A stretch of 64,000 nucleotides of DNA from Picrophilus oshimae DSM 9789 (GTDB lineage Archaea > Thermoplasmatota > Thermoplasmata > Thermoplasmatales > Thermoplasmataceae): contig NZ_FWYE01000001.1 in NCBI RefSeq assembly GCF_900176435.1, positions 248,001-312,000 of the forward strand, given 5' to 3'. The number at the start of each line of letters is the position of its first letter. Position 1 is the stretch's first letter. The notes beneath the pieces are model-generated. The model did not search any database and was not told the DNA's origin. It was given only the letters and a program-made list of their open reading frames with translations. The position numbers and the translations under genes were made by a program. Shown in pieces: positions 1 to 64,000 of the stretch.

Positions 1-1
1 C

Positions 2-1894
2 AACGGCACAACGATAAATGGAAATCTATCAATGGATATTATAGGTTCCACAAGAATATCAAACAGGACCATAACGGGAAACTTCTCAACGAATAATAAA
101 ATTAAATTCGATTCAGGCACACTTGCCGTTATAAAAGATCTTTCAGGAAAATTATCTGGAAATATCTTCCTTTTTAATGGCGATAAATTTAAGATTCTTA
201 ATAATACAATGGTATCATTCAACAATGACAATATAACATATATGAACAGCTCATATATAAATTATAATAAAAGCCATGCGGTAAAATACGTTTATAAATA
301 TTATTATAAGATATCCGGATACAAGAATGAGACAAAAACAGGCTATTACCTGGACTTCTTTGTTGGAAACAGCTCTATATCAAGCAATTACATGGGATAT
401 TCAATAACCTATGGTGCTGTATCACCATATAATAACCTGGACCCACAGCTTGCATCATCACCTGCTGACCTGGAGATACTTTACAATACGTACAGCACTC
501 TTGTTTCAGATATAAATGGAACCTATGTACCGGATCTTGCAGAGTATCTGCCTGCTCCGGGCCATGGCATCTCTGGCAATTACACAAATTACACGTTTAA
601 AATAAGACCGGATGCCCAGTTCCAGAATGGCTCAAGGGTGACGCCGTGGGATGTTATGTACTCAATTGCAAGGGATATTTTATTATCAAACAGAACGGGT
701 TCACCTGGATGGATCGTGGCAGATTATCTTCTTGGAAATTACAATGACCATAATTTCTATAATATAACTGGTGCTATTACAATAAACAATTTAACAGATG
801 AGGTGACATTTCATTTCAAACAGCCCATAAGCCCGGAAAGGGCCTTCATGATATTCTCATCTCCCGGAACTTTTATAATTGATCCTCAATGGTTAAAATC
901 AATAAACGCATCCTTTGCATGGTCCCCTTCAGGATTTAGCAACTACTCAAAATATTATAATAAAACAATAAAAAGCGTCTTTTCAGACGGCCCTTATGAG
1001 GTATACTATTCAATACCGGATTACAAGATTGTCCTAATAAAAAATCCATATTACATAGGTAGCAAGATCAATGAGAATGCCCCATACATTGTAAGGATTG
1101 TCTACGAGGATTCCGAGTCTGATCTTTATCAGTCAATAAGAAGCAACGAGACGCAGATAATAGAGACCAGCTATTATACAGGCACAATGTACAACATATC
1201 TGCAGGAAGCTTTGTTAACATAATCTCATTTTCGGATAATGTAAATGGAACGTTGCTTTCAAGGTATTCATACTATAATTTTCCATTGAATATATTTTCA
1301 AACTACTATGCAAGGAACATGATATACTCAATATATTTATACACGGTTACACATGATAAATCATACCTGAATGAATCTAAAAACGACTGGTCTTACATTG
1401 TAAAATTGGATAAAAATATAACATATGCTTCAGGCATTTATCTTTACAATGGAAAAAAGATTGTAATACCAGTATTTTCAGGTTATTCACAGCCTGATAC
1501 GGAACTTACATACATAAGTGGTTACCTTTCAGATATCATTAAGGGCGGTTCGTTCCCAATAATTCCCGTTCCATCATCATATATATATTCAAATAATAGC
1601 TACATGCCGTTATATGATATTTCGATTTACAATACAACGGAAGACATTACAGGCATGGTAATAAACCATCTAAAATCAATGAATCTAAACAGTACAGAAA
1701 TTAAAATGATATATAATATAAGCAGGGATTACATGAAAAATATTAATAATTATCCTTTAATAAAAAATATGTCATATCAATATAATTTATTCATTATTTC
1801 AAAGAGCTACAGGAGTAATATAATATACAATCCGCATTACAGCTTAAATGATGCCTGCAATGGTTACATAATATATTTCAACTATGTATCATGA
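2..1894 (+). CDS. ABC oligopeptide-type solute-binding protein (family 5), 5'-truncated by window edge
   Basis: The frame is open from the first bases of the window, so the true start and any signal peptide lie upstream; an internal ATG at 32 is probably not the start. From about residue 130 it matches family 5 extracellular solute-binding proteins: SPYNNLDPQ, a region on setting and final states, then YTFKIRPDAQFQNGSRVTPWDV, the typical stretch leading into the ligand lobe. It is rich in Asn, Ser and Tyr with many N-x-S/T sites, as expected of an exported archaeal protein. No C-terminal membrane anchor is visible, unlike the paralogue at 20189-24073. It converges on and overlaps by 6 bases the degenerate ATPase gene of the same putative transporter. 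The ligand is inferred to be a peptide or sugar and is unknown. Confidence 0.8.
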   Translation, partial: NGTTINGNLSMDIIGSTRISNRTITGNFSTNNKIKFDSGTLAVIKDLSGKLSGNIFLFNGDKFKILNNTMVSFNNDNITYMNSSYINYNKSHAVKYVYKYYYKISGYKNETKTGYYLDFFVGNSSISSNYMGYSITYGAVSPYNNLDPQLASSPADLEILYNTYSTLVSDINGTYVPDLAEYLPAPGHGISGNYTNYTFKIRPDAQFQNGSRVTPWDVMYSIARDILLSNRTGSPGWIVADYLLGNYNDHNFYNITGAITINNLTDEVTFHFKQPISPERAFMIFSSPGTFIIDPQWLKSINASFAWSPSGFSNYSKYYNKTIKSVFSDGPYEVYYSIPDYKIVLIKNPYYIGSKINENAPYIVRIVYEDSESDLYQSIRSNETQIIETSYYTGTMYNISAGSFVNIISFSDNVNGTLLSRYSYYNFPLNIFSNYYARNMIYSIYLYTVTHDKSYLNESKNDWSYIVKLDKNITYASGIYLYNGKKIVIPVFSGYSQPDTELTYISGYLSDIIKGGSFPIIPVPSSYIYSNNSYMPLYDISIYNTTEDITGMVINHLKSMNLNSTEIKMIYNISRDYMKNINNYPLIKNMSYQYNLFIISKSYRSNIIYNPHYSLNDACNGYIIYFNYVS

Positions 1895-2815
1895 TACAAT
1901 TATTATGGAAACACCAATATTTTTATATATATCAAGATATTTTTCAAGTATTTCATCATGGTCCTTTACAATGATTATGCTTGGTGATTTTATTATGGAG
2001 AGGCTGAACATTAATGACCTTAGGTTTTCAATGGAATTTTCGTAAACCATGGAATTTAAATCGACATTTAAACCTGATCTTCTTATATAGCCTTTCAATT
2101 CATTTGATATCTCATCACGTATATAATAGAAGATCCTTCTATTAAAATAGAATAAAAAGCTGTATCTCAATCTTTCAATGCCTGTTATCCTCCTTGAATT
2201 ATTTTTTACAAGATCTGATTTATAGATGTTTCTTAATATTACAGCCTCGCCCACATCTATGCCGCGCTTCTTCATTATTAATATTTTAAATATTGACTCT
2301 GTATCACCTGAATTTATATATGATTCTATATCTCTTATATAATCGTAGACGCCATAAAGTATGCACCAGTAATCAAGAAAGCTTTTATTCTCTTTATAAT
2401 ATTTAATTAAATTTTCTATATCATTGTATGTGAACATCTCCCTCCTTATTATTGTATTTAAAATGTTCACAATTGCCCTTCTGCCTATCATTAAATATAT
2501 CTCGTCAATCAGTCTGCTGTTCCTGTTCATTACCTTTGCCGGATTGGCCGGTACAAAGAACAGGCCATAATTTACAATTGAGTTTAAAAATTCCTGCCTT
2601 CTCCTTAGGTTCCTTATTTTATAGATATCAAGCAGGTTTTTACCATCAATTAGGAACGAGCCGGAAACCTCGCCATCATATATGCATGCAAGTGCCTTTG
2701 CTATATCGTCATCTCCATTTATTTTTATAATATCGCCGCTGGAGAGTCTAAAATCATCGCAACTTTTTATCATGCCATTGTTATTTATTTTTATATTACT
2801 GGCCTCTAGGATCAT
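1889..2815 (-). CDS. Degenerate ABC-transporter ATPase homologue (likely catalytically dead)
   Basis: This 308-residue protein aligns by eye with the first half of the DppD-DppF fusion at 24500-26662, but every catalytic motif is altered. The Walker A GESGSGKST position reads GDDDIAKAL (about residues 34-42). The Q-loop region keeps an N-P and a DEI context near 91-106 but lacks the Gln. The LSGG signature position reads YENSI (258-262). The Walker B ADEP position reads VKDHDE (283-288). The protein stops right after IIIVS, where the H-loop His would follow. The central part is a long helical region of no known family. It is the last gene of a dppB-like, dppC-like, ATPase-like run; its ATG has a GGTGA site and overlaps the preceding gene by 20 bases. 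ATP hydrolysis seems unlikely. A structural or regulatory role is inference. Confidence 0.7.
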   Translation of the reverse strand: MILEASNIKINNNGMIKSCDDFRLSSGDIIKINGDDDIAKALACIYDGEVSGSFLIDGKNLLDIYKIRNLRRRQEFLNSIVNYGLFFVPANPAKVMNRNSRLIDEIYLMIGRRAIVNILNTIIRREMFTYNDIENLIKYYKENKSFLDYWCILYGVYDYIRDIESYINSGDTESIFKILIMKKRGIDVGEAVILRNIYKSDLVKNNSRRITGIERLRYSFLFYFNRRIFYYIRDEISNELKGYIRRSGLNVDLNSMVYENSIENLRSLMFSLSIIKSPSIIIVKDHDEILEKYLDIYKNIGVSIIIVS

Positions 2816-3539
2816 TTAAATTCACCATATGATTTGATACAATATTTGTTGAGATAACAAACAGTGAATAAAAGATTAACGGAAATAGTATAACCCACCA
2901 GTATCCAAGGGCGGCGTACCTTATCGATAATGAATCCATGTACATGATATTGCCGACGTTATTTAAATACGATGTGTAAATGCCTGAAAAGAATATGAAT
3001 GCTATTATTGCAAGTGAATTTCCTATTCCAGAGAAGATCATGGCAAGTAGGTATCTTAATGATGCCGGTGTTTTGTACCTTCTTAAATACAATGGCCATA
3101 TTGATAATCCAACACCTGTTGAAATGCTTATTGTCGATGGGCCGGCAAAGTATATTATTAGAACAGCAATCATTATATTTAGAAATAGAAATGAGGTTGA
3201 TGCAGCGTCAATAATGTTCTTTACTATTTTATTTTTATACTGATGCACAAATATATAGAGCATTATTAATGATATCGCTGTTGATAGAAGTGCCATTGGT
3301 ATATCGGTTATTAATGAGCCTATCAGTGCAGGAAATATGTATATGCCAAGGGGACCTGTTCCCATCAACATCTGGAAGCTCAATCTTGGTGGCTCCGGAA
3401 CGCTGCTGTGCCCCGCAAAAAGTATTAAATTTGACGCTGATGAAACCCCGATTATCCTGGGATCAATTAAATCTATCATGAAGCCTGTTATGTAAAGAAT
3501 TAATATAAAATAGAATATGTATACATGGTTATATCTCAT
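2796..3539 (-). CDS. Divergent DppC-like ABC permease
   Basis: Integral membrane protein of 247 residues with five to six hydrophobic segments, shorter than usual DppC proteins (about 290). An N-terminal helix is followed by a loop and MGTGPLGIYIFPALIGS, which resembles the PLGTDxxGRD motif of DppC, and it ends in NDPRGQ like the family's DPR tail. The cytoplasmic coupling loop, which in DppC carries an A-A-x3-G-A-S pattern, reads roughly RRYKTPASLRYLLAMI and lacks the conserved glycine context. Start 3539 was chosen because GGTGGTG lies just upstream; a TTG/ATG pair at 3560/3557 is also in frame. It overlaps the upstream permease gene by 11 bases. Confidence 0.65.
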   Translation of the reverse strand: MRYNHVYIFYFILILYITGFMIDLIDPRIIGVSSASNLILFAGHSSVPEPPRLSFQMLMGTGPLGIYIFPALIGSLITDIPMALLSTAISLIMLYIFVHQYKNKIVKNIIDAASTSFLFLNIMIAVLIIYFAGPSTISISTGVGLSIWPLYLRRYKTPASLRYLLAMIFSGIGNSLAIIAFIFFSGIYTSYLNNVGNIMYMDSLSIRYAALGYWWVILFPLIFYSLFVISTNIVSNHMVNLNDPRGQ

Positions 3540-4530
3540 AAACACCACCGTATGCATCAACTATAAAATAGAATATTATTATAATAATGAAGAAAATTAG
3601 CACGCTTGATGAAACTGAAAACGCATTGTAGTTATACCTTGAAGAATAAAAAAGTAATGACCACATGCCCTGATATGAAAAGATTATTCCAGATATAATT
3701 GAGCCTATAACAACAAGCAGGAATGATCTTTTTATGCCTGAAATAATTTTACTTCTTATATTGTTTCTAAGCTTTGATATCATGTCCTTATAACTGTTTG
3801 AATATATAATAAGCGACATGCCATAATCCCTTTTTATTTCATTGTAAACTGCCATGGATACATATGATGCAGTATAAACCATTGTTGGAATTACAATAGT
3901 AACAAACGGCATAATAAAATAGAGTATTGAGCTTAAAAAAACCGGTCCTGAGAGGTGAATGATTGAATCTATTATTATTGATCCGGTTGGATATGTAACT
4001 ATTATATTATTATTGTATGGAATGACCCAGTGATTTTTTGGCCCAAAGGCCAGTGGTGATACCGTACCCTTGACGGGCAGCACGCCAAGGATCGAGCCAA
4101 AGATTAAAAGAATGGAAAGCCCTGTTAAGACATAAAAAAAGGGCATTAGGATCATGGATATATTAAATTTAAACCCGGACATGGATATTTTAATGCCGAT
4201 ATAATATCCAAGAATTAATGAAACAATAAATGATGTTATAATTATAAATAATGTGTTTGGAAGAAACACATGTATTGCCGAGATAAAGCTTCCATTATAG
4301 TATGGATTATTTACATAGCCCAGGTTGCCTGTTATTATATCCTTTAGATAATAAAAGTACTGTATTGGAACAGGATATTTTAAACCAAGGCTTTTTATGG
4401 AATAATTATAATTCAATGAAAAGCTTTTTTCAATGTAAATGTTTGAATTTGACCTGATAAATATAAATAAAACTGCTGTTGTGAATAAAAACGTATAAAT
4501 GTATTTTAATGCAATTTTTGAAAGCTTCAT
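3529..4530 (-). CDS. Divergent DppB-like ABC permease
   Basis: This 333-residue membrane protein has the DppB layout: one N-terminal helix, an extracytoplasmic segment with IQYFYYLKDIITGNLGY (compare the family's FGxS/GNLG region), then about five helices. The coupling loop starts canonically with RDYG, but where active DppB proteins have A-R-A-K-G it reads I-I-Y-S-N-S, so the invariant glycine is lost. It is the first gene of the divergent module. The ATG lies about 28 bases downstream of a TATA-like stretch (about 4553-4566), suggesting a leaderless message. Transport with a borrowed ATPase or a non-transport role are both possible. Confidence 0.7.
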   Translation of the reverse strand: MKLSKIALKYIYTFLFTTAVLFIFIRSNSNIYIEKSFSLNYNYSIKSLGLKYPVPIQYFYYLKDIITGNLGYVNNPYYNGSFISAIHVFLPNTLFIIITSFIVSLILGYYIGIKISMSGFKFNISMILMPFFYVLTGLSILLIFGSILGVLPVKGTVSPLAFGPKNHWVIPYNNNIIVTYPTGSIIIDSIIHLSGPVFLSSILYFIMPFVTIVIPTMVYTASYVSMAVYNEIKRDYGMSLIIYSNSYKDMISKLRNNIRSKIISGIKRSFLLVVIGSIISGIIFSYQGMWSLLFYSSRYNYNAFSVSSSVLIFFIIIIIFYFIVDAYGGVYEI

Positions 4531-4566
4531 TTACAAACTTGAATCATAAAGTAATTATTTAAATTT

Positions 4567-5106
4567 TCAGTTTTTCATGGACTCCGAGGTGTAAATTGTC
4601 ATCAGTATGTCATCCACATATGAGCCATTTATTATGAACTGGTTTTTCCTTATACCCTCGATTTCAAAGCCAAGGTGCTTATAAAGGCTTATTGCATTTT
4701 TGTTCGATGAAAAAACCTCCAGGTTTACCTTTTCTATGCCGTGATCCATGGCCCATTCCAGTGCCTGCCTTATCATCCTTGTACCTATGCCAATGCCGCG
4801 GTATCCTGACATTATCGCTATGCCAAGATTTGCAGTATGCCTGTTCTTTTTATAAAAACCCCTTTGAAGCGTCAGAACACCGACGATTTTATTGTTTATT
4901 TCGCATACAAGTGTCAGCTCATCTGGATTTTTTAAACGCTCCTGCTCGCCTCGCTCCGTCAGCAGATAGTACTCGCCAACAAGGTAAATCTTTTCATCCA
5001 TAACACTCTGCATGCAGTCAATTATCTGCCTTGCGTCCCTTGGATTTGCCTCGCGTATTATATAGTCCTTTGATTCTAAATGCCTCTTCCATATCATAAA
5101 AATCAT
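4567..5106 (-). CDS. GNAT family N-acetyltransferase
   Basis: This 179-residue protein has the GNAT fold signatures: beta4 LGIAIMSGYRGIGIGTRMI carrying the acetyl-CoA pyrophosphate loop (R/Q-x2-G-x-G), followed by NLEVFSSNKNAISLYKHLGF, the motif B region with the conserved N-x-A-x2-L-Y-x3-GF. Such enzymes acetylate amines on proteins, amino acids or polyamines with acetyl-CoA in the cytoplasm; the substrate cannot be told from sequence. The start overlaps the stop of the upstream winged-helix gene by four bases (ATGA), so the two are probably co-transcribed and translationally coupled. Confidence 0.85.
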   Translation of the reverse strand: MIFMIWKRHLESKDYIIREANPRDARQIIDCMQSVMDEKIYLVGEYYLLTERGEQERLKNPDELTLVCEINNKIVGVLTLQRGFYKKNRHTANLGIAIMSGYRGIGIGTRMIRQALEWAMDHGIEKVNLEVFSSNKNAISLYKHLGFEIEGIRKNQFIINGSYVDDILMTIYTSESMKN

Positions 5107-5426
5107 TGGTTTTCAAGAAGGTTCTTAAGCTCCTTGTATAGATCATTGAATTCATCCAGTGCCTTCTTTCCTGATTCAATAACCTTGCGTTTATTTTCCA
5201 TAAACGATGATGTTAGTATTGCACCCTCCCTTGAGGCCTCGATAATACCCTCGCGTTCCAGAATGCGCAATGAGTGTCTTATCTTATGCTCCGGTATGCC
5301 TGTCTCCTGGGACATCTTAATAATGCCCTGTGGCTGCTCCATTAAAAGTGTCCTTATTATTAGTATGTGCCTTCTAAGCGTGTCTATATCGTCCTTTACC
5401 TCTTTGAATATTGAATAATCATTCAT
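5103..5426 (-). CDS. Winged-helix transcriptional regulator
   Basis: Small (107 aa) cytoplasmic protein with a helix-turn-helix region (GIIKMSQETGIPEHKIRHSL followed by RILEREGIIEAS, the recognition helix and wing) and a C-terminal helical tail suited to dimerisation. It resembles archaeal winged-helix regulators with a C-terminal coiled coil. The ATG at 5426 was preferred over an upstream GTG at 5441 because a TATA-like stretch (5442-5457) is centred about 24 bases from it. It precedes and overlaps the GNAT gene and is divergent from the sugar nucleotidyltransferase gene, which it might regulate (inference). Confidence 0.75.
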   Translation of the reverse strand: MNDYSIFKEVKDDIDTLRRHILIIRTLLMEQPQGIIKMSQETGIPEHKIRHSLRILEREGIIEASREGAILTSSFMENKRKVIESGKKALDEFNDLYKELKNLLENQ

Positions 5427-5505
5427 GATATCGCATGTCACTTATTTATATATTATTTTCTATAACAGGGGAAAATAATATAATTAAGTATTGCTTATTA
5501 CTAAC

Positions 5506-6591
5506 ATGAGTTTAAAGGCTGTTGTTATGGCTGGCGGCAAGGGCACAAGGCTAAGACCAATAACATATTCAATACCAAAGCCACTTGTGCCAATAGCTGG
5601 AAAACCATGTGTTAGCTATTTAATGGATTCATTTTATGATGCAGGTATAAAGGATGCAATAGTAACGACTGGCTACAAGTTTGAATCACTGATAAACGGT
5701 ATAATAGAGGCAAAAAAACCAGATCAGAACGTATTATTTTCAGTTGAGAGGGAGCCGGCCGGCACCGCAGGCAGTGTAAAGCTCATATCAAATTTTATTG
5801 ATGACACAATAGTTGTTGGCAGCGGTGATATATTATACGATTTTGATATAAAGAGTATAATAGATTTCCATAAAAAAAAGAATGCCAGCGTCACAATAGT
5901 TCTTACAAGGGTCGATGACCCAAGCCAGTTTGGAATCGTTGACCTAAAGGATGATGTAATAACCAGATTCCTTGAAAAACCGGCCGCAGGTGAGGCATTT
6001 TCAAATATAGTAAATGCTGGAATATACGTTATAGAACCTGAGGTATTAAAATACATAGATAAAATCCCATTTGATTTTGCAAAGGAGCTCTTTCCAAGAT
6101 TGATGCGCCATGGAACGCCGATCTATGGGTATCTTGGAAACGGTACATGGCTTGATACAGGAAGGCCAAATGATCTTATAAAGGGAAACCAGATCATGGT
6201 TAACAAATACGGTTTTAAATACGATTCGAAAAACATCACCGGTAAAAATATAATAAAAACCACATCAGATCTGTCAGATGATATTATTGATTCATCGTAT
6301 ATAGGCACAAACCTGCAGATAGGCAAAAATACCGTTATAAAAGGTTCTGCAATATACAACGGTGTTGTTTTGGGCAACAATGTTCACATAGAGGATTCAA
6401 TAATAATGGATGCAAGCAGGATCATGGACAATACCGTGATAAAAAAATCGGTTATAATGAGGAACTGCGTAATAGGAGAGGATTCTGAAATCATTGAAAG
6501 CGTCATATCACCGGATCTTGATCTGCATGGAAAATCCAGGGTTTATAATGTTTCACTTGCATCAAAGATTATAACAGATGAGCAAGTATGA
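5506..6591 (+). CDS. Sugar-phosphate nucleotidyltransferase (mannose/glucose-1-P type)
   Basis: N-terminal nucleotidyltransferase domain with the signature AVVMAGGKGTRLRPIT, then PKPLVPIAGKP, the EPAGTAGSVK substrate loop and GSGDILYDFD (metal-binding Asp region). The C-terminal third is a left-handed beta-helix of hexapeptide repeats (IGTNLQIGKNTVIKGSAI and onward). It makes an NDP-sugar from NTP and sugar 1-phosphate; GDP-mannose or UDP/dTDP-glucose are the likely products for glycolipids or glycoproteins. The ATG at 5506 lies about 26 bases after an aatataatta box, whereas a TTG at 5491 is less likely. It converges with and overlaps the next gene by 23 bases. Confidence 0.88.
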   Translation: MSLKAVVMAGGKGTRLRPITYSIPKPLVPIAGKPCVSYLMDSFYDAGIKDAIVTTGYKFESLINGIIEAKKPDQNVLFSVEREPAGTAGSVKLISNFIDDTIVVGSGDILYDFDIKSIIDFHKKKNASVTIVLTRVDDPSQFGIVDLKDDVITRFLEKPAAGEAFSNIVNAGIYVIEPEVLKYIDKIPFDFAKELFPRLMRHGTPIYGYLGNGTWLDTGRPNDLIKGNQIMVNKYGFKYDSKNITGKNIIKTTSDLSDDIIDSSYIGTNLQIGKNTVIKGSAIYNGVVLGNNVHIEDSIIMDASRIMDNTVIKKSVIMRNCVIGEDSEIIESVISPDLDLHGKSRVYNVSLASKIITDEQV

Positions 6592-7009
6592 GTATAAAAT
6601 AAAAGATTATTATTAATACAGCTATGATTATTGAGATGTAGACAAGCCTCCTATCGTTGCCGAATATTATTGGCACAGGCCCTATCAATAGAAATCCAGA
6701 ATATTTTTTGCTGCTTTCTTTATAATCGTCTTTATTATATTCATTTTTGCTGTCTTCATGGTCATATTCATCCTGGTATTCATAGTATTTATAATCATTA
6801 TATCTGTAATCGTTAACAAAGGGATAAAAAAAGATCATTATAAAGCCTATAAAGATTAACAAAAATGGTATTATTGAAAGCACGCTGGTGCTTATTGCAA
6901 ATGGGAAGACGAGAAATAATCCAAGCTTTACAAGACCAAAAATGGCAAGGATTATAAACAACAGAAAGCCAGAGAATATTAAAGCAAGTCCTGCCTTAAT
7001 GTAGTTCAT
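6569..7009 (-). CDS. DUF131 / TIGR00304-family membrane protein
   Basis: Protein of 146 residues with two N-terminal transmembrane helices, a very polar Tyr/Asp/Glu/Lys-rich linker (about residues 68-103), and a conserved GFLLIGPVPIIFGNDRR motif followed by a C-terminal helix. The GPxPIxFG motif is the hallmark of the archaeal DUF131 family, whose function is unknown. The tyrosine-rich acidic linker seems peculiar to this protein. A TATA-like tttaatatat about 26 bases upstream suggests a leaderless transcript. Confidence 0.75.
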   Translation of the reverse strand: MNYIKAGLALIFSGFLLFIILAIFGLVKLGLFLVFPFAISTSVLSIIPFLLIFIGFIMIFFYPFVNDYRYNDYKYYEYQDEYDHEDSKNEYNKDDYKESSKKYSGFLLIGPVPIIFGNDRRLVYISIIIAVLIIIFYFILILAHLL

Positions 7010-7048
7010 ATCTAAAATAAATAAATTTTAATATATTTCCTTTTGTAT

Positions 7049-7933
7049 TCAAAGAAAACCAGCTTTTTGAAGTATGAGCAGATCCTCGGTTGTGAGCTGC
7101 TCACCATTCTTGAACCTTTCGAAGAGCTCGGATGCCTTCTGCTGGAGTTCATTTTCCTTTTCCTTCTTTCTGGTGCTCCTGTTTTTATTTCTCAGGGCGG
7201 ATATTGCCTTTTCAAGGTCCCTTAGATCGTTCTTGGCCTTTATAAATGCCTGATGTTCTTTTTCTGCCTCCTGATTGTATTTAACGAACTGTTCGTGGTT
7301 TTCATCTGCCTCTTTTCTTACGTTGTCAAGAACCTGCAGCTCAGATGTTATCTGCTCGCTCAGCTCGGATATCCTGTTTGATATCTCCTCTATTTGCTTT
7401 TTGTAATCCTCGCCGGCTTTTCTCTCCTCGTTTATTTTCTGTGTAATCTCCTTTATATCGGTGTTTTTTAGAAGCTCGTCATCGCGCTCTGCCTTCATTC
7501 TCTTTATTTCATTTGTAAGCCTTCTGATCTCGGTTATAATCTTGTTTTCGTCCTCCTTTGATAATTCCGTTGTCTGCTGCTTCTTTTCAAGGTACTGCAG
7601 TTCACGTTCCTTTGATTTTATATCCTTTGTGTTTATTTTCTGCACGGCGCTGGCCTTTAGTTTTTTGTATTCCTCCCTAAGCCTGGAGAGCTCCCTGTAA
7701 TGTGCCTCCTTTTCCTCTCGCAGCTTCTTGATCTTCTCTATTAGATCGTTCTTTTCGGCTATCTTTTTCTTTGCCTCTTCCCTGAGCTCGTGCGTCCTTG
7801 CATTCAATTCGTCGCGTTTCTTCGCAAACTTCTGCGCCTCTTCGTTTGCTGCATCGCGCCTCTTTATATGCTCTTCTACCTCGGCTCTTAAGCTTTCTCG
7901 CTTACTTTCAAATTCTTCCAGAAGGTCGGTCAT
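7049..7933 (-). CDS. Long coiled-coil protein (COG1340-like)
   Basis: This 294-residue protein is almost wholly Glu/Lys/Arg-rich heptad sequence, predicted to be a continuous coiled coil, with a short C-terminal segment (LFERFKNGEQLTTEDLLILQKAGFL region) that may be globular. No signal peptide or membrane segment is present. It matches the archaeal COG1340 type of uncharacterised coiled-coil proteins conserved in many euryarchaea. The start at 7933 (MTDLLEEF) was chosen over an upstream in-frame ATG at 7960. A structural or scaffolding role is a guess from composition only. Confidence 0.7.
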   Translation of the reverse strand: MTDLLEEFESKRESLRAEVEEHIKRRDAANEEAQKFAKKRDELNARTHELREEAKKKIAEKNDLIEKIKKLREEKEAHYRELSRLREEYKKLKASAVQKINTKDIKSKERELQYLEKKQQTTELSKEDENKIITEIRRLTNEIKRMKAERDDELLKNTDIKEITQKINEERKAGEDYKKQIEEISNRISELSEQITSELQVLDNVRKEADENHEQFVKYNQEAEKEHQAFIKAKNDLRDLEKAISALRNKNRSTRKKEKENELQQKASELFERFKNGEQLTTEDLLILQKAGFL

Positions 7934-8012
7934 GATAACACTTCGATAAAAGTAATTCATAATTAAGGCGCCAGATATATATTTTTCTATTATCGATTAT
8001 AGAAACATTTAA

Positions 8013-8267
8013 TTATTTACGATTTTTATCCATGATTTCATTAAATGATTTATAAAGTATATTATCACCATCCTTAACAATAAAATCCGCAGTTGTGTTT
8101 AGTATTGACCTTATAATTGTATGCCTCTCATTTATGTATTCGTCATACTTTTCTGGATGTGGCGACATTGACTGGATCTTTAATGCATTGTTTAAAAGTG
8201 CTATTTGAAGCTTTAATTCAAAGCGTTTTCTCTCACTAAGGCTGTTAACATCAAACGTCTTTACCAT
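8013..8267 (-). CDS. Small hypothetical protein
   Basis: 84 residues, charged, mostly helical, with no transmembrane segment or Cys motif. It begins MVKTFDVNSLSERKRFELKLQ. No family recognised. It lies between the coiled-coil gene and the divergent htpX-like gene with normal spacing, and codon use looks like its neighbours, so it is probably real. Confidence 0.55.
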   Translation of the reverse strand: MVKTFDVNSLSERKRFELKLQIALLNNALKIQSMSPHPEKYDEYINERHTIIRSILNTTADFIVKDGDNILYKSFNEIMDKNRK

Positions 8268-8355
8268 TTTATGCCTATACTCAAGGGCTCTTTATTAATT
8301 TTTTTATTTATTGACCATTAGGCTTATAAAGTCTCTTATGTTTATTTATGGTCAT

Positions 8356-9342
8356 ATGGAAAAATCTGAGAGAAAAAATTATTTAAGGGAGTCCAGGGAG
8401 GTATCATATATTTCGCTTGCGCTTTTAATAATATCATATATTGTAATTTCATCGATCAGGTTCAGCTTTTATTTGCTTTCAATAATGTTAATTGTCTCGC
8501 TATTAAATTTTTCAATATATTTTTACATGAGGTATAAAATACATGCCAGGTATCATAAAAACATCGATATCCAGGGATACATACTGGAGGATAATTCATG
8601 GCGCTATGTTCTCTCTTTATCTGTTCTGTTAACGATCTTTATCTTTCTTGAGTATCCATTTCCATTCATAAGATTCTATTCATTTATATTGATAGTAAAC
8701 GCATTCGTAATAACAACATGGATTGTTTCATTAAATGGCCCGATAATAGGCATGCTAATATCAAGATCGGATCCGCTTTACGAGCCGTTTCTTTACAGGG
8801 CCATGGAGCTTGCAAATGCAATGAATATAAATGTTCCTGATCTTTACATACTTGATACAAGGAATAGAATAGCAAATGCCTTTACAGTCAGCAGGAAGGA
8901 ATCATACGTTTTTATAACCAGGCTTTTAATGAACATACTTGATGTTGATGAGGTAACAGCTGTTATGGCTCATGAGTTTGCACATATAAAGCTAAGGCAT
9001 AATTTAAAGACATCAATAATAAACTTTGCAGTAATATTATTTTTAATAAATATAGCACTCTATGGCCTAACACTGGATTCATTTGCCGGTATCATGCTTC
9101 CTGTTATATCAATAATAATATACATGTTTTTTACAACATTTTTATTGAATTATATAAAAAGAAGGAACGAAATAAACGCTGATCTTACAGCCATAAAATA
9201 TGTTAATCCGGATTATTTAATAAGTGCGCTTCATAAGATAGAAAACCTTGAAATATTTAGCAGGAGAATAAGCGATATATACCTTGATCATCCGTCAATA
9301 GACAGGAGGATATCAATAATAAACAGATCAAGAAGCTCATAA
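8356..9342 (+). CDS. htpX: M48-family membrane metalloprotease (HtpX-like)
   Basis: Zinc metallopeptidase of the HtpX type. From the chosen start it has two N-terminal hydrophobic hairpins (about 15-57 and 86-130), the catalytic HEFAH (206-210) with the zinc-binding His pair and Glu, another hydrophobic pair, and RRNEINADLTAIK supplying the third zinc ligand Glu. HtpX proteins degrade misfolded membrane proteins with the active site facing the cytoplasm. The ATG at 8356 is about 27 bases from the cttataaag box at 8323-8331, which decides it over ATG 8338 and TTG 8311 and implies a leaderless mRNA. Confidence 0.88.
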   Translation: MEKSERKNYLRESREVSYISLALLIISYIVISSIRFSFYLLSIMLIVSLLNFSIYFYMRYKIHARYHKNIDIQGYILEDNSWRYVLSLSVLLTIFIFLEYPFPFIRFYSFILIVNAFVITTWIVSLNGPIIGMLISRSDPLYEPFLYRAMELANAMNINVPDLYILDTRNRIANAFTVSRKESYVFITRLLMNILDVDEVTAVMAHEFAHIKLRHNLKTSIINFAVILFLINIALYGLTLDSFAGIMLPVISIIIYMFFTTFLLNYIKRRNEINADLTAIKYVNPDYLISALHKIENLEIFSRRISDIYLDHPSIDRRISIINRSRSS

Positions 9343-9372
9343 ATTTAATAATATAAGATATAATTGAAGTGC

Positions 9373-11041
<1,669 letters not shown>

Positions 11042-11542
11042 TTAAATGTCAGCCACCTTTTCTATTTTATATCCCTTTATTTGCAATATTGAAGATCTGT
11101 TTATAATGCCCTTTAGAAACGTCTGTGAAATGCCAAGCCTGTCTATAACATCACCGATAAAGATGCTGTTGTTCTCCATCATTGAGATGATCCTGTTTTC
11201 ATAGTTTGTTAATTCATCATAGCTCATGGTGGTCGCATATATAATATCAGAGAGATCGGACATTGAGCCTATTAAATTAATCTGGACGCTTGAATAGTAT
11301 GTATGATACGCCTTCTCCGGGCCGCTGCTGCCAGTGGTCCACTGCGTTTCTATTAACTTTATCTTGTCAAGATATAAAAGTGCTTTTTTACCATCGGCAC
11401 CGTATTTTTCCTCTATCTGCTGCATGGTTATCCAGCCAGTTGAAAGATCAAGCAATAATTTTCTCTTTACATCAGTATCAGCCGCATGGAATATTGTAAC
11501 AAGTTCTCCAACGTCATTAACAACCTTAATTCTGCTTGCCAT
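11042..11542 (-). CDS. ArsR-like winged-helix regulator
   Basis: 166 residues from ATG 11542. The N-terminal half holds a winged-helix-like region (VKRKLLLDLSTGWITMQQIEEKYG then GKKALLYLDKIKLIETQW), and the C-terminal part has a second short helix-turn-helix-like stretch (FIGDVIDRLGISQTFLKGIINRS). It resembles the archaeal ArsR-family regulators found beside trm56 in other euryarchaea. The ATG at 11542 fits a TATA-like sequence near 11557-11575; the longer frame to 11671 would overlap the divergent gene and begins with unconserved sequence. Confidence 0.72.
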   Translation of the reverse strand: MASRIKVVNDVGELVTIFHAADTDVKRKLLLDLSTGWITMQQIEEKYGADGKKALLYLDKIKLIETQWTTGSSGPEKAYHTYYSSVQINLIGSMSDLSDIIYATTMSYDELTNYENRIISMMENNSIFIGDVIDRLGISQTFLKGIINRSSILQIKGYKIEKVADI

Positions 11543-11650
11543 TTTATTCACAATTGTTATATCGGATATAATTATTTCTGAACTTTTATAATGTTCCTGT
11601 TTTTCTTTAAATTTAAAAAAGATTAATGTAGTAAATAAATATATAGAATT

Positions 11651-12037
11651 GTGAAGAACTGGAGCGGCCATATAGTTTTTAATGAATCATTCCACTGGAA
11701 GGATCTGGAGAAATACTTTCCGGACATGTACTACGCCGTCGAGGAAAAGACCAAGGTTAACCAGGAGGAAAAGCAGTTCGATGATGTTATGCTCGAGCTA
11801 AACATGGAGGAAATACTAAAGGACAGAAGACCATTTGGATACAGAAGGGAGAATGCAAAATTTAAGATGATAATACCACAGAATAAAAATGAGATAACGA
11901 TATTCCATGGAACGCCATCAGATGAGATCGAGGATGTTACAGAGGAGGTTGCAGCCTGCATAAAGTCAAAGAAGATACATTTTAACATAGAATACGACAG
12001 GATGGTTTTAATAAAAATAACGGAAGAGAGATCTTAA
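11651..12037 (+). CDS. Hypothetical protein
   Basis: 128 residues starting at GTG 11651. It is soluble, acidic and rich in Glu/Lys, with WSGHIVFNESFHWKDLEKYFPDMYYAV at the N-terminus and ending in a beta-rich stretch (KKIHFNIEYDRMVLIKITEE). No family recognised and no cofactor motif seen. It is divergent from the ArsR-like gene and convergent with cobS two bases away. Reading frame quality and codon use look genuine. Confidence 0.6.
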   Translation: MKNWSGHIVFNESFHWKDLEKYFPDMYYAVEEKTKVNQEEKQFDDVMLELNMEEILKDRRPFGYRRENAKFKMIIPQNKNEITIFHGTPSDEIEDVTEEVAACIKSKKIHFNIEYDRMVLIKITEERS

Positions 12038-12039
12038 TT

Positions 12040-12765
12040 TTATATTAATTTAAACGATATTAAAATTAGTAAAAGTGATATCAGCCTTGAGAGTTCTCCT
12101 GTAAAGCCAATTATATCTCCATTGATGCCATTAAAGATTTTTTGTTCATGACTTTTAAAATAATATGATATAACAATTGATATTAATGAAAACATGGTAA
12201 ATATTATATATTTATAGAATATTAAAAATATTAAAATAATAACAAGAAAATTGAAAAATGTTATTTTAAACGGTTTATCAAAATATGATATAAAAATTTC
12301 AGAGATTCCACCGGAGAATGAATTACTTTTGTACATTGACATTAACATGGAAAACCTTGAGATCGTCTCGGATAATATCAATGCAATTGAGCCCTGGATA
12401 CTGTTAAAAGATGATAACAGGGATATTGTTATGATATAAATTATAAAAAATGTAACAACAGAACCTGTTCCATGATAAACATCCTTTATAATTATCTTCT
12501 TTTTCTCGGGATCGTGAACCATGAATGTATCGCCAAGGTCCAGAACAGCATCAGCATGATTGAATCCGTATATTATTATAAGGAATGAGACCGAGGCAAC
12601 GGATGCAAGCAACTGGTTTATAAAGCTTGTTAGATAGAATATGGATGCCGCCATCAGACCTGTTATTGCACCTGTAATTGTGAAAAAGAATACAATATTT
12701 TTATTAAGATCAGCTTTAACAGGTATGATTGTGAAAAAAGATATTGCCGATTTTAATCCCTGCAT
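12040..12765 (-). CDS. cobS: Adenosylcobinamide-GDP ribazoletransferase (cobalamin synthase) CobS
   Basis: Polytopic membrane enzyme of 241 residues that joins adenosylcobinamide-GDP to alpha-ribazole in the last steps of B12 synthesis. Features: N-terminal FFTIIPVKAD, the acidic HADAVLDLGDTFM motif corresponding to the family's G-L-A-D-x2-D-G-L active site, and a C-terminal INGDIIGFTGELSRLISL matching the GDTLGAxNE stretch. It has about six hydrophobic helices. It overlaps the upstream gamma-carbonic-anhydrase-like gene by 13 bases; no other cob genes lie next to it here. Confidence 0.85.
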   Translation of the reverse strand: MQGLKSAISFFTIIPVKADLNKNIVFFFTITGAITGLMAASIFYLTSFINQLLASVASVSFLIIIYGFNHADAVLDLGDTFMVHDPEKKKIIIKDVYHGTGSVVTFFIIYIITISLLSSFNSIQGSIALILSETISRFSMLMSMYKSNSFSGGISEIFISYFDKPFKITFFNFLVIILIFLIFYKYIIFTMFSLISIVISYYFKSHEQKIFNGINGDIIGFTGELSRLISLLLILISFKLI

Positions 12766-13268
12766 GTTTTTCCCTTGACAACGTCAAATTCATGGTTTAA
12801 ATGCCTTTTATTTAATATTAAATATTCCCTTGAATTTTCCTCTGCCATCTTTCTGTACTTTTCATCCGTTTTTATTACCCTTGCCGGAAGGCCTGCCACC
12901 AGTGCATTCTCAGGCGATTCAAAACCCTCGGTTACAACGGCACCAGCTGCTATAACTGAGCCCGATCTTATATGCGAGCCGTTCATGAGTATTGCACCCA
13001 TACCCACAAGAACAAGATCATCAACAGTGCTTCCATGCACTATTGCATTGTGGCCTATAGAAACATTCCTGCCAATTATGGTTTTGTCCCTTAATGATGT
13101 ATGAACTGTTGCGTTATCCTGTATATTTGTATTATCGCCTATGATTATACTGTTCTGATCGCCACGTATTACACATGAATCCATTATTGTTACGTTGTCG
13201 CCTATGGTAACATCGCCAATTATAACAGCCGTATCCGCAATAAATACATTCCTGCCTATTTTTACCAT
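12753..13268 (-). CDS. Gamma-class carbonic anhydrase-like hexapeptide protein
   Basis: 171 residues of left-handed beta-helix hexapeptide repeats. Potential metal ligands are H56, H73 and H78; the H73-x4-H78 spacing equals that of Cam carbonic anhydrase, and RGDQNSI and NIQDNATVH supply the conserved Arg, Asp, Gln and Asn. The acidic loop carrying the Cam proton-shuttle Glu is absent, as in Cam-H/YrdA-type proteins, so carbonic anhydrase activity is possible but unproven. It starts about 22 bases after a ttatattaaa box and leads into cobS. Confidence 0.82.
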   Translation of the reverse strand: MVKIGRNVFIADTAVIIGDVTIGDNVTIMDSCVIRGDQNSIIIGDNTNIQDNATVHTSLRDKTIIGRNVSIGHNAIVHGSTVDDLVLVGMGAILMNGSHIRSGSVIAAGAVVTEGFESPENALVAGLPARVIKTDEKYRKMAEENSREYLILNKRHLNHEFDVVKGKTCRD

Positions 13269-13350
13269 AAGGAGTTAATAGTTTAATATAAAAAAATGTT
13301 TTTAAGCGATAATATATATTTTTATTTTCACTATATATGTATAAAAACCT

Positions 13351-13360
13351 TTTTAAATAT
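13351..13360 (+). promoter_or_regulatory. TATA-like box of the transketolase operon
   Basis: The run ttttaaatat is centred about 24 bases upstream of the ATG at 13380, predicting transcription from or very near that ATG and a leaderless first gene. It supports 13380 over the in-frame ATG at 13368. Confidence 0.55.
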
Positions 13361-13379
13361 ATTATTAATGCATAACACA

Positions 13380-14204
13380 ATGGAAGAATATGCTATTGGT
13401 GATTTAAAGGCGGTTTCAAAGGAGCTAAGAAAGAAGATCATTGAAATGGTTTACACCGCAAAAAGCGGTCATCCTGGTGGATCACTCAGCATAGCAGATG
13501 TTTTAACCGTGCTTTACTTTAAGGAGATGAATATAGACCCAAGGAATCCATATAAAAAGGATAGGGACATTCTTGTCATGAGCAAGGGCCATGCATCACC
13601 GGCGCTTTATGGAATCCTGGCAATGAGGGGTTTCTTCGATGAATCATTATTATCTGGTTTTAGAAGTATCAATTCCGATCTTGAAGGTCACGTTCACCGT
13701 GGCATACCAGGTGTTGAGACATCCACAGGCTCACTTGGCCAGGGCCTTGGTGTTGCCGTCGGCTTTGCCATTGCATCAAAGATGGACAGGATAAAAAACC
13801 ATGTTTATGCAATACTTGGCGATGGTGAGATGGAGGAGGGCAGCACCTGGGAATCAGTAATGGCAGCATACAAGTTTGGATTGAATAATTTGATAGCAAT
13901 ACTTGACAGAAATAGAATACAGCTGGATGGTTTCACAGAGGATATCATGCCATTGAATGATATAGGCAAGAAGGTAAGATCATTTGGCTGGCACGTCTAT
14001 GATATAGATGGCCATGATTTCAATGAGATTGAGGCCGCAATAGAGGATGCAAAGCAGAATAATGATGCCCCAAGCTTTATTGTTGCACATACAGTAAAGG
14101 GCAGGGGCGTCAGCTACATGGAAAACAATCCAAAGTACCATGGTGCACCGCCAAAGAACGATGATGAATTTAAAAGGGCCATCGATGATATAGAGGCGAT
14201 GTAA
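13380..14204 (+). CDS. Transketolase, N-terminal subunit
   Basis: 274 residues forming the thiamine-diphosphate pyrophosphate-binding half of a split transketolase. SGHPGGSLSIADVL, SKGHASPALY, STGSLGQGLGVAVG and the cofactor motif GDGEMEEGSTWE followed by N-x-I-x-LDRN are all visible. With the next gene it transfers two-carbon units between ketoses and aldoses in the non-oxidative pentose phosphate route, in archaea a source of ribose 5-phosphate. It is the first gene of a three-gene operon with the C-terminal subunit and transaldolase. An upstream ATG (13368) would add four residues. Confidence 0.95.
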   Translation: MEEYAIGDLKAVSKELRKKIIEMVYTAKSGHPGGSLSIADVLTVLYFKEMNIDPRNPYKKDRDILVMSKGHASPALYGILAMRGFFDESLLSGFRSINSDLEGHVHRGIPGVETSTGSLGQGLGVAVGFAIASKMDRIKNHVYAILGDGEMEEGSTWESVMAAYKFGLNNLIAILDRNRIQLDGFTEDIMPLNDIGKKVRSFGWHVYDIDGHDFNEIEAAIEDAKQNNDAPSFIVAHTVKGRGVSYMENNPKYHGAPPKNDDEFKRAIDDIEAM

Positions 14205-14205
14205 A

Positions 14206-15156
14206 TTGCAGGCCGAGATTCTTGAAAGTTTAAGGGAGGCATACGGCGATGAGCTTGCAAGGCTTGGATCGAAAAACAGGAACATAGTTGTTCTCGATGC
14301 CGATCTTTCATCATCCACAAAAACCGAGATTTTCTGGAAGAGCTTTCCGGATCGTTTCTTTAATATGGGCATATCAGAGCAGTCAATGGTAACCACTGCG
14401 GCCGGTCTTGCACTCTCAGGCAAAAAGGTCTTTGCATCAACCTTTGCTGTCTTCCTTTCAAGAACATACGAGCAGCTCAGGCAGTCAATATGCTATAACA
14501 ATGCACCGGTGAACTTTGTTGTTACACATTCAGGAATATCGGTTGGTGAGGATGGCCCAACACACCAGATGCTTGAGGATGTTGGAATAATGTCCGGACT
14601 GCCAAACATGCATGTTATAGTGCCTGCAGATTCTGTTGAGACGAGGAAGGTTATAGACTACCTTGCCGATTATGGAGATTCACCACATTATGTCAGATTA
14701 ACAAGGGAGAAGTTTCCGGTTATATACAGCAATGATTATGAATTCATTGAGGGTAAGGCATCGACATTAAATGATGGTAATGATATAACAATAATTGCAT
14801 ATGGCATCATGGTATCATTTGCATTAAGGGCAGCAGATCTTCTTAAGGAGAATAACATATCTGCAAGGGTCATAAACATGTCATCGATAAAACCAATAGA
14901 CCGCGATGTTATAATAAAGGCCGCCAGGGAAACAGGAAGAATAATTACAGCAGAGGAGCATTCAATTTACAATGGCCTTGGAAGCCGGGTTGCAGAGATC
15001 ATCGCCGAGAATCAGTACGCAAGGCTTAAGCGCTTTGGCATGAATGATACCTTTGGAAAGAGCGGAAAGGGTATGGAGCTCTTTGATTACTTCCACATAG
15101 GATATAAGGATCTTTTTAATACGGCAATGAACATGGTAAATGGTGATAAAAGATGA
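14206..15156 (+). CDS. Transketolase, C-terminal subunit
   Basis: 316 residues with the pyrimidine-binding and C-terminal domains: [36 protein letters not shown] (catalytic Glu region), [14 protein letters not shown], and a C-terminal regulatory-like domain with [18 protein letters not shown]. It pairs with the upstream N-terminal subunit. The start is TTG at 14206, one base after the upstream stop, with GAGGCG shortly before it; no closer ATG fits the family N-terminus. Its end overlaps the transaldolase start by four bases. Confidence 0.94.
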
Positions 15157-15824
15157 AGATATTTCTTGATACTGCAAATATAGATGAAATAAAGGATGCA
15201 ATAGAATACGGGCTCATAGATGGCGTAACAACGAACCCAACACTTATTTCAAGGGAGCAAAAGGAGGGCCGTGGTTTTTCTGATATCGTTAAGGATATAT
15301 TAAAAACCGTGGATGGACCCGTAAGCATAGAGGTGGTGGCAACAGATTACCAGGGAATGATTGACCAGGCAACAAAGATACACAACCTTGGTCCAAACGC
15401 CGTTATAAAGATACCAATGACGCTTGCCGGCCTCAGGGCAATGAAGACACTCTCGGAGAAGCACATACCTGTAAACTGCACACTTGTTTTCAATGCAATA
15501 CAGGCAACCCTTGCGGCCAGAAACGGTGCGGAATATGTATCACCATTCGTTGGCAGGCTTGACGATATAGGCGAGGATGGTATGGAGATCATAAACCAGA
15601 TAAGAACAATATATAATAATTATTCATTTAAGACAAAGATATTAGTAGCCTCCGTTAGAAATCCAGTGCATGTCCTGAGATCCATGATCATCGGTGCTGA
15701 TGTGATAACAATGCCTTATGATGTAATAAAAAAGCTTGCAATGCATCCCAAAACAGATGAGGGGCTATCAAAATTTTTAAGCGACTGGAAAAAGGTATCT
15801 CCAGACGGTTCATTCCCAATTTAA
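15153..15824 (+). CDS. tal: Transaldolase (TalC / fructose-6-phosphate-aldolase-like)
   Basis: 223-residue TIM-barrel of the short transaldolase class. [22 protein letters not shown], and the Schiff-base lysine K86 in NAVIKIPMT are clear, with [12 protein letters not shown] and MPYDVIKKL later. It interconverts sedoheptulose 7-phosphate plus glyceraldehyde 3-phosphate and erythrose 4-phosphate plus fructose 6-phosphate. The ATGA overlap with the upstream subunit implies coupled translation, completing a compact non-oxidative pentose phosphate operon. Confidence 0.93.
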
Positions 15825-15840
15825 AAAAATATTTTAAAAA

Positions 15841-17466
15841 TTATTTCCTTTTATATAAAACAACGGCAACTATTGCAACAATTATTATTATAACGGCTGC
15901 TATGATTCCATAATCTGTTAATGGTATTGGCCTTGCAATGCTGGTAACCGGTTTTTCACTTGTTATTTCTATTGTATGGTTCGAGAAGTGTGGTATGTAT
16001 AGATAAATGTATGCACCTGATGATGTCTCTGTGTATGCATAATAGGCACTTCCAGTTTCATTTGCTATCTTTGAAAGCGATACATTGGATGCCAGGCTTC
16101 CATCAAAGTAAACATAGAATTTATTCGATTTAAGGACGCTTGAGGATACAAAGAATGATACTATTGTTCCTTTATGAAGCCTTGATGATATTTTAAAGTA
16201 AAGGGCATTTGATGAATGCTTATAAAATGATAAATTTACAGATGAGTTGTAATAAACCGGTGATGTGTATATAGATGAGTTTACGTTATCTATTATATCC
16301 TGAACGGCAAGCCTTCCGCTGCTTAAAAGATGTGACATTACATTGCCCTTTATGTATCCTGGCGGTGATACAAATTTTATAAATGATGTGTTGCTGGACA
16401 TTACAGTTATAACATTGTTTTTAACTGTGTAGTTTCCATAGATAAAGAAGACGGTTACATTGTTATTGTTGTTAACATATATTATATGGTCTGCGGGCTG
16501 CAATTTTGCGTTTAATAATAAACTGAATTCCATGGACTGGTTCATCGCTGATATATTCACACCTACCGGCATTGGCATTGTATAATTATATATCCTTGCC
16601 GTGGATGGAAGGTATATCTTAAGCTCTGAATCCTTTATTAATATGTTTGTCTCCAGTGTTGGATTGTTATGAAACATGTACAAACCTGTTAGGTTTGTAT
16701 ATAACATTATATCGCCGCGCGTTATTATATTTGGTGATACACTTACATTTGATATCAATGATTTTGAGTACATCTTATTAAATATTACATTTCCTGTTAT
16801 ATTATTTGTAAGGTTGTAGAAAACGCCGTTTTTATAATACATCTTTATGTATCTGCCTGAAACATTCCCGTTGGAGTACTGTATTTTTAAATAGGCATGC
16901 CTGTGCTCGAAATAGCCATTTAAAAAGTTCTGGACCGGTTTCTCGCCCTCGATAAGATCAACGTCTATTGAGTACAATTTTACATTCCTGACCTTAACAC
17001 CAGTGGGCTCTGATATGTATAATGTATTGTTTGATAGTGATGTCTTGTTTCCATTTATATACATTGTAAAGTAAAGTGATTTGTATTCTATTAAATAAAT
17101 TGATTCGTGCTCGTAAACAGAGATGCCAAGGATATTAACAGTTGAATTTAATGATTGTGAGTATGTAACGTTTACATCTTTGTTAAAGTATATTATTATT
17201 GACGATGAATTACCAAATGTTTCAAATGATAGTATTCTGCCGCTCTTTATTATTGATAGGTTCCCTGATGACACAAAAGGCCCTGAGCTGCCATGGGCAA
17301 CGATCTTATCTATTATTATAGAACCATTGTAGGATACATTTAATGCACCATATGATTCCTTGGTATAATTATATCCATTTTTATATGGCATTGCATTTGA
17401 TGCTGATGCGAGCATGCCTATTAAAAACAATGATACAAGTATAATTGATATGAACTTTTTGTTCAT
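15841..17466 (-). CDS. Surface protein with signal peptide and C-terminal membrane anchor
   Basis: 541 residues. The N-terminus is a typical signal peptide (KKFISIILVSLFLIGMLASASNA), the body is beta-rich with very many Asn/Ser/Tyr and N-x-S/T sites, and the C-terminus is a transmembrane helix (about 512-537) ending YKRK. This fits a glycosylated protein anchored in the cytoplasmic membrane and exposed to the acidic outside. No enzymatic motif was recognised. It is a single gene: transaldolase converges on it and aCPSF1 lies upstream on the same strand. A TATA-like run near 17477-17490 probably drives it. Confidence 0.7.
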   Translation of the reverse strand: MNKKFISIILVSLFLIGMLASASNAMPYKNGYNYTKESYGALNVSYNGSIIIDKIVAHGSSGPFVSSGNLSIIKSGRILSFETFGNSSSIIIYFNKDVNVTYSQSLNSTVNILGISVYEHESIYLIEYKSLYFTMYINGNKTSLSNNTLYISEPTGVKVRNVKLYSIDVDLIEGEKPVQNFLNGYFEHRHAYLKIQYSNGNVSGRYIKMYYKNGVFYNLTNNITGNVIFNKMYSKSLISNVSVSPNIITRGDIMLYTNLTGLYMFHNNPTLETNILIKDSELKIYLPSTARIYNYTMPMPVGVNISAMNQSMEFSLLLNAKLQPADHIIYVNNNNNVTVFFIYGNYTVKNNVITVMSSNTSFIKFVSPPGYIKGNVMSHLLSSGRLAVQDIIDNVNSSIYTSPVYYNSSVNLSFYKHSSNALYFKISSRLHKGTIVSFFVSSSVLKSNKFYVYFDGSLASNVSLSKIANETGSAYYAYTETSSGAYIYLYIPHFSNHTIEITSEKPVTSIARPIPLTDYGIIAAVIIIIVAIVAVVLYKRK

Positions 17467-17500
17467 GCTGCATTAATAAAATTTTAATATATAATATTAT

Positions 17501-19417
17501 CTAATAAACTCTTACCGTTTCAAGATTTTTCAATGATATTGCATCTATTCCAAATTTTGATCTTATAAGCCTTGAGAATTCATAGCATTTATCACCATCG
17601 CCGTGGTTAACAAGTATTCTCTGTGGCTTTGGCTGCATCGTTGCTATGTAGTTCAAAAGCTGTGCCTTGTTTGAATGGCCTGAAAAACCCTCTGCAGTTT
17701 CTACTGACATGTTTATATCTATTTTAACAGGCTTTCCATTATCCGTCAATGTTACATTTTTTGCACCGGACTGTATGTACCTTCCAAGTGTGCCATCCGC
17801 CTGGTATCCAACAAAAACAAGGCTGTGTTCCCTTAAAGGCGCCATTGATTTAAAGTAATCTAAAACGGGTCCACCGTTCATCATGCCGGCTGTTGCAAGT
17901 ATGATCTTTGACTCGCTTGAATCCATTATCTCCTCACGCTGCTTCTTTGTTTCAACCTGCTTAAATATATCGCTTAAAAATGGATTGTCCCTTTTTACCA
18001 TTATCTGCTCCCTTAGATCCTTGTTTAAATACTCTGGATATGCGGCATGTATTGCGGTTGCCTCCATGATCATGCCCTCAAGGTAAACGTTTGTCCTTGG
18101 TATTATGTTCCTTTTTACCGCATCCTCGATTACAAGCATGACCTCCTGGCTCCTGCCGACTGCAAATACAGGAATTAAAACAGAGCCGCCCCTCTCAAAA
18201 GTTCTGTTTATTACATCTGTGAGTATCTCCCCGGCCCTTGACCTTGTATATGTGTAATCATCCCTGCCGGCATACGTGGACTCTATCATAAAGGTTTCGA
18301 CCCTTGGAAATCTGTTAACGGCAGGATTGAAAAGCCATGTCTTTTCAAACTTTTGATCGCCGCTCAAAACAATGTTGTAAAGACCATCGCCTATGTGCAA
18401 ATGTACTGAGGCGGATCCAAGTATATGCCCGGCATTGTATAATGTAAGTCTGACATCCGGTGTTATATCCGTTGTTTCATTGTATTTTAATGCTATTGTA
18501 TGCTTTAACATTTCCCTTATATGCTTTGATTCGTATGATATTTTATGACCCTCTGAATGCGCAACCTTTATGTAGTCATTTTGAAGCAAAGCAGCAAGAT
18601 CCCTTGTTGGCGCTGTTGTGTATAATGGCCCATCATAGCCATATTTATAGAGAAGCGGAACAAGGCCTGAATGATCAAGGTGGGCATGCGTTAAAATTAC
18701 GGCATCAAGTGAAGAAAACGGCTGTATTTCAGGAACGTAAAGATATGGCGCCTCCTCCCATGGATGATCAGGATCATTGACGTTTATCATTCCGCAGTCA
18801 ACAAGTATCTTTGAATTGTTTGTTGATATTAACGTTGCACTCCTGCCAACCTCACGGTGGCCGCCAAGTGCTGTTATCCTTATCCATGTCTCGCCTGGCA
18901 TAACCGGGGTTGTTAATTTTATTCCAAGATTGTGAAGGAATTCCTTCCTTTCCTTTTTGACGCTCCTTAAAAATTCGCGCATCTCCTTTACCGTTCTTGA
19001 GTACATTGGAGGTGCCCTTACAATCCTTGGAGACCACTTTGTCCTTGATTTTATGTTGACCATGACCTCCTGGTTTCTTGTAACTATTGATGGTTCATCA
19101 AGTTCTATTACGGCCTCGCCAGTGTCGGGCTCAAAATATATATCCTTTAATCCGGCCTCGTCAGGTATTATTTCCTTTATAAGCTTTTCCGCAGTATCCT
19201 CGTCAAGCATTATGCTTGGATCCGGTCTTACAGCTATCCTCCTTCTAAGTTCCTGCGCTATCTGCCTTGCTATATCATCCCTCTTTGAGAACAGCTCCTC
19301 ATCCTTTGTGTATACAACTATTGTTGGCCCCTCGTAATCGACCTCGCTGATCTTGTTATCCGGATAAAGCCTGTCAAATATAGCCTTGGCTTCAGATAAG
19401 TAATCACGAAAAGACAT
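17501..19417 (-). CDS. fttA: aCPSF1 / FttA beta-CASP ribonuclease and transcription terminator
   Basis: 638 residues: two KH-type RNA-binding domains (about 1-140), a metallo-beta-lactamase domain with LTHAHLDHSG (H244, H246, D248, H249) and a beta-CASP insert, then the rest of the lactamase core (SGHSNKAQLL; ILVNHGDGDKC). The archaeal family cleaves nascent RNA 3' ends and terminates transcription. It lies 29 bases downstream of the proteasome beta gene on the same strand, an order common in euryarchaea, and has its own AGGGTGCAG ribosome binding site. Confidence 0.95.
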   Translation of the reverse strand: MSFRDYLSEAKAIFDRLYPDNKISEVDYEGPTIVVYTKDEELFSKRDDIARQIAQELRRRIAVRPDPSIMLDEDTAEKLIKEIIPDEAGLKDIYFEPDTGEAVIELDEPSIVTRNQEVMVNIKSRTKWSPRIVRAPPMYSRTVKEMREFLRSVKKERKEFLHNLGIKLTTPVMPGETWIRITALGGHREVGRSATLISTNNSKILVDCGMINVNDPDHPWEEAPYLYVPEIQPFSSLDAVILTHAHLDHSGLVPLLYKYGYDGPLYTTAPTRDLAALLQNDYIKVAHSEGHKISYESKHIREMLKHTIALKYNETTDITPDVRLTLYNAGHILGSASVHLHIGDGLYNIVLSGDQKFEKTWLFNPAVNRFPRVETFMIESTYAGRDDYTYTRSRAGEILTDVINRTFERGGSVLIPVFAVGRSQEVMLVIEDAVKRNIIPRTNVYLEGMIMEATAIHAAYPEYLNKDLREQIMVKRDNPFLSDIFKQVETKKQREEIMDSSESKIILATAGMMNGGPVLDYFKSMAPLREHSLVFVGYQADGTLGRYIQSGAKNVTLTDNGKPVKIDINMSVETAEGFSGHSNKAQLLNYIATMQPKPQRILVNHGDGDKCYEFSRLIRSKFGIDAISLKNLETVRVY

Positions 19418-19446
19418 TTCTGCACCCTAAAAAATTTCTAAAAATT

Positions 19447-20079
19447 TTATAATTGAAGCTTTAATTTCTTTAACCTTGAGAGTATCTCATCCTCGGATAG
19501 ATAATAAAAGCCCTTTTTTGGATCTACAACGCCAAGCTGAAGCATGTTTCCAGAGGCGGAATCACGCTGCTTTGCGGCACTTATTGCCTTTATCACAAGG
19601 TTTATGCCATCATCTAATGACATGTTTTTCTGGTATTCTGCCTCAAGGACACCGTAGACAAATGGAGATCCTGATCCGGTGCTTGCATATATGTCCTCAA
19701 CTGAGCCACCGGCTGCGTCTATCGAGAATATATGTGGCTTTGTATCATAGCCCCCAACAAGGAGCTGAACCATGTAAGGATAGAACTTTGTCTGGTTTAG
19801 CATGTTTGATAGCAACGTTGCAGCCGCATCAATTGGCATGCTGACCTTTCTCTGAACGCGATACAGTTCCATTTCTGCCTTCATATACCTTACCAGTACC
19901 TGTGCATCACCGACAAGGCCTGCTATGGTCATTGCAGCGTAATTATCTATCTGATAAAGCTTCTGAGCGTTTTTATTTGATATGAAATTTTCCATTGTTG
20001 CCCTGCTGTCAGTTCCCATGATAACGTAATCCCCGGCTGTAATACCAACCGTTGTTGTACCTGTTTTTAATACCTCCAT
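19447..20079 (-). CDS. psmB: Proteasome beta subunit
   Basis: 210 residues, very close to the Thermoplasma acidophilum subunit in wording. A seven-residue propeptide (MEVLKTG) precedes the catalytic Thr (T8, TTTVGI), with the conserved [16 protein letters not shown] lysine region, [16 protein letters not shown], and [16 protein letters not shown]. It forms the inner rings of the 20S proteasome. Only beta is here; the alpha gene is elsewhere. A ttttataaaa box at about 20097-20108 sits some 24 bases upstream of the ATG. Confidence 0.97.
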
Positions 20080-20188
20080 ACTAACACTTCCTGTGATTTT
20101 TATAAAACAAAAATCGCTTGCAATACCTAAATCATAAAAGATTATTAAATTTTTTCTTAAAAAGTTAAAAAATCAAAATTTATAAAAT

Positions 20189-23100
20189 TTATTTACCCTT
20201 TTTACCGCGTTCCACTGCAAATAATGCTATGAAGATCACTGCTATAACTGCCAGTATGCCCATTATTGCATAGTCTATTACTGGTGTAACATCCTTTGTA
20301 ACCTTCTGTGTAACTGTTACCTTCTTTGTTACTGTATGCGTTACAACGTAGGATGGAACCAGATAGAAGTGCTCTACTGTTGTTGGATCCGTTCCATTTT
20401 TGTACGTTATTGTTAATGTTACCTCTGTTACTATTGAAACGTTTGGCGCATTGTATGTTAATGAGTATGATCCAGATGATCCTGTGCTGGCCGATGTTAT
20501 CGATACTTTTCCTATGTTAACGCTAACATTGAATGGTACATCGGATGCATATGGACCTGCCATTGAGTCATATGTTGAATTTACGAACATTGTGTATGTG
20601 TTGTTTGCCGGTAAGATCTGAACACCGTTGTATATTGTTGAGCCCTGTATGTATGCATTTACCACCGGGTGGTTCAGTGGATGTAACGTTGAATTGTAAT
20701 GGAATTCATCTGCCCATACGTATGTCTGATTTACATAGTTTGCTCCCCAGACACCTATTTCGAATTCATCGAATGGTATTATATACTTTGACGTGTATGA
20801 CATGCCCTCAAATGAGGCCACGGAGCCATTTACCATAACCGGCTTGTATAATCCGGTAGATAGATTTGCCATTGCAACTCCGCTGGCATTCGTTGTTAAT
20901 GTTATCTCAGGCATTGATGTTGATCCGAAGTACTGGTTTGGATTGAATCCGTTGCCGAGTCCACCTATGAAGTATCCACGGTTTGCACCAAGTGCATTCT
21001 GTGCCGTTAATGTTACCTTGTATCCTGGTACAGGCTTTGAGCCGTTCATTACTGTTACCATTATTGTTGAAACTCCGTTGTACGAAGTAACCTGGTTCAT
21101 TACATTTACCTTTATGTTGTAATGATTTGTCTGGTTTGTTACCATTACTGGCATCTCGAATGGCTGGACAACACCAAAGCCGCTTGGATTAAATGACGAT
21201 GTTACCTCTCCGAGAACATCGTAAGGTGCCTCGCCTGATAATGGTGCTCCTGCGGCGTAATCTCCTATGAATATGTATTCTTCAGAGTATTCTCCGTTTA
21301 ATTTGAAGTTAAAGTCTGGATTTACCTTAAGCATCAATGTTATGTTTCCGGTGCTGTTTGTCACTCCTGATATCTCTGTTAGATTCGTTGACATTATTGG
21401 CGCACCTGTGCTGTTAAGGCCGACTATTACACCGTATGGCCATATAGATGTCACGTTCTTTACTATTTCATTGCCGTAGGCCTTTGCCATTATTGAGGCA
21501 TTTAGGACCTGTACAGTGTATGCATATCCCGATACCGGTTTATCCGTCATTGGATTTACTATTGTTATATTAAACATCCTGTAGCCAGTGCCATTTATTA
21601 ACTCGGGTAAATTCGATGTCTTGTATGCTATTGCATATGGCAGCACATCTATATCAGTGTAACCTATACCGCTTACAGCATTGGACATTGTTGCCGATGC
21701 AGATACGTTTATGGTTGATAAATAGTCATTTGTGTATATAAGATCATTCTGTGGAAGAACCTTGAATTCAAACCTGTACTGTCCAAGTGAGTTTGTTGTT
21801 CCACTGTACGATGTTATATTTAATAATGCACCCTGCGGGTTGTATCCTATAACAACATTTGCGCCTGATACTGGCTGGCCAAACTGGTTTCTTACCTGTA
21901 TCGTTATGTTTCCATACTGGCCATTCAAGAATATTCTGTGTGTATTAAATACAGAGACCTCAAGCTGCTGCTCAACCTTCTTTGGAACCTTTACGACCGG
22001 AACAACAACCCTCTTATGCAGTGAGAAGAAGTTCCAGTACCAGAAGCCACCTATACCAAGTGTATCCTTAACTATGCCTGTGTATGTTGCATTGTTTATT
22101 GGTATTAAATCAACGCCGTATCCAAGGTTTATCAATGTTGATTCGTTTGCACCTATGAACTGTATTGTATCGCCTATTTTTACTGACTGGGCCACACTAA
22201 CAGTTGAAAGCATTTTTGTTACAAGGTTATTCATCAGGTTTGTCATGTAAGTTGTGTTTCTCAATGATCCATTGTAATACATTGATGTAAACGGACCCAA
22301 ATAGAAACCGGTTCCTATGCCAGTTGTATCGTATGTATCCTCAAAGAAGCCAACAGGATTTGAAACTATTCCTGATATACCAAGTGATATAACATTAAAT
22401 GTATTCGGCGTGCTTGGTGTTAAACCAACAAGGTTTGATACCAGCGTTGTGAATGATTCCTGCTTGACGGTTGTCGGTATTCCTATTGAATCCCATGATT
22501 TTGCTATGACCTCTGCGCCTTCAACACCAAGTGGATCCTCACTTGCAACGGTTATCTGTATTGTTGCCGTTACAGGCTTTCCATGATAAAGCCAGTTACC
22601 TGCGCTATCCTTGCTAAATCCAGGTATCTTTGATATCATGTTATATGCCAGTGTTGGGTTATATGGATATGTTGGCACATTTGAATCATGGTAAAGTGCA
22701 TCTGATGTTGGCACAATTGATGCTCCGGGTGTTGCGTAACCCTCATCTATAACGCTTGCTATGTACTGTTTGTTTACTGCATAGTTTAATGCCTGCCTGA
22801 ACTGTGTTATATTATAAGGTGCATCAGCCTTGTACGAGTTTATCTGCATGTAGCCGTAACCGGTACCTGGCTTTTCATATATATATGTATTTGGTATTGT
22901 CTTTAACGTTGGCAAAAACGTTGGTGGTGGTGGTAACATTATTGAATAGATCTCACCCTTCGCCATTGCAGATACAGCCGGAGAATATGATGCAAAGTAG
23001 ATATCCTTTATTGAGTATATCTTAGGTGTGTACTGCTTTAATGATGAGTTGTACTGTACAAAGTAATGTGGATTTACATATAATTGCCAGTAATCACTTG

Positions 23101-24073
23101 GAAGCCAGACACCGTGTGGCATTCCATATCCGGCATACATCATGAATGGCCCGGATCCAACAAGTCCCGGTGCATAGCCGGTTGTCGGATTCCATCCAAG
23201 ATTCCAGGCATTATATGATTCCGAAGCGGGAAGATTCGGTGTGTAGTTCCAGAGACCTGGTGTTGATGCATAATCATGCTTTACCCATATATGATATGGC
23301 AATATCGGTGTTTCAAGTGTATCGAGTACAAATATACTGCTCTGTCCAGACATTAAGAATTCAACTGTTAGGTTATTAACAGGTATTATATTTACAACAT
23401 CATAGTACTCTCCGGAGTAATCCTGTGATTCATTTAATATTTCCCATGAAAGTATAAAGTCTGCAGCCTGAACATAGTATGTCTTCATTTTCATCGATTT
23501 GAATAATGTGTAGTTATGATATACCTTCTGACCTGTTTCTGGATTATAATAGTATGTGTGGTTTGAGAAGCAGTATGTGTCATTTGCATTCTGTGGTGTC
23601 CAGTCCTGCCACTGTACACCAGGTCTTATATGGACAGTCCATATGTATTTAACAGGCTCATTCTGAAGTGTAAATGGTGAGAATGCCGTCATGTTTGCAG
23701 GTGCCTTTGATTCTGACCATGATGTTGCAAGCCATGGTGATATTGATTCATTTGGCAGGAAGTTTGTGGCCGAATCATATATCTCATCAAGAAGCATGAA
23801 ATCACAAACCGTGCTTGCGTCCCAGATGTTTATATAGTTTATGTTTCCAATCTCTCCTATCTTATATGTACCATTTGTATATCCAGGTTCCTGCATTGTT
23901 GTGGTCGGATATGTATATGGTGCTGGACCTGCATTCTTTGCCACGGCTGGCGCTGATGTCTGCCCTGGAATTGCTGCTCCAAAACCCTCTGCAACAAATA
24001 TCAGGGAGACTATCAGAACCGCTGCTATTAACATATACTTTTTAAACTTTTTTCGATAGTCACTTTCTGACAT
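20189..24073 (-). CDS. Membrane-anchored oligopeptide-type ABC solute-binding protein with three Ig-like repeats
   Basis: 1294 residues. It has an N-terminal signal/anchor segment (residues about 12-33), a family 5 solute-binding domain in the first 700 residues (PYNPTLAYNMISKIPGF, FRQALNYAVNKQYIA), then a linker VPVVKVPKKVEQ, then three Ig-like modules each with a P-V-S/P-G turn and a TNS/A-x-G strand (QPVSGANV, KPVSGYAY, KPVPGYKV). It ends with a Val/Thr-rich stretch and a C-terminal transmembrane helix followed by GKKGK. It delivers oligopeptides to the DppB/C permease encoded upstream. Its ATG is about 27 bases from atatttaaat (24095-24104), so it also has its own promoter, fitting a need for excess binding protein. 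It is roughly twice the usual family length. Confidence 0.88.
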   Translation of the reverse strand: MSESDYRKKFKKYMLIAAVLIVSLIFVAEGFGAAIPGQTSAPAVAKNAGPAPYTYPTTTMQEPGYTNGTYKIGEIGNINYINIWDASTVCDFMLLDEIYDSATNFLPNESISPWLATSWSESKAPANMTAFSPFTLQNEPVKYIWTVHIRPGVQWQDWTPQNANDTYCFSNHTYYYNPETGQKVYHNYTLFKSMKMKTYYVQAADFILSWEILNESQDYSGEYYDVVNIIPVNNLTVEFLMSGQSSIFVLDTLETPILPYHIWVKHDYASTPGLWNYTPNLPASESYNAWNLGWNPTTGYAPGLVGSGPFMMYAGYGMPHGVWLPSDYWQLYVNPHYFVQYNSSLKQYTPKIYSIKDIYFASYSPAVSAMAKGEIYSIMLPPPPTFLPTLKTIPNTYIYEKPGTGYGYMQINSYKADAPYNITQFRQALNYAVNKQYIASVIDEGYATPGASIVPTSDALYHDSNVPTYPYNPTLAYNMISKIPGFSKDSAGNWLYHGKPVTATIQITVASEDPLGVEGAEVIAKSWDSIGIPTTVKQESFTTLVSNLVGLTPSTPNTFNVISLGISGIVSNPVGFFEDTYDTTGIGTGFYLGPFTSMYYNGSLRNTTYMTNLMNNLVTKMLSTVSVAQSVKIGDTIQFIGANESTLINLGYGVDLIPINNATYTGIVKDTLGIGGFWYWNFFSLHKRVVVPVVKVPKKVEQQLEVSVFNTHRIFLNGQYGNITIQVRNQFGQPVSGANVVIGYNPQGALLNITSYSGTTNSLGQYRFEFKVLPQNDLIYTNDYLSTINVSASATMSNAVSGIGYTDIDVLPYAIAYKTSNLPELINGTGYRMFNITIVNPMTDKPVSGYAYTVQVLNASIMAKAYGNEIVKNVTSIWPYGVIVGLNSTGAPIMSTNLTEISGVTNSTGNITLMLKVNPDFNFKLNGEYSEEYIFIGDYAAGAPLSGEAPYDVLGEVTSSFNPSGFGVVQPFEMPVMVTNQTNHYNIKVNVMNQVTSYNGVSTIMVTVMNGSKPVPGYKVTLTAQNALGANRGYFIGGLGNGFNPNQYFGSTSMPEITLTTNASGVAMANLSTGLYKPVMVNGSVASFEGMSYTSKYIIPFDEFEIGVWGANYVNQTYVWADEFHYNSTLHPLNHPVVNAYIQGSTIYNGVQILPANNTYTMFVNSTYDSMAGPYASDVPFNVSVNIGKVSITSASTGSSGSYSLTYNAPNVSIVTEVTLTITYKNGTDPTTVEHFYLVPSYVVTHTVTKKVTVTQKVTKDVTPVIDYAIMGILAVIAVIFIALFAVERGKKGK

Positions 24074-24161
24074 TATATGTTAATTAAAAAAACAATATTT
24101 AAATCTTTTTCTAATACATATATACTTTTCATATAAATTTAAAAGGAATCTACTATAGTAA

Positions 24162-24503
24162 TTATAAAAAACTAATTAGAAATGCAAAAATTATATATAT
24201 TAGTCCAATACCTATATATATAAGTGTCATTATTAATTGCTGTTTATAAATATAGTTAAGATCACCTTCATTAAATGGCAGACCTGTTCTAAAAACGTCC
24301 TTTATATATGATTTTGCACCAAAGCTTGACCAGGCGCCGCCAAAGATTACTGTTATGCCCGCTATAAAAAGGATTACGGGCATGTAACTGAAGTATTCAA
24401 AATGATAAAAAAAGTAAAATGGCAGCGGTATAAGGATTAAAAATAATAATATAAATAGAGGTATTGCAGCGTATTTCAGCCTTGTTTTGTTTATTTCGTT
24501 CAT
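24162..24503 (-). CDS. Small membrane protein in the oligopeptide ABC operon
   Basis: 113 residues with three hydrophobic helices (about 12-33, 39-56 and 88-112) and a cytoplasmic or outer loop GAKSYIKDVFRTGLPFNEGDLNYIY. No family recognised. Its start overlaps the stop of the fused ATPase gene by four bases (ATGA), and it lies just before the solute-binding protein gene, so it is translated with the transporter. An accessory subunit of the ABC system is a plausible inference. Confidence 0.65.
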   Translation of the reverse strand: MNEINKTRLKYAAIPLFILLFLILIPLPFYFFYHFEYFSYMPVILFIAGITVIFGGAWSSFGAKSYIKDVFRTGLPFNEGDLNYIYKQQLIMTLIYIGIGLIYIIFAFLISFL

Positions 24504-26662
24504 CTTATCATTGGTGATATTATCATTTTTAGATCTCTCTGGCTCCAGTTAATCTTTGAATCAAGCTCCTCCGGCGAGAAATGGCACAGATACCAGTGAT
24601 CGCCTATCCTCTGGTATTCTGGTTTTTCATATTTGCATTTCACCTCACGGTACAAACATCTTTCATAGAAGCGGCAGCCCTTCGGAACATTGATTGCATT
24701 GCCTATCTCACCCATGATGCCGATGTTTCCTGGATTCCAGTCTGGTGTTGGTACAGGAACTGCCCTTATAAGTGCCCTTGTGTATGGATGCTCCGGATTG
24801 TTTATTATATCACTGGCCTTTCCATATTCAACGGCAACACCAAGGTACATAACCATTATGTAATCCGATAGATAATAAACAGATGCAATGTCGTGTGAAA
24901 TGTAAAGCACTGACAGATTTGTTTTGTTCCTTATCTCCTTTAAAAGATTCATGAATCCTGCCCTTAACGAGACATCCAGCATTGATGTTGGCTCATCTGC
25001 AACAAGGAATTTAACCCCGCCAAGAACCAGTGCGCGTGCCGTTGCAACCCTCTGCCTTTCACCGCCTGATAGTTCATGAGGATACCTTTCAAGGTAATTT
25101 TCCGGTGGCGTCAGTGATACCGTTTTCAATATATTTTTCACCATTTTGACCATTTCATCTGGATCCTTTGTTATCCTGTGCGCTATTATTGGTTCTGATA
25201 TAATATCAAAAACGGTCATCTTTGGATTTAATGAATCGTATGGGTCCTGGAAGATCATCTGGGTACTTCTTCTAAATAATGAATAATCATCTTTATTTTC
25301 AATCTTTGTTATATCTATCTTTTTATTATCGAAGATATATACTATATCACCGGCTGTTGGTTTTATTAAATCTATTATTGTCCTTGCAAACGTTGTTTTC
25401 CCTGAGCCGGATTCACCAACTATTCCAAGAATTTCGCCCTGTCTTATATTTATAGAGACATGATCAACCGCCCTGACAAATAGATCATTTCTTGAGAACA
25501 GCTTGCCTGATAATGATTTTTTCAATGAGAAGTATGTAACAAGGTCATTTACATTTAATACGTCTTCCCCGAATTTAATATTGTTTTCATAATCTTCATT
25601 TATATTTGATTCGTGCTTTTTCAATTCGTTTGCAAAGAAACACCTGCTGTAATGCACATCATCAATTGTTACAATGGGTGGCTCTGATTGACCGCACACA
25701 TCACTGCTGTATGGGCAGCGTTCATAGAAGCGGCAGCCCTTCGGAACATTGATTGGATCCGGAAGGCTTCCGGGTATTCCATGAACCGTTTTCCTTGCAT
25801 TTTTAATGCTTGGGTAGCTCCTCAAAAGCTCTATTGAATATGGATTCCTCGAATTTATGTATATATCACGTGCGGTACCGTACTCCATTATTTTTCCTGC
25901 ATAAAGAACGGCAACGTGGTCTGCAAGCTGGGATATAACACCAATATCATGTGATATTATTATTAAATTTTTTATTTTTCCCTCGCTCTTTAGTTTTTTT
26001 AACTGGCTTATAATTTCTGCCTGTGTTATAACGTCAAGACCTGTTGTTGGCTCATCGGCTATCACTATATCTGGGTTCAATGCAAGTGCCATGGCTATAA
26101 CCGCACGCTGCTTCATTCCACCTGATAATTCATGTGGATATGCCTTCAGAACAGCAGGATTTAAACCTGCATATTTTATTGTCTCAACAACTCTTTTATC
26201 TATCTCATCATCGCTAAGATCTGTATGTATTTTGTAAACCTCCTTGATCTGCTTTTCTATTGTATAAACAGGATTGAAAGAGTTCATTGCGCCCTGGAAG
26301 ACCATTGATATATTCTTCCAGCGCATGTTTCTTAGGTTTATACTAAGCATTTTTATCTGCGATCTTGATAGTTTTTTCCTTGGTGGGTTTACAGTTGTAG
26401 AATTTATGTACTCATTGCCCCTAAATGATATGCTACCACTAACATGTGCATTTGATGGTAATAAGCCCATTATGGCAGTTGCCAGGGTGCTCTTACCTGA
26501 GCCGGATTCACCAAGTATGCCAAGGCTCTCACCCTCAACAAGCTCTATGTTTATATCATCAAGTGCATGAACCGTGCCGTCATAGGTATCAAAATTAACA
26601 GAGAAGTTTTTAATGCTTAGTATTGATTCCCCATTTTGCTTTTCTTTTTCTATTTCGATCAT
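24500..26662 (-). CDS. Fused oligopeptide ABC ATPase (DppD-DppF)
   Basis: 720 residues with two complete nucleotide-binding domains. First half: Walker A GESGSGKSTLA, signature LSGGMKQR, Walker B IVIADEPTTGLD, H-loop IISHD. Second half: GESGSGKTTFA, LSGGERQR, FLVADEPTSMLD, YISHD. Each half ends with the oligopeptide-family C-terminal extension carrying NVPKGCRFYERC, a cysteine motif that in some members binds an iron-sulfur cluster. In bacteria DppD and DppF are separate proteins; here the heterodimer is one chain. It energises the DppB/DppC channel from the cytoplasmic side. It overlaps dppC by four bases. The DNA for NVPKGCRFYER is identical over 35 bases in the two halves. Confidence 0.95.
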   Translation of the reverse strand: MIEIEKEKQNGESILSIKNFSVNFDTYDGTVHALDDINIELVEGESLGILGESGSGKSTLATAIMGLLPSNAHVSGSISFRGNEYINSTTVNPPRKKLSRSQIKMLSINLRNMRWKNISMVFQGAMNSFNPVYTIEKQIKEVYKIHTDLSDDEIDKRVVETIKYAGLNPAVLKAYPHELSGGMKQRAVIAMALALNPDIVIADEPTTGLDVITQAEIISQLKKLKSEGKIKNLIIISHDIGVISQLADHVAVLYAGKIMEYGTARDIYINSRNPYSIELLRSYPSIKNARKTVHGIPGSLPDPINVPKGCRFYERCPYSSDVCGQSEPPIVTIDDVHYSRCFFANELKKHESNINEDYENNIKFGEDVLNVNDLVTYFSLKKSLSGKLFSRNDLFVRAVDHVSINIRQGEILGIVGESGSGKTTFARTIIDLIKPTAGDIVYIFDNKKIDITKIENKDDYSLFRRSTQMIFQDPYDSLNPKMTVFDIISEPIIAHRITKDPDEMVKMVKNILKTVSLTPPENYLERYPHELSGGERQRVATARALVLGGVKFLVADEPTSMLDVSLRAGFMNLLKEIRNKTNLSVLYISHDIASVYYLSDYIMVMYLGVAVEYGKASDIINNPEHPYTRALIRAVPVPTPDWNPGNIGIMGEIGNAINVPKGCRFYERCLYREVKCKYEKPEYQRIGDHWYLCHFSPEELDSKINWSQRDLKMIISPMIR
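24662..24696. repeat. 35-base direct repeat, copy 1 (inside fused ATPase gene)
   Basis: This stretch begins ttcatagaagcggcagccct and is identical over 35 bases to 25721-25755. It encodes the C-terminal Cys motif NVPKGCRFYER of the second ATPase half. Confidence 0.85.
25721..25755. repeat. 35-base direct repeat, copy 2 (inside fused ATPase gene)
   Basis: Identical to 24662-24696 over 35 bases, while the surrounding DNA of the two halves has diverged freely. It encodes the same motif in the first ATPase half. Recombination between copies would delete about 1059 bases in frame (353 codons). Confidence 0.85.
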
Positions 26663-28806
26663 CTTCTACCACCGACCCTGGGATTAACAACCTCATCAAG
26701 ACCCCTGGCTATAAATATAAATGCCATTATAAAAAGCGTAATTGCAACTATTGGTGGTATAAACCACCATGGCGCTATGGCAAGATCAAAGAAATCTGAG
26801 TAGAAACCGCTTAGCATTCCACCCCATGTTGGAACCGTTAAAGGTGCAAGTCCAAGGATCTCCAGTGTTGAAACTGAGCCAACAGCACCGCCGATGTTTA
26901 TTGCTGTTATATAAACGAGCAGCGGACCCATGTTGGGAAACATATGCCTTCTTAATATCTGCATTGTGCTTGCACCTGAAACCTTTGCTGCATCAACAAA
27001 CGTCCTTGATTTTATACCACGGACAACACCTATCAATGTAAAAGTTGCAAATTCCCATCCAAGGAATGTAAGTATTAATATAATGTTTGGAATGCTTGGG
27101 CCAAGAATCTTTGCCATTACTATAAGAAATGGCAGCCCTGGTATAAGGTATATTGCAAGTGTTATTGTTTCTATGACCGCACTCACCATTCCTGAGAAAT
27201 AGCCTATAAACATTGATATTATTGCGGCTATTATTAATATTGCTATGCCAACAACGAAGCCAACCTCAAGATCTATTGGAAAGCTTCCGATGAATAATGA
27301 CCAGACATCATTGCCCTCTGAGTTTGTTCCCAGCGGGAATGAATTGCCTGATAAAGTATGAAATGTTGGCGGTAATGGATTTATATCCTTACCTGCAGTT
27401 GAATATAAATAGAAATTCGATGATGATACAAAGGCTATTGATTCACCTGCTGTCTTTGAATTAAGCAGGAACTCAGGATTGGATATCTTTTCCTTTAGAT
27501 CAAGGCCCCAGCCAAATGGATCCTTGCTTGATAAATACTCCATGTAAACAAAGTCACCGGTTGAGTTATCATATAATAGAAATGTGCTTGAACCATAATC
27601 AGGAACTATTCCACTTATATAAAATGGTGATGCCACGGTTCTTTGAATTCTTCCAGGACCTGATAGAAGATATATGTTCTTTGATGTTGTGACCACAAAG
27701 GTCGATGGAAATCCTGATTCTCCGGCCGTTGATGAAACTCCCGTGATTTTAGAATTGCCCTTAAATACACTGCCTAATGTGAAATTCACAAGATTTAATG
27801 AGTAAACGCTGTTATTGCCATAGAAGAATAATGAATTATATTTATTAAGGCCTTCATTGTAGGCTAAAGGGATGTACATTCCTGAAACATTAACAGGAAC
27901 TGTTTTATTATAGATTTCCGTGCCGTTAACACTGTAAAACATGATTCTGTTACCTGATGATATTATAATACCACCATCATTGTATGCATTTGAATTGCCA
28001 AGAAGTGAGCCATAGTATATGAAATGTGGATTATTTAGGTTATTAATTGGTTTTGACCATACCATTGAACCTGTTAGCGTGTACTCATTTAAATGATATG
28101 TTCCATTATTGTTTACTGTAAATATATATGCAGGATTGCATATTTCATTGAAATTTGGAATTCCTGAATAGCTCTCGTGATATGACATTGCGCTTGTTGT
28201 TGAGTATATTATATTCTTTTCGTGTATTGTTGAAACCGATGCGCTTGGTGTTCCTGAGCCGTAGCTTGATCCTGACCAGTTTATCTTTGCTATGTAAACA
28301 TCATTGTTTGTATAAACAAGTAAATATGTATTTAATGATAGAACACCGGCTATTGCATATTTATTATAATCCCCAACGGTGAATGCCCTTAGGCCCAGCG
28401 GCGCCGATGAGATGTTAAAAAGTTTGTATTCCCTGCCATTGTTAACCGAGAGGCCGTATAGAGCATACGATGTTCCGGTATGGCCAGCACCAAAAACCAG
28501 ATAGCTGCCCTCTGGTGTTGATGATGTTGCTGTTAATTTCATCAATGAGCCTGATACCTCCGGATTAAAAGAGAGATGCGATGTTAACTGATTTGACGCA
28601 ACATAAAAATCCTCAGGAGGAGCTATGTATGTAACAGGGTCGCTATGCTGTATTATCAATGGAGATAGTACAGTTATAACTATGAATCCAACAAGTATAT
28701 AAAATCCAACCCTGCCGTATACAGATTTATAAAAAATATTCCACTGTTTTTTAAACTGCGCAATCCTGAACTTTAACCTCTTTTTTCTGTAACTTTCCTC
28801 GGCCAT
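26659..28806 (-). CDS. dppC: DppC-type ABC permease with a large propeller-like extracytoplasmic insert
   Basis: 715 residues from ATG 28806 (preceded by AAAGGTGTAATT; an in-frame ATG at 28836 would overlap dppB). Residues 33-53 are TM1. Residues about 60-64 (YIAPP) begin the usual loop, which is interrupted by about 420 extracytoplasmic residues and resumes at about 477 with PLPPTFHTLSG and the family motif PLGTNSEGNDVW (491-502). Then come five helices and a normal coupling loop (FVDAAKVSGASTMQILRRHMFPN). The insert consists of repeated short beta-strand blocks such as YLVFGAG, YLLVYTNNDVYIAKI, and IIISSGNRIMFYSVNG, resembling a beta-propeller. Ordinary DppC proteins are about 290 residues. 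The insert may bind substrate or the binding protein outside the cell (inference). Confidence 0.88.
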   Translation of the reverse strand: MAEESYRKKRLKFRIAQFKKQWNIFYKSVYGRVGFYILVGFIVITVLSPLIIQHSDPVTYIAPPEDFYVASNQLTSHLSFNPEVSGSLMKLTATSSTPEGSYLVFGAGHTGTSYALYGLSVNNGREYKLFNISSAPLGLRAFTVGDYNKYAIAGVLSLNTYLLVYTNNDVYIAKINWSGSSYGSGTPSASVSTIHEKNIIYSTTSAMSYHESYSGIPNFNEICNPAYIFTVNNNGTYHLNEYTLTGSMVWSKPINNLNNPHFIYYGSLLGNSNAYNDGGIIISSGNRIMFYSVNGTEIYNKTVPVNVSGMYIPLAYNEGLNKYNSLFFYGNNSVYSLNLVNFTLGSVFKGNSKITGVSSTAGESGFPSTFVVTTSKNIYLLSGPGRIQRTVASPFYISGIVPDYGSSTFLLYDNSTGDFVYMEYLSSKDPFGWGLDLKEKISNPEFLLNSKTAGESIAFVSSSNFYLYSTAGKDINPLPPTFHTLSGNSFPLGTNSEGNDVWSLFIGSFPIDLEVGFVVGIAILIIAAIISMFIGYFSGMVSAVIETITLAIYLIPGLPFLIVMAKILGPSIPNIILILTFLGWEFATFTLIGVVRGIKSRTFVDAAKVSGASTMQILRRHMFPNMGPLLVYITAINIGGAVGSVSTLEILGLAPLTVPTWGGMLSGFYSDFFDLAIAPWWFIPPIVAITLFIMAFIFIARGLDEVVNPRVGGRR

Positions 28807-28808
28807 AA

Positions 28809-29783
28809 TTACACCTTTATTCTTGGATCTATCCATGCATGTATAAAATCAACAAGAGAGTAGGCAAGTATAACAACTAATGTTATAACAAATAATGCTC
28901 CCTGGGCCACGGTTATATTATCCTTTATTGCCGCATCATAGAGCAATGTGCCCATCCCAGGCAGCGTAAATATAACCTCAACTATGACTGCACCGCTCAT
29001 AAGAAACGCAAATTCAAGGGCCATTCTGGTTGATATTGGTACCATGGCATTTCTTGCAGCATGATGGAACATTATATCTCCTTCCTTGACGCCCTTGGCG
29101 CGGGCCGTTGTTATGAAATCCTCTCCAAGAACAGAAACCATGGCAGCCCTTGTCGTTAATAAATGGCCCATGATCTCTATTACCGCAAGCACGGTAATAG
29201 GCATAACAAGATGATAAAAGGCATTGCTAAGACCTGCAAGTGTTGGATGCGTTATATCTGTTATCGGGAAAACCGCCCTTAATGGAAAGATGTGATAATA
29301 ACCTGCAAAGTAAACAAAGACCAGTATTGCAAGAACAAAGAACGGTATTGAGTTAAGGATCGTTGCTGTTGTTATTAGGCCCGTCTCTGATTTTTTGCCC
29401 CTTAAGAAGGATGTTGCTATGCCGGCAGGTATGCCTATGATAAATGATATAACTGCTGCTATACCGAACAGTAATAATGTGTATGGAAGTGCAGATTCAA
29501 CCTCAAGTGCAACTGATTCCTGGCTGTAAACAGATTTGCCAAAGTGAAATGTTAACATATCGCCAAGATATATCAAAAAATCATGGAAATTGATAGGACC
29601 GGCCAGTGGACCTAACTCCGCCTCAATAATTTTTAACTCACCTGGTGATGGATGCTTTAATCCATGCAGAAGTATTAATGCAGGGTTACCAATGGCCCTG
29701 AATAGCACGTAAAGAACCACCAGGACGAACAGAACTAATGATATATCCTGTATTATCTTCCTTATGATAAGGTACGTATTCAT
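28809..29783 (-). CDS. dppB: DppB-type oligopeptide ABC permease
   Basis: 324-residue canonical DppB: N-terminal helix, LGPLAGPINFHDFLIYLGDMLTFHFGKSVYS, five further helices, and the coupling loop EDFITTARAKGVKEGDIMFHHAARN with the invariant glycine. It forms the membrane channel with DppC. First gene of the operon dppB, dppC, dppDF, small membrane protein, binding protein. A ggtatattaat box at about 29806-29816 lies roughly 26 bases from the ATG. Confidence 0.95.
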   Translation of the reverse strand: MNTYLIIRKIIQDISLVLFVLVVLYVLFRAIGNPALILLHGLKHPSPGELKIIEAELGPLAGPINFHDFLIYLGDMLTFHFGKSVYSQESVALEVESALPYTLLLFGIAAVISFIIGIPAGIATSFLRGKKSETGLITTATILNSIPFFVLAILVFVYFAGYYHIFPLRAVFPITDITHPTLAGLSNAFYHLVMPITVLAVIEIMGHLLTTRAAMVSVLGEDFITTARAKGVKEGDIMFHHAARNAMVPISTRMALEFAFLMSGAVIVEVIFTLPGMGTLLYDAAIKDNITVAQGALFVITLVVILAYSLVDFIHAWIDPRIKV

Positions 29784-29848
29784 ATATATTAACTATATAA
29801 AATATGGTATATTAATTTTTTTTATTGGAGTAGTATCATGCAGACTTT

Positions 29849-30820
29849 TTATATCTTTGATATATTAAACCTTGCGTTAACGTGATAAAAAAATGGGGAT
29901 ACAGATTTTACCCTGTGATAATCATACAAAGTGAGATTATATCCATAACTTCTTGCCTTTTTAATTATTGGTTCATACGAATTTTTAATATAATTCTTAT
30001 CTGTTAGGTAATGCATTGATATTTTACCATTGTTTTTTATATGAGATAGCGCATGCGGAAGAAATTCTATTGATTTAAAATTACCCATCATTATATAATC
30101 TGCCTTTATTTTCGATGATATTAACCTGGAATCGCAGTTGAATATCTCTACTCTGGTTTTTATATTGTTAATTTCAATATTTCTCTTTAAAAATTTTATG
30201 GCCTCAGGATTTATATCGCATAGTATTGCGCCTGAAGGCCTTTTATATTTTAATGCTGGAATGGAAAAATATCCTATGCCGGCAAACATATCCATAAAAA
30301 CCTTGCCATTCAGGTCTTCGTATATATTTGATCTTTCATTTATATTTCCAGGTGAGAACATCACCTTCTCAGGATCTAATAGATATTTAACGCCATTTTC
30401 AAGATGTAATGTCTCACCACCACTGCCATATATCAACTTTAACGATGGTTTTCTAAGATCGCCATGGATCCTGCCTGTTTCCATGTAAACTGAGGAAACA
30501 TTAAGTATTTCTGCAAGTATGCTTCCAATAATTTTCTCATGCCTGGTATTTTTTATTATTATTGATGAGCCTATTCTCACCCATTTTTCAGGATAATTCT
30601 TTATTCCATTTCGTTCCATCTCATTTTTTAACATGGTTTTTATGCTGTTCTTCTCCTTGAAATCATGACTTATTGAACCATCTATATTTTTTATAACTGG
30701 AACATAGATGTAATCTTCATCGTGATCATAAACCAGATCCCTGTTTACAATGCCTGATCTCTCTATTCTCTTAAGCGTCTTTATATCATGTTTTTCGACC
30801 TTTATAGCATGGGCAAGCAT
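29849..30820 (-). CDS. taw2: Met-10-family tRNA modification enzyme, probably Taw2 (wyosine pathway)
   Basis: Class I SAM-fold enzyme of the Trm5/Taw2 family, about 323 residues. An N-terminal RNA-contacting region is followed by FMDMFAGIGYFSIP (SAM loop), AILCDINPEAIKFLKRNIEIN, and ADYIMMGNFKSIEFLPHAL. The M-G motif at this last site resembles Taw2, which transfers an aminocarboxypropyl group to tRNA-Phe, rather than the N-L-P of Trm5 methyltransferases; a Trm5 role is the main alternative. The ATG at 30820 is about 25 bases from ttttatatataag (30837-30849); ATG 30826 adds two residues. Confidence 0.75.
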   Translation of the reverse strand: MLAHAIKVEKHDIKTLKRIERSGIVNRDLVYDHDEDYIYVPVIKNIDGSISHDFKEKNSIKTMLKNEMERNGIKNYPEKWVRIGSSIIIKNTRHEKIIGSILAEILNVSSVYMETGRIHGDLRKPSLKLIYGSGGETLHLENGVKYLLDPEKVMFSPGNINERSNIYEDLNGKVFMDMFAGIGYFSIPALKYKRPSGAILCDINPEAIKFLKRNIEINNIKTRVEIFNCDSRLISSKIKADYIMMGNFKSIEFLPHALSHIKNNGKISMHYLTDKNYIKNSYEPIIKKARSYGYNLTLYDYHRVKSVSPFFYHVNARFNISKI

Positions 30821-30989
30821 TGGCATATAATTAATGTTTTATATATAAGCATCATTTTTTATTTAATAATTAATATTTAATAAATAGTATTAATTGTTTA
30901 AATTTATATGCCTCTAAAAAATTTTAATTTAAAATTTATAATTATTACAAAAGTCTCTAAATTTTTATTTAATGATGCTATTTTTCTCC

Positions 30990-31430
30990 ATGAAGGTTTA
31001 CTCATTTTTTGGATCTTCTGGCTCCGGAAAAACAACGTTGATATATGATTTAATCTCAAGATTTTCAGACAAATATAAAATAGTATATATAAAAAATATA
31101 CATGACAACATATCATTGGATTTTAATGGCAAAGATACATGGAGGATGGAAAGTGCAGGCGCATACATAACCTATGGACTGACTCCAACAAGAACATACA
31201 GGATGGAAAGAAAAAGATATGATATAAAAAATATCATAAACGATGGCGACATTGTTTTTATTGAGGGTTTCAGGGATTACAGGGATTCAACAAGATTTCT
31301 ACTGCTTGGAGATGCCGAATATAAAAAGTACGGATATGATTTCATTATAAATACCACAAACAGGGAATTCATGGATGGAATAAAATATCCGGAAGAAATA
31401 GATAAAATAATAGAAATAATGGGTATTTAA
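30990..31430 (+). CDS. mobB: Molybdopterin-guanine dinucleotide biosynthesis protein MobB
   Basis: 146 residues with a P-loop near the N-terminus (FFGSSGSGKTTL), IVYIKNIHDN, a DTWRMESAGA switch region and IVFIEGFRD, the MobB GTPase pattern. MobB binds GTP and helps attach GMP to molybdopterin or load the cofactor. It is shorter than bacterial MobB (about 170). The ATG at 30990 follows an A/T box at about 30958-30968 by the leaderless spacing; an upstream in-frame ATG at 30972 is less likely. No other molybdenum genes are in view. Confidence 0.85.
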   Translation: MKVYSFFGSSGSGKTTLIYDLISRFSDKYKIVYIKNIHDNISLDFNGKDTWRMESAGAYITYGLTPTRTYRMERKRYDIKNIINDGDIVFIEGFRDYRDSTRFLLLGDAEYKKYGYDFIINTTNREFMDGIKYPEEIDKIIEIMGI

Positions 31431-31469
31431 TGATAAATTGTATATCCAATTTTGCAATTTACCATTAAA

Positions 31470-32408
31470 ATGTTAAATAAAAAAATGATAAGAATAAAAA
31501 GCAGGGCATTAAAAGGTAATAAATTAAATGATAGCGATGAGAGGGATATACTGGTTTTTTACCCGGATCATGTTGATCATGGAATACTTTTTATAGAGCT
31601 TGCAGGCCTTAACGGAACGCCTAAATTAAACAACAGGTTTTCAGAGATAATAACAAAGCTTTACAAAAATGGGAAAATTGAGAATTCGGTAATTATAAAT
31701 CCAGATTTCTCAACAAGATTTCATGTTAACCAGTACATGAATTCTCCTGAGGTTGGTAACTACGAGGATTTCATAATCAATGAGATAATACCAGAGGTAT
31801 CTGAAATGTTTCATACAGATAAGACCGTTTTATTCGGGAAATCCTCCGGCGGCTTCGGTGCATACAACCTTGCCGTTAGGCACAGTGATATAATAAACGG
31901 TTTTGCAGATCATTTTGGTGATAGCTGCTTTGAGTACGTTTACATACCAGATATACCGGTTGCCTATAAATATCTAAGGGATAAATCAATAGATGATTTT
32001 ATATCTGAAACATCAGGCAAATCTGATATAAGCGATGATGAAATAAGAACATTAAACATAATAGGCATGTCCGCATTTTATTCTTACAATGATCATGGTT
32101 TTGATCTTCCATTTGATAATGAGAACGGATCTTTTAAAAACGATGTCTGGAACAGATGGATTTATTACGATCCGGCAAAGAATATAGAAAAATATCTAAA
32201 TGAGCTTAGAAGGCTTTCAATATACATGGACGTTGGCCTAAAGGATGAGTACAATTTATTCATAGGGCTTAGAACAATGCACAGCAAGCTTTTAAAGAAT
32301 AACATAGAACACTGCTACCTGGAGTTCAATGGCGGGCACTTTGGCAACAGCAAGAGGTACGAGTTTTCCCTGCCATACTTCGTTGAAAGGTTTAAGAATA
32401 CTTTTTAA
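31470..32408 (+). CDS. Putative esterase (alpha/beta hydrolase, esterase D-like)
   Basis: About 312 residues. The nucleophile elbow GKSSGGFGAYNLA gives the G-x-S-x-G serine, and the C-terminal GGHFGNSKRYEFSLPYF supplies the expected His; an Asp is likely in YMDVGLKDEYN. HVDHGILFIELAGL marks the first strands and oxyanion region. No signal peptide, so a cytoplasmic esterase of unknown substrate. The ATG at 31470 is 27 bases from ttgtatatcc (31438-31447); ATG 31485 is an alternative. Confidence 0.75.
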   Translation: MLNKKMIRIKSRALKGNKLNDSDERDILVFYPDHVDHGILFIELAGLNGTPKLNNRFSEIITKLYKNGKIENSVIINPDFSTRFHVNQYMNSPEVGNYEDFIINEIIPEVSEMFHTDKTVLFGKSSGGFGAYNLAVRHSDIINGFADHFGDSCFEYVYIPDIPVAYKYLRDKSIDDFISETSGKSDISDDEIRTLNIIGMSAFYSYNDHGFDLPFDNENGSFKNDVWNRWIYYDPAKNIEKYLNELRRLSIYMDVGLKDEYNLFIGLRTMHSKLLKNNIEHCYLEFNGGHFGNSKRYEFSLPYFVERFKNTF

Positions 32409-32430
32409 ACAAGGATAACATCATTTTTTA

Positions 32431-33249
32431 ATGAGAAAATTAAAGATGGAAAACGGCTCCGAGATAATTTTAAATGATGATTTAAAAAGAATTGTTTCAT
32501 TCAGCCCTGCTGTTACCGAAACGCTTTTCGACCTTGGCCTTGGCGATAACATCATAGCTGATTCCGCATTCTGTGCAAGACCAGAGGGTGCAAAAAACAA
32601 GAGGAAGCTTGCAAGTTATTCAACGACAAGAATTGATGTCCTTGAGGAATTGAAACCAGATATTATATTAACAATTGGCGGTTACCAGGAAATACTTTAC
32701 AATAAATTAAATGATAAGTTCAAAACCTATATGTTTGAACTACCATCTTCAATGTTTGGCATACTTGATATGATCAACAGGATAGGCATAGTTGTTAACA
32801 GAAAAAAGGAGGCAAGGGATCTCGTTTCCTCATTAAGTAAAAATATAAAAATAAATGATGGAAAGATAAAAACATACTTTGAAATGGATCTTGGGGGCCC
32901 GGTAACCTTTGGCTCCATGAGCTATATTACGGATGCACTTTATTTTCTTGGCTTTGAAACCATATACATGAAATACGATGCTGAATGGCTTTATCCCGAT
33001 TTTGAATTTGTTAAAACCATGGATCCAGACGTTATAATATATGAACATAAGATGTACCGTGATTTCAATGAAAAGGATATGGAAAAAATTATAAATGACA
33101 GGGACTGGCATAATATAAGTGCAGTCAGAAATGGAAACGTTTTCATAACCCCGGGCAAGCTCGACTTCTTTGCACATCATGGACCATCGTTTTTCAGGGA
33201 GGTAATACCCTGGGCGGATAATGTATACAAGTCAATAAAAAGATTATAA
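32431..33249 (+). CDS. BtuF/FecB-like binding protein lacking a signal peptide
   Basis: 272 residues of the helical-backbone metal/cobalamin-binding fold: RIVSFSPAVTETLFDLGLGDNIIADS at the N-terminus, VLEELKPDIILTIGGYQEI, and GNVFITPGKLDFFAHHGPSFF at the end. This is the COG0614-type BtuF domain. No signal peptide or lipobox is present: translation starts MRKLKMENGSEIIL, and the ATG is 26 bases after tttttaaac, so an exported N-terminus seems excluded. No BtuC or BtuD lies nearby. It may bind cobalamin or another ligand in the cytoplasm (inference). Confidence 0.78.
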   Translation: MRKLKMENGSEIILNDDLKRIVSFSPAVTETLFDLGLGDNIIADSAFCARPEGAKNKRKLASYSTTRIDVLEELKPDIILTIGGYQEILYNKLNDKFKTYMFELPSSMFGILDMINRIGIVVNRKKEARDLVSSLSKNIKINDGKIKTYFEMDLGGPVTFGSMSYITDALYFLGFETIYMKYDAEWLYPDFEFVKTMDPDVIIYEHKMYRDFNEKDMEKIINDRDWHNISAVRNGNVFITPGKLDFFAHHGPSFFREVIPWADNVYKSIKRL

Positions 33250-33250
33250 A

Positions 33251-33799
33251 TTAATAAAAATGCTCATCTATAATATATGATATAATATGTATAATCGCTG
33301 TATGAATATCCTGGATGTTTGGCGTTTTGTCTGAATTTACATATATTACTTCATTGCATATGTTTTTTAAAAGCTCATGGTTTGAACCTGTCATTGCAAT
33401 TGTGATTGCATTTTTATCCCTGGCCTTTTTCAATGCATTTATTACATTTATTGATCTTCCTGACGTTGTTATTCCTATTACACAGTCATTTTCGTTGCAT
33501 AAGGCCTCGATCTGCCTTGAAAATACATTTTCATAGCCGTAATCATTTGATATGGCCGTTATTACTGATCCATTGGACAGGGATATTGCAGGTAGGGCCG
33601 ACCGTGATCTTAAAAAATGCCCATTGAGCTCCGCTGTTAAATGATCGGCATCTGCAGATGAGCCGCCGTTTCCAAATGATATTATTTTGCCATTGTTTTC
33701 AATGGTTTTTATTATTAAATCTGCAATTCTTGTTATTGCTTTAATATCAATCGATTTAAGCATGTTTATATCATCTTCTATGTAAGAATTTATATCCAT
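33251..33799 (-). CDS. gmhA: Phosphoheptose isomerase (GmhA-like SIS protein)
   Basis: 182 residues of SIS fold with FGNGGSSADADHLTAELNGHF, the GmhA signature including metal-binding His, then ISNDYGYENVFSRQIEAL, GITTSGRSINVINAL and NIQDIHTAIIHIISYIID (catalytic Gln/His region). GmhA converts sedoheptulose 7-phosphate to D-glycero-D-manno-heptose 7-phosphate. It is divergent from a ROK kinase gene with about 76 bases between. The substrate would come from the transketolase/transaldolase step (15 kb). The missing heptose kinase, phosphatase and nucleotidyltransferase are not seen adjacent. Confidence 0.85.
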   Translation of the reverse strand: MDINSYIEDDINMLKSIDIKAITRIADLIIKTIENNGKIISFGNGGSSADADHLTAELNGHFLRSRSALPAISLSNGSVITAISNDYGYENVFSRQIEALCNENDCVIGITTSGRSINVINALKKARDKNAITIAMTGSNHELLKNICNEVIYVNSDKTPNIQDIHTAIIHIISYIIDEHFY

Positions 33800-33875
33800 G
33801 GAAATAAATACACGAATTATTTAAATACTTTTATTAATGTAAAAAGCTTATAATAATCATTGGCATTTTTTATCA
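33800..33875. promoter_or_regulatory. Divergent promoter region gmhA / ROK kinase
   Basis: Two TATA-like boxes are visible: attatttaaatac (about 33815-33828), placed about 24 bases before the gmhA ATG on the minus strand, and agcttataataat (about 33844-33856), about 26 bases before the ROK ATG at 33876. Both genes are therefore predicted to be leaderless. Confidence 0.5.
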
Positions 33876-34679
33876 ATGTATTTTATAGGATTTGACATAG
33901 GTGGAACAAACACATCACTTGTACTTGTGGAATACAATGATAATATAAAGATTATTTCTGTAAATAAGTTCAGGAGCTATGCCAATAGTTACAAGGATGA
34001 AATAAACGCGGCCTCAGATATAATAGATTCCTGGATTTTAAATTATAATATAGATAGAATCGGCGTCAGCATAGGAGGCCCGCTTGATTATAAAAATGGA
34101 ATCATACTTGAACCACCACACCTGCCTGGATTCTGGCATGTTAATTTAAAGAGTATACTTGAAAAAAGGTTTAATGTACCTGTAAACATCATGCATGATG
34201 CATTATCTTCAACAATAGCAGAGTGGAGATGGGGTAATGGCATTAATTCAAGGAACATGACATTTATGACCTTTGGCACCGGTTTTGGGGCAGGTTTTAT
34301 AATAAATGGAAGACCTTACATAAATGATAAAAGCCTTGAGATAGGCTATAATAAATTATCCATTAAATCAGGGCTAAACTATGATTACATATGCAGCGGC
34401 AGCGGTTTAAACGACATGGCAAAAATATACGGTGAGAAATACGCTGTAAGAAAATCCATGGAGCATCTTGGGTATCTGCTTGCATTCCTTGCAAACACCT
34501 TTGCATTTGAAATGGCGGTTATAGGCGGTGTCTTTACATACAGGTACAATGAGTTTTATCCATTACTATATAAAAAATTCAGAAAGTTCTCAATAAACGA
34601 TATGAAAATACTACCATCAAGGTTTGGAAGCGATATTGGTGTTTATTCAAGCATGGCGGCAGCCCTGTATGAAGATTAA
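33876..34679 (+). CDS. ROK-family sugar kinase-like protein
   Basis: 267 residues with the ATPase core: phosphate-1 loop FDIGGTNTSLVLVE, IGVSIGGPLD, catalytic Asp108 in MHDALSSTIAEWRWG, FGTGFGAGFIINGRPY, and IGGVF. The usual ROK zinc motif C-x-C-G-x2-G-C is absent (ICSGSGLND instead) and the E-x-GH sugar-binding motif reads EIGY, so the substrate probably differs from glucose. Its end overlaps the MFS gene by 11 bases. Beside gmhA, it could act on a heptose or related sugar (inference). Confidence 0.8.
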   Translation: MYFIGFDIGGTNTSLVLVEYNDNIKIISVNKFRSYANSYKDEINAASDIIDSWILNYNIDRIGVSIGGPLDYKNGIILEPPHLPGFWHVNLKSILEKRFNVPVNIMHDALSSTIAEWRWGNGINSRNMTFMTFGTGFGAGFIINGRPYINDKSLEIGYNKLSIKSGLNYDYICSGSGLNDMAKIYGEKYAVRKSMEHLGYLLAFLANTFAFEMAVIGGVFTYRYNEFYPLLYKKFRKFSINDMKILPSRFGSDIGVYSSMAAALYED

Positions 34680-35802
34680 TATCATAGGAACTGCACTTGT
34701 TTCATTTATAATGAATTCCACGCTCCGCTTCTTTGTGCCTGTTCTTCTACCATTTATTATATCAAATCTTAATATAAATGTATACCTTGGATCGCTTCTT
34801 GTAACGGCATACTGGATAGGATATACATTTATGCAGATACCATCAGGCATAATTGCAGACAGAATTGGAATTTCATTATCCGCAAGATTATCATTTTTTG
34901 CAATGGTTTTATTATTCACCGGATTTTACTTTTTTAGATCGTATTTATGCTATTTTTTGATACAGGTATTTATTGGGGCCGCATCGGCCATGGTTTATGT
35001 GTCTGATACCGCAATTGTTCAGGCAGCAAGTGAATTAAAGAAAAGAGCGGAAAGCGTGGGAATATATCAGACGGGATTCTTTATAGGCGCCTCACTGGGT
35101 GAATACCTTGTATTAAGAACCTTTGATATAAGCTTTGATTTTTCCTTCTATTTTATAATGATCCTGTTAATCATTGCATTAATATTAAACATACTTTTTA
35201 TGAATTATAAAGATTTTAAAAGACCGCCGGGCAGGATAGATAGAAATATAGTATACGTTGCATTGATAAGATTTTCAGCAGGTTTTTCATATATTGGCTT
35301 TGCAGCAATCTTTACAACGTTTATAGTATACACTGGTATTGTAAATTATAAAAATGCATACATATATGCATGGATTCCCGCCTCAGGGGGCCTAATAACA
35401 TCACCCATAGGCGGTATTATATCGTCAAGACTCGGTATCAATAAATCAATTTTATCGATAATACCAGTTATTATTATGGATTTTATTATAATGTTTTTGA
35501 ATTATCTAAAAAAATACATATTTTTGCTATCATTTTTCACCGGAATTATGTACGGCATCTATGCAGGACCATCCATGGGAATGGCCTCTGATTTCAGTGG
35601 CGGTGATAAAAACATAGCATCATCAAGCGGAATAATAAACTTCAGCTCCCAGGTTGGCGGAACAATATCGCCAATCATTATAGGTTTTTTATATTCAATT
35701 TATCATTCATTTTATATACCGTTTATATTTATATCATTGACATCGATGATTGTTTTAACAATACCAATTTTGAAGTTAAGAATTCATACCAGATACCTTT
35801 AA
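34669..35802 (+). CDS. Major facilitator superfamily transporter
   Basis: 377 residues from ATG 34669 with about 12 transmembrane helices. The loop 2-3 MFS motif is recognisable as GIIADRIGISLSARL, and a second-half counterpart is GIISSRLGINKSIL. Proton-driven sugar or organic-acid uptake would suit an acidophile, but the substrate is unknown. Overlap with the ROK kinase stop suggests co-translation and a shared pathway. Confidence 0.85.
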   Translation: MKINIIGTALVSFIMNSTLRFFVPVLLPFIISNLNINVYLGSLLVTAYWIGYTFMQIPSGIIADRIGISLSARLSFFAMVLLFTGFYFFRSYLCYFLIQVFIGAASAMVYVSDTAIVQAASELKKRAESVGIYQTGFFIGASLGEYLVLRTFDISFDFSFYFIMILLIIALILNILFMNYKDFKRPPGRIDRNIVYVALIRFSAGFSYIGFAAIFTTFIVYTGIVNYKNAYIYAWIPASGGLITSPIGGIISSRLGINKSILSIIPVIIMDFIIMFLNYLKKYIFLLSFFTGIMYGIYAGPSMGMASDFSGGDKNIASSSGIINFSSQVGGTISPIIIGFLYSIYHSFYIPFIFISLTSMIVLTIPILKLRIHTRYL

Positions 35803-35846
35803 ATACTAAATAAAAATATCTACTTGCTTTTAAAGGAAGTAAGAGA

Positions 35847-36284
35847 ATGGAAGAAATAACCAAGATAAAGGATCTAAACCCTTCTTCAAGGCGTGTAAAC
35901 GTTGTTGGGAAGGTAGTGTCAGTGAGTGAGCCAAAGGAGATTAAGACAAGATTTGGAGAGGACAAGGCGGTAACAGAGGTTGTTATAGCAGATGACACAG
36001 GAAAGATTACATTAACGCTCTGGAATGAACAGGCAGATAATGTAAAGGATGCTGTGGCATTGAGAATAGACAACGGTTACGTTTCATTACTAAGAGGTCA
36101 CATGAGATTAAACGTTGGAAAATACGGTTCCCTTTCTCAGACAGATGATGAAATAGAGGCAAATGAAGATCTTGACATGAGTGAGAAGGAGTACGAAAAC
36201 CAGTACAATTACAGAAACAATAATTACAGGAAAAATAACAATTACAGAAACAGGAATTTTAGAAAATATGATGATGAAGAGTAA
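35847..36284 (+). CDS. Single-stranded DNA-binding protein (single OB fold, RPA-like/crenarchaeal-type)
   Basis: 145 residues. An OB fold spans about 1-105 (NVVGKVVSVSEPKEIKTRFGEDKAVTEVVIADDTGKITLTLW; aromatic DNA-contacting residues around W and Y). The C-terminal tail (about 113-145) has repeated Y-R-N/K-N units rich in Asn, Tyr and Arg, ending in an acidic DDEE. The layout, one OB fold plus flexible tail, is like the Sulfolobus SSB rather than multi-OB euryarchaeal RPA. It converges with the DNA ligase gene two bases away. Confidence 0.85.
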   Translation: MEEITKIKDLNPSSRRVNVVGKVVSVSEPKEIKTRFGEDKAVTEVVIADDTGKITLTLWNEQADNVKDAVALRIDNGYVSLLRGHMRLNVGKYGSLSQTDDEIEANEDLDMSEKEYENQYNYRNNNYRKNNNYRNRNFRKYDDEE

Positions 36285-36286
36285 AT

Positions 36287-38044
36287 TTAACTCTTCTCAA
36301 TAACCTTTTTCTGTGCCTTATACATTTCTATAATCTCATTTGTTGTTGTTGCATCCTCTGGCTTTTTATCATCCCTTGGCTTTATTAACCTTGGAAACCT
36401 TAATGCAAGGCCAGAGCCCTTTTCTATGATGTTCATTGCACAGGTATGAACAGGGCTAACTGTTATTTCAGCACCGCGTATCTCAAGAACAAGTGATGGA
36501 TATATCCAGTGATCCGGTTCCATTGATGAGTTCACCCTTGCAGGCTTCTTTTCAACGATTTTGTCCCCAAGGAGCCTTGGCATTTCAGATAGCATTTCGT
36601 CTGTAAAGCCCGAGCCAAGCTTGCATACCGTTTCAAATGTGTCATCTTTGCTGTTATAGCATGCCAGCAAAAGAGCCCCAAATGTTCCCTTTCTACGTCC
36701 ATGGCCGTCGAATGCACCAACAACAACCAGATCCAGGGAGTCAGAAAGCTCACTCTGGTAGTCCCTCTTAAACTTTATCCATAACCAGCCCCTGGCACCT
36801 GCCCTGTATATTGAATCTATGCCGTTACTCTTTGCAACTATACCCTCACAGCCCTCCTCTATTGATCTTTCAAAGAATTTCATTATATCGTGTTCATCAT
36901 CTGAAACTATTCTTTTTGCAAGCTTAAAGTACTCGTTTTCCTTAAAATTCTTCTCCAGTATTGATCTCCTTTCAGGATATGGCAGATTAACAAGGGATTT
37001 ACCGTTTAAATATAATATATCAAATATAAACATGACAATTGGCACCTCCCTGGTTTTTTCTGTTAGTTCATATTTTCTCCCACGACGCTTTGAAACCATT
37101 TGAAATGGATATAATTCACCTGTTTCCGGATTGTATGGCACTGATTCACCATCTATTATACACGAATCAAATGAATAATATGACTTAAAATTTTGAACAA
37201 TGTCAGGAAAGCTTGATGTCGTTTCCTCAAGACCCCTGGAAAATATCTTTATCCCGCCTTTAAGGAAGTGCAGCTGTGTCCTGAGGCCATCGTATTTATA
37301 TTCATATGATGCATTGTGCCCCATCTTATTTCTTATATCAGAAATTGATTGAAGCCTCTCTGCCAGCATGACCTTAAATGGTATTAATGGAACCGGACCG
37401 GCATTTAAAAGTTCATTTATATTTCCCATCATTAGGTTCTCTGCAATGTAGCCAAGATCCGGGTGAAAATTATACGCTGTTTCTATATCATCTGCGTATT
37501 TTTTCTCTGAAAATGCCTCTATTAAGCCATCAAGTATTGTTGAATCTGCAACGCCAAGCCTTAATTTTCCAGTTATTATCCTTGTTATGTATTTTATCTC
37601 CATGGGTCCCGAGTTTATTAAAAGATCTATGTATGCATCCATCTTTGTCTTTATGCTTCCGTGACCTGTATAACCTGAGATCTTAATAAGCTGGTTGTAA
37701 ACATAATCGACTGTTAAACTTTCCTTTAGAAGTGGCCTTTGAATTCCAGATGAGCTTATTTCCTCTGCTGTGGAGCCAAGATCGCCAAGCCTCGAGAAGA
37801 TCCTGTTTATATCCTCTTCTGATCTGCCCGACGCCTTTGAAAGCGATTTTATTATCAATTTGTCTGAAAGCCCAAGCTCTATGCCCAAGTAATCCGGCAT
37901 TAGCTTGCCCTGTACAAGATAGACAAGCTTTTTTAAATCATCACCTGATCTTTTAAAAAGCTCAGCAAGTATTGATGTTAATTCCAAACGTTTTGTTGTT
38001 TCCTCCATCCTTGAGAAGTATGATGCAACATCCGAGAAATCCAT
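36287..38044 (-). CDS. lig: ATP-dependent DNA ligase
   Basis: 585 residues: N-terminal DNA-binding domain, adenylation domain with motif I EYKYDGLR (lysine nucleophile, K250 from this start), motif III IIDGE, motif IV EGIVAKS, motif [12 protein letters not shown], and a C-terminal OB domain. It seals nicks during replication and repair. The ATG at 38044 is about 26 bases from an attatttattaat stretch (38063-38075); an in-frame ATG 15 bases upstream is less likely. Confidence 0.95.
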
Positions 38045-38129
38045 ATTTATATATAACATATTATTTATTAATCTTTCCTTATTTTAAGAATGTTAAAATT
38101 TATATTCTATGTTTAAATCTGGTATTTGT

Positions 38130-38224
38130 CCCGGCTTAGCTCAGTTGGTAGAGCGACGGACTGTAGAGATGTCTCTGCAAACGCAGATATCCGTAGGTCT
38201 CTGGTTCGAATCCGGAAGCCGGGA
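38130..38224 (+). tRNA. tRNA-Tyr (GTA) with a 22-base intron
   Basis: The acceptor stem cccggct/agccggg, D-stem gctc/gagc, anticodon stem acgga/tccgt and T-stem tctgg/ccgga all pair, with discriminator A at 38224 and C1-G72, the archaeal tyrosine identity pair. The anticodon GTA is at 38163-38165. An intron interrupts after position 37. A TATA-like atttatat near 38098-38105 sits about 28 bases upstream. The gene ends three bases before the stop codon of the convergent nicotinamidase gene. Confidence 0.93.
38167..38188 (+). other. tRNA-Tyr intron, bulge-helix-bulge
   Basis: 22 bases at the canonical 37/38 site. CTGT (38161-38164) can pair with GCAG (38183-38186, one G-U), leaving three-base bulges aga (38165-38167 read a-g-a) and ata (38187-38189), each cut after its second base. 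This is the archaeal splicing-endonuclease recognition motif. Confidence 0.8.
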
Positions 38225-38227
38225 CTT

Positions 38228-38758
38228 CTAGTTTTTTATTGATTCCTCAAGGTCATTCAATGTTATTATTTTAGAGCCGTAAACCCTTTTGTAGTAATCC
38301 TCCCAGTTTTTATCTATCCTTGCTGCAACAGCATCTTTAATAATTATCGTTTCATAACCAAGGTAGAATGCATCTGCTGTTGTGTGCCTCACGCATATAT
38401 CTGCATCAAGGCCTATTAAAAAGAGGCGCCCCGCATTTAAATAATTTAATATTGCATCAAGGTTTGTATCATGGAAGGCACTGTAAAAATGCTTTTCTAT
38501 TATAAAATCACCTGGATTTAACTTTAATTCATCTATTATTTTTGATCCCCAGCTATTCTTCATGGCATGCTCTCCCCATAATTTCATCTCAAAATCGTAT
38601 TTATTATGTGAATCACATGCGTATATCACAGGAAGATTTTTATTATGAAAGATCTCTACAACCCTTGATGCTGGCCCAACGGTTTTCAATGCCTCATCTG
38701 TTTTAAGTGCACCGTGGATAAAATCGTTTAGCATATCTATTACAATTAGGACGTCCAT
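38228..38758 (-). CDS. pncA: Nicotinamidase / isochorismatase-family hydrolase
   Basis: 176 residues. The cysteine-hydrolase triad is visible as D8 (VIDMLNDF), K89 (IIEKHFYSAF) and C122 (GLDADICVRHTTADAF), with metal-ligand residues D49 and H51 in CDSHN. This fits nicotinamidase, converting nicotinamide to nicotinate for NAD salvage. The ATG at 38758 is about 26 bases from an aaatatttat box that lies inside an inverted repeat, suggesting repression of this promoter. Confidence 0.85.
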   Translation of the reverse strand: MDVLIVIDMLNDFIHGALKTDEALKTVGPASRVVEIFHNKNLPVIYACDSHNKYDFEMKLWGEHAMKNSWGSKIIDELKLNPGDFIIEKHFYSAFHDTNLDAILNYLNAGRLFLIGLDADICVRHTTADAFYLGYETIIIKDAVAARIDKNWEDYYKRVYGSKIITLNDLEESIKN

Positions 38759-38779
38759 GGATAATTATGACCGGATTGG

Positions 38780-38816
38780 ATAAATATTTTTCGAACAGAT
38801 GTTCGTAAATGTTTAT
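38780..38816. promoter_or_regulatory. Inverted repeat overlapping the nicotinamidase promoter
   Basis: The core CGAAC-AGAT-GTTCG (38792-38805) is perfect, and the arms extend imperfectly outwards (ataaatattt on the left against aaatgtttat on the right), giving a near-palindrome of about 37 bases. The left arm contains the minus-strand TATA-like sequence of the nicotinamidase gene, so a bound dimeric regulator would block it (inference). Confidence 0.45.
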
Positions 38817-39005
38817 TGGAAAATTAATAATAAAAAGAAAAATTATTGTAATTAAATTATTTGCGGCAATAACCTGTCAATTTCTGATTTGTATTTGACC
38901 ACGTAATTATTTATCCATGGAAATAAAAAGATAATTAACCATGGATCCAGGCCGGTCAGCCTCATTTAAAATGATCTGTAAAATGTCAATACTCTCAGTA
39001 AAGGT
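38817..39005. other. Intergenic region without a recognised gene
   Basis: AT-rich spacer between the divergent nicotinamidase and LSm genes. It has no open frame of note. It contains two CCATGG hexamers about 30 bases apart (38916-38950) and a weak inverted pair ctctca/tgagag (38992 and 39023) flanking the LSm promoter. A small RNA cannot be excluded. Confidence 0.4.
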
Positions 39006-39013
39006 TATATATA
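39006..39013 (+). promoter_or_regulatory. TATA box of the LSm-eL37-purF operon
   Basis: tatatata, centred about 29 bases upstream of the LSm ATG (39039), predicts a leaderless or nearly leaderless message. Confidence 0.6.
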
Positions 39014-39038
39014 ATCTTATAATGAGAGCCTGGATATT

Positions 39039-39287
39039 ATGGCTAATAAAACAGCTTATGTTTCAAAACCCATGGACGTGTTGAAGAATTCACTGGAGAA
39101 AAATATCATGGTCGATGTAAAGGGAAACAGAACGTACTCTGGAACACTTGAGGGCTATGATATATACATGAATGTTGTTCTTTCAAACGTTTCAGAGACG
39201 ATAAATGGCGAGAACAAGGGTGTTTTTGAGAAGATGCTTGTAAGAGGAGATAATATAATATTTGTTTCACCTTCAAGGAGTGATTAA
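39039..39287 (+). CDS. LSm / archaeal Sm-like protein
   Basis: 82 residues. Sm1 motif: MVDVKGNRTYSGTLEGYDIYMNVVL; Sm2 motif: EKMLVRGDNIIFVSP. It forms a heptameric ring that binds U-rich RNA. It is followed two bases later by the eL37 gene, the common archaeal LSm-eL37 pairing. Confidence 0.93.
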   Translation: MANKTAYVSKPMDVLKNSLEKNIMVDVKGNRTYSGTLEGYDIYMNVVLSNVSETINGENKGVFEKMLVRGDNIIFVSPSRSD

Positions 39288-39289
39288 AA

Positions 39290-39454
39290 ATGACGACAGG
39301 AACACCATCAATGGGAAAAATGAACAATAAAAAGGTACACATAAGATGCAGGAGGTGCGGGCATAACTCATACCATGTAAGGGAAAAGAGGTGCTCATAC
39401 TGTGGATTCCCAGCCCCAAGAATCAGACATTACAACTGGGCAAAAAGTAAATGA
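39290..39454 (+). CDS. rpl37e: Large ribosomal subunit protein eL37
   Basis: 54 residues, too short for many gene finders. Translation begins MTTGTPSMGKMNNKK and has the zinc ribbon C-x2-C-G (RCRRCGHNSYH) and C-x2-C-G (RCSYCGFPA), ending RHYNWAKSK. It starts two bases after the LSm stop with AAGGAGTGATT upstream. The 3' 53 bases are overlapped by the apparent start of purF in another frame. Confidence 0.93.
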   Translation: MTTGTPSMGKMNNKKVHIRCRRCGHNSYHVREKRCSYCGFPAPRIRHYNWAKSK

Positions 39455-40784
39455 GGATTGTGCCGTCATCGGCTTTTCCGGCGACGGCGTATATTCAAGT
39501 ATTATAGCCGGTCTCAGGTCATTGCAGCATCGCGGCCAGGAGAGCTCTGGAATAATAACATACGATGGAAAGATCCACGTTAAAAAGGGCATGGGTCTTG
39601 TCAGTGAGGTTTTTAAAAATGCCGATCCAATGCCTGGAATTGTTGGTATAGGCCATAACAGGTATTCAACCTCGGGATCAAAGGGCATAGAAAATGCAGG
39701 TCCTTTTGTTATATCATGCTCCCTTGGATACATAGGCATAACACATAATGGTGAGATAACAAATGAGCATGAACTAAGGGAGGAATTAAAGCATGATGGA
39801 TACATCTTCACAAGCTCCAGTGATACAGAGGTAATGTTAATAGAATTTGTCAAGGAGATATCAAGATATGGAATCAATGAGGGTATTAAAAGGGGCATGG
39901 AGCGTTTAAAGGGCGCATATGCTGCAGTATTAATGATAAATGACAGGCTTTATGCCATAAGGGATAAGTTTGGTTTTAGGCCCCTGGTCCTTGGCAGAAC
40001 ATTTAATGGTTATATAATAGCATCAGAGACCTGTGCCATTGATGCATTATCTGGAGAGACAATAAAAAATGTTGAACCCGGTGAGGTTATAGAGGTTTTT
40101 AACAATTCTTACAAAACCATTTTTAAATTAGATGGTGACGTCTCACACTGCATGTTTGAATACGTTTACTTTGCCAGACCTGACAGCATAATAGACAATA
40201 TAGAGGTCTTTCAGGCCAGGGTCAGGATGGGCATGAGGCTTGCCGTTGAATCGCCTGTTGATGCCGATGTCGTTGTTCCTGTTCCGGACTCTGGAAGGGC
40301 CCAGGCGCTTGGCTTTTCAAAGGCCACGGGAATACCATACAGCGAGGGTCTTATAAAGAACAGATATTCAGAAAGGACATTTATAATGCCCGATCAAAAA
40401 AGCAGGCTTGCAGCAATAAAGATAAAATTGAATGCAATAAAATCAGAAATATCAAATAAAAGGATAGTCCTTGTTGATGACAGCATAGTACGTGGAAATA
40501 CAATGAAATACATAGTTAAAATTGTCAGGGATGCCGGGGCCAGTGAGGTTCATGTTAGAATAAGCTCCCCGCCGATAACCGCACCATGCTTCTATGGTGT
40601 TGATATGAAGACAAAGAATGAATTCATAGCTGCAAATAAAACAATAGAAAGTATAAAAAATGAGATAGGTGCGGATTCCCTGGCGTACCTGTCAATAGAT
40701 GGTCTTAAACAGGCCATAGGAATAAAAAGCATATGCATTAGCTGTTTAACAGGTATCTATCCAGAGTATGTTCCATTATCTTAA
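39402..40784 (+). CDS. purF: Amidophosphoribosyltransferase PurF (Fe-S type)
   Basis: 460 residues. First enzyme of purine synthesis, making phosphoribosylamine from PRPP and glutamine. The N-terminal nucleophile is C20 in VNEDCAVIGF, so a 19-residue propeptide must be removed, as in Bacillus-type enzymes. The PRPP loop is VLVDDSIVRGNT. Four cysteines in SHCMFEY, APCFYGVD and CISCLTG match the ligands of the 4Fe-4S cluster of that type. The only in-frame start upstream is GTG 39402, inside eL37; the ATG at 39451 is out of frame. It converges with nop5 (9-base overlap). Confidence 0.92.
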   Translation: MDSQPQESDITTGQKVNEDCAVIGFSGDGVYSSIIAGLRSLQHRGQESSGIITYDGKIHVKKGMGLVSEVFKNADPMPGIVGIGHNRYSTSGSKGIENAGPFVISCSLGYIGITHNGEITNEHELREELKHDGYIFTSSSDTEVMLIEFVKEISRYGINEGIKRGMERLKGAYAAVLMINDRLYAIRDKFGFRPLVLGRTFNGYIIASETCAIDALSGETIKNVEPGEVIEVFNNSYKTIFKLDGDVSHCMFEYVYFARPDSIIDNIEVFQARVRMGMRLAVESPVDADVVVPVPDSGRAQALGFSKATGIPYSEGLIKNRYSERTFIMPDQKSRLAAIKIKLNAIKSEISNKRIVLVDDSIVRGNTMKYIVKIVRDAGASEVHVRISSPPITAPCFYGVDMKTKNEFIAANKTIESIKNEIGADSLAYLSIDGLKQAIGIKSICISCLTGIYPEYVPLS

Positions 40785-41573
40785 TTTTTTTAGCTCTGCC
40801 ATCTTTTTATCTATTAAATCCTTGTAGTTCAAATTATTCCCTGTTTTATAATAGTCCATCTTTAATGTTATCGCAAGCTTGTTGCATATTATTCTTGCAA
40901 GCTTTCCACGAGATTTTGCAGGCAGTGATGCAAGACCTGGATAGTTAAATATGATTCCATGCTTTGGGGTTTTTCCCGTGCCGTAAAATCTGAAAAACGA
41001 TTTCTCTGCACCCAAAATTTGAAGTGTGCTTGCAGGATATTTAATGAGATTCTTCAAGCCGCCGCTTCTGACAAGGTACTCCATTGTTAAATCGTAACCA
41101 AGCAATGACATTGTATTTGGCATGTAATCCTGCATTTTCTTCTTTATGTAATCATCAAGATATGTCCTGAAATCACATAATGAGCTGCCAAATGATCCAA
41201 GTGAGTTTTCTATCTCGTTTCCTGATATTGATTTGAAGAAGGTGCATGGATCCTTACTGTATTTAACATCAAGCATTTGAAAGAAAGGTATCAATTTTTC
41301 AAGGTACAGGTTTATTATCTCATTTATTTCCTTTTTTATCGAATATAGCTTTATTAAATACTGGTCACCTGAGAATTCATCTTTTAGCCTTTCTCTTTCG
41401 AAATCCAGAAGAAAATCCCTTAGATCCGGTACCTCCCCGCTTGGGATTTCCTCTGTTTCCGGTATCCTTCCATTCCTGAGATCCCTGAAGATTGCCATGT
41501 AGTTTTCTCTCAGGTTTTTGAACAGGTATATCTTTCCATCTATTATCTTTCCGTACCAAAGAATCTTTTCCAT
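40776..41573 (-). CDS. nop5: C/D box RNP core protein Nop5 (short form)
   Basis: 265 residues. The NOP domain is plain: MPNTMSLLGYDLTMEYLVRSG, STLQILGAEKSFFRFYGTGKTPKHG, KSRGKLARIICNKLAI. The N-terminal domain (LWYGKIIDGKIYLF) and a shortened coiled-coil precede it; most archaeal Nop5 proteins are about 370-420 residues. It bridges fibrillarin and L7Ae on C/D guide RNAs for 2'-O-methylation of rRNA. No fibrillarin gene is beside it. Its start has GGTGAT upstream, inside the 3' end of cbf5, giving a 197-base overlap in different frames. Confidence 0.88.
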   Translation of the reverse strand: MEKILWYGKIIDGKIYLFKNLRENYMAIFRDLRNGRIPETEEIPSGEVPDLRDFLLDFERERLKDEFSGDQYLIKLYSIKKEINEIINLYLEKLIPFFQMLDVKYSKDPCTFFKSISGNEIENSLGSFGSSLCDFRTYLDDYIKKKMQDYMPNTMSLLGYDLTMEYLVRSGGLKNLIKYPASTLQILGAEKSFFRFYGTGKTPKHGIIFNYPGLASLPAKSRGKLARIICNKLAITLKMDYYKTGNNLNYKDLIDKKMAELKKLR

Positions 41574-42426
41574 CATTATCACCGGTTTCTATCAAGACAT
41601 TATCAATATCAATTACCTTAAGATCATATATTTCATCGGCATTTACCATCATTGTACCAGTGGCAATAAGCTCATTTTTCTCGGTGTAAACTGCAACCAC
41701 GTCCCCCTTTTTTGGACTGCCGGTAATTGCATGTATGCCTGCAGGGTATATATCAGAACCATGTGCTATGTTTTTTAATGCCGTTTCCTTTACAATGACC
41801 TTTGGGTATTTAATAAATATGAAATCCATTGGTATAAATATATTTTTAAATAATTTTTCGTTTCCCATGCTTTTTAATTTAAATGCATCACTTACCTCCT
41901 GCAGTGTATGGCACATGGATTCATCGAATGGGCCGGTTCTTGTTCTCCTGAGCTCCGCCATCTGGCCTCCGGAACCAAGAACATAACCTATATCTGTGCA
42001 CAGTGTTCTTATATATGTTCCGGATTCGCAGCAAACCTTAAAAAGGACGAGTTTCTCATCCATTTCAAGCAGTTCAAGATTGTAAATTTCCCTTATGCGG
42101 AGTTCCCTGGAAACCGCGGATCTTACAGGGGGTATCTGGTATATTTTACCGGTGAATTCCTTAAAAACACTTTTTATGGAATCATAGTCATATTTATCGT
42201 ATGTTCTTAAAACTGAGACGTATTCCTTTGATTCCCTGTGAACTATGTCTATTAACTTTGTGGCCTTGCCCAGGGCCATGACAAGCACTCCGGAAACTCC
42301 AGGATCCAGTGTGCCTATATGACCTACCCTGGGCTCACCAGTGATATCTCTAATCCATGAATCTATCTGATGGCTCGTGGGCCCCTTCGGCTTGTCTACA
42401 ACAATGAAACCATTTAAATTACTCAT
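41377..42426 (-). CDS. cbf5: tRNA/rRNA pseudouridine synthase Cbf5 (TruB family) with basic C-terminal tail
   Basis: 349 residues. The catalytic Asp is D41 in VGHIGTLDPGVSGVLVMALG; PPVRSAVSRELRIR and CESGTYIRTLCTDIG are further TruB motifs. A PUA domain (about 205-285: KVIVKETALKNIAHGSDIYPAGI) follows. It is the catalytic core of H/ACA guide RNPs and also makes pseudouridine 55 in tRNA. The last 65 codons form a Lys/Arg/Gly-rich tail encoded by DNA that in another frame encodes the N-terminus of Nop5. Last but one in the ribosomal super-operon. Confidence 0.92.
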   Translation of the reverse strand: MSNLNGFIVVDKPKGPTSHQIDSWIRDITGEPRVGHIGTLDPGVSGVLVMALGKATKLIDIVHRESKEYVSVLRTYDKYDYDSIKSVFKEFTGKIYQIPPVRSAVSRELRIREIYNLELLEMDEKLVLFKVCCESGTYIRTLCTDIGYVLGSGGQMAELRRTRTGPFDESMCHTLQEVSDAFKLKSMGNEKLFKNIFIPMDFIFIKYPKVIVKETALKNIAHGSDIYPAGIHAITGSPKKGDVVAVYTEKNELIATGTMMVNADEIYDLKVIDIDNVLIETGDNDGKDSLVRKDNRWKDIPVQKPERKLHGNLQGSQEWKDTGNRGNPKRGGTGSKGFSSGFRKRKAKR

Positions 42427-42440
42427 TTATTTTGTATTGT

Positions 42441-42965
42441 TTACCTGCATTTTATCTTTTTGAATTCAATAATATCATTAACAATCTCATCTGGTGATTT
42501 TTTATCTGTGTCTATTATAATATCATAATAAATATAATTATTGTAATCTATACCATAGAACTCCATGTACCTTAAAATCTCTGACCTGTATCTTTCATTT
42601 AATGTTAAAATGTCTGTTTTATCCCTTTCCATTAACCTTTTGTAACGAATATCATCTGAGGCGTATAAATAAATCTTAAATGCTTCAATATTGTTTGTAT
42701 ATGCAATGTATGATGATAACCTTGATTCTAAAACTATATTATCATTATTTTTAAGAAAATTTAAAAGCATTTTATCCTGCTCATAGTCAATCTCCGGATG
42801 CGACTCACTGTATTTATTAAATTCCAGAAGGTTCATATTAAATTCCTCTGCCTTTTTCCTGAAGAAGTAACCACCGGAAATAAATGAATAATGTAATTTA
42901 TCGGCAAGTAAACGGCCAACTGTAGTCTTTCCTGAGCCGCTTTTGCCGCTTATTGTTATACGCAT
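42441..42965 (-). CDS. cmk: Cytidylate kinase
   Basis: 174-residue archaeal CMP kinase: P-loop ISGKSGSGKTTVGRLLA, FISGGYFFRKKAEE, and VLESRLSSYIAY. It phosphorylates CMP to CDP. It starts one base after the Oxa1-like gene, in the conserved archaeal order secY, adk, DUF106, cmk, cbf5; the eL34/eL14 genes often found around here are absent. Confidence 0.9.
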   Translation of the reverse strand: MRITISGKSGSGKTTVGRLLADKLHYSFISGGYFFRKKAEEFNMNLLEFNKYSESHPEIDYEQDKMLLNFLKNNDNIVLESRLSSYIAYTNNIEAFKIYLYASDDIRYKRLMERDKTDILTLNERYRSEILRYMEFYGIDYNNYIYYDIIIDTDKKSPDEIVNDIIEFKKIKCR

Positions 42966-42966
42966 C

Positions 42967-43653
42967 TCAATCAGCTTTCTCTATTACGTTTCTCTCAATC
43001 TTCTTAAGCTTGAAGCTGAAATCGAAGTACTTCATTATCATTGTTACAAAGTAACCAACGACTATGTCTGCTATCATGTACATTACGATCCACAGTGGGA
43101 AGAGCCATGCGTGCGTTGTTACTATATTTAGGTTATAGTCCCATGGCATTGAAACGTACTGGTATTTAAGCGATAATATGAATACATAGATCCATATTAT
43201 AATCAAAAAGAAGAAGATCTCCATGACGAACAGTGGCTTCATTGTGTTCATTTGAACGACCATCTGGTCAGCCTGGCGCTCCATCTGCATCTTCTGCAAT
43301 TTTTTGACCCTTACATTGTCACCCTCACGCATTGCCTCTCTCATTGCCTTGCTGTATGCCTTTGATACCATCTGCGCCTTTCCCATCTTGACCCAGTCAG
43401 TGAAAAAGTATCTTGGTATTGATGCCAGTAATCCTATGACTATACCTGTTAAAACAATGGTTATTATTGGAAATGCATAGTTAAAACCAAGCAATGGCAT
43501 GAAAACAACGTTAAGATCGCTGCCCAGGGGATTCCTTATACCAGGATCGCTGATTACGAATAATAGGGCAAGACCTGCAAACATGAAGACAAAGTTAAGC
43601 ATCATCATCTTCTGCATCTGCTTTTGAACCTGGACTGATGTGCTTGTTGCCAT
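42967..43653 (-). CDS. DUF106 membrane protein (archaeal Oxa1/YidC superfamily)
   Basis: 228 residues with three main hydrophobic segments, a cytoplasmic helical hairpin rich in Met, Lys and Arg (about 100-135: KMGKAQMVSKAYSKAMREAMREGD), and an MVVQMNTMKPLFV stretch entering the second core helix. This matches the archaeal DUF106/Ylp1 proteins related to YidC, Oxa1 and EMC3 that insert membrane proteins. Location beside secY fits that role. Its start overlaps the adkA stop by one base. Confidence 0.88.
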   Translation of the reverse strand: MATSTSVQVQKQMQKMMMLNFVFMFAGLALLFVISDPGIRNPLGSDLNVVFMPLLGFNYAFPIITIVLTGIVIGLLASIPRYFFTDWVKMGKAQMVSKAYSKAMREAMREGDNVRVKKLQKMQMERQADQMVVQMNTMKPLFVMEIFFFLIIIWIYVFILSLKYQYVSMPWDYNLNIVTTHAWLFPLWIVMYMIADIVVGYFVTMIMKYFDFSFKLKKIERNVIEKAD

Positions 43654-44198
43654 TATGCCAGCCTCCTTATAATATTCTCTGCAGCCAGCTCAGGATGCCC
43701 TGTTGGATTTGTTATAAAGTTAACAGTGGCACCCGAGAATACAGAATATGATATGGCAAACTGCCTGTTTACCATCTGATGCTCATATATATCATCTATT
43801 GTATCATCGTCCCTGTGCCTTGTGGGATCCTCTTCCCTTCTTTTTTTAATTTCCTTTGGATCAGCTTCTATTAAAAAGTATGATGAAACATTTAATTCAC
43901 GGAGGACCCACTCAGGCAAGCCAGGGAGGTAACCACCGGGTGATTTTATTGACATGTGTGTATCTATTATTATATTATCCATGGTTCCAAGCTTTTGTGA
44001 TGCGGAACGCTGAAGCTCAATCTGCCTTTCCACAGGGAGTTTTCTTATCTCATCACGGTCTTTAACAAGATTAGATGAAATTGCAAGGTCAAGCATGACA
44101 CTTCCAAAGTTCTTTACAGTGTAGCCTGACCTTGATGAAACGATATCGAGCACTGTCGATTTTCCAACTCCTGCAACACCTGCTATTACCACCCTCAT
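43653..44198 (-). CDS. adkA: Adenylate kinase (archaeal AdkA type)
   Basis: 181 residues with P-loop VVIAGVAGVGKSTVL, the archaeal-type FGSVMLDLA, and IIIDTHMSIKSPGGYLPGLP, the signature of the trimeric archaeal adenylate kinases. It equilibrates AMP, ADP and ATP. It abuts secY (no gap) with AGGTGGAT upstream of the ATG. Confidence 0.93.
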   Translation of the reverse strand: MRVVIAGVAGVGKSTVLDIVSSRSGYTVKNFGSVMLDLAISSNLVKDRDEIRKLPVERQIELQRSASQKLGTMDNIIIDTHMSIKSPGGYLPGLPEWVLRELNVSSYFLIEADPKEIKKRREEDPTRHRDDDTIDDIYEHQMVNRQFAISYSVFSGATVNFITNPTGHPELAAENIIRRLA

Positions 44199-45962
44199 TT
44201 ATCCACCTACGAAGAACTGCCTTATTATTGGGTGCATCTCCATTAGCTGCTCCCTGCCCATGGCCTCATAGAACTGTATTACTATACCAACTGCAAGCAG
44301 CAGTCCCGTACCGCTTGTATCTCCAACAGTTCCTATTAAATCGGCAGCGGCTGCAAGAAGACCCACAACTGCACCGCTAAATACCGTTATTGCAGGTATG
44401 TATTTGCTTAGAACACGCTCCATAACCCTTGGATCACGCCTGAATCCGGGTATCTGCATTCCGCTTGACTGTATCTGCTTTGCAACAGCACCTGCGCCCA
44501 TGTTTGTGGTTTCTATCCAGAACTTCGCGAATATTATACTGAATATTATCATGAATGCAAGGAATGCTATTACATGTATTACCTCCTCCAATGGAGTGTG
44601 CCCAAACAGCACGTTCTGTGATACGCTTGGCTGCAGTATTGGGAATAACCAATCCGAGAGACCGTTCGGTGTGTACAGATAATATGCAAGGCCACCAATC
44701 GGCGTTGTGGATGATATACCAAGGGCACTGGCCTGTGCTGCTGTGGGATAAACTCCAAGCAGTTTATCATGGCCAAGTATTGGTATTCTGCTCAGCACAG
44801 GGCTCTTCCAGAATAATAATGTCCACATTGATATGTTTGCAAGAAGTGCGGTTGCAAGTATCACAGGTATGTTTGATGCATATAACAGCTGTAATGGATA
44901 CCTGCCTCTGGCTCCCCTTACCCTTTCATGTGCTATTGGGAGCTCTATCTTGCTGCTCTGGAAGTATGCCACTATGAAGAATATAAGCACGGTTCCAAGC
45001 AATGCTATCATTGGATTTGGCTGCGCAAAAAGTATCTGCTCCATGCCGGTGTTTGTCAGATAGCTTCCAGGTGCCATCCAGAAGAGATACAAAGCCTTTG
45101 GAATTGCACCTGCTGGCGGATTTGACAATGATAGCGGCGAGGTTATTGTTGATGGCAGCCAGTTAAATGTTCCTATGAAAAGCTGTTCCGATACATCTGC
45201 CGCTATAAACAGCGATATACCTGAACCTATACCATACTTTGAAACAACCTCATCCATCAGGAAGACAAGATATGAACCGAAGAATAACTGCAATATTATG
45301 ATTGTCTGCGCAAGGAACTCACCATAACCCGGAACAACATGATTTATGTTTGCCACCAGGGATGCATCCGGGACCAAAAATCCAAAAGCCTGCGGTATTG
45401 CCTCGACAAAGATCATTATTATAACAAGCAGCTTCTGAACACCCTGATATATTGCCTTATCATCAGGATTTGTTAAATCAAGATTAAATATCTTTGCACC
45501 TGCAAAAAGCTGCATAACTATACTTGCAGTTACAATAGGGCCTATACCAAGATCCATTAATGATCCTGAGGCACCTGCAAATATTGCCCTGAATGCCGCG
45601 AAAACATCAACTGTATCCTTTACATTTAAACCATATATGTATATGTTTGTCAGCGCAAAGTAAAGTATAACTATAAGGCCTGTCCACATTAATTTATATT
45701 TAAATGGAACATGGCCCTTGGCCTTTTTTATTGCCGGAAGCTTGGCTGTTAGGTTTTCAAGTCCGTATAGCTTTGATTGTTTTGGGCCCTTATAGCTGAA
45801 TACAAGGTATGCTATTAAAAATATTGGTGATGAAAGCAATGCCACAAGGAAGAGCTTGAAGCCAGTGTAGTGATCAAAGTAGTAAAATGCAAGTATATAA
45901 AGCGCAAAGACGAATATTACCGGAATTGCAATACCCTTATTTCTTTCAATCTCATTCGTCAT
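44199..45962 (-). CDS. secY: Preprotein translocase subunit SecY
   Basis: 587 residues, longer than most SecY proteins (about 430-500), with ten core helices and extended outer loops (for example between TM5-TM6 and the segment around PILGHDKLLGVYPTAAQAS). Family hallmarks include MDLGIGPIVTASIVMQL, YGIGSGISLFIAADV and AHERVRGARGRYPLQLLYASNIPVIL (the ribosome/SecA-facing loop). It forms the protein-conducting channel. Starts inside the uL15 gene (11-base overlap). Confidence 0.96.
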   Translation of the reverse strand: MTNEIERNKGIAIPVIFVFALYILAFYYFDHYTGFKLFLVALLSSPIFLIAYLVFSYKGPKQSKLYGLENLTAKLPAIKKAKGHVPFKYKLMWTGLIVILYFALTNIYIYGLNVKDTVDVFAAFRAIFAGASGSLMDLGIGPIVTASIVMQLFAGAKIFNLDLTNPDDKAIYQGVQKLLVIIMIFVEAIPQAFGFLVPDASLVANINHVVPGYGEFLAQTIIILQLFFGSYLVFLMDEVVSKYGIGSGISLFIAADVSEQLFIGTFNWLPSTITSPLSLSNPPAGAIPKALYLFWMAPGSYLTNTGMEQILFAQPNPMIALLGTVLIFFIVAYFQSSKIELPIAHERVRGARGRYPLQLLYASNIPVILATALLANISMWTLLFWKSPVLSRIPILGHDKLLGVYPTAAQASALGISSTTPIGGLAYYLYTPNGLSDWLFPILQPSVSQNVLFGHTPLEEVIHVIAFLAFMIIFSIIFAKFWIETTNMGAGAVAKQIQSSGMQIPGFRRDPRVMERVLSKYIPAITVFSGAVVGLLAAAADLIGTVGDTSGTGLLLAVGIVIQFYEAMGREQLMEMHPIIRQFFVGG

Positions 45963-46362
45963 TTTCTATCGTTATACCGTGAACTGAAAGCTTATTTATA
46001 GCCTTTTCGGTTGCCCTTTCAATTTTTATCCTTGATTTTATATCGAAATCACCAGTTCCAAGAAGCTTTGTGTATCCTGCACCTTCAAGATCTATTACAT
46101 CATCATGGACAAAGCCATTCTCCTTTAGCTTGTCATATATATTTGCAAGCTCTTCAAGGGTTATTGGATTTTCATATTTCTTTGAATGGCTTTTAAATCC
46201 GTGTACACCAAAGTGATCCCTGTCATATTTTAATAGCCAGACCCACCTGTGTTTTCCAAGGCCTGCCATGCCGTTTCCGCCTTTTTTACCCTTGCCTCTG
46301 CCTGCCTTCATGCCCCTGCCGTAGTGTCCGCCTCTTAACTTCTTAGTTCTCGTTCTTACCAT
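45952..46362 (-). CDS. rpl15: Ribosomal protein uL15
   Basis: 136 residues. The basic Gly-rich N-terminus [22 protein letters not shown] is diagnostic and wraps rRNA; it ends with an acidic NDE tail. The start overlaps uL30 by 20 bases. Confidence 0.95.
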
Positions 46363-46834
46363 TTAAATCAACCCCCGGTACAAGCATTCTTCTAATAAGA
46401 TTATTTATATCCTTTCCACGATAGCCAGATGAACCTTTCTCTTTATATGGTTTTAATATTGATTCGTAGCCACCCCTGGGAGGGTTTAATCTTATAACAG
46501 GAACCAGATTCTTAAAATCCTTTAGCATCTTTCCGGACATGATCGAATCTGCCATTTCAGATATCGATGAAAAACCAAGCTCCTTTATGTTTTCGCTGTC
46601 CAGTTTCTTTCTGCCGACCATCAATGCCCTTTTTTCAAGGAGTAATTCCAGTGTTTCTTTATCAAGCTCCCCCCATGTAAGATAATCCTTTGCCGTGTTT
46701 AACATGCCCATGAAATCCGGCGTTTCCCTGACTATAACGAGGTGATTTATCCTGTTAAGATTTAAAAGCTCCGTGGTTTTTTTCGCCGCCGGTTTTAAAC
46801 CGGTTCTGCCCCTAATCCTTATTACTGCCAGCAT
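46343..46834 (-). CDS. rpl30: Ribosomal protein uL30
   Basis: 163 residues of archaeal length. [26 protein letters not shown] is the ferredoxin-like uL30 start, followed by the archaeal C-terminal extension with RLNPPRGG and ending [21 protein letters not shown] site precedes its ATG; the start overlaps uS5 by 23 bases. Confidence 0.94.
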
Positions 46835-47477
46835 TTCCTATACCCCCTACATATATTGGTGTGCTTAGATTTATCTTTGGATTAATCTTTATTGAAACGG
46901 TCTTCTTTAATGCATCGAATGTTGCCAGAGCATAGTTTACAGTTGTCTTTGTGTGGCCTGCGGCAAATCCCCAGGCATCGTCTATACCGGCCATTCTTAG
47001 TATTACCTTAACAACATCACCAACTGCAAGGCCAACACCCTGGGGTGCAGGCTTCAATGTTACCGAGACCGAGCCTGACTTGCCGTTAACAAGGAACGGC
47101 AGCGTGTGTGGTTTACCACAGCCGCATTCCCATGAACCGCAGCCCCTCTTTATTTCTATTATATTTAATTTTGCATTGTCTATTGCCTTTTTTATTGCTG
47201 GTGCAGCCTCCTTTGCCTTGCCGCGGCCAACGCCAACATAACCGTTACCATTACCGACAACGGCTGTTATTGAATAATTCATTCTTCTTCCTGAGTCTGT
47301 CATCCTCTGTGCTCTCTCAATGTTTATTACCTCATCCTTAAGATCCGGTATCAGGTAATCTACAATCTGATATTCCTTTAATGGTAGCTTTGAGTGCAGT
47401 GCCTCGCTGATGGTTTTTATCTCACCATTTGCAACGAGCCTGCCCAGCTCAGTCCTTGGAGTCCATTCCTCATCCAT
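46812..47477 (-). CDS. rps5: Ribosomal protein uS5
   Basis: 221 residues from ATG 47477, with AGGTGA upstream; the in-frame GTG at 47486 is not needed. [26 protein letters not shown] is the dsRNA-binding signature. It lies at the mRNA entry of the small subunit and affects fidelity. An in-domain [13 protein letters not shown] gives three cysteines typical of archaeal uS5. Confidence 0.95.
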
Positions 47478-47478
47478 A

Positions 47479-47955
47479 TTATTCACCTATCTTTGATTTT
47501 ATTTCATTAATGTCCAGCCTCTGCTTTAAATGCTCACCGTTGAGCCTGGACTCATCAGAGAATATATCCTCATCGGCATTTATCTCAAGGCCGCCGTCTA
47601 TAAGGCCCTTTATTGCTGCCGCAATTCTTCCGCCCTTTCTGAATATTGCGCGGCCTGTGTCAACTACGGCTCCTGAGATGCCAAGTGAGATGCCCTTCTT
47701 TGCGGCCATGTAACCTGCAAGGTAATACATCTGTATATTATTACCATCAATGTTAAAGGCCTTTTTTAATGTTTTATTGGTTACAGTTACAAGCACATGG
47801 TCTCCCTCAGGAACGTAATCAACCAGCTGTATTATTAGGCCCTTTCTTGTCTGCCTTATAACAGCCCTTGTTTCCCTTGATATTACAAGCCTGTACCTTT
47901 TCCTATAGTCTGTAACGCCTTCACGCCTTCTTTTAAGAACTGGTGGAGTTTTCAT
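47479..47955 (-). CDS. rpl18: Ribosomal protein uL18
   Basis: 158 residues; binds 5S rRNA. Opens [23 protein letters not shown] and contains AGYMAAKKGISLGISGAVVDTGRA. ATG 47955 has GGGTGAT upstream and lies 23 bases inside the eL19 gene. Confidence 0.95.
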   Translation of the reverse strand: MKTPPVLKRRREGVTDYRKRYRLVISRETRAVIRQTRKGLIIQLVDYVPEGDHVLVTVTNKTLKKAFNIDGNNIQMYYLAGYMAAKKGISLGISGAVVDTGRAIFRKGGRIAAAIKGLIDGGLEINADEDIFSDESRLNGEHLKQRLDINEIKSKIGE

Positions 47956-48409
47956 TTTTATCACCCTTTAAAAGGCCTGCAGCCTGTATATGGTTTCTTA
48001 GCTGCGCCCTTGAAACAAAGCTTCCGCTCTTTATTATTCTGTAGTACCTTCTGTAAGTTTTTTTATCGATTTTATTGTTTGTTTTTAATTCCCTTAGTTC
48101 CTTTCTTAAGGCACGTATTCTTGATATCCATCTTCTCTTCCTTGGAAAGCGGGCATACTTTGTTCCACGCACAGAACCCTCGCCGCGCCTTCTACCCTTT
48201 GCCAGCTGTTCTATCCTTTTCTTTAATCTATAATTTGAATTGCCCTTTTTCTGCTTTTTCTGTATAATATGAAGATCAATAAGCTTTCTAACATCCTCGC
48301 GTGATGTTGCATCAAGGACCTGATCAATGCTGTTTGTATCTATCCAGACCCTTGACACACCGACCTTCATCTCATCAGCTGCTATCTGCTTTACGCTCTG
48401 AACTTTCAT
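47933..48409 (-). CDS. rpl19e: Ribosomal protein eL19
   Basis: 158 residues; [27 protein letters not shown] and [23 protein letters not shown] are eL19 hallmarks. GGGTGG precedes the ATG, which overlaps the eL32 stop by four bases. Confidence 0.95.
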
Positions 48410-48810
48410 TTTACCACCCTGTTAAAAACGTGTATGCCAAGGTTATCTGCCTCTTCCTCTATTTCCTTTCTCTTCCTCATGCCAACGCTTGAGGCTATCC
48501 TTGCACCCTCCCTATCAGGATTTATGCTTTTTAAATCGTTTACATTGTAAACAAGTTTCTCTGCAAAACCTGATGGGTGCAGTCCACGAACTGCAGCCGG
48601 TGAACGGTAACCTGCGTCAACAACCGGTGGCCTGTATCCAAGGTGCTCCCTTAGCTTTGAGTGCTTTCCCCTTGGCTTCCTCCATGATTCATTAAATTTT
48701 TTGTATCTAAACCACTCCTGCCTTCTGAATTCAACGCGCTTCCTTGACATTCTGTTTTTTATCTTTAGCAATCTCTTCTCATCCTTTGAAAGTAAAGGTT
48801 TTTCACTCAT
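48406..48810 (-). CDS. rpl32e: Ribosomal protein eL32
   Basis: 134 residues; [32 protein letters not shown] is the eL32 core, with [12 protein letters not shown] later. Its start lies 8 bases inside uL6. Confidence 0.95.
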
Positions 48811-49345
48811 TTACCTCACCCTTTAGCAGGAAGATTCCGTCCTGGAATACCCTGGCATCAAAATGCCTTATGTATGTTGCACGCTCTATGTTTGCCGCGG
48901 TCTCGCCTATCTTTCTTTTGTCTATACCATTTATTGTAATCCTGTCTCCTTTTACAGAGACCTTGCAGCCATCCACGATCTTTGCCGATCTTGGCGATTT
49001 CTCCCCAAGGAAGTTTTCAACTATTAATTTATCGCCGCGCACTGAAACCCTCATCGGGAAATGTGTAAAATCAATTTTCATATGATACTCAAAGCCCTTT
49101 GTTACACCCTCTATTAGAAGCTTTGTTTCAGAATACCATGTGCCAACTATGCCCTTTGTATATTTATTATTCTTGCTTGTTGCTATCTTTACGCTTGAAC
49201 CTTCTATATATGCCTTTACGTAATTGTCTCTAAATATCCTTGAGGCTTCACCAAGCTTTCCCTTAATTTTTAATTCGTTATTTTCCATTGTTGCCTGAAC
49301 ATCATCAGGCAGCTTTATCTCAGCCTGTTCAGTCCACTTTATCAT
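48803..49345 (-). CDS. rpl6: Ribosomal protein uL6
   Basis: 180 residues with two uL6 domains: [22 protein letters not shown] and the second-domain [26 protein letters not shown] precedes the ATG. Confidence 0.95.
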
Positions 49346-49354
49346 GATAACACC

Positions 49355-49744
49355 TCAGTAAACATATGCAAGAAGCTTACCGCCTATGCCAAGCTTTCTT
49401 GCCTCTATATGGCTCATAATGCCCTTCGTCGTTGTAAGTATTATTATTCCAAAGTCCTGTGCAGGCAGATACCTTGATTCATACCTTTCTATGTTTGAGT
49501 TCTTTACCGATAATCTTGGTTTTATAACACCGCAGTTGTTTATCGTGTCGCTTAATTCAACACGGAATTTGCCGCCGCGTTCCTCCTCTATGACCTCAAA
49601 GCTTTTTATGTAGTTGTAATCCTGCATAACCTTTAGTATCCTGCCTATCATGACTGACGCAGGGCCAATTATTACCTCGCTTTTTCCTATTCTTGAAGCA
49701 TTCTTTATTGTGTTTATAACATCATTTAACGGGTCATGATTCAT
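49355..49744 (-). CDS. rps8: Ribosomal protein uS8
   Basis: 129 residues; DPLNDVINTIKNASRIGKSEV start and FGIIILTTTKGIMSHIEARKLGIGGKLLAYVY end, the rRNA-binding core of uS8. GAGGTGATT precedes the ATG. Confidence 0.95.
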   Translation of the reverse strand: MNHDPLNDVINTIKNASRIGKSEVIIGPASVMIGRILKVMQDYNYIKSFEVIEEERGGKFRVELSDTINNCGVIKPRLSVKNSNIERYESRYLPAQDFGIIILTTTKGIMSHIEARKLGIGGKLLAYVY

Positions 49745-49753
49745 GCAATCACC

Positions 49754-49912
49754 TCAGCTGTACTTTCTGAAACCTATCTGATTTGCGGTTTCTCTAAAGC
49801 ACTGCCTGCACATCCTTATACCATATCTCCTTACAAGACCCCTCTTTCTGCCACACCTGACACAGCCTTCCTTGTGGCCAAAATTCTTTCTTGGTTCCAA
49901 TTTTATCTGCAT
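49754..49912 (-). CDS. rps14: Ribosomal protein uS14 (zinc type)
   Basis: 52 residues, below common length cut-offs. Translation opens [16 protein letters not shown] and has C17-x2-C20 and C35-x2-C38 (CVRCG and CRQCF), a zinc ribbon; it ends QIGFRKYS. It fits exactly between uL5 (one-base gap) and uS8. Confidence 0.94.
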
Positions 49913-49913
49913 T

Positions 49914-50444
49914 TTAATCACCTATTATCTTAACATTGAAGTTTTCCTGCAAATACTTTATTGTTTCTTCCTTGGATATCCTCATCTTTTTCGGTATGTG
50001 CATTTTTTTTATCCTTCTCTTTTCTATGCGGTATCCACCACGCCTTCTAAAGACTATTGCTATATCCATACCGAATATACCAATATCAGGGTCATATTTC
50101 ATGCCCTTAAAGTCCGTGTAATCAGATATGCCAAAATAGGCATTGCCATTCTTATCGAATGAGTAAACCGGTATCTTGTAATCCTTTGCATAGAATGCCT
50201 CCTTAAGAAATGACAGGGCATCATCCTTTCTCAATGTCACCTTTACGCCAATGTTAAGCCCCTTTCTTATATTAAAGTCCCTTACGGTTCTCTTTGCTGA
50301 TGTAAACGTTGGTTTGTGGTGTGTAAGCAGTTCAAGCACCTTTGCTGCCCTGTTTAGTCTCTCTCCAGCGGCACCAACACCAATGTTTACTACCACCTTG
50401 TCTATAAATATTTCTCTCATTGAGTTTTCAGTTGTTTCCATCAT
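49914..50444 (-). CDS. rpl5: Ribosomal protein uL5
   Basis: 176 residues; [32 protein letters not shown] is the uL5 start, and it contacts 5S rRNA. Tandem ATGs at 50444/50441 follow GGAGGCGAT; the first overlaps the eS4 stop by four bases. Confidence 0.95.
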
Positions 50445-51145
50445 TCTGCTATCGCCTCCGGCATTGAGAATGTGTACTTGGGACTGGCCATTACAAACAC
50501 ATAGGAGCTTACTGTTGAAAAGCCCTCGTTCATATGAACCATGTTTTCACCGGAAGAGCTTTTTATCTCTATTGATTTTATCGTTGCTATCTCACCAACG
50601 TGTGAGCCGCCAGTTATGAAAACACGGTTTCCTGGTGCAAATTTAAGAACGTCAACTATCTCCTTTTTTGGTATTTTTACAAGAACGGAATCGCCGTTTT
50701 TAATATCCTTTCTATCGGTTACCATTGTCGAGCCATCGTGGAACGATATTTGTATCCTTCCGCCCTTTACATAGGTCTTGCCCTTCACGCGGAGCAGCTT
50801 TAGGCCCTTCGTTTCGCCAGGCTTTGGCAGTATAACGAGCTTGCCCTTCCTGTCATATGATACTAAATAATCGTTGCCTGATACTGTTAATGTATCCATA
50901 AAGCCTATACCACGCCTTCTCTCCTTAACGACCTTACCATCCACCATTACAAGTGAATTTGCCATTATCCTTGTTATTTCACGCTCCTTGTCACCAAGCT
51001 TAAGATAGTCCCTTAACGCTATTAATAATGGGATTGAGCTGTCCTTTTTATGTGAGCCTGGTAGGCTGTTAACTGCCCAGAACCTGCTCTTCCTTGCTAT
51101 TTTAAGCTTCCTGGGAGCCATCATTATTTTTGTCTTCGTTATCAT
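50441..51145 (-). CDS. rps4e: Ribosomal protein eS4
   Basis: 234 residues with S4-like RNA-binding (IMANSLVMVDGKVVKERRRGIGFMDTL), central and KOW parts (GNRVFITGGSHVGEIATIKSIE). The ATG at 51145 is preceded by a strong GAGGAGG six bases away, which is itself codons of the acidic uL24 tail, so the genes overlap by 44 bases; the inner ATGs at 51124/51121 lack a site. Confidence 0.94.
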   Translation of the reverse strand: MITKTKIMMAPRKLKIARKSRFWAVNSLPGSHKKDSSIPLLIALRDYLKLGDKEREITRIMANSLVMVDGKVVKERRRGIGFMDTLTVSGNDYLVSYDRKGKLVILPKPGETKGLKLLRVKGKTYVKGGRIQISFHDGSTMVTDRKDIKNGDSVLVKIPKKEIVDVLKFAPGNRVFITGGSHVGEIATIKSIEIKSSSGENMVHMNEGFSTVSSYVFVMASPKYTFSMPEAIAE

Positions 51146-51566
51146 TTAAATCCTCCTCTTTAATTTCATTGGCTTCCTCTTTATCAGCCCCGGTAACATT
51201 CTCATCACTTTCCTTTGTATCATTTGAGGTTTCCTCAGGAACCTCTGGCGGTGGTAAATTCTTTCTTGCGGCTATTTCCCTTAATCTTTCATAGCGATCA
51301 TTTCTTGAAAGATCAAGCTTTGTTATTGATATATTGCTGTGATCTATGAAGAATGGAACCTGCTTTCCATCGGCCTTGGATATTGTAACGCCTTCTATTG
51401 AAACTTTCATGGTTTTATGATCAACATCCACTACCTTGCCGCCCTCACCTTTTCTTGATCCTGAGATAATTTTTACTATATCCCCCTTTGCCACGGGGAA
51501 TCTTCTTATACCGTATTTTTTCCTTAAATCCTTTGACAGTGAAACATTCACCTTGTTATTTATCAT
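51102..51566 (-). CDS. rpl24: Ribosomal protein uL24 with acidic C-terminal tail
   Basis: 154 residues. The KOW domain is VAKGDIVKIISGSRKGEGGKVVDVD, followed by an archaeal extension. From about residue 108 an extra 45-residue tail, rich in Glu, Asp and Asn (EETSNDTKESDENV and on), is unusual for this basic family. GAGGTGTTATT precedes the ATG. Confidence 0.94.
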   Translation of the reverse strand: MINNKVNVSLSKDLRKKYGIRRFPVAKGDIVKIISGSRKGEGGKVVDVDHKTMKVSIEGVTISKADGKQVPFFIDHSNISITKLDLSRNDRYERLREIAARKNLPPPEVPEETSNDTKESDENVTGADKEEANEIKEEDLNDNEDKNNDGSQEA

Positions 51567-51575
51567 AATAACACC

Positions 51576-51974
51576 TCACACAATGGTTGAGGATATTGCA
51601 GCAATCCTCGGCCAGCGCTCTGCGGCCTCTCTTGCAACAGGGCCCTTTATCTCAGAGCCACGAACCTCGCCATCAGGGGTGACGAGCACTGCAGCGTTGT
51701 CCTCGAATTCTATCATTGTGCCATCGGCGCGTCTGTATGGTCTTCTCTGCCTTACAACAACTGCGTAAACGACCTTGCTTCTCATCTCAGGTGTGCCCTT
51801 TTTTACACTGGCTATGAACATGTCGCCAACGCCTGCGGCCGGTATTCTCTTTGCAACTGTGTGCAGTGCCTTTACATCGATTAGGCTTATCATCTTTGCA
51901 CCTGTGTTATCCACACATGGTATTAATGCACCAAGTGGTAATCCTCTTGTTTCCCTTCCAGAGATGCCTTTCAT
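51576..51974 (-). CDS. rpl14: Ribosomal protein uL14
   Basis: 132 residues; LGALIPCVDNTGAKMISLIDVKA and YAVVVRQRRPYRRADGTMIEFEDNAAVLV are uL14 signatures. Abuts the uS17 stop; GAAGGTGA precedes the ATG. Confidence 0.95.
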   Translation of the reverse strand: MKGISGRETRGLPLGALIPCVDNTGAKMISLIDVKALHTVAKRIPAAGVGDMFIASVKKGTPEMRSKVVYAVVVRQRRPYRRADGTMIEFEDNAAVLVTPDGEVRGSEIKGPVAREAAERWPRIAAISSTIV

Positions 51975-52295
51975 CTAGTTCACCTTCTCAACAACAACGA
52001 ATGATATGGTTTTTGCAAGCTTTCTGCATTCCGCTATTTTTACCCTGTCCCCTGGTCTTACATCTATGCAACCAGGCAGATGTGCATGAAACTTTGATAT
52101 CTTTGTTTCATACCTTTCATACTTTTTTATTAGTCTTCTTGATTCCCTTTTAAGAACGATACTACCGTTCATCTTTGTTGATACAACAGTCCCTACTATT
52201 ATCTGACCATGGATCCTTAGATTACCATGGAACGGGCACTTCGGATCATTGCATGTTCTTTCAGGTTTTTTAACATCAATTCCTATGTTTTCCAT
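51975..52295 (-). CDS. rps17: Ribosomal protein uS17
   Basis: 106 residues from ATG 52295 (GGGTGA upstream; an in-frame GTG at 52304 is not needed). TCNDPKCPFHGNLRIHGQIIVGTV and CIDVRPGDRVKIAECRKLAKTISFVVVE are archaeal uS17 motifs. Starts 20 bases inside the Rpp29 gene. Confidence 0.95.
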   Translation of the reverse strand: MENIGIDVKKPERTCNDPKCPFHGNLRIHGQIIVGTVVSTKMNGSIVLKRESRRLIKKYERYETKISKFHAHLPGCIDVRPGDRVKIAECRKLAKTISFVVVEKVN

Positions 52296-52581
52296 TATAT
52301 TCACCCTTTAATCTTTTTATTATTCTTCTAAGCTCCTTAACGCGATCTTCCGGCCTTATAGAAATTACATCGCCATTTATGTCAAAGCAGGTGCCGTCGA
52401 GATTTATGCGGAAGACACTGCCCTTCTTTGGTATTACTTTCCTACCATTTTTGGTCATTATTACAAACACGTTCTTTGTTTCATCGACCACGTAACCATG
52501 AACCTTCAGGTTCAGCGGGTTTGTGGACCGAATCACACTGATATCTCGCATCATATACTCGGCGGCGTATTCTTCATACAT
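52276..52581 (-). CDS. rnp1: RNase P protein component 1 (Rpp29/Pop4)
   Basis: 101 residues with the Sm-like Rpp29 barrel: NLKVHGYVVDETKNVFVIMTKNG and VIPKKGSVFRINL, ending with a basic helix. It supports 5' maturation of tRNAs. The position between aIF1 and uS17 is the standard archaeal one. Confidence 0.92.
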   Translation of the reverse strand: MYEEYAAEYMMRDISVIRSTNPLNLKVHGYVVDETKNVFVIMTKNGRKVIPKKGSVFRINLDGTCFDINGDVISIRPEDRVKELRRIIKRLKGEYNGKHRN

Positions 52582-52881
52582 TTAAACCATCTGGACCTTG
52601 AAACCCATGGATTCAAGCTGCGCCCTGGCGGTTTCCCTGTGATCTCCCTGAAGCTCTATTATCTTTCCGTCCTTAACAGTGCCGCCCGACGCAACCTTCT
52701 TTTTTAAAGATTTTGCTATCTCGTTTATATCCTCTACCTTTGGGTCGATACCCTCTATTAAGGTCACGACCTTACCGTATCTTCTTTTATCAACGCTTAT
52801 CTTAACAACCTCATTATTTCTGTCGAAACCTTCCCATGGCTGTAATTCCTTTGGTATGCCGGTAAAGTTCTTATCCTTCAT
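52582..52881 (-). CDS. Translation initiation factor aIF1 (SUI1)
   Basis: 99 residues; VVKISVDKRRYGKVVTLIEGID and ASGGTVKDGKIIELQGDHRE are the SUI1 core that binds the 30S P site and controls start selection. GGAGG lies upstream; the start overlaps uL29 by four bases. Confidence 0.95.
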   Translation of the reverse strand: MKDKNFTGIPKELQPWEGFDRNNEVVKISVDKRRYGKVVTLIEGIDPKVEDINEIAKSLKKKVASGGTVKDGKIIELQGDHRETARAQLESMGFKVQMV

Positions 52882-53075
52882 CTTTTCTTTTCCTCCATAA
52901 CAGTTAATACCCTGGCAATCTGCCTTCTTATTGACCTCATCTTACCAGGACTTGATGGAGCACCACCCATTGCAACGGATGACCTTTCCCTTAAAAGGGA
53001 TTCCTTAAGTGATGAAAGCTTTTCATTAAGTTCTTCATCACTCATTTCCCTCAGCGCCTTTGCTCTCAGCTCCAT
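52878..53075 (-). CDS. rpl29: Ribosomal protein uL29
   Basis: 65 residues from ATG 53075, preceded by [37 protein letters not shown] and [13 protein letters not shown] are typical. It begins 38 bases inside the uS3 gene. Confidence 0.94.
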
Positions 53076-53691
53076 TGTTTTCCACCTCCTTCTCAATCTT
53101 TACAGGTTTTATCTCTATATCATCAGGTAATCTGTAATTGCTTTTAAGTATTCTAACGGAAACACCTATGATTCCAGTCTTCAGCTTTGCCTCTGAGAAG
53201 CCGTATTCCACACCTGATCTTGCAGGTTCACCCGAGTATTTTATCTTTCCAAACATGAATTTCTGTGCCCTTGCCCTTTCACCTGAGATCTTTCCACCTA
53301 TTCTTATTAGAACTCCAGGAGCATTAAGATCAATCATCTTTCTTAATGATGTATTTCCTGCCTTTCTGTAATTCCAGCCCTTTTCAAGTGATAGTGCTAT
53401 CTTTTTTGATGCTATCTGTGGATTTAAATCAGGTGTGTTTACCTCCTTTACCTCTATCTGGGGCGATTCTATGGCGAATCTCTTTTCCAGGGTCTCAGTC
53501 ATTTCCTTTATCTTTGTTCCGTGTCTCCCAATGACGAGTCCGGGTCTGTTTACATACAATGCTATGTTTGTTCCATATGGTGTTCTCTTCATCTCCATGC
53601 CACCGAAGCCTGCATTGTCATTTTCCTTTCTGAGATATTCTGAGACGAGGAGCCTTTTTATATTATCATTTACGAATCTCTTCTCCTTCAT
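53038..53691 (-). CDS. rps3: Ribosomal protein uS3
   Basis: 217 residues; KH domain with [22 protein letters not shown] and C-terminal [22 protein letters not shown]. It ends in a Glu/Gly/Asn-rich tail ([13 protein letters not shown]). Start overlaps uL22 by four bases. Confidence 0.95.
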
Positions 53692-54137
53692 TCCTCACCA
53701 CTTTCCCTTACAACGACTTCAAGATTGACAAGATCCTTGAAGAAGGCCCCGGCCCTGCCATATGCCTTTGGTGTGTACTTTTTTATCATCCTACCCTTTG
53801 ATACTGCTATGTGAACGATTTCCAGTGAATCCGAGAGTCCTTTGAACTCGGCGTTGGCTGAAACGTCTTCAAGCAGCTTTTTGAATGCCCTTGCAGCCTT
53901 AACTGGATATCTTCCAGGGCCAATGCCCTTCCTGTGTGATACCGAATCCATGTATCTAAAGTATGGAACCGGAACCTTTTTTTCTATTACATTGTCAAGG
54001 ACGTTCTTTGCACTGTCAAGATCCATTCCCTTAAGGAAATGGGCAACATTAACGGCATCCTTTAATGATATGTCGATCTCGCGTATCCTGGCCCTTGCAC
54101 TTCTCTCTGGAAACTCCTTAATACTGTATCCTTTCAT
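53688..54137 (-). CDS. rpl22: Ribosomal protein uL22
   Basis: 149 residues from ATG 54137 (GTGAT upstream). [21 protein letters not shown] and [28 protein letters not shown] are archaeal uL22 motifs. The last residues are acidic (SGEE). Confidence 0.95.
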
Positions 54138-54142
54138 ATCAA

Positions 54143-54598
54143 TCACTTCAGCGGTAAGAACTTTGATGACCTGGTAGCTCCAACTCCTGGACCCGAGTGT
54201 TTAACCTCCTTTCTGGTCAAGGCAAACTCACCAAGATAATGGCCTATCATCTCTGGCTTTATTTCAAATTTTATATAAGAGTTACCATTATATAATTCTA
54301 TCGTCTTTCCAACGAACTGCGGCAGAACAATGAGATCACGCACATGTGTCTTTATGTTTTCCTTATCACCCAGCAGCTTTTCGTATAATTTTTCCTGTTC
54401 ATGGTTCATCTGCCTTGAGTAAGAGCGCCTTGCCCTTGCTGGAAGCAAAGGCAAAAGCTCATTCAATTCCATGTTCTGGAGCTCCTCAAGGGAGTGGCCC
54501 CTGTAAGAGAACTCCTTCGCACGACCCGTTATGGCCTTCTGGGCCTTTCGGGCCTTTCTTTTTATTGATTTTACTGACACCTGTCTTTTAGCGACCAT
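54143..54598 (-). CDS. rps19: Ribosomal protein uS19
   Basis: 151 residues; archaeal/eukaryotic-type N-terminus [30 protein letters not shown] then [30 protein letters not shown]. The start overlaps uL2 by 11 bases. Confidence 0.95.
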
Positions 54599-55289
54599 AC
54601 TTCTTCCTCCTCTTTGGTGACAATCTACCTACCTTTCTTCCAGGAGGTGTGCCACGCCCAACAGTGCTCGGCCTTCCAACATGCTGATGGTTTCCACCAC
54701 CGTGTGGATGGTTCACGGCATTCATGGCAACACCTCTTACTGTATATGGCCTCTTGGCCTTGCTCTGCAGGTACTTTATATGTGTTCCGGCCTTTAGTAT
54801 TGGTATATCCCTGGCCCCAGAGCCGGCTATAAAGCCCACGGTGGCCCTGCACCTTGGATGAAATTCCTTGTTTACACCGGATGGCAGTTTCAATGAAACG
54901 TATGCGCCATGGCTTATCACAAGAGCTGCCGTTCCTGCAGCCCTGCAAAACTTTCCACCATCACCGGGTATGCTCTCTATATTGTAAACGTATGATCCAT
55001 CAGGTATATTTGCAAGATATGTTACATCCCCAATTGCCGGTGAATCAATATCGCCAACGTGTATCTCCTGATTAACATATGCACCGTTGAATGCTATCAT
55101 GTAATTCTTCTCGTTTTTTTCGTTTCTAATTAAAAGAACCGGTGTGTTTCTACCCGGTGCCTGGATAATATCCTCTATTTTATATGTTCCATCCCTTGGA
55201 TACTTTATATCGCCAAGGTGCCTGTGGCTGGGGCTTCTGTAAACAAGACTCCCGTGGCCACGCCTCTGTGCAACTATATGTTTTCCCAT
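54588..55289 (-). CDS. rpl2: Ribosomal protein uL2
   Basis: 233 residues; [26 protein letters not shown] with the peptidyl-transferase histidine is conserved. AAGGTGAT precedes the ATG. Confidence 0.96.
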
Positions 55290-55298
55290 AAGATCACC

Positions 55299-55547
55299 TT
55301 AGAATATGCCCATTCTTCCGCCAACCTCCTCGGCGGAGAAGTCCTTGGCCAGTGTTACTATGGCCTTTTTACCATTTTTGGCTATCATCATATTAACTTT
55401 TGTTACCTTAACGTTAAACCTTGCTTCTACCTCATTTTTTATTGCTTCCTTTGTTGCCTTTCTGTTAACCAGGAACGTTATTTTATTCTCCTTTTCCATC
55501 ATTAAAGTGGTTTTTTCAGTTACTATTGGACTTATTATATAATCCAT
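55299..55547 (-). CDS. rpl23: Ribosomal protein uL23
   Basis: 82 residues; PIVTEKTTLMMEKENKITFLVNRKATKEAIKNEVE; exit-tunnel protein and docking site for SRP and SecY. GGAGGTG lies upstream, and the ATG overlaps the uL4 stop (TAATG). Confidence 0.95.
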   Translation of the reverse strand: MDYIISPIVTEKTTLMMEKENKITFLVNRKATKEAIKNEVEARFNVKVTKVNMMIAKNGKKAIVTLAKDFSAEEVGGRMGIF

Positions 55548-56311
55548 TACTGCACCTCCTTAAGAGAAGATATTGCCGATTCAGTGAATATTGTTAATCT
55601 TCCACCTGTTCCTCCAGGGGCAAGCTTTCTTATGCTCAGGCTGCTTGGCGTTGCTATATCAACACCGGGCAGTGATGAAAATGCCTTTAAATTATCGTAT
55701 GATGTGCCAACAATCAGCAGGCTCTTTGGCTGCTTGTATGTTCTGTTTCTCATCTTTCCACGCCCTGGCCTTATCTTTTTGTTCTCCTTTGATCTTAGTA
55801 TATCATCGTAAAGACCAAGCTTCTTGAAAAATTCAACAGCATCCCTGGTCTTTTTTATCTTTTCAAGATCGTTTGTGACAATAACAGGAAATGTGAGATT
55901 TGAGTCTTCATCTATCCTGTGTCCCCTTTTTATAATATGCTCCCTTGATGCAGTTAAAGCAATGGCGGTGAACCTTGCAAGCTTGCGCTCCCTCTTGTTT
56001 ATCTTTTTATATAACACCTTATCGCTTCTCGGTGCATGCGCGCTCTTACCACCAACAACGCTGCCCAGAAGTACCGCCCTGGAGCCACCAGCCAGTCTTG
56101 GTATCCTTGATATTCCGTGGTTTGGTCCCAGGTTCTGGCCGACGCGTCTCATACCGGCATCAGGACTTGCCCCATAGGGCTGTCTGTATGATAAAGTGAT
56201 TGCCCTAAAGGCCTCCCTTAAAATGTCCTCTCTAGGCCTTATCTCGAAGATTTTTGGAAGTTCCATCTCACCCTTAATTTCTCCATTTAAATCGTATATA
56301 TTTGCCTTCAT
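55547..56311 (-). CDS. rpl4: Ribosomal protein uL4
   Basis: 254 residues from ATG 56311 (GGGTGATT upstream). SYRQPYGASPDAGMRRVGQNLGPNHG and PRLAGGSRAVLLGSVVGGKSAHAPRS form the tunnel loop. The C-terminus has APGGTGGRLTIFTE. Confidence 0.95.
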   Translation of the reverse strand: MKANIYDLNGEIKGEMELPKIFEIRPREDILREAFRAITLSYRQPYGASPDAGMRRVGQNLGPNHGISRIPRLAGGSRAVLLGSVVGGKSAHAPRSDKVLYKKINKRERKLARFTAIALTASREHIIKRGHRIDEDSNLTFPVIVTNDLEKIKKTRDAVEFFKKLGLYDDILRSKENKKIRPGRGKMRNRTYKQPKSLLIVGTSYDNLKAFSSLPGVDIATPSSLSIRKLAPGGTGGRLTIFTESAISSLKEVQ

Positions 56312-56313
56312 GA

Positions 56314-57303
56314 TCAATCACCCTGCTTTGATTCCCTTGATGCGTATGTTACCTCAATGCTCTCCACTGCTGGCCTTGTCTGCCTGGCAGGATCTCTCAT
56401 CTTTATTAATCTCTTTGCAGGTCCGGGAACAGAGCCAAATAAAAGAACGTAATCGTTTCTGACAATACCGTAGTTCAGGAAGCCGCCTTTTACATTAATA
56501 TCATCAACATGATCCTTTGTGTCGAACTTTATTATTCTTATATTATGTATTGTCCTCTGGTGAAATCCAACCTGACCAGCCTGTGGTACCGTGTTTCTGA
56601 CCCAGTCCGGATGCCATGGACCAAGTGTTCCTATCATACGCCTGTGCTTTCTGTTCTTCCTTGGAAGTAATTTAACCCCAAACCTTTTTACAACGCCCTG
56701 GAATCCCTTACCCTTTGTTACGGCTATTACATCCACAAAATTGCCGGGCTTTGAGAAATCGCTGAAGCTTATGTTTGAACCAAGCCTTTCCTTTGCATAT
56801 TTTATTCTGTTTTCTATGGTTGAACCACCTATCCTTATCTCAAAGATCTCGGGCGTTTTTGATGGAACACCAGAAACAAGCTGCGGATTTGTGTGAACCA
56901 TTAAACGGACGTCATCAACGTCCTTAACCTCGATGCCCTTCTTATGCCTGTTTATCTTGTTTATTCTCCTTAATACATCCTTATCAATGTTTTCTGCCCA
57001 TTCCTCGGATATTACCTCAAGACCATTATCGCCCCTTGCGTAATACCTTATTGACATCACGGTAAGAGGCGGCACCTCAACAACAGTAACCGGAGCCATT
57101 ATAACCTGACCCGCGGTCACACTATTCTTGCGGTAATCAACCATCTGTATATGGGTCATACCAACCTTGTAACCAGCGAATGCCTGAACCTTCGTCTGGC
57201 CCTCTATCTCAGGCCATGAACGAATGTCCCCCTGAATTCTTTTAGCGCGTACCCTGGGGTAGTACGCCATAGATCCCCTACGGGAATGATGCGGAGTTGC
57301 CAT
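56314..57303 (-). CDS. rpl3: Ribosomal protein uL3
   Basis: 329 residues from ATG 57303, giving the conserved start MATPHHSRRGSMAYYPRVRA; GGGTGAT lies upstream. The frame stays open 21 codons further (to 57366) with unconserved sequence that also forms a hairpin, so it is treated as leader. Typical motifs: AGYKVGMTHI, GKGFQGVVKRFGV, RKHRRMIGTLGPWHPD. First gene of the operon. Confidence 0.95.
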   Translation of the reverse strand: MATPHHSRRGSMAYYPRVRAKRIQGDIRSWPEIEGQTKVQAFAGYKVGMTHIQMVDYRKNSVTAGQVIMAPVTVVEVPPLTVMSIRYYARGDNGLEVISEEWAENIDKDVLRRINKINRHKKGIEVKDVDDVRLMVHTNPQLVSGVPSKTPEIFEIRIGGSTIENRIKYAKERLGSNISFSDFSKPGNFVDVIAVTKGKGFQGVVKRFGVKLLPRKNRKHRRMIGTLGPWHPDWVRNTVPQAGQVGFHQRTIHNIRIIKFDTKDHVDDINVKGGFLNYGIVRNDYVLLFGSVPGPAKRLIKMRDPARQTRPAVESIEVTYASRESKQGD

Positions 57304-57380
57304 TTTTATCACCCAACCGTTACACATTCTATGCAGGAAATAAGATCCTGCATAACGGGATGCCATTAAGCATTGCCCAT
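57304..57380 (-). promoter_or_regulatory. Leader of the ribosomal-protein operon with a four-codon upstream frame
   Basis: From the TATA-like box at 57403-57410, transcription should begin near 57380, where ATG GGC AAT GCT TAA (57380-57366) forms a minimal frame. Its stop overlaps ATG 57366, which is in frame with uL3. The remainder holds a hairpin and the uL3 ribosome binding site. Confidence 0.4.
57317..57358 (-). other. Stem-loop in the uL3 leader
   Basis: ATGCAGGA (57331-57338) and TCCTGCAT (57346-57353) pair perfectly over 8 bases around a 7-base loop. CCGTT (57317-57321) and AACGG (57354-57358) extend the stem across a 9-base one-sided bulge. Confidence 0.6.
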
Positions 57381-57402
57381 AGTGTATGGTCTAAAGTAGA
57401 GG

Positions 57403-57410
57403 TATATTAA
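57403..57410 (-). promoter_or_regulatory. TATA-like box of the uL3 operon
   Basis: Reads ttaatata on the minus strand in an otherwise AT-rich spacer after the glucose dehydrogenase gene; about 26 bases upstream of 57380. Confidence 0.5.
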
Positions 57411-57433
57411 CATTTTATTTATTAACTTTATTA

Positions 57434-57449
57434 ATTTTAAAAAGAAAAA
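57434..57449 (-). terminator. T-rich probable terminator of the glucose dehydrogenase gene
   Basis: Directly after the stop codon the minus strand reads tttttctttttaaaa. U-rich tracts of this kind terminate archaeal transcription. Placed between this gene and the ribosomal operon promoter. Confidence 0.4.
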
Positions 57450-58508
57450 TTACCATATTATTTTTATCTTTATCTCACCTGGTCTCTTTTTTGAAAGGAC
57501 CTCCTTTAATCTCCTTTCATTGTTTATTGAAACCTTTTCTGTTATCATCATTGACGTTGTTTTTGGGAATTGTTTTTTCCACTGTATTAGATGGTTCATC
57601 GCCATCTCCATGTGAGGTTTCTGGCCATTTATAAGGCCTGTTATATTTATTGATTTATAAACGATGCCCTGTAAAAATTCAGATGTTAAATTCAATGTGC
57701 CTGTTTTTTCAAAGCCGAAGATTCCATAAAAACCATTGTTCTTAAGTAATGGCAGTGTTCTTTCTATAACATCTGTGCCAGAGCCTGATGCCTCTATTAT
57801 CGCATCAAAACTTTCATCTATTTTATTTGATAAATTTTTGTATTTTACTGAAAGCTCATCGAATATTTTGGATTCAATGTCATTCGGCTCTCTTTTATTT
57901 GATATATAAACACTGAAGCCGTAGGTCTTTAAAAGCATTGCAAAAAGTATGCCTATTGTGCCTGTTCCTGTTATAAGAACCTTTCTGCAATTGTAGGTTC
58001 CATCAATGCATGGCCAGTGCAGTCTCTTCTGTATGCTTATCATTTCCTCTATGGATTTTTCAAGATCTGCAAGTGGCTGGGCCATTATTGCAATGTCCCT
58101 TATCACGTCTGGAACCTTAACAAGATACCTTTCATCGTCGTTTATGTATTCACGCATGAAACCGTGCATGCCGCTTATGCCTGCCTCAAGCTGCTCACCC
58201 GTTTCACAGAAATCTGGCCTTCCAAGCATGCAGTTAAGACACCTGCCACAGCCCCTTCTGTTTATCGGCATGACAAGATCGCCCTTTCTTAAATTCTTTG
58301 TATCCTCCTCAAGAATGCCTAAAGCCTCATGGCCAAGCACCAGAAAGCCATTTAATGATGTGGCCGCCGAAAGCTCACCGTTTACTATCTCACGGTCCGT
58401 TCCACATATGCCATTCTCCAGGATTTTTATCCCTGGATCGTTGCCGTTAATGTTTACATCTTCTATTGATACCCCGGCTCCTGGAGGATGAACTATTATT
58501 GCCTTCAT
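57450..58508 (-). CDS. gdh: Glucose 1-dehydrogenase (zinc MDR family)
   Basis: 352 residues of the archaeal GlcDH type: catalytic-zinc Cys in ENGICGTDREIV, LGHEALGIL, four structural-zinc cysteines in RRGCGRCLNCMLGRPDFC, and a nucleotide-binding ITGTGTIGILFA. It oxidises glucose or galactose with NAD(P)+ to gluconolactone, first step of the non-phosphorylative Entner-Doudoroff route in Thermoplasma and Picrophilus. A TATA-like ataattataaat is about 23 bases upstream of the ATG. Confidence 0.92.
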   Translation of the reverse strand: MKAIIVHPPGAGVSIEDVNINGNDPGIKILENGICGTDREIVNGELSAATSLNGFLVLGHEALGILEEDTKNLRKGDLVMPINRRGCGRCLNCMLGRPDFCETGEQLEAGISGMHGFMREYINDDERYLVKVPDVIRDIAIMAQPLADLEKSIEEMISIQKRLHWPCIDGTYNCRKVLITGTGTIGILFAMLLKTYGFSVYISNKREPNDIESKIFDELSVKYKNLSNKIDESFDAIIEASGSGTDVIERTLPLLKNNGFYGIFGFEKTGTLNLTSEFLQGIVYKSINITGLINGQKPHMEMAMNHLIQWKKQFPKTTSMMITEKVSINNERRLKEVLSKKRPGEIKIKIIW

Positions 58509-58595
58509 AAAATAGAAATATATAATTATAAATAAATTATTTCAAAATAGGGTTACCATTAAAGTTAAAATACTATTTTGTCATACCTTTCTTGT

Positions 58596-58669
58596 GGGTC
58601 CGTAGCTCAGCTAGGTAGAGCGATGGACTCTTAATCCATCGGTCGGGGGTTCAAATCCCCTCGGACCCG
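58596..58669 (+). tRNA. tRNA-Lys (CTT)
   Basis: Acceptor gggtccg/cggaccc, D-stem gctc/gagc, anticodon stem atgga/tccat with loop ctcttaa (anticodon CTT at 58630-58632), T-stem ggggg region with ttcaaat loop, discriminator G. No intron. A TATA-like taaaatacta lies about 26 bases upstream. Confidence 0.95.
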
Positions 58670-58770
58670 CTAAATTGATAATGATTTAACATTTTAAAGA
58701 TGCCTTTTAATTAAAAATTTTTATAAAATATTTTTCTTTCAATTTTTTAAAAATAAGAATTTTTTATATT

Positions 58771-59397
58771 TTACTGTGATGCCGTGCGAAGTTCCTCTCT
58801 GGTAATCAGCAATAGAATACCGGTGATTATTCCATTAAATATAATGGCAATGATTCCAAGGCCAACGGTATCCTCTAATAATGCAGATGCTGCATCACCA
58901 GAATTGATATACTTCCTTATCTTTAATATTCTTATTAATACATAGAAATCAACAGCAATAAAGATGGCAAGGATGATCAATATAAAAATAATTATAGTAA
59001 ACATTGGAATGGCAATACCGGAATTTACAGGTATTGACCGGCATGAATAATATGAAATGTTATTTATAGAGAGTGCCCCTGCAAATATAAATGATAATAT
59101 GCTAATGGAGATGCCTATAATAACGAGTATTGAGAATATTTCAGCTATTAGAATCAGCGTCGGCGCTGATCCCATGTAATCTGAATTTTTATTTGAATAT
59201 GATATTATATCACCGCTGCCGTCAAGCATAATGTAAAAGTGCTTTAAATCATTGTTTATTATAAAAGAGCAGCCGGCCTTCCAGTTTCCATTATCAAGCC
59301 TTTTAAGTGAGAAGATGCTAATTGATCCATCTGGAATGCCATAATTCGTAAGGGCCCATTCTTTAATTTTTTTTACAATATATTGATAATCTGACAA
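58771..59397 (-). CDS. Hypothetical membrane protein
   Basis: 208 residues. Residues 1 to about 70 are soluble with a small alpha-beta pattern (IVKKIKEWALTNYGIPDGSISIFSLKRL, then FYIMLDGSGDIISYS), vaguely like a PepSY-type unit. Three long hydrophobic helices follow (about 78-108, 127-157, 182-202). No family recognised. Its 3' end carries no anchor motif. Confidence 0.6.
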   Translation of the reverse strand: MSDYQYIVKKIKEWALTNYGIPDGSISIFSLKRLDNGNWKAGCSFIINNDLKHFYIMLDGSGDIISYSNKNSDYMGSAPTLILIAEIFSILVIIGISISILSFIFAGALSINNISYYSCRSIPVNSGIAIPMFTIIIFILIILAIFIAVDFYVLIRILKIRKYINSGDAASALLEDTVGLGIIAIIFNGIITGILLLITREELRTASQ

Positions 59398-59483
59398 TTT
59401 AAGCTTCTATACTAATATTAAATTTAATCTTTTTCATTTATAATTCAGGCAAGCATTTATAATAAATGATATGATTATTGAAA

Positions 59484-59939
59484 ATGGCCACTGCAGTTCT
59501 TGAAACAAATTTTGGAAATATCGAGATAGAGCTTTTTGAGGACGATATGCCAGTAACCGCCGGGAACTTTAGAAAGCTTGTTGAATCCGGTTTTTACAAT
59601 GGAACAATATTTCATAGAGTGATAAAGGACTTCGTTATACAAGGAGGTGATCCAACAGGCACCGGTATGGGAGGTCCCGGTTATACAATAAAGGATGAAT
59701 TCACCAATCATAACAGAAACGACCGCGGGACCATATCCATGGCAAATGCCGGCCCAAATACAGGTGGCAGTCAGTTCTTTATAAATCTTGTTAACAACAA
59801 CTATCTTGATAAAAAGCATCCTGTCTTTGGAAGGGTTATAAATGGTATGGACGTCGTTGATAAAATAGGCAATCTAAAAACGGATGAAAATGATAGACCA
59901 GTAGAAAGGGCATACATAAAAAGAGCCTACATAAAATAA
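59484..59939 (+). CDS. Cyclophilin-type peptidyl-prolyl cis-trans isomerase
   Basis: 151 residues; FHRVIKDFVIQGGDPTGTGMGGPG, MANAGPNTGGSQFFI and HPVFGRVINGMDVVDKI are the cyclophilin active-site motifs. Cytoplasmic folding helper; the tryptophan of the cyclosporin site is not seen. ATG 59484 is about 24 bases from atttataataaatg; an in-frame TTG at 59478 is rejected. Confidence 0.95.
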   Translation: MATAVLETNFGNIEIELFEDDMPVTAGNFRKLVESGFYNGTIFHRVIKDFVIQGGDPTGTGMGGPGYTIKDEFTNHNRNDRGTISMANAGPNTGGSQFFINLVNNNYLDKKHPVFGRVINGMDVVDKIGNLKTDENDRPVERAYIKRAYIK

Positions 59940-59969
59940 AAGTTTAATAAATGATATAAATATAGTTGC

Positions 59970-60683
59970 ATGCATTTTATAGATTCAAAGGATTTTTTTA
60001 TAATAGCCCACAGGGGTTCGTCAAGATTTACGGAAAATACCATCTCAGCATTTAATGATGCCGTTTCCGCTGGTGTTGATGCAGTTGAGCTTGACGTTCA
60101 ATTAACAAAGGATAGTGTGCCAGTTATCTTCCATGACCTTGATGCAAAAAGGCTTGCAAATGTGGATAGAAAGATATATAACATGAGCGCCAGGGATATT
60201 AAATCATTGAGCCTCCCTGGAAACGAAAGGGTGCCAACATTAATAGAGGTTCTTGAGAATTTTAAGGGCATGAATATATTTCTGGAACTAAAATTTAGGG
60301 ATGATGTTGGTGAGAAGAGAATAAAGGATACTGTTTCAAGGGTTCATTCAATAATAAATGCCAGGAATGCAATAAATAGAATTGTTATAATATCATTTAA
60401 CCATGATGCAATAGAGCTCTTTAAGAAAATGGATAAAAATGCAAGGGTTGGATACCTGTTTTACAGGCCAGATAAAATTATAAATGATGATAAGATTAAA
60501 ATTGATGTCCTGCTGCCATTCTACGAGCTTGTTGATAATGAATTCATGAAAAATTATTCAAAATATAAGATTATACCATGGACTGTAAACGATATGGATG
60601 AATTTAACAGGCTGAAAAATCTTGGTGTTTCTGGAATAATATCGGACAAAGCCATAGACTTTTTATCATATGTAGTTCCATAA
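59970..60683 (+). CDS. Glycerophosphodiester phosphodiesterase
   Basis: 237-residue TIM barrel. Catalytic His and metal residues occur in IIAHRGSSRFTENTISAF, VELDVQLTKDSVPVIFHDL and FLELKF; it ends ARVGYLFYRP, IIPWTVND and GVSGIISDKAIDFL. It cleaves glycerophosphodiesters from lipid turnover. A TATA-like agtttaataaat about 25 bases upstream implies a leaderless mRNA. Its end overlaps the convergent gene by 18 bases. Confidence 0.92.
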   Translation: MHFIDSKDFFIIAHRGSSRFTENTISAFNDAVSAGVDAVELDVQLTKDSVPVIFHDLDAKRLANVDRKIYNMSARDIKSLSLPGNERVPTLIEVLENFKGMNIFLELKFRDDVGEKRIKDTVSRVHSIINARNAINRIVIISFNHDAIELFKKMDKNARVGYLFYRPDKIINDDKIKIDVLLPFYELVDNEFMKNYSKYKIIPWTVNDMDEFNRLKNLGVSGIISDKAIDFLSYVVP

Positions 60684-61040
60684 TGGATCCTGCCATAAAT
60701 CGTACTCCTCTGTTACCTCCTTAATATTTTTTACATCGATAAAATCCTTATTTTGTGACATTTCATTATATTTGTTCATCAATTCATTATATTCAAGTTT
60801 TGATAGATCATCAAACTCCTTTCTTATCCCTTCCTTTAGTCCTGGATGGAGATCATTGATTTTTTTGCCGCTGTAAAGTATCTTATAAAATTTATGCTCG
60901 CCAAGGGTTACATGAAATATTAACCATTTTAATGATTTATCCTTAATTAAAAAATCATTGCCAGTTATATTTGCAAGGGCAAAAACAATCTTTTCATCGT
61001 TATCATTGAGCTGAAATGAGATCTCCAGACCCCTGGACAT
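60666..61040 (-). CDS. Hypothetical protein
   Basis: 124 residues, soluble, with a beta-rich start (GLEISFQLNDNDEKIVFALANITG) and a long charged helical second half. The C-terminus YDLWQDPLWNYI is aromatic-rich. No family recognised; no partner gene in the same direction. Confidence 0.55.
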   Translation of the reverse strand: MSRGLEISFQLNDNDEKIVFALANITGNDFLIKDKSLKWLIFHVTLGEHKFYKILYSGKKINDLHPGLKEGIRKEFDDLSKLEYNELMNKYNEMSQNKDFIDVKNIKEVTEEYDLWQDPLWNYI

Positions 61041-61128
61041 AAAATTATAAATAAATTTTTATATAAAAATTTTTGCTGTAAAAAGATTTTTTGGTTATAT
61101 TATAATACATAGAATTAATATTAAATCA

Positions 61129-63804
61129 ATGCATGCAATGAAAAGATATAAAACAATAATTGCATGGATAATAATAATAGTAATTCTGGCACCGTTTTCC
61201 ATGTTCTTTTTCCATGATATATCATATAACGTTGCTGCTTCGATAATAAAAAAGAATTCAATGGCATACAGGGAAAACGAGCTATACTTAAAGGAGTTTG
61301 GGAAAAGCCAGGATCCATCAATAATAGTTATAAACAATAATTTTTCAATGTATTCATTAAATGATTCCAGGGCATGCATTGAATATAATAATTATATTAA
61401 GAACCACTTCAACGGTTCTGTGGATGATATATATACAGTTGAGAGTGAGATTTTATATTCATATTCAAAGAGGATTTTAAATTATGGCAATGAGATATGC
61501 AGTCTTGTAATTGGCATAAACAAAAATTATACATCAATTTCCAGTAATGTTTCCAGGGCTGTAAACGATCTTTTAAATGGCAATGTAAATGCATCAATTT
61601 TTTATATAAAAAATATAACAAAGAGGATTAAATTCACGGAAATTAATATAAGCCTTGCAATAGATACAATAAAAGATCTTTTAACAAATAAAAACATTAA
61701 AAATGAAAATATAACAGATTTAATATCGTACATTATTACCGCATTAGAGTTGTCAAAATTTCAGAATAATATTAGTATAAAAAATGTAACAGCCTTTATT
61801 AACGATGCTGTTAAATATGGTAATAATAAATACAGTGCAAGGATAATTACCGAAAATTTTATAGTGAACAGCACAGAGAACTATTCAAATCCACTTTTTA
61901 AGGTTAATGATAGATCATATAAAGAATATATTAAATGCCTTCTTGATAATGAAAATGTAAGCTATGTTGTTTCATCAAAATATGGAATAATGTACAATTA
62001 TCCATTTATTATGTACCCTGTCATTCCATCAAATTATTACATGGAAAGATTCACCGGAAACAACACCTCGCTTATAATAATAAATGTAAAAAATGCAAAT
62101 AGCAAAACAATAAATGAGATATCAAAAGATACGTCAAGGTACATAAAAAATTATTATCTTTCAGGGAACATAGTGGCAGATTATCAGATAGGTAATGAAA
62201 CAATACATGGCGCGGAGATCTCGCTTTTTATAGGCATAGTTCTTGCCATTATTATTTCAATAATATTCTTTGGATCCGTTAAAGCAGGCATATTACCGGT
62301 AACGGTTTTTGGAATTTCGGCAATAACTGCATCAGGTATTGATGGCATATTATACAAATATATATTTAAATCAACAATATCATTTATAACACCAACGCTG
62401 CTTCTGGTACTTATACTTGGAATATCATCAGATTACACAGTCTATTTTATTTACAGGTACAGGGAGAATATATCAGATGATCCTGTATTATACGCAAAAA
62501 AATATGCTGGAAGGGCAATAATGATCTCCGGCCTGACCATTTTTATATCATATATTGTTCTCTGGCTCTCAGGAATTCCATTATTTAGTGATGATGGACT
62601 TGCAAACGCCATAGGTGCATTGTCAACACTGCTTGTTATAAACACTTTTTTGGTCTCTTTTATTAAAAACTTCCATGGAAAGATTTTTAATAAAAAGGCA
62701 AAAAATTACAGGGTATCAAAAAGGGTTTCCAATTTTGCCATAAAGCATAAAAAGGCAGTTATAGCAGTATTTATAGTTGTAACAATGGCCTCAGGGTATT
62801 TTTATTATACAACACCAACCGGCATGGGCATATTTTCACTAATACCGGATAGCAGCGCCTTCAAGGCAGTGCATGATGTTAATGACCATTTTCAATACGA
62901 TGTATTTTATCCAACATGTGTTATAATAAAATTAAGATCGCCAATAATAGAAAATAATGGATATAATTTAAGCGAGTATAATTATATAAAGAATGTTGAG
63001 GGAAAGCTTTATAATAAAAGATACGTGTCAGCCATCTTTGGCGTTGGCTATACCTTTGGAAAACCTGTAAATGAAACACAGATATCAGATTATTATTACA
63101 AAGAAAACATGGATTACATAGGTAAAAATTCAAGCTATGTGCTTGTAAAAATCTATATGAAAAATCTGCCCTGGAGCAAAAAATCCATAGATTATGATAA
63201 AAGCATTGGAAAATACATAAATGGCAGCTATTACATAGGCGGCCTGGGAGAATACCTTGAAAATTCTTACACATTTACTGAATCATCTTTTTATAATATA
63301 ATACCAATGCTGATAATTGTTATATATATTATATTATTTATTCTTCTTTATTCGGCATTAACACCATTGAGACTGATAATAATTGTAATCTCGTCAATAG
63401 TAAGCTCGCTTTCAATTACATATTATATATTTAAATATTTGATGAATCTGCCAGTTATAATATTCCTGCCAATCTTTGTTTCAATAACATTACTTGCGGT
63501 TGGCCTTGATTATGATATATTCATGGTAACCAGGGTTATAGAAAACATTGATAAGAAGATTGACCAGGATAATGCAATAAAGGCTGCAATATCAGATAAC
63601 GGCAGCGTTATAATGGTTCTTGGTTTATTGCTTTTTACAACCTTTATATCATTATACCTGAGCGGCATAGCAATGATAGAGGAGATAGGCCTTGGTATAT
63701 CCCTTGGTGTTTTAATAGATACATTCGTGGCATGGTTCTTCTTCGTGCCTGCCATTATGTCGTTAATGAACAGATACAACTGGTGGCCATCAAAAAGGAC
63801 TTAA
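61129..63804 (+). CDS. MMPL/RND-superfamily membrane exporter
   Basis: 891 residues with the duplicated RND plan: TM1, a large outer domain (about 35-360) rich in N-x-S/T, five or six helices, TM7, a shorter outer domain (about 560-710), and a final helix bundle. GISSDYTVYFIYRYRENISDD in the first half and GLDYDIFMVTRVIENIDKK in the second match the MMPL GxDY motif of the proton-coupled core. Substrates may be lipids or drugs. ATGs at 61129 and 61138 are both possible. Confidence 0.88.
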   Translation: MHAMKRYKTIIAWIIIIVILAPFSMFFFHDISYNVAASIIKKNSMAYRENELYLKEFGKSQDPSIIVINNNFSMYSLNDSRACIEYNNYIKNHFNGSVDDIYTVESEILYSYSKRILNYGNEICSLVIGINKNYTSISSNVSRAVNDLLNGNVNASIFYIKNITKRIKFTEINISLAIDTIKDLLTNKNIKNENITDLISYIITALELSKFQNNISIKNVTAFINDAVKYGNNKYSARIITENFIVNSTENYSNPLFKVNDRSYKEYIKCLLDNENVSYVVSSKYGIMYNYPFIMYPVIPSNYYMERFTGNNTSLIIINVKNANSKTINEISKDTSRYIKNYYLSGNIVADYQIGNETIHGAEISLFIGIVLAIIISIIFFGSVKAGILPVTVFGISAITASGIDGILYKYIFKSTISFITPTLLLVLILGISSDYTVYFIYRYRENISDDPVLYAKKYAGRAIMISGLTIFISYIVLWLSGIPLFSDDGLANAIGALSTLLVINTFLVSFIKNFHGKIFNKKAKNYRVSKRVSNFAIKHKKAVIAVFIVVTMASGYFYYTTPTGMGIFSLIPDSSAFKAVHDVNDHFQYDVFYPTCVIIKLRSPIIENNGYNLSEYNYIKNVEGKLYNKRYVSAIFGVGYTFGKPVNETQISDYYYKENMDYIGKNSSYVLVKIYMKNLPWSKKSIDYDKSIGKYINGSYYIGGLGEYLENSYTFTESSFYNIIPMLIIVIYIILFILLYSALTPLRLIIIVISSIVSSLSITYYIFKYLMNLPVIIFLPIFVSITLLAVGLDYDIFMVTRVIENIDKKIDQDNAIKAAISDNGSVIMVLGLLLFTTFISLYLSGIAMIEEIGLGISLGVLIDTFVAWFFFVPAIMSLMNRYNWWPSKRT

Positions 63805-64000
63805 TTTTATATTTAAAAATGTTCATTTATCCCGGATCATTTTTATCCATATTATAAATGATTTTTTTCTGCCATGGCTATTTATTTTTAATATGTTAGA
63901 ATTATTTTATATAAATAATTTTATCTTAAATTTTCATGATGAAGAAACATATCCCAATGTTTAGATTTTGCTGATAATACGAATGTAAATTACAATTATT
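63805..64000. other. 3' terminal intergenic sequence
   Basis: AT-rich with T-tracts (63840-63900) that could end the exporter transcript. Only a 12-codon ATG frame near 63938 is seen. No recognisable gene. Confidence 0.4.

Follow-up and report, generated by a model that had tools for sequence, protein, structure and literature searches.

Within the 64,000-nucleotide stretch of Picrophilus oshimae DSM 9789 analysed here (the window), a DppC-type permease carries an extra domain in the outer loop between its first two TM helices, which is very probably a PQQ/WD40-like beta-propeller of about seven blades, a blade count that is itself uncertain. We propose, with a probability of roughly 0.55, that this propeller may act as a fixed docking platform that keeps on the channel a giant binding protein, which is encoded in the same operon and tethered by a stalk. 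The propeller-bearing DppC importer is a widespread yet seemingly undescribed version of a familiar peptide importer.

The permease gene (26659..28836, minus strand) encodes 725 residues when read from the first ATG of its open reading frame at 28836, and 715 residues from an alternative ATG at 28806. Its Pfam BPD_transp_1 (PF00528) match covers residues 539-721 (5.5e-15, above the cut-off), and residues 63-298 of E. coli DppC (8z1v_B) align to residues 484-721 in a phmmer search (E 4.7e-23). Because this alignment starts where it does, the insert can be placed in the TM1-TM2 loop, right before the PLGT-type segment. Hydropathy assigns TM1 to residues 44-62 (28651..28707, minus strand) and all other TM helices to positions past residue 520. 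A weak OppC_N match spans residues 28-65 and scores 13.8 bits, below the cut-off of 23.9; this family matches 21 of 22 DppC homologues at E<=1, several of them above the cut-off. The channel core (residues 487-725, 26662..27378, minus strand), which comprises the TM2-TM6 region and is delimited by phmmer matches to solved DppC/OppC structures, contains the EAA coupling loop TFVDAAKVSGASTMQILRRHMFPN (residues 612-635, 26932..27003, minus strand), located between TM4 and TM5 and both present and conserved in the DppC alignment as TFVDAAKVSGAS...PN. The preliminary description had placed an insert of about 420 residues between the motifs YIAPP and PLPPT of an otherwise normal permease, and this proved accurate: in the 725-residue numbering the motifs occupy residues 70-74 and 487-491, about 413 extra residues (74-486; 27379..28617, minus strand) precede a normal PLPPT...PLGT segment, and the channel core aligns to E. 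coli DppC with its EAA loop intact. By its channel, operon and ATPase features the protein is thus a predicted subunit of an Opp/Dpp-type ABC importer with a putative role in peptide transport.

Dozens of genomes from this archaeal class encode DppC homologues with the insert, 707-889 residues long. Homologues of matching architecture span the order and the class, complete single-contig genomes included, and the insert is kept at the identical point in 22 orthologues, far above chance. In the window genome itself, the other two DppC paralogues have the usual length (314 and 313 residues). An assembly or annotation artefact that fuses two genes, which the preliminary description had named as a possible undoing of its claim, was looked for in the genomes of relatives and has a negligible probability, since homologues of the same length and the same continuous architecture are found in many unrelated assemblies, complete single-contig genomes among them. 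One related assembly, that of I-plasma, does carry a DppC gene broken by a frameshift in the public sequence (L003 7896-10182 and L042 9073-11362), of which L002 holds an intact close relative. A scan of viral contigs found no relatives.

The fold assignment draws on structure prediction and on sequence profiles, and as low-confidence models can mislead, the sequence tests weigh more. AF2 modelling of the insert from only four usable sequences gave a mean pLDDT of 48.6 and a pTM of 0.52; the middle section came out with higher confidence (10-residue blocks reaching 84), and the strands followed a recurring pattern. The full-length protein scored lower still, with a mean pLDDT of 40.1. At these values the number of blades and their orientation are unreliable. 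When the insert model was compared with the PDB by Foldseek, the best 50 matches were overwhelmingly beta-propellers, as they were for the full-length model; the matches of the two low-confidence models include BamB, Sqt1, RACK1/Asc1 and the designed Cake proteins at a probability of 1.00. A profile built from 18 inserts matches the designed propeller v31Bagel8 across successive blades (E 8.5e-4), a second profile from eight inserts of the sister group matches BamB (E 0.03), and hhalign joins the two profiles to one another with a probability of 90.5 (E 1.4e-6). The window DppC sequence on its own has no Pfam match inside the insert, and inserts of its relatives match Beta-prop_ACSF4 (6.1e-7) and PQQ_2 (4.6e-5) with scores under the curated cut-offs. 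The propeller-like character of the segment, already proposed in the preliminary description, is supported by fold search, profile searches and Pfam, and the segment is not of a disordered type, the prediction yielding regular four-stranded units. In blade motif and fold matches the domain resembles PQQ/WD40-like propellers such as BamB and the designed Bagel and Cake proteins; it differs from them in being embedded in a permease loop, away from any enzyme or BAM context. Most of the DppC inserts contain no or one cysteine.

Topology and composition together indicate that the insert is extracellular, and a location on the outside of the cell is strongly supported by these predictions. The insert follows TM1, the N-terminal side of which is rich in lysine and arginine, and its charge is low (5% KR, 6% DE) with 40% STNQY, like the ectodomain of the operon's binding protein and unlike the ATPase or the TM core. 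Its N-glycosylation sequons number nine against 8.4 expected, i.e. they are not enriched, and glycosylation density consequently offers no evidence for the insert, unlike for the stalk of the binding protein. The preliminary description had also suggested that the domain helps to hold on to peptides at very low pH; in a broader form, the domain would keep either the peptides or the complex stable under these conditions. Many carriers belong to acidophile lineages, as judged by inference, and the low charge of the insert would fit such a role, but the binding protein shares this low charge, which is hence not specific to the propeller. The idea is highly improbable and lost its footing because the other DppC proteins of the same acidophile cells, presumably exposed to the same external pH and including both paralogues of the window genome, are of the ordinary kind that lacks the domain. 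Several whole genomes of the acidophile family (e.g. G024) likewise have no match to the propeller profile.

The permease is part of a tight operon that encodes DppB, DppC, a fused DppD-DppF ATPase, a 113-residue protein with three TM helices and a family-5 binding protein of 1294 residues; this five-gene arrangement is kept in about 20 genomes, and DppD and DppF are encoded separately in a sister set. DppB (28809..29783, minus strand) is of normal size, with 324 residues, six TM helices by hydropathy and a BPD_transp_1 match of 4.3e-33. The ATG of the fused ATPase (24500..26662, minus strand) overlaps the stop codon of DppC by 4 nt, and its 720 residues comprise, according to Pfam, two ABC_tran and two oligo_HPY domains together with two four-cysteine sets. 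The protein has exactly eight cysteines, arranged as CRFYERCPYSSDVC...C and CRFYERCLYREVKC...C, and the two sets match the four-cysteine sites at which DppD and DppF of E. coli are reported to hold [4Fe-4S] clusters. The small 3-TM protein (24162..24503, minus strand), recognised by hydropathy and operon conservation as a conserved partner of fused-ATPase operons, has no Pfam or NCBIfam match; across these operons it spans 113-147 residues, is encoded by their last gene and looks like an unrecognised accessory subunit. The binding protein (20189..24073, minus strand) contains an SBP_bac_5 domain at residues 111-586 (Pfam, 3.3e-40), an Ig-like extension with weak Big_1/CarboxypepD_reg matches at residues 710-771, and a C-terminal TM helix at 1269-1287 according to hydropathy. 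Its C-terminal stalk (residues 700-1260; 20294..21976, minus strand) holds 23 N-x-S/T sequons against 9.9 expected, a count reached in 0 of 1000 shuffles. A gene that resembles a 20S proteasome beta subunit by eye lies directly downstream of the binding-protein gene (19447-20079, minus strand).

The proposed function draws on the pairing of the propeller with this binding protein. About 70 Dpp regions were retrieved, and the lengths of DppC and of the adjacent binding protein were measured. In 34 operons with a propeller-bearing DppC the binding protein has 866-1685 residues (median 1485), against 563-664 residues (median 607) in 14 operons with an ordinary DppC, with zero overlap between the two sets. 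The pairing also holds within single genomes; that of the window combines a binding protein of 1294 residues with the 725-residue DppC and one of 598 residues with the DppC of 314 residues. The lone apparent exception, a DppC of 278 residues next to a binding protein of 1327, stems from the I-plasma gene that a frameshift has broken and represents the C-terminal half of its product. Since a C-terminal TM helix anchors most of the ordinary binding proteins as well, what is new about the propeller-linked ones is their long extension. Within the propeller operons the lengths of DppC and binding protein are uncorrelated (rho 0.10, p 0.56, n = 34), so that the coupling is one of presence and absence and not of length matching; a propeller that serves as a spacer sized to the stalk is thereby ruled out. 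Because the operons are related by descent, the p value of a rank test is not independent evidence, and the all-or-none pairing could reflect one ancestral event that has been inherited together.

According to the docking model, the propeller on the outer TM1-TM2 loop would clamp the giant stalk-tethered binding protein of its own operon onto the channel, at a site next to the normal docking site on DppB, and would thereby allow peptides to be handed over efficiently, with selectivity for the cognate binding protein. Canonical docking probably remains in place, since DppB keeps its normal size. That the propeller physically touches the binding protein, and that it serves in docking, is inferred from the pairing and from precedents in known importers. 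The binding protein of the E. coli DppABCDF importer sits as a cap over DppB and DppC, and its cleft holds a scoop motif of DppB (PMC12136057). In a model of the pneumococcal Ami system the TM1-TM2 loop of AmiD, which corresponds in position to the insert, touches the binding protein at lobe 2, and the enlarged AmiC ectodomains clamp this protein (PMC11192437), and the P2 domain of MalF contacts MalE (PMC3150292). The preliminary description had envisaged a head for either substrate binding or docking; the docking half is now the best-supported reading of its function, because the insert is coupled in all operons compared to an enlarged tethered binding protein and the AmiD-counterpart loop is modelled as touching the binding protein, whereas the substrate-binding half has found no specific support.

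The comparison with these systems delineates what is shared and what is not. The E. coli DppABCDF and M. tuberculosis DppABCD importers have in common with the present one the DppB/DppC channel, the EAA loop, a family-5 binding protein and the four-cysteine DppD/DppF ATPases (PMC12136057); they differ from it in that here DppC carries the propeller of about 413 residues, DppD and DppF are fused, the 1294-residue binding protein is membrane-tethered and stalked, and an additional 113-residue 3-TM protein is encoded. The Ami system resembles it in that one subunit of an oligopeptide permease bears large domains outside the cell, which in the model clamp the binding protein or offer it a platform (PMC11192437). 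However, both ectodomains of Ami reside in AmiC (498 residues, domains within 31-278), and the 308-residue AmiD has just a coil at the counterpart loop (PMC11192437), whereas here a propeller is carried by the DppC-side subunit. MalF-P2, too, is a folded domain that is inserted into a type I permease on the extracytoplasmic side and makes contact with the binding protein, but it has about 180 residues (91-271), is no propeller, and belongs to a different loop and a different substrate (PMC3150292). The new element is a domain at a known permissive loop of the Opp/Dpp importer.

Two other roles for the propeller were weighed against docking. It might be a scaffold for assembly or cell-surface organisation that holds the stalk of the binding protein, a surface glycoprotein or neighbouring transporters, with no direct part in each transport cycle. 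The coupling does track the presence of the long C-terminal extension, and the stalk is Ig-like and rich in sequons, both of which fit a scaffold; yet the binding proteins range from 866 to 1685 residues without a matching change in propeller size, and ordinary binding proteins tethered by a C-terminal TM helix work without a propeller, which makes this role rather unlikely. Alternatively, the propeller might handle substrate at a second site, as a chamber over the channel mouth that binds peptides or sieves them by size and acts before or after the binding protein. Propellers often bind peptides, and prolyl oligopeptidase and tricorn, with their gating propellers, offer an analogy for such a chamber. 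The insert is also positioned at the outer face of the channel, and Ferroplasma acidiphilum is a peptide-feeding organism with many peptide transporters and secreted thermopsins (PMC5473848). Against this stand the lack of conserved charged residues of the ligand type, the strongly conserved insert positions being mostly glycine, proline or aromatic, the fact that no peptidase-gating propeller stood out among the Foldseek matches, and the retention of a binding protein in all cases; we regard such a site as improbable. The same low expectation applies to a more far-reaching reading, in which channel propeller and stalked tethered binding protein would define a distinct subclass of type I importers, a permanent extracellular peptide-receiving machine whose propeller binds or size-selects peptides ahead of their entry into the channel.

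In a maximum-likelihood tree of the permease core (75 rows), a branch with 99/91 support separates all the enlarged DppC proteins, namely the fused-ATPase type, the split-ATPase type and the type of 611-618 residues, from all the ordinary paralogues. The tree is unrooted and is consistent with one ancient gain in the class followed by loss or transfer. Within the fused type the insert evolves faster than the core, with 22-35% against 46-77% identity to the window protein, and the motifs IPxxYQ, GFPS and PFxW persist despite this divergence. This degree of conservation speaks against docking, since one might expect an obligate interface to be kept more strictly.

Our searches of open-access text found no description of a propeller in an ABC permease. 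Some proteobacterial PstC proteins reach about 700 residues because of a large insert on the periplasmic side, which may be a propeller; three plasmid-borne PstC proteins (336-459 residues) inspected as a possible precedent have no such insert. For these protein-feeding archaea the import of peptides is a central process, and most of what is known about the mechanism of ABC importers comes from bacteria. A channel that bears a propeller and is paired with an enlarged tethered binding protein constitutes a natural and testable case of the evolution of receptor docking in type I importers, and the pairing may explain how wall-less archaea hold receptor and channel together. Enlargement is not confined to DppC: in some operons of the sister group (L048, L067, L068 and L069) DppB is enlarged too, with 467-580 residues beside a DppC of 800-825 residues, and a third class combines a DppC of 611-618 residues (L076 8363-10195, L077 7965-9818 and L090 9347-11188) with a DppB of 527-535 residues.

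Follow-up and report, generated by a model that had tools for sequence, protein, structure and literature searches.

The operon of ribosomal protein uL3 is preceded by a leader that is predicted to form a three-way junction RNA, in which a closing stem, P1, carries two hairpins, P2 and P3. The leader is interpreted here as a cis-acting r-leader that belongs to an uncatalogued, phylum-wide RNA family, and to which a ribosomal protein encoded in the operon binds, lowering translation. The probability of this interpretation is put at about three in four. All features described below are on the minus strand of the window, the 64,000-nucleotide stretch of DNA that was analysed, which belongs to an assembly of 1.53 Mb.

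The uL3 operon

The uL3 gene (56314-57303) is the first gene of the operon and encodes 329 amino acids from ATG 57303 (TIGR03626, E 1.8e-142). The putative operon (41377-57303) consists of 29 close-packed open reading frames, running from uL3 to Cbf5, a count that bears out the ribosomal operon of about 30 genes given in the preliminary description of this DNA. NCBIfam matches at E<=1e-8 were obtained for 27 of the 29 frames, which are uL3, uL4, uL23, uL2, uS19, uL22, uS3, uL29, a SUI1 factor, an RNase P component, uS17, uL14, uL24, eS4, uL5, uS14, uS8, uL6, eL32, eL19, uL18, uS5, uL30, SecY, adenylate kinase, CMP kinase and Cbf5. The frames at 45952-46362 and 42967-43653 have no NCBIfam match at 1e-8. 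Judged by its position, the former should be uL15.

An ATG at 57366 shares the frame of uL3, opening a reading frame of 350 amino acids, and gene callers may pick it as the start. The uL3 starts of the relatives correspond to 57303, and any in-frame upstream ATG was found in 2 of 98 leaders. On this pattern of conservation, a longer uL3 starting from ATG 57366 is rejected.

Structure of the leader

The leader is larger than the range of 57304-57380 assigned to it earlier, which begins too late, and includes the additional 5' stretch 57394-57381. The minimum-energy fold of 57394-57301 is exactly the P1/P2/P3 junction, with an energy of -29.8 kcal/mol and a z-score of -2.92; one of 200 shuffled sequences folded equally well. 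The 80 nucleotides of the preliminary description, which lack the 5' strand of P1, give a z-score of -2.20. The z-scores are modest in four single relatives, ranging from -1.25 to -2.12.

The 5' strand of P1 (57382-57391) is composed of GACC (P1a), A57387, which belongs to an internal loop, and TACAC (P1b), and is kept in the order and in the relatives. The 3' strand (57315-57325) is composed of GTGTA (P1b), the internal loop letters AC and GGTT (P1a). P1a is formed by 57391-57388 with 57318-57315, and P1b by 57386-57382 with 57325-57321. The internal loop between them, A x AC, is asymmetric. The P2 hairpin (57357-57378) has GGG/CCC and TGC/GCA as its paired segments, which are separated by an internal loop, CAA x U. 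Across the leaders this loop has the asymmetric form CAA x N. The P3 hairpin (57330-57354) has a perfect stem of 8 base pairs, 57354-57347 with 57337-57330, and a loop of 9 nucleotides. The stem is the one that had been noticed earlier in front of uL3. Its sequence is variable and covaries in close relatives.

The Shine-Dalgarno sequence GGGTGAT, read correctly in the preliminary description, is at 57308-57314, between the 3' end of P1, which it adjoins, and ATG 57303. Its GGTGAT is complementary to ATCACC in the 3' end of the 16S rRNA of the same genome, GGATCACCTCC.

Transcription start

The distance between the centre of an archaeal TATA box and the transcription start is usually about 26 nucleotides. 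A conserved TATA box, TTAATAAATA (57416-57425), is present in 12 of 12 leaders from three genera (g1, g2 and g5), and its centre is 26-33 nucleotides before P1 in all 12. The start is therefore predicted at about 57394 (57392-57396). The spacing was also determined in a set of 96 leaders with enough upstream sequence. In the window's own family the centre of the best TATA-like box is mostly 27-32 nucleotides before P1, with some outliers, and in family f5 of the same order it is 31 nucleotides before P1 in 13 of 13 leaders.

The letters of the preliminary description, as well as its stem and Shine-Dalgarno site, were confirmed, but its transcription start at 57380 was not. That start had been deduced from the box TTAATATACC (57410-57401), which has the highest TATA score in the window's own genome and is centred 16 nucleotides before P1. 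The conserved TTAATAAATA, at a matching spacing, points to about 57394 instead. Furthermore, a start at 57380 is rejected because the 5' strand of P1, which is kept throughout the order, would be lost. The TTAATATACC box may give rise to a second start.

Conservation and covariation within the order

The uL3 gene is present in 104 of the 117 genomes sampled from the order, and upstream stretches were taken for 102 of them; G073 and G040 were omitted because their uL3 starts are cut. The relatives compared include Acidiplasma aeolicum and Ferroplasma acidarmanus. Both strands of P1 are found at the expected place before uL3 at 98 of the 102 loci. Three of the remaining four (L003, L021 and L077) are truncated at the ends of contigs, with partial matches to the model. 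In the 98 leaders, P1 is paired at six of its eight positions without exception, comprising all three ACC/GGT pairs of P1a and three positions of P1b. The other two positions of P1b are paired in 84 of 98, and the exceptions belong nearly all to f5. The pair types of P1 switch jointly, from U-A to G-C, from A-U to G-C and from C-G to U-A. In the internal loop of P1, A occurs in 94 of 98 leaders and AC in all 98. In the window's own family, all 63 leaders have the six pairs of P2 complete, and 59 of them have CAA. Elsewhere in the order a complete P2 is found in 3 of 5 leaders of f2, 4 of 16 of f3 and 4 of 14 of f5.

Covariation was evaluated in alignment A2, which has 31 sequences chosen from 57 representatives. 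At the true register 96.8% of its cells are paired, compared to 30-42% (maximum 42.1%) when the strands are slid, and 31 cells are changed on both sides, compared to 6.4 in shuffled alignments. RNAalifold, applied to a mixed MAFFT alignment, recovered only 5 pairs, all of P2, because P3 was misaligned, and given structures were used instead. Covariation of P3, the lack of which would have counted as a refutation according to the preliminary description, was examined in ten close relatives with 8 distinct sequences. The hairpin withstands this check, since five of the 8 pairs have changes on both sides, and 90.6% of the cells pair. Of the 98 leaders of the order, 71 have a P3 region that folds better than shuffled sequences, with a z-score below -2. 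Nevertheless, P3 is the most variable of the three arms and is not the main element of the leader that it had been taken for. The leader thus has a conserved secondary structure with covariation, as r-leaders do, and the earlier idea that a structured leader could control the operon through a ribosomal protein repressor is supported by this covariation as a possibility.

Distribution of the leader

A covariance model of the leader, R1, was used to search within the window's own phylum. It has one match in the window and one in the whole genome, where the next place has an E value of 6.4. Of 100 loci of the order searched (L101 and L102 were outside this set), R1 matches 86; it fails at L100 and at 13 of the 14 loci of f5. 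R1 also matches 234 of 400 genomes sampled from the class and 271 of 389 sampled from the phylum, two samples that overlap and were searched with strict filters that lose weak matches. Fetching of matches outside the order gave 35 + 20 = 55 leaders. All 55 have uL3 downstream, and 54 have it close by. The leader is therefore located in the 5' UTR of a ribosomal protein operon, as r-leaders are, its transcription being predicted from the TATA spacing. P1 was parsed by a script in 52 of the 55, and the AC of its loop is present in all 52; the remainder are L143, L151 and L183. L143 and L151 have a UACGG variant, in which an A-U pair replaces the U-A or G-C of the others. In the 52 parsed leaders, which are from other orders and classes, all six pairs of P2 are formed, and CAA is present in 49.

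In L183 (genome G516) the leader is about 300 nucleotides before uL3, and there is hairpin-like sequence in between. Assembly G049 has two copies of the leader, G049:C20:8-97, which is at a contig end, and G049:C89:38541-38627; it may represent a strain mixture.

In the 14 leaders of f5 (L086-L099), P1b is divergent and a canonical P2 is missing; one of the 14 is matched by R1 at E<=1. Nearly all of them have two non-standard positions in P1b (C.A and A.C), and P2 is altered. By a reading of P1 together with the TATA spacing, they are probably a divergent form of the uL3 leader. Family f15 of the class has no junction leader before uL3 in the 8 of 8 genomes read with filters off, and uL3 at L100 (genome G024) likewise has none, even with filters off. 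The leader is therefore dispensable. In f15 (L276 and L278-L284) a TATA-like box is near uL3, corresponding to a much shorter leader.

Alternative explanations

One alternative builds on the preliminary description, in which transcription starts at 57380. It assumes a leaderless four-codon frame with a stop coupled to ATG 57366, leading to a longer uL3 or to a translation attenuator. The frame, ATG GGC AAT GCT TAA (57366-57380), does exist; it encodes M-G-N-A-stop from ATG 57380, its TAA overlaps ATG 57366, which is in the frame of uL3, and the strongest-scoring TATA box of the genome would fit its start. However, of the 98 leaders, 21 have ATGGG at the same site, 17 encode MGN and only 2 encode MGNA-stop. 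Upstream frames vary from 3 to 34 codons in length, and two run into uL3. Thus the conserved frame that a uORF or a leaderless attenuator would have was not found in these leaders, and the four codons are judged to be a chance occurrence. The GGGCAAT letters owe their conservation to the stem and loop of P2, which they make up. Taken together with the rarity of an in-frame upstream ATG and with the loss of the P1 strand, this makes the coupled-frame explanation very improbable. It is even less probable that the conservation reflects DNA, such as a promoter or a regulator site, with the RNA being irrelevant. The element is just downstream of the TATA box, but the two-sided compensatory changes in P1 and P3, and the retained pairing of the variable P3, are properties of RNA.

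A structured leader that has no repressor, and that protects the 5' end or ensures a high constant rate of initiation, is the least improbable of the alternatives, albeit an unlikely one. It would agree with the lack of a known ligand and with the presence of the core before uL3 only, and a structured 5' end right before the Shine-Dalgarno sequence could serve stability. On the other hand, the arms change across the phylum while the loop letters A, AC and CAA are kept, a pattern that suggests a bound partner and not just stability. The partner might not be an operon product but a small molecule or an ion, or else a protein such as L7Ae with its gene elsewhere, although this is less likely still. 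In its favor, a junction whose internal loops are conserved is reminiscent of an aptamer, PMC7247131 (section 7) cautions that RNAs of this sort may in some cases not bind a ribosomal protein, and in Sulfolobus the mRNA of L7Ae is repressed by L7Ae itself (PMC5539422). Nevertheless, the leader has a ribosomal protein operon as its only context in the 55 of 55 cases read outside the order, and, as for L7Ae, direct reading of the P1 and P2 loops, A x AC and CAA x N, does not show the 3-nucleotide bulge with subsequent G.A/A.G pairs that a k-turn has.

Proposed mechanism

An r-leader bound by a protein of its own operon would function as follows. Transcription from about 57394 would place the complete junction in the mRNA. 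A surplus ribosomal protein encoded in the operon would bind the junction and its internal loops. Binding would steady P1, the 3' strand of which ends at the base immediately preceding the Shine-Dalgarno sequence, and the closed P1 would block the 30S subunit, reducing translation of uL3 and of the genes downstream. The first guess for the ligand is uL4, a tentative and somewhat doubtful assignment. It is ranked first by the rule, given in section 7 of PMC7247131, that a protein already known as a ligand should be favored when the operon encodes it. The ligand may also be uS8, uL15, uL24, uL2 or uL3.

In some other families a row of AGAGAG, CUCUC and GAGAGGG is situated between the core and the ATG. 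It is present in 14 of 14 chosen leaders (alignment A6: L124, L127, L129, L131, L133, L137, L139, L140, L142, L148, L153-L155 and L194). CUCUC can pair with either of its neighbors, the second of which contains the Shine-Dalgarno purines, and several of these leaders fold with the purines masked. The CUCUC stretch looks like a separate output part. Because the same core precedes it in these families, the junction core looks like a sensor that is joined to exchangeable output parts. In the window's own lineage the output would be a direct steric block of the Shine-Dalgarno sequence, and in other families a competing anti-Shine-Dalgarno hairpin. It is conceivable, at somewhat less than even odds, that the core is a ribosomal protein sensor that dates from the ancestor of the phylum and resembles a riboswitch in combining a kept core with these lineage-specific outputs.

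Little is known about the control of archaeal ribosome production at the RNA level. A leader that heads the main ribosomal operon in most of the sampled genomes of a phylum would be unusually old and wide in its distribution. Its spread provides a natural set of variants for binding studies, and the question of which ribosomal protein senses the ribosome supply in archaea becomes directly testable.

Comparison with known regulatory RNAs

The bacterial S10-operon leader is bound by L4, resulting in feedback on the whole operon. The uL3 leader has the same operon head, and the feedback proposed here would also involve the entire operon. The bacterial leader is a different RNA, however, and has no Rfam match here. 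Searches of Rfam 15 gave 0 matches in the leader stretch of the window's genome at E values up to 10, and no leader match in 16 diverse relatives at E values up to 1.

Resemblance to the rRNA binding site is frequent among r-leaders, although they need not have it. Mimicry of rRNA was considered as well, by sequence and simple descriptors, and no convincing match emerged in 16S and 23S loci, a result that weighs against the proposed interpretation. Comparison of R1 with nine rRNA loci, with filters off, had a best E value of 1.3, which was due to a spurious fragment of P1. Seven 23S and seven 16S rRNAs were also scanned with motifs and descriptors, and the matches were scattered, none of them being common across species. 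A loose likeness of GxG-CAA to rRNA, presumably to helix 89, was examined and dropped.

Earlier examples of r-leaders are described in PMC7247131 (Eckert and Weinberg 2020), among them an archaeal one upstream of rplC. This one, the nearest of the catalogued leaders, is the predicted L4-Archaeoglobi leader (RF03135, a name also used in PMC7779021), which precedes rplC-rplD-rplW-rplB (PMC7247131, Table 1), is reported for Archaeoglobi and is rated as borderline there. It resembles the uL3 leader in being a predicted archaeal leader at the same uL3 operon head. The two are set apart by a search with the RF03135 covariance model (85 positions), which does not match the leader in any of 10 leader-bearing genomes at E values up to 10; its two weak matches (E 1.13 and 7.22) fall away from the leader. 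A literature search that covered titles, beginnings of abstracts and selected passages, mainly outside the subscription journals, returned no description of the uL3 leader. Taken together with the results for Rfam 15 and RF03135, this is the basis for regarding the leader as a new RNA family of the r-leader kind.

The archaeal S15 and eL15 leaders are also predicted r-leaders supported by covariation (PMC7247131), but they belong to other operons and other lineages and have no Rfam match here. Autoregulation by an archaeal ribosomal protein that masks the Shine-Dalgarno sequence in the 5' UTR has been described for L7Ae (PMC5539422). The L7Ae leader is a k-turn with G.A pairs, whereas the uL3 leader is a three-way junction without a k-turn. 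Because its predicted three-armed fold is common to many distant relatives, the uL3 leader suggests an old, uncatalogued form of feedback control on ribosome production.
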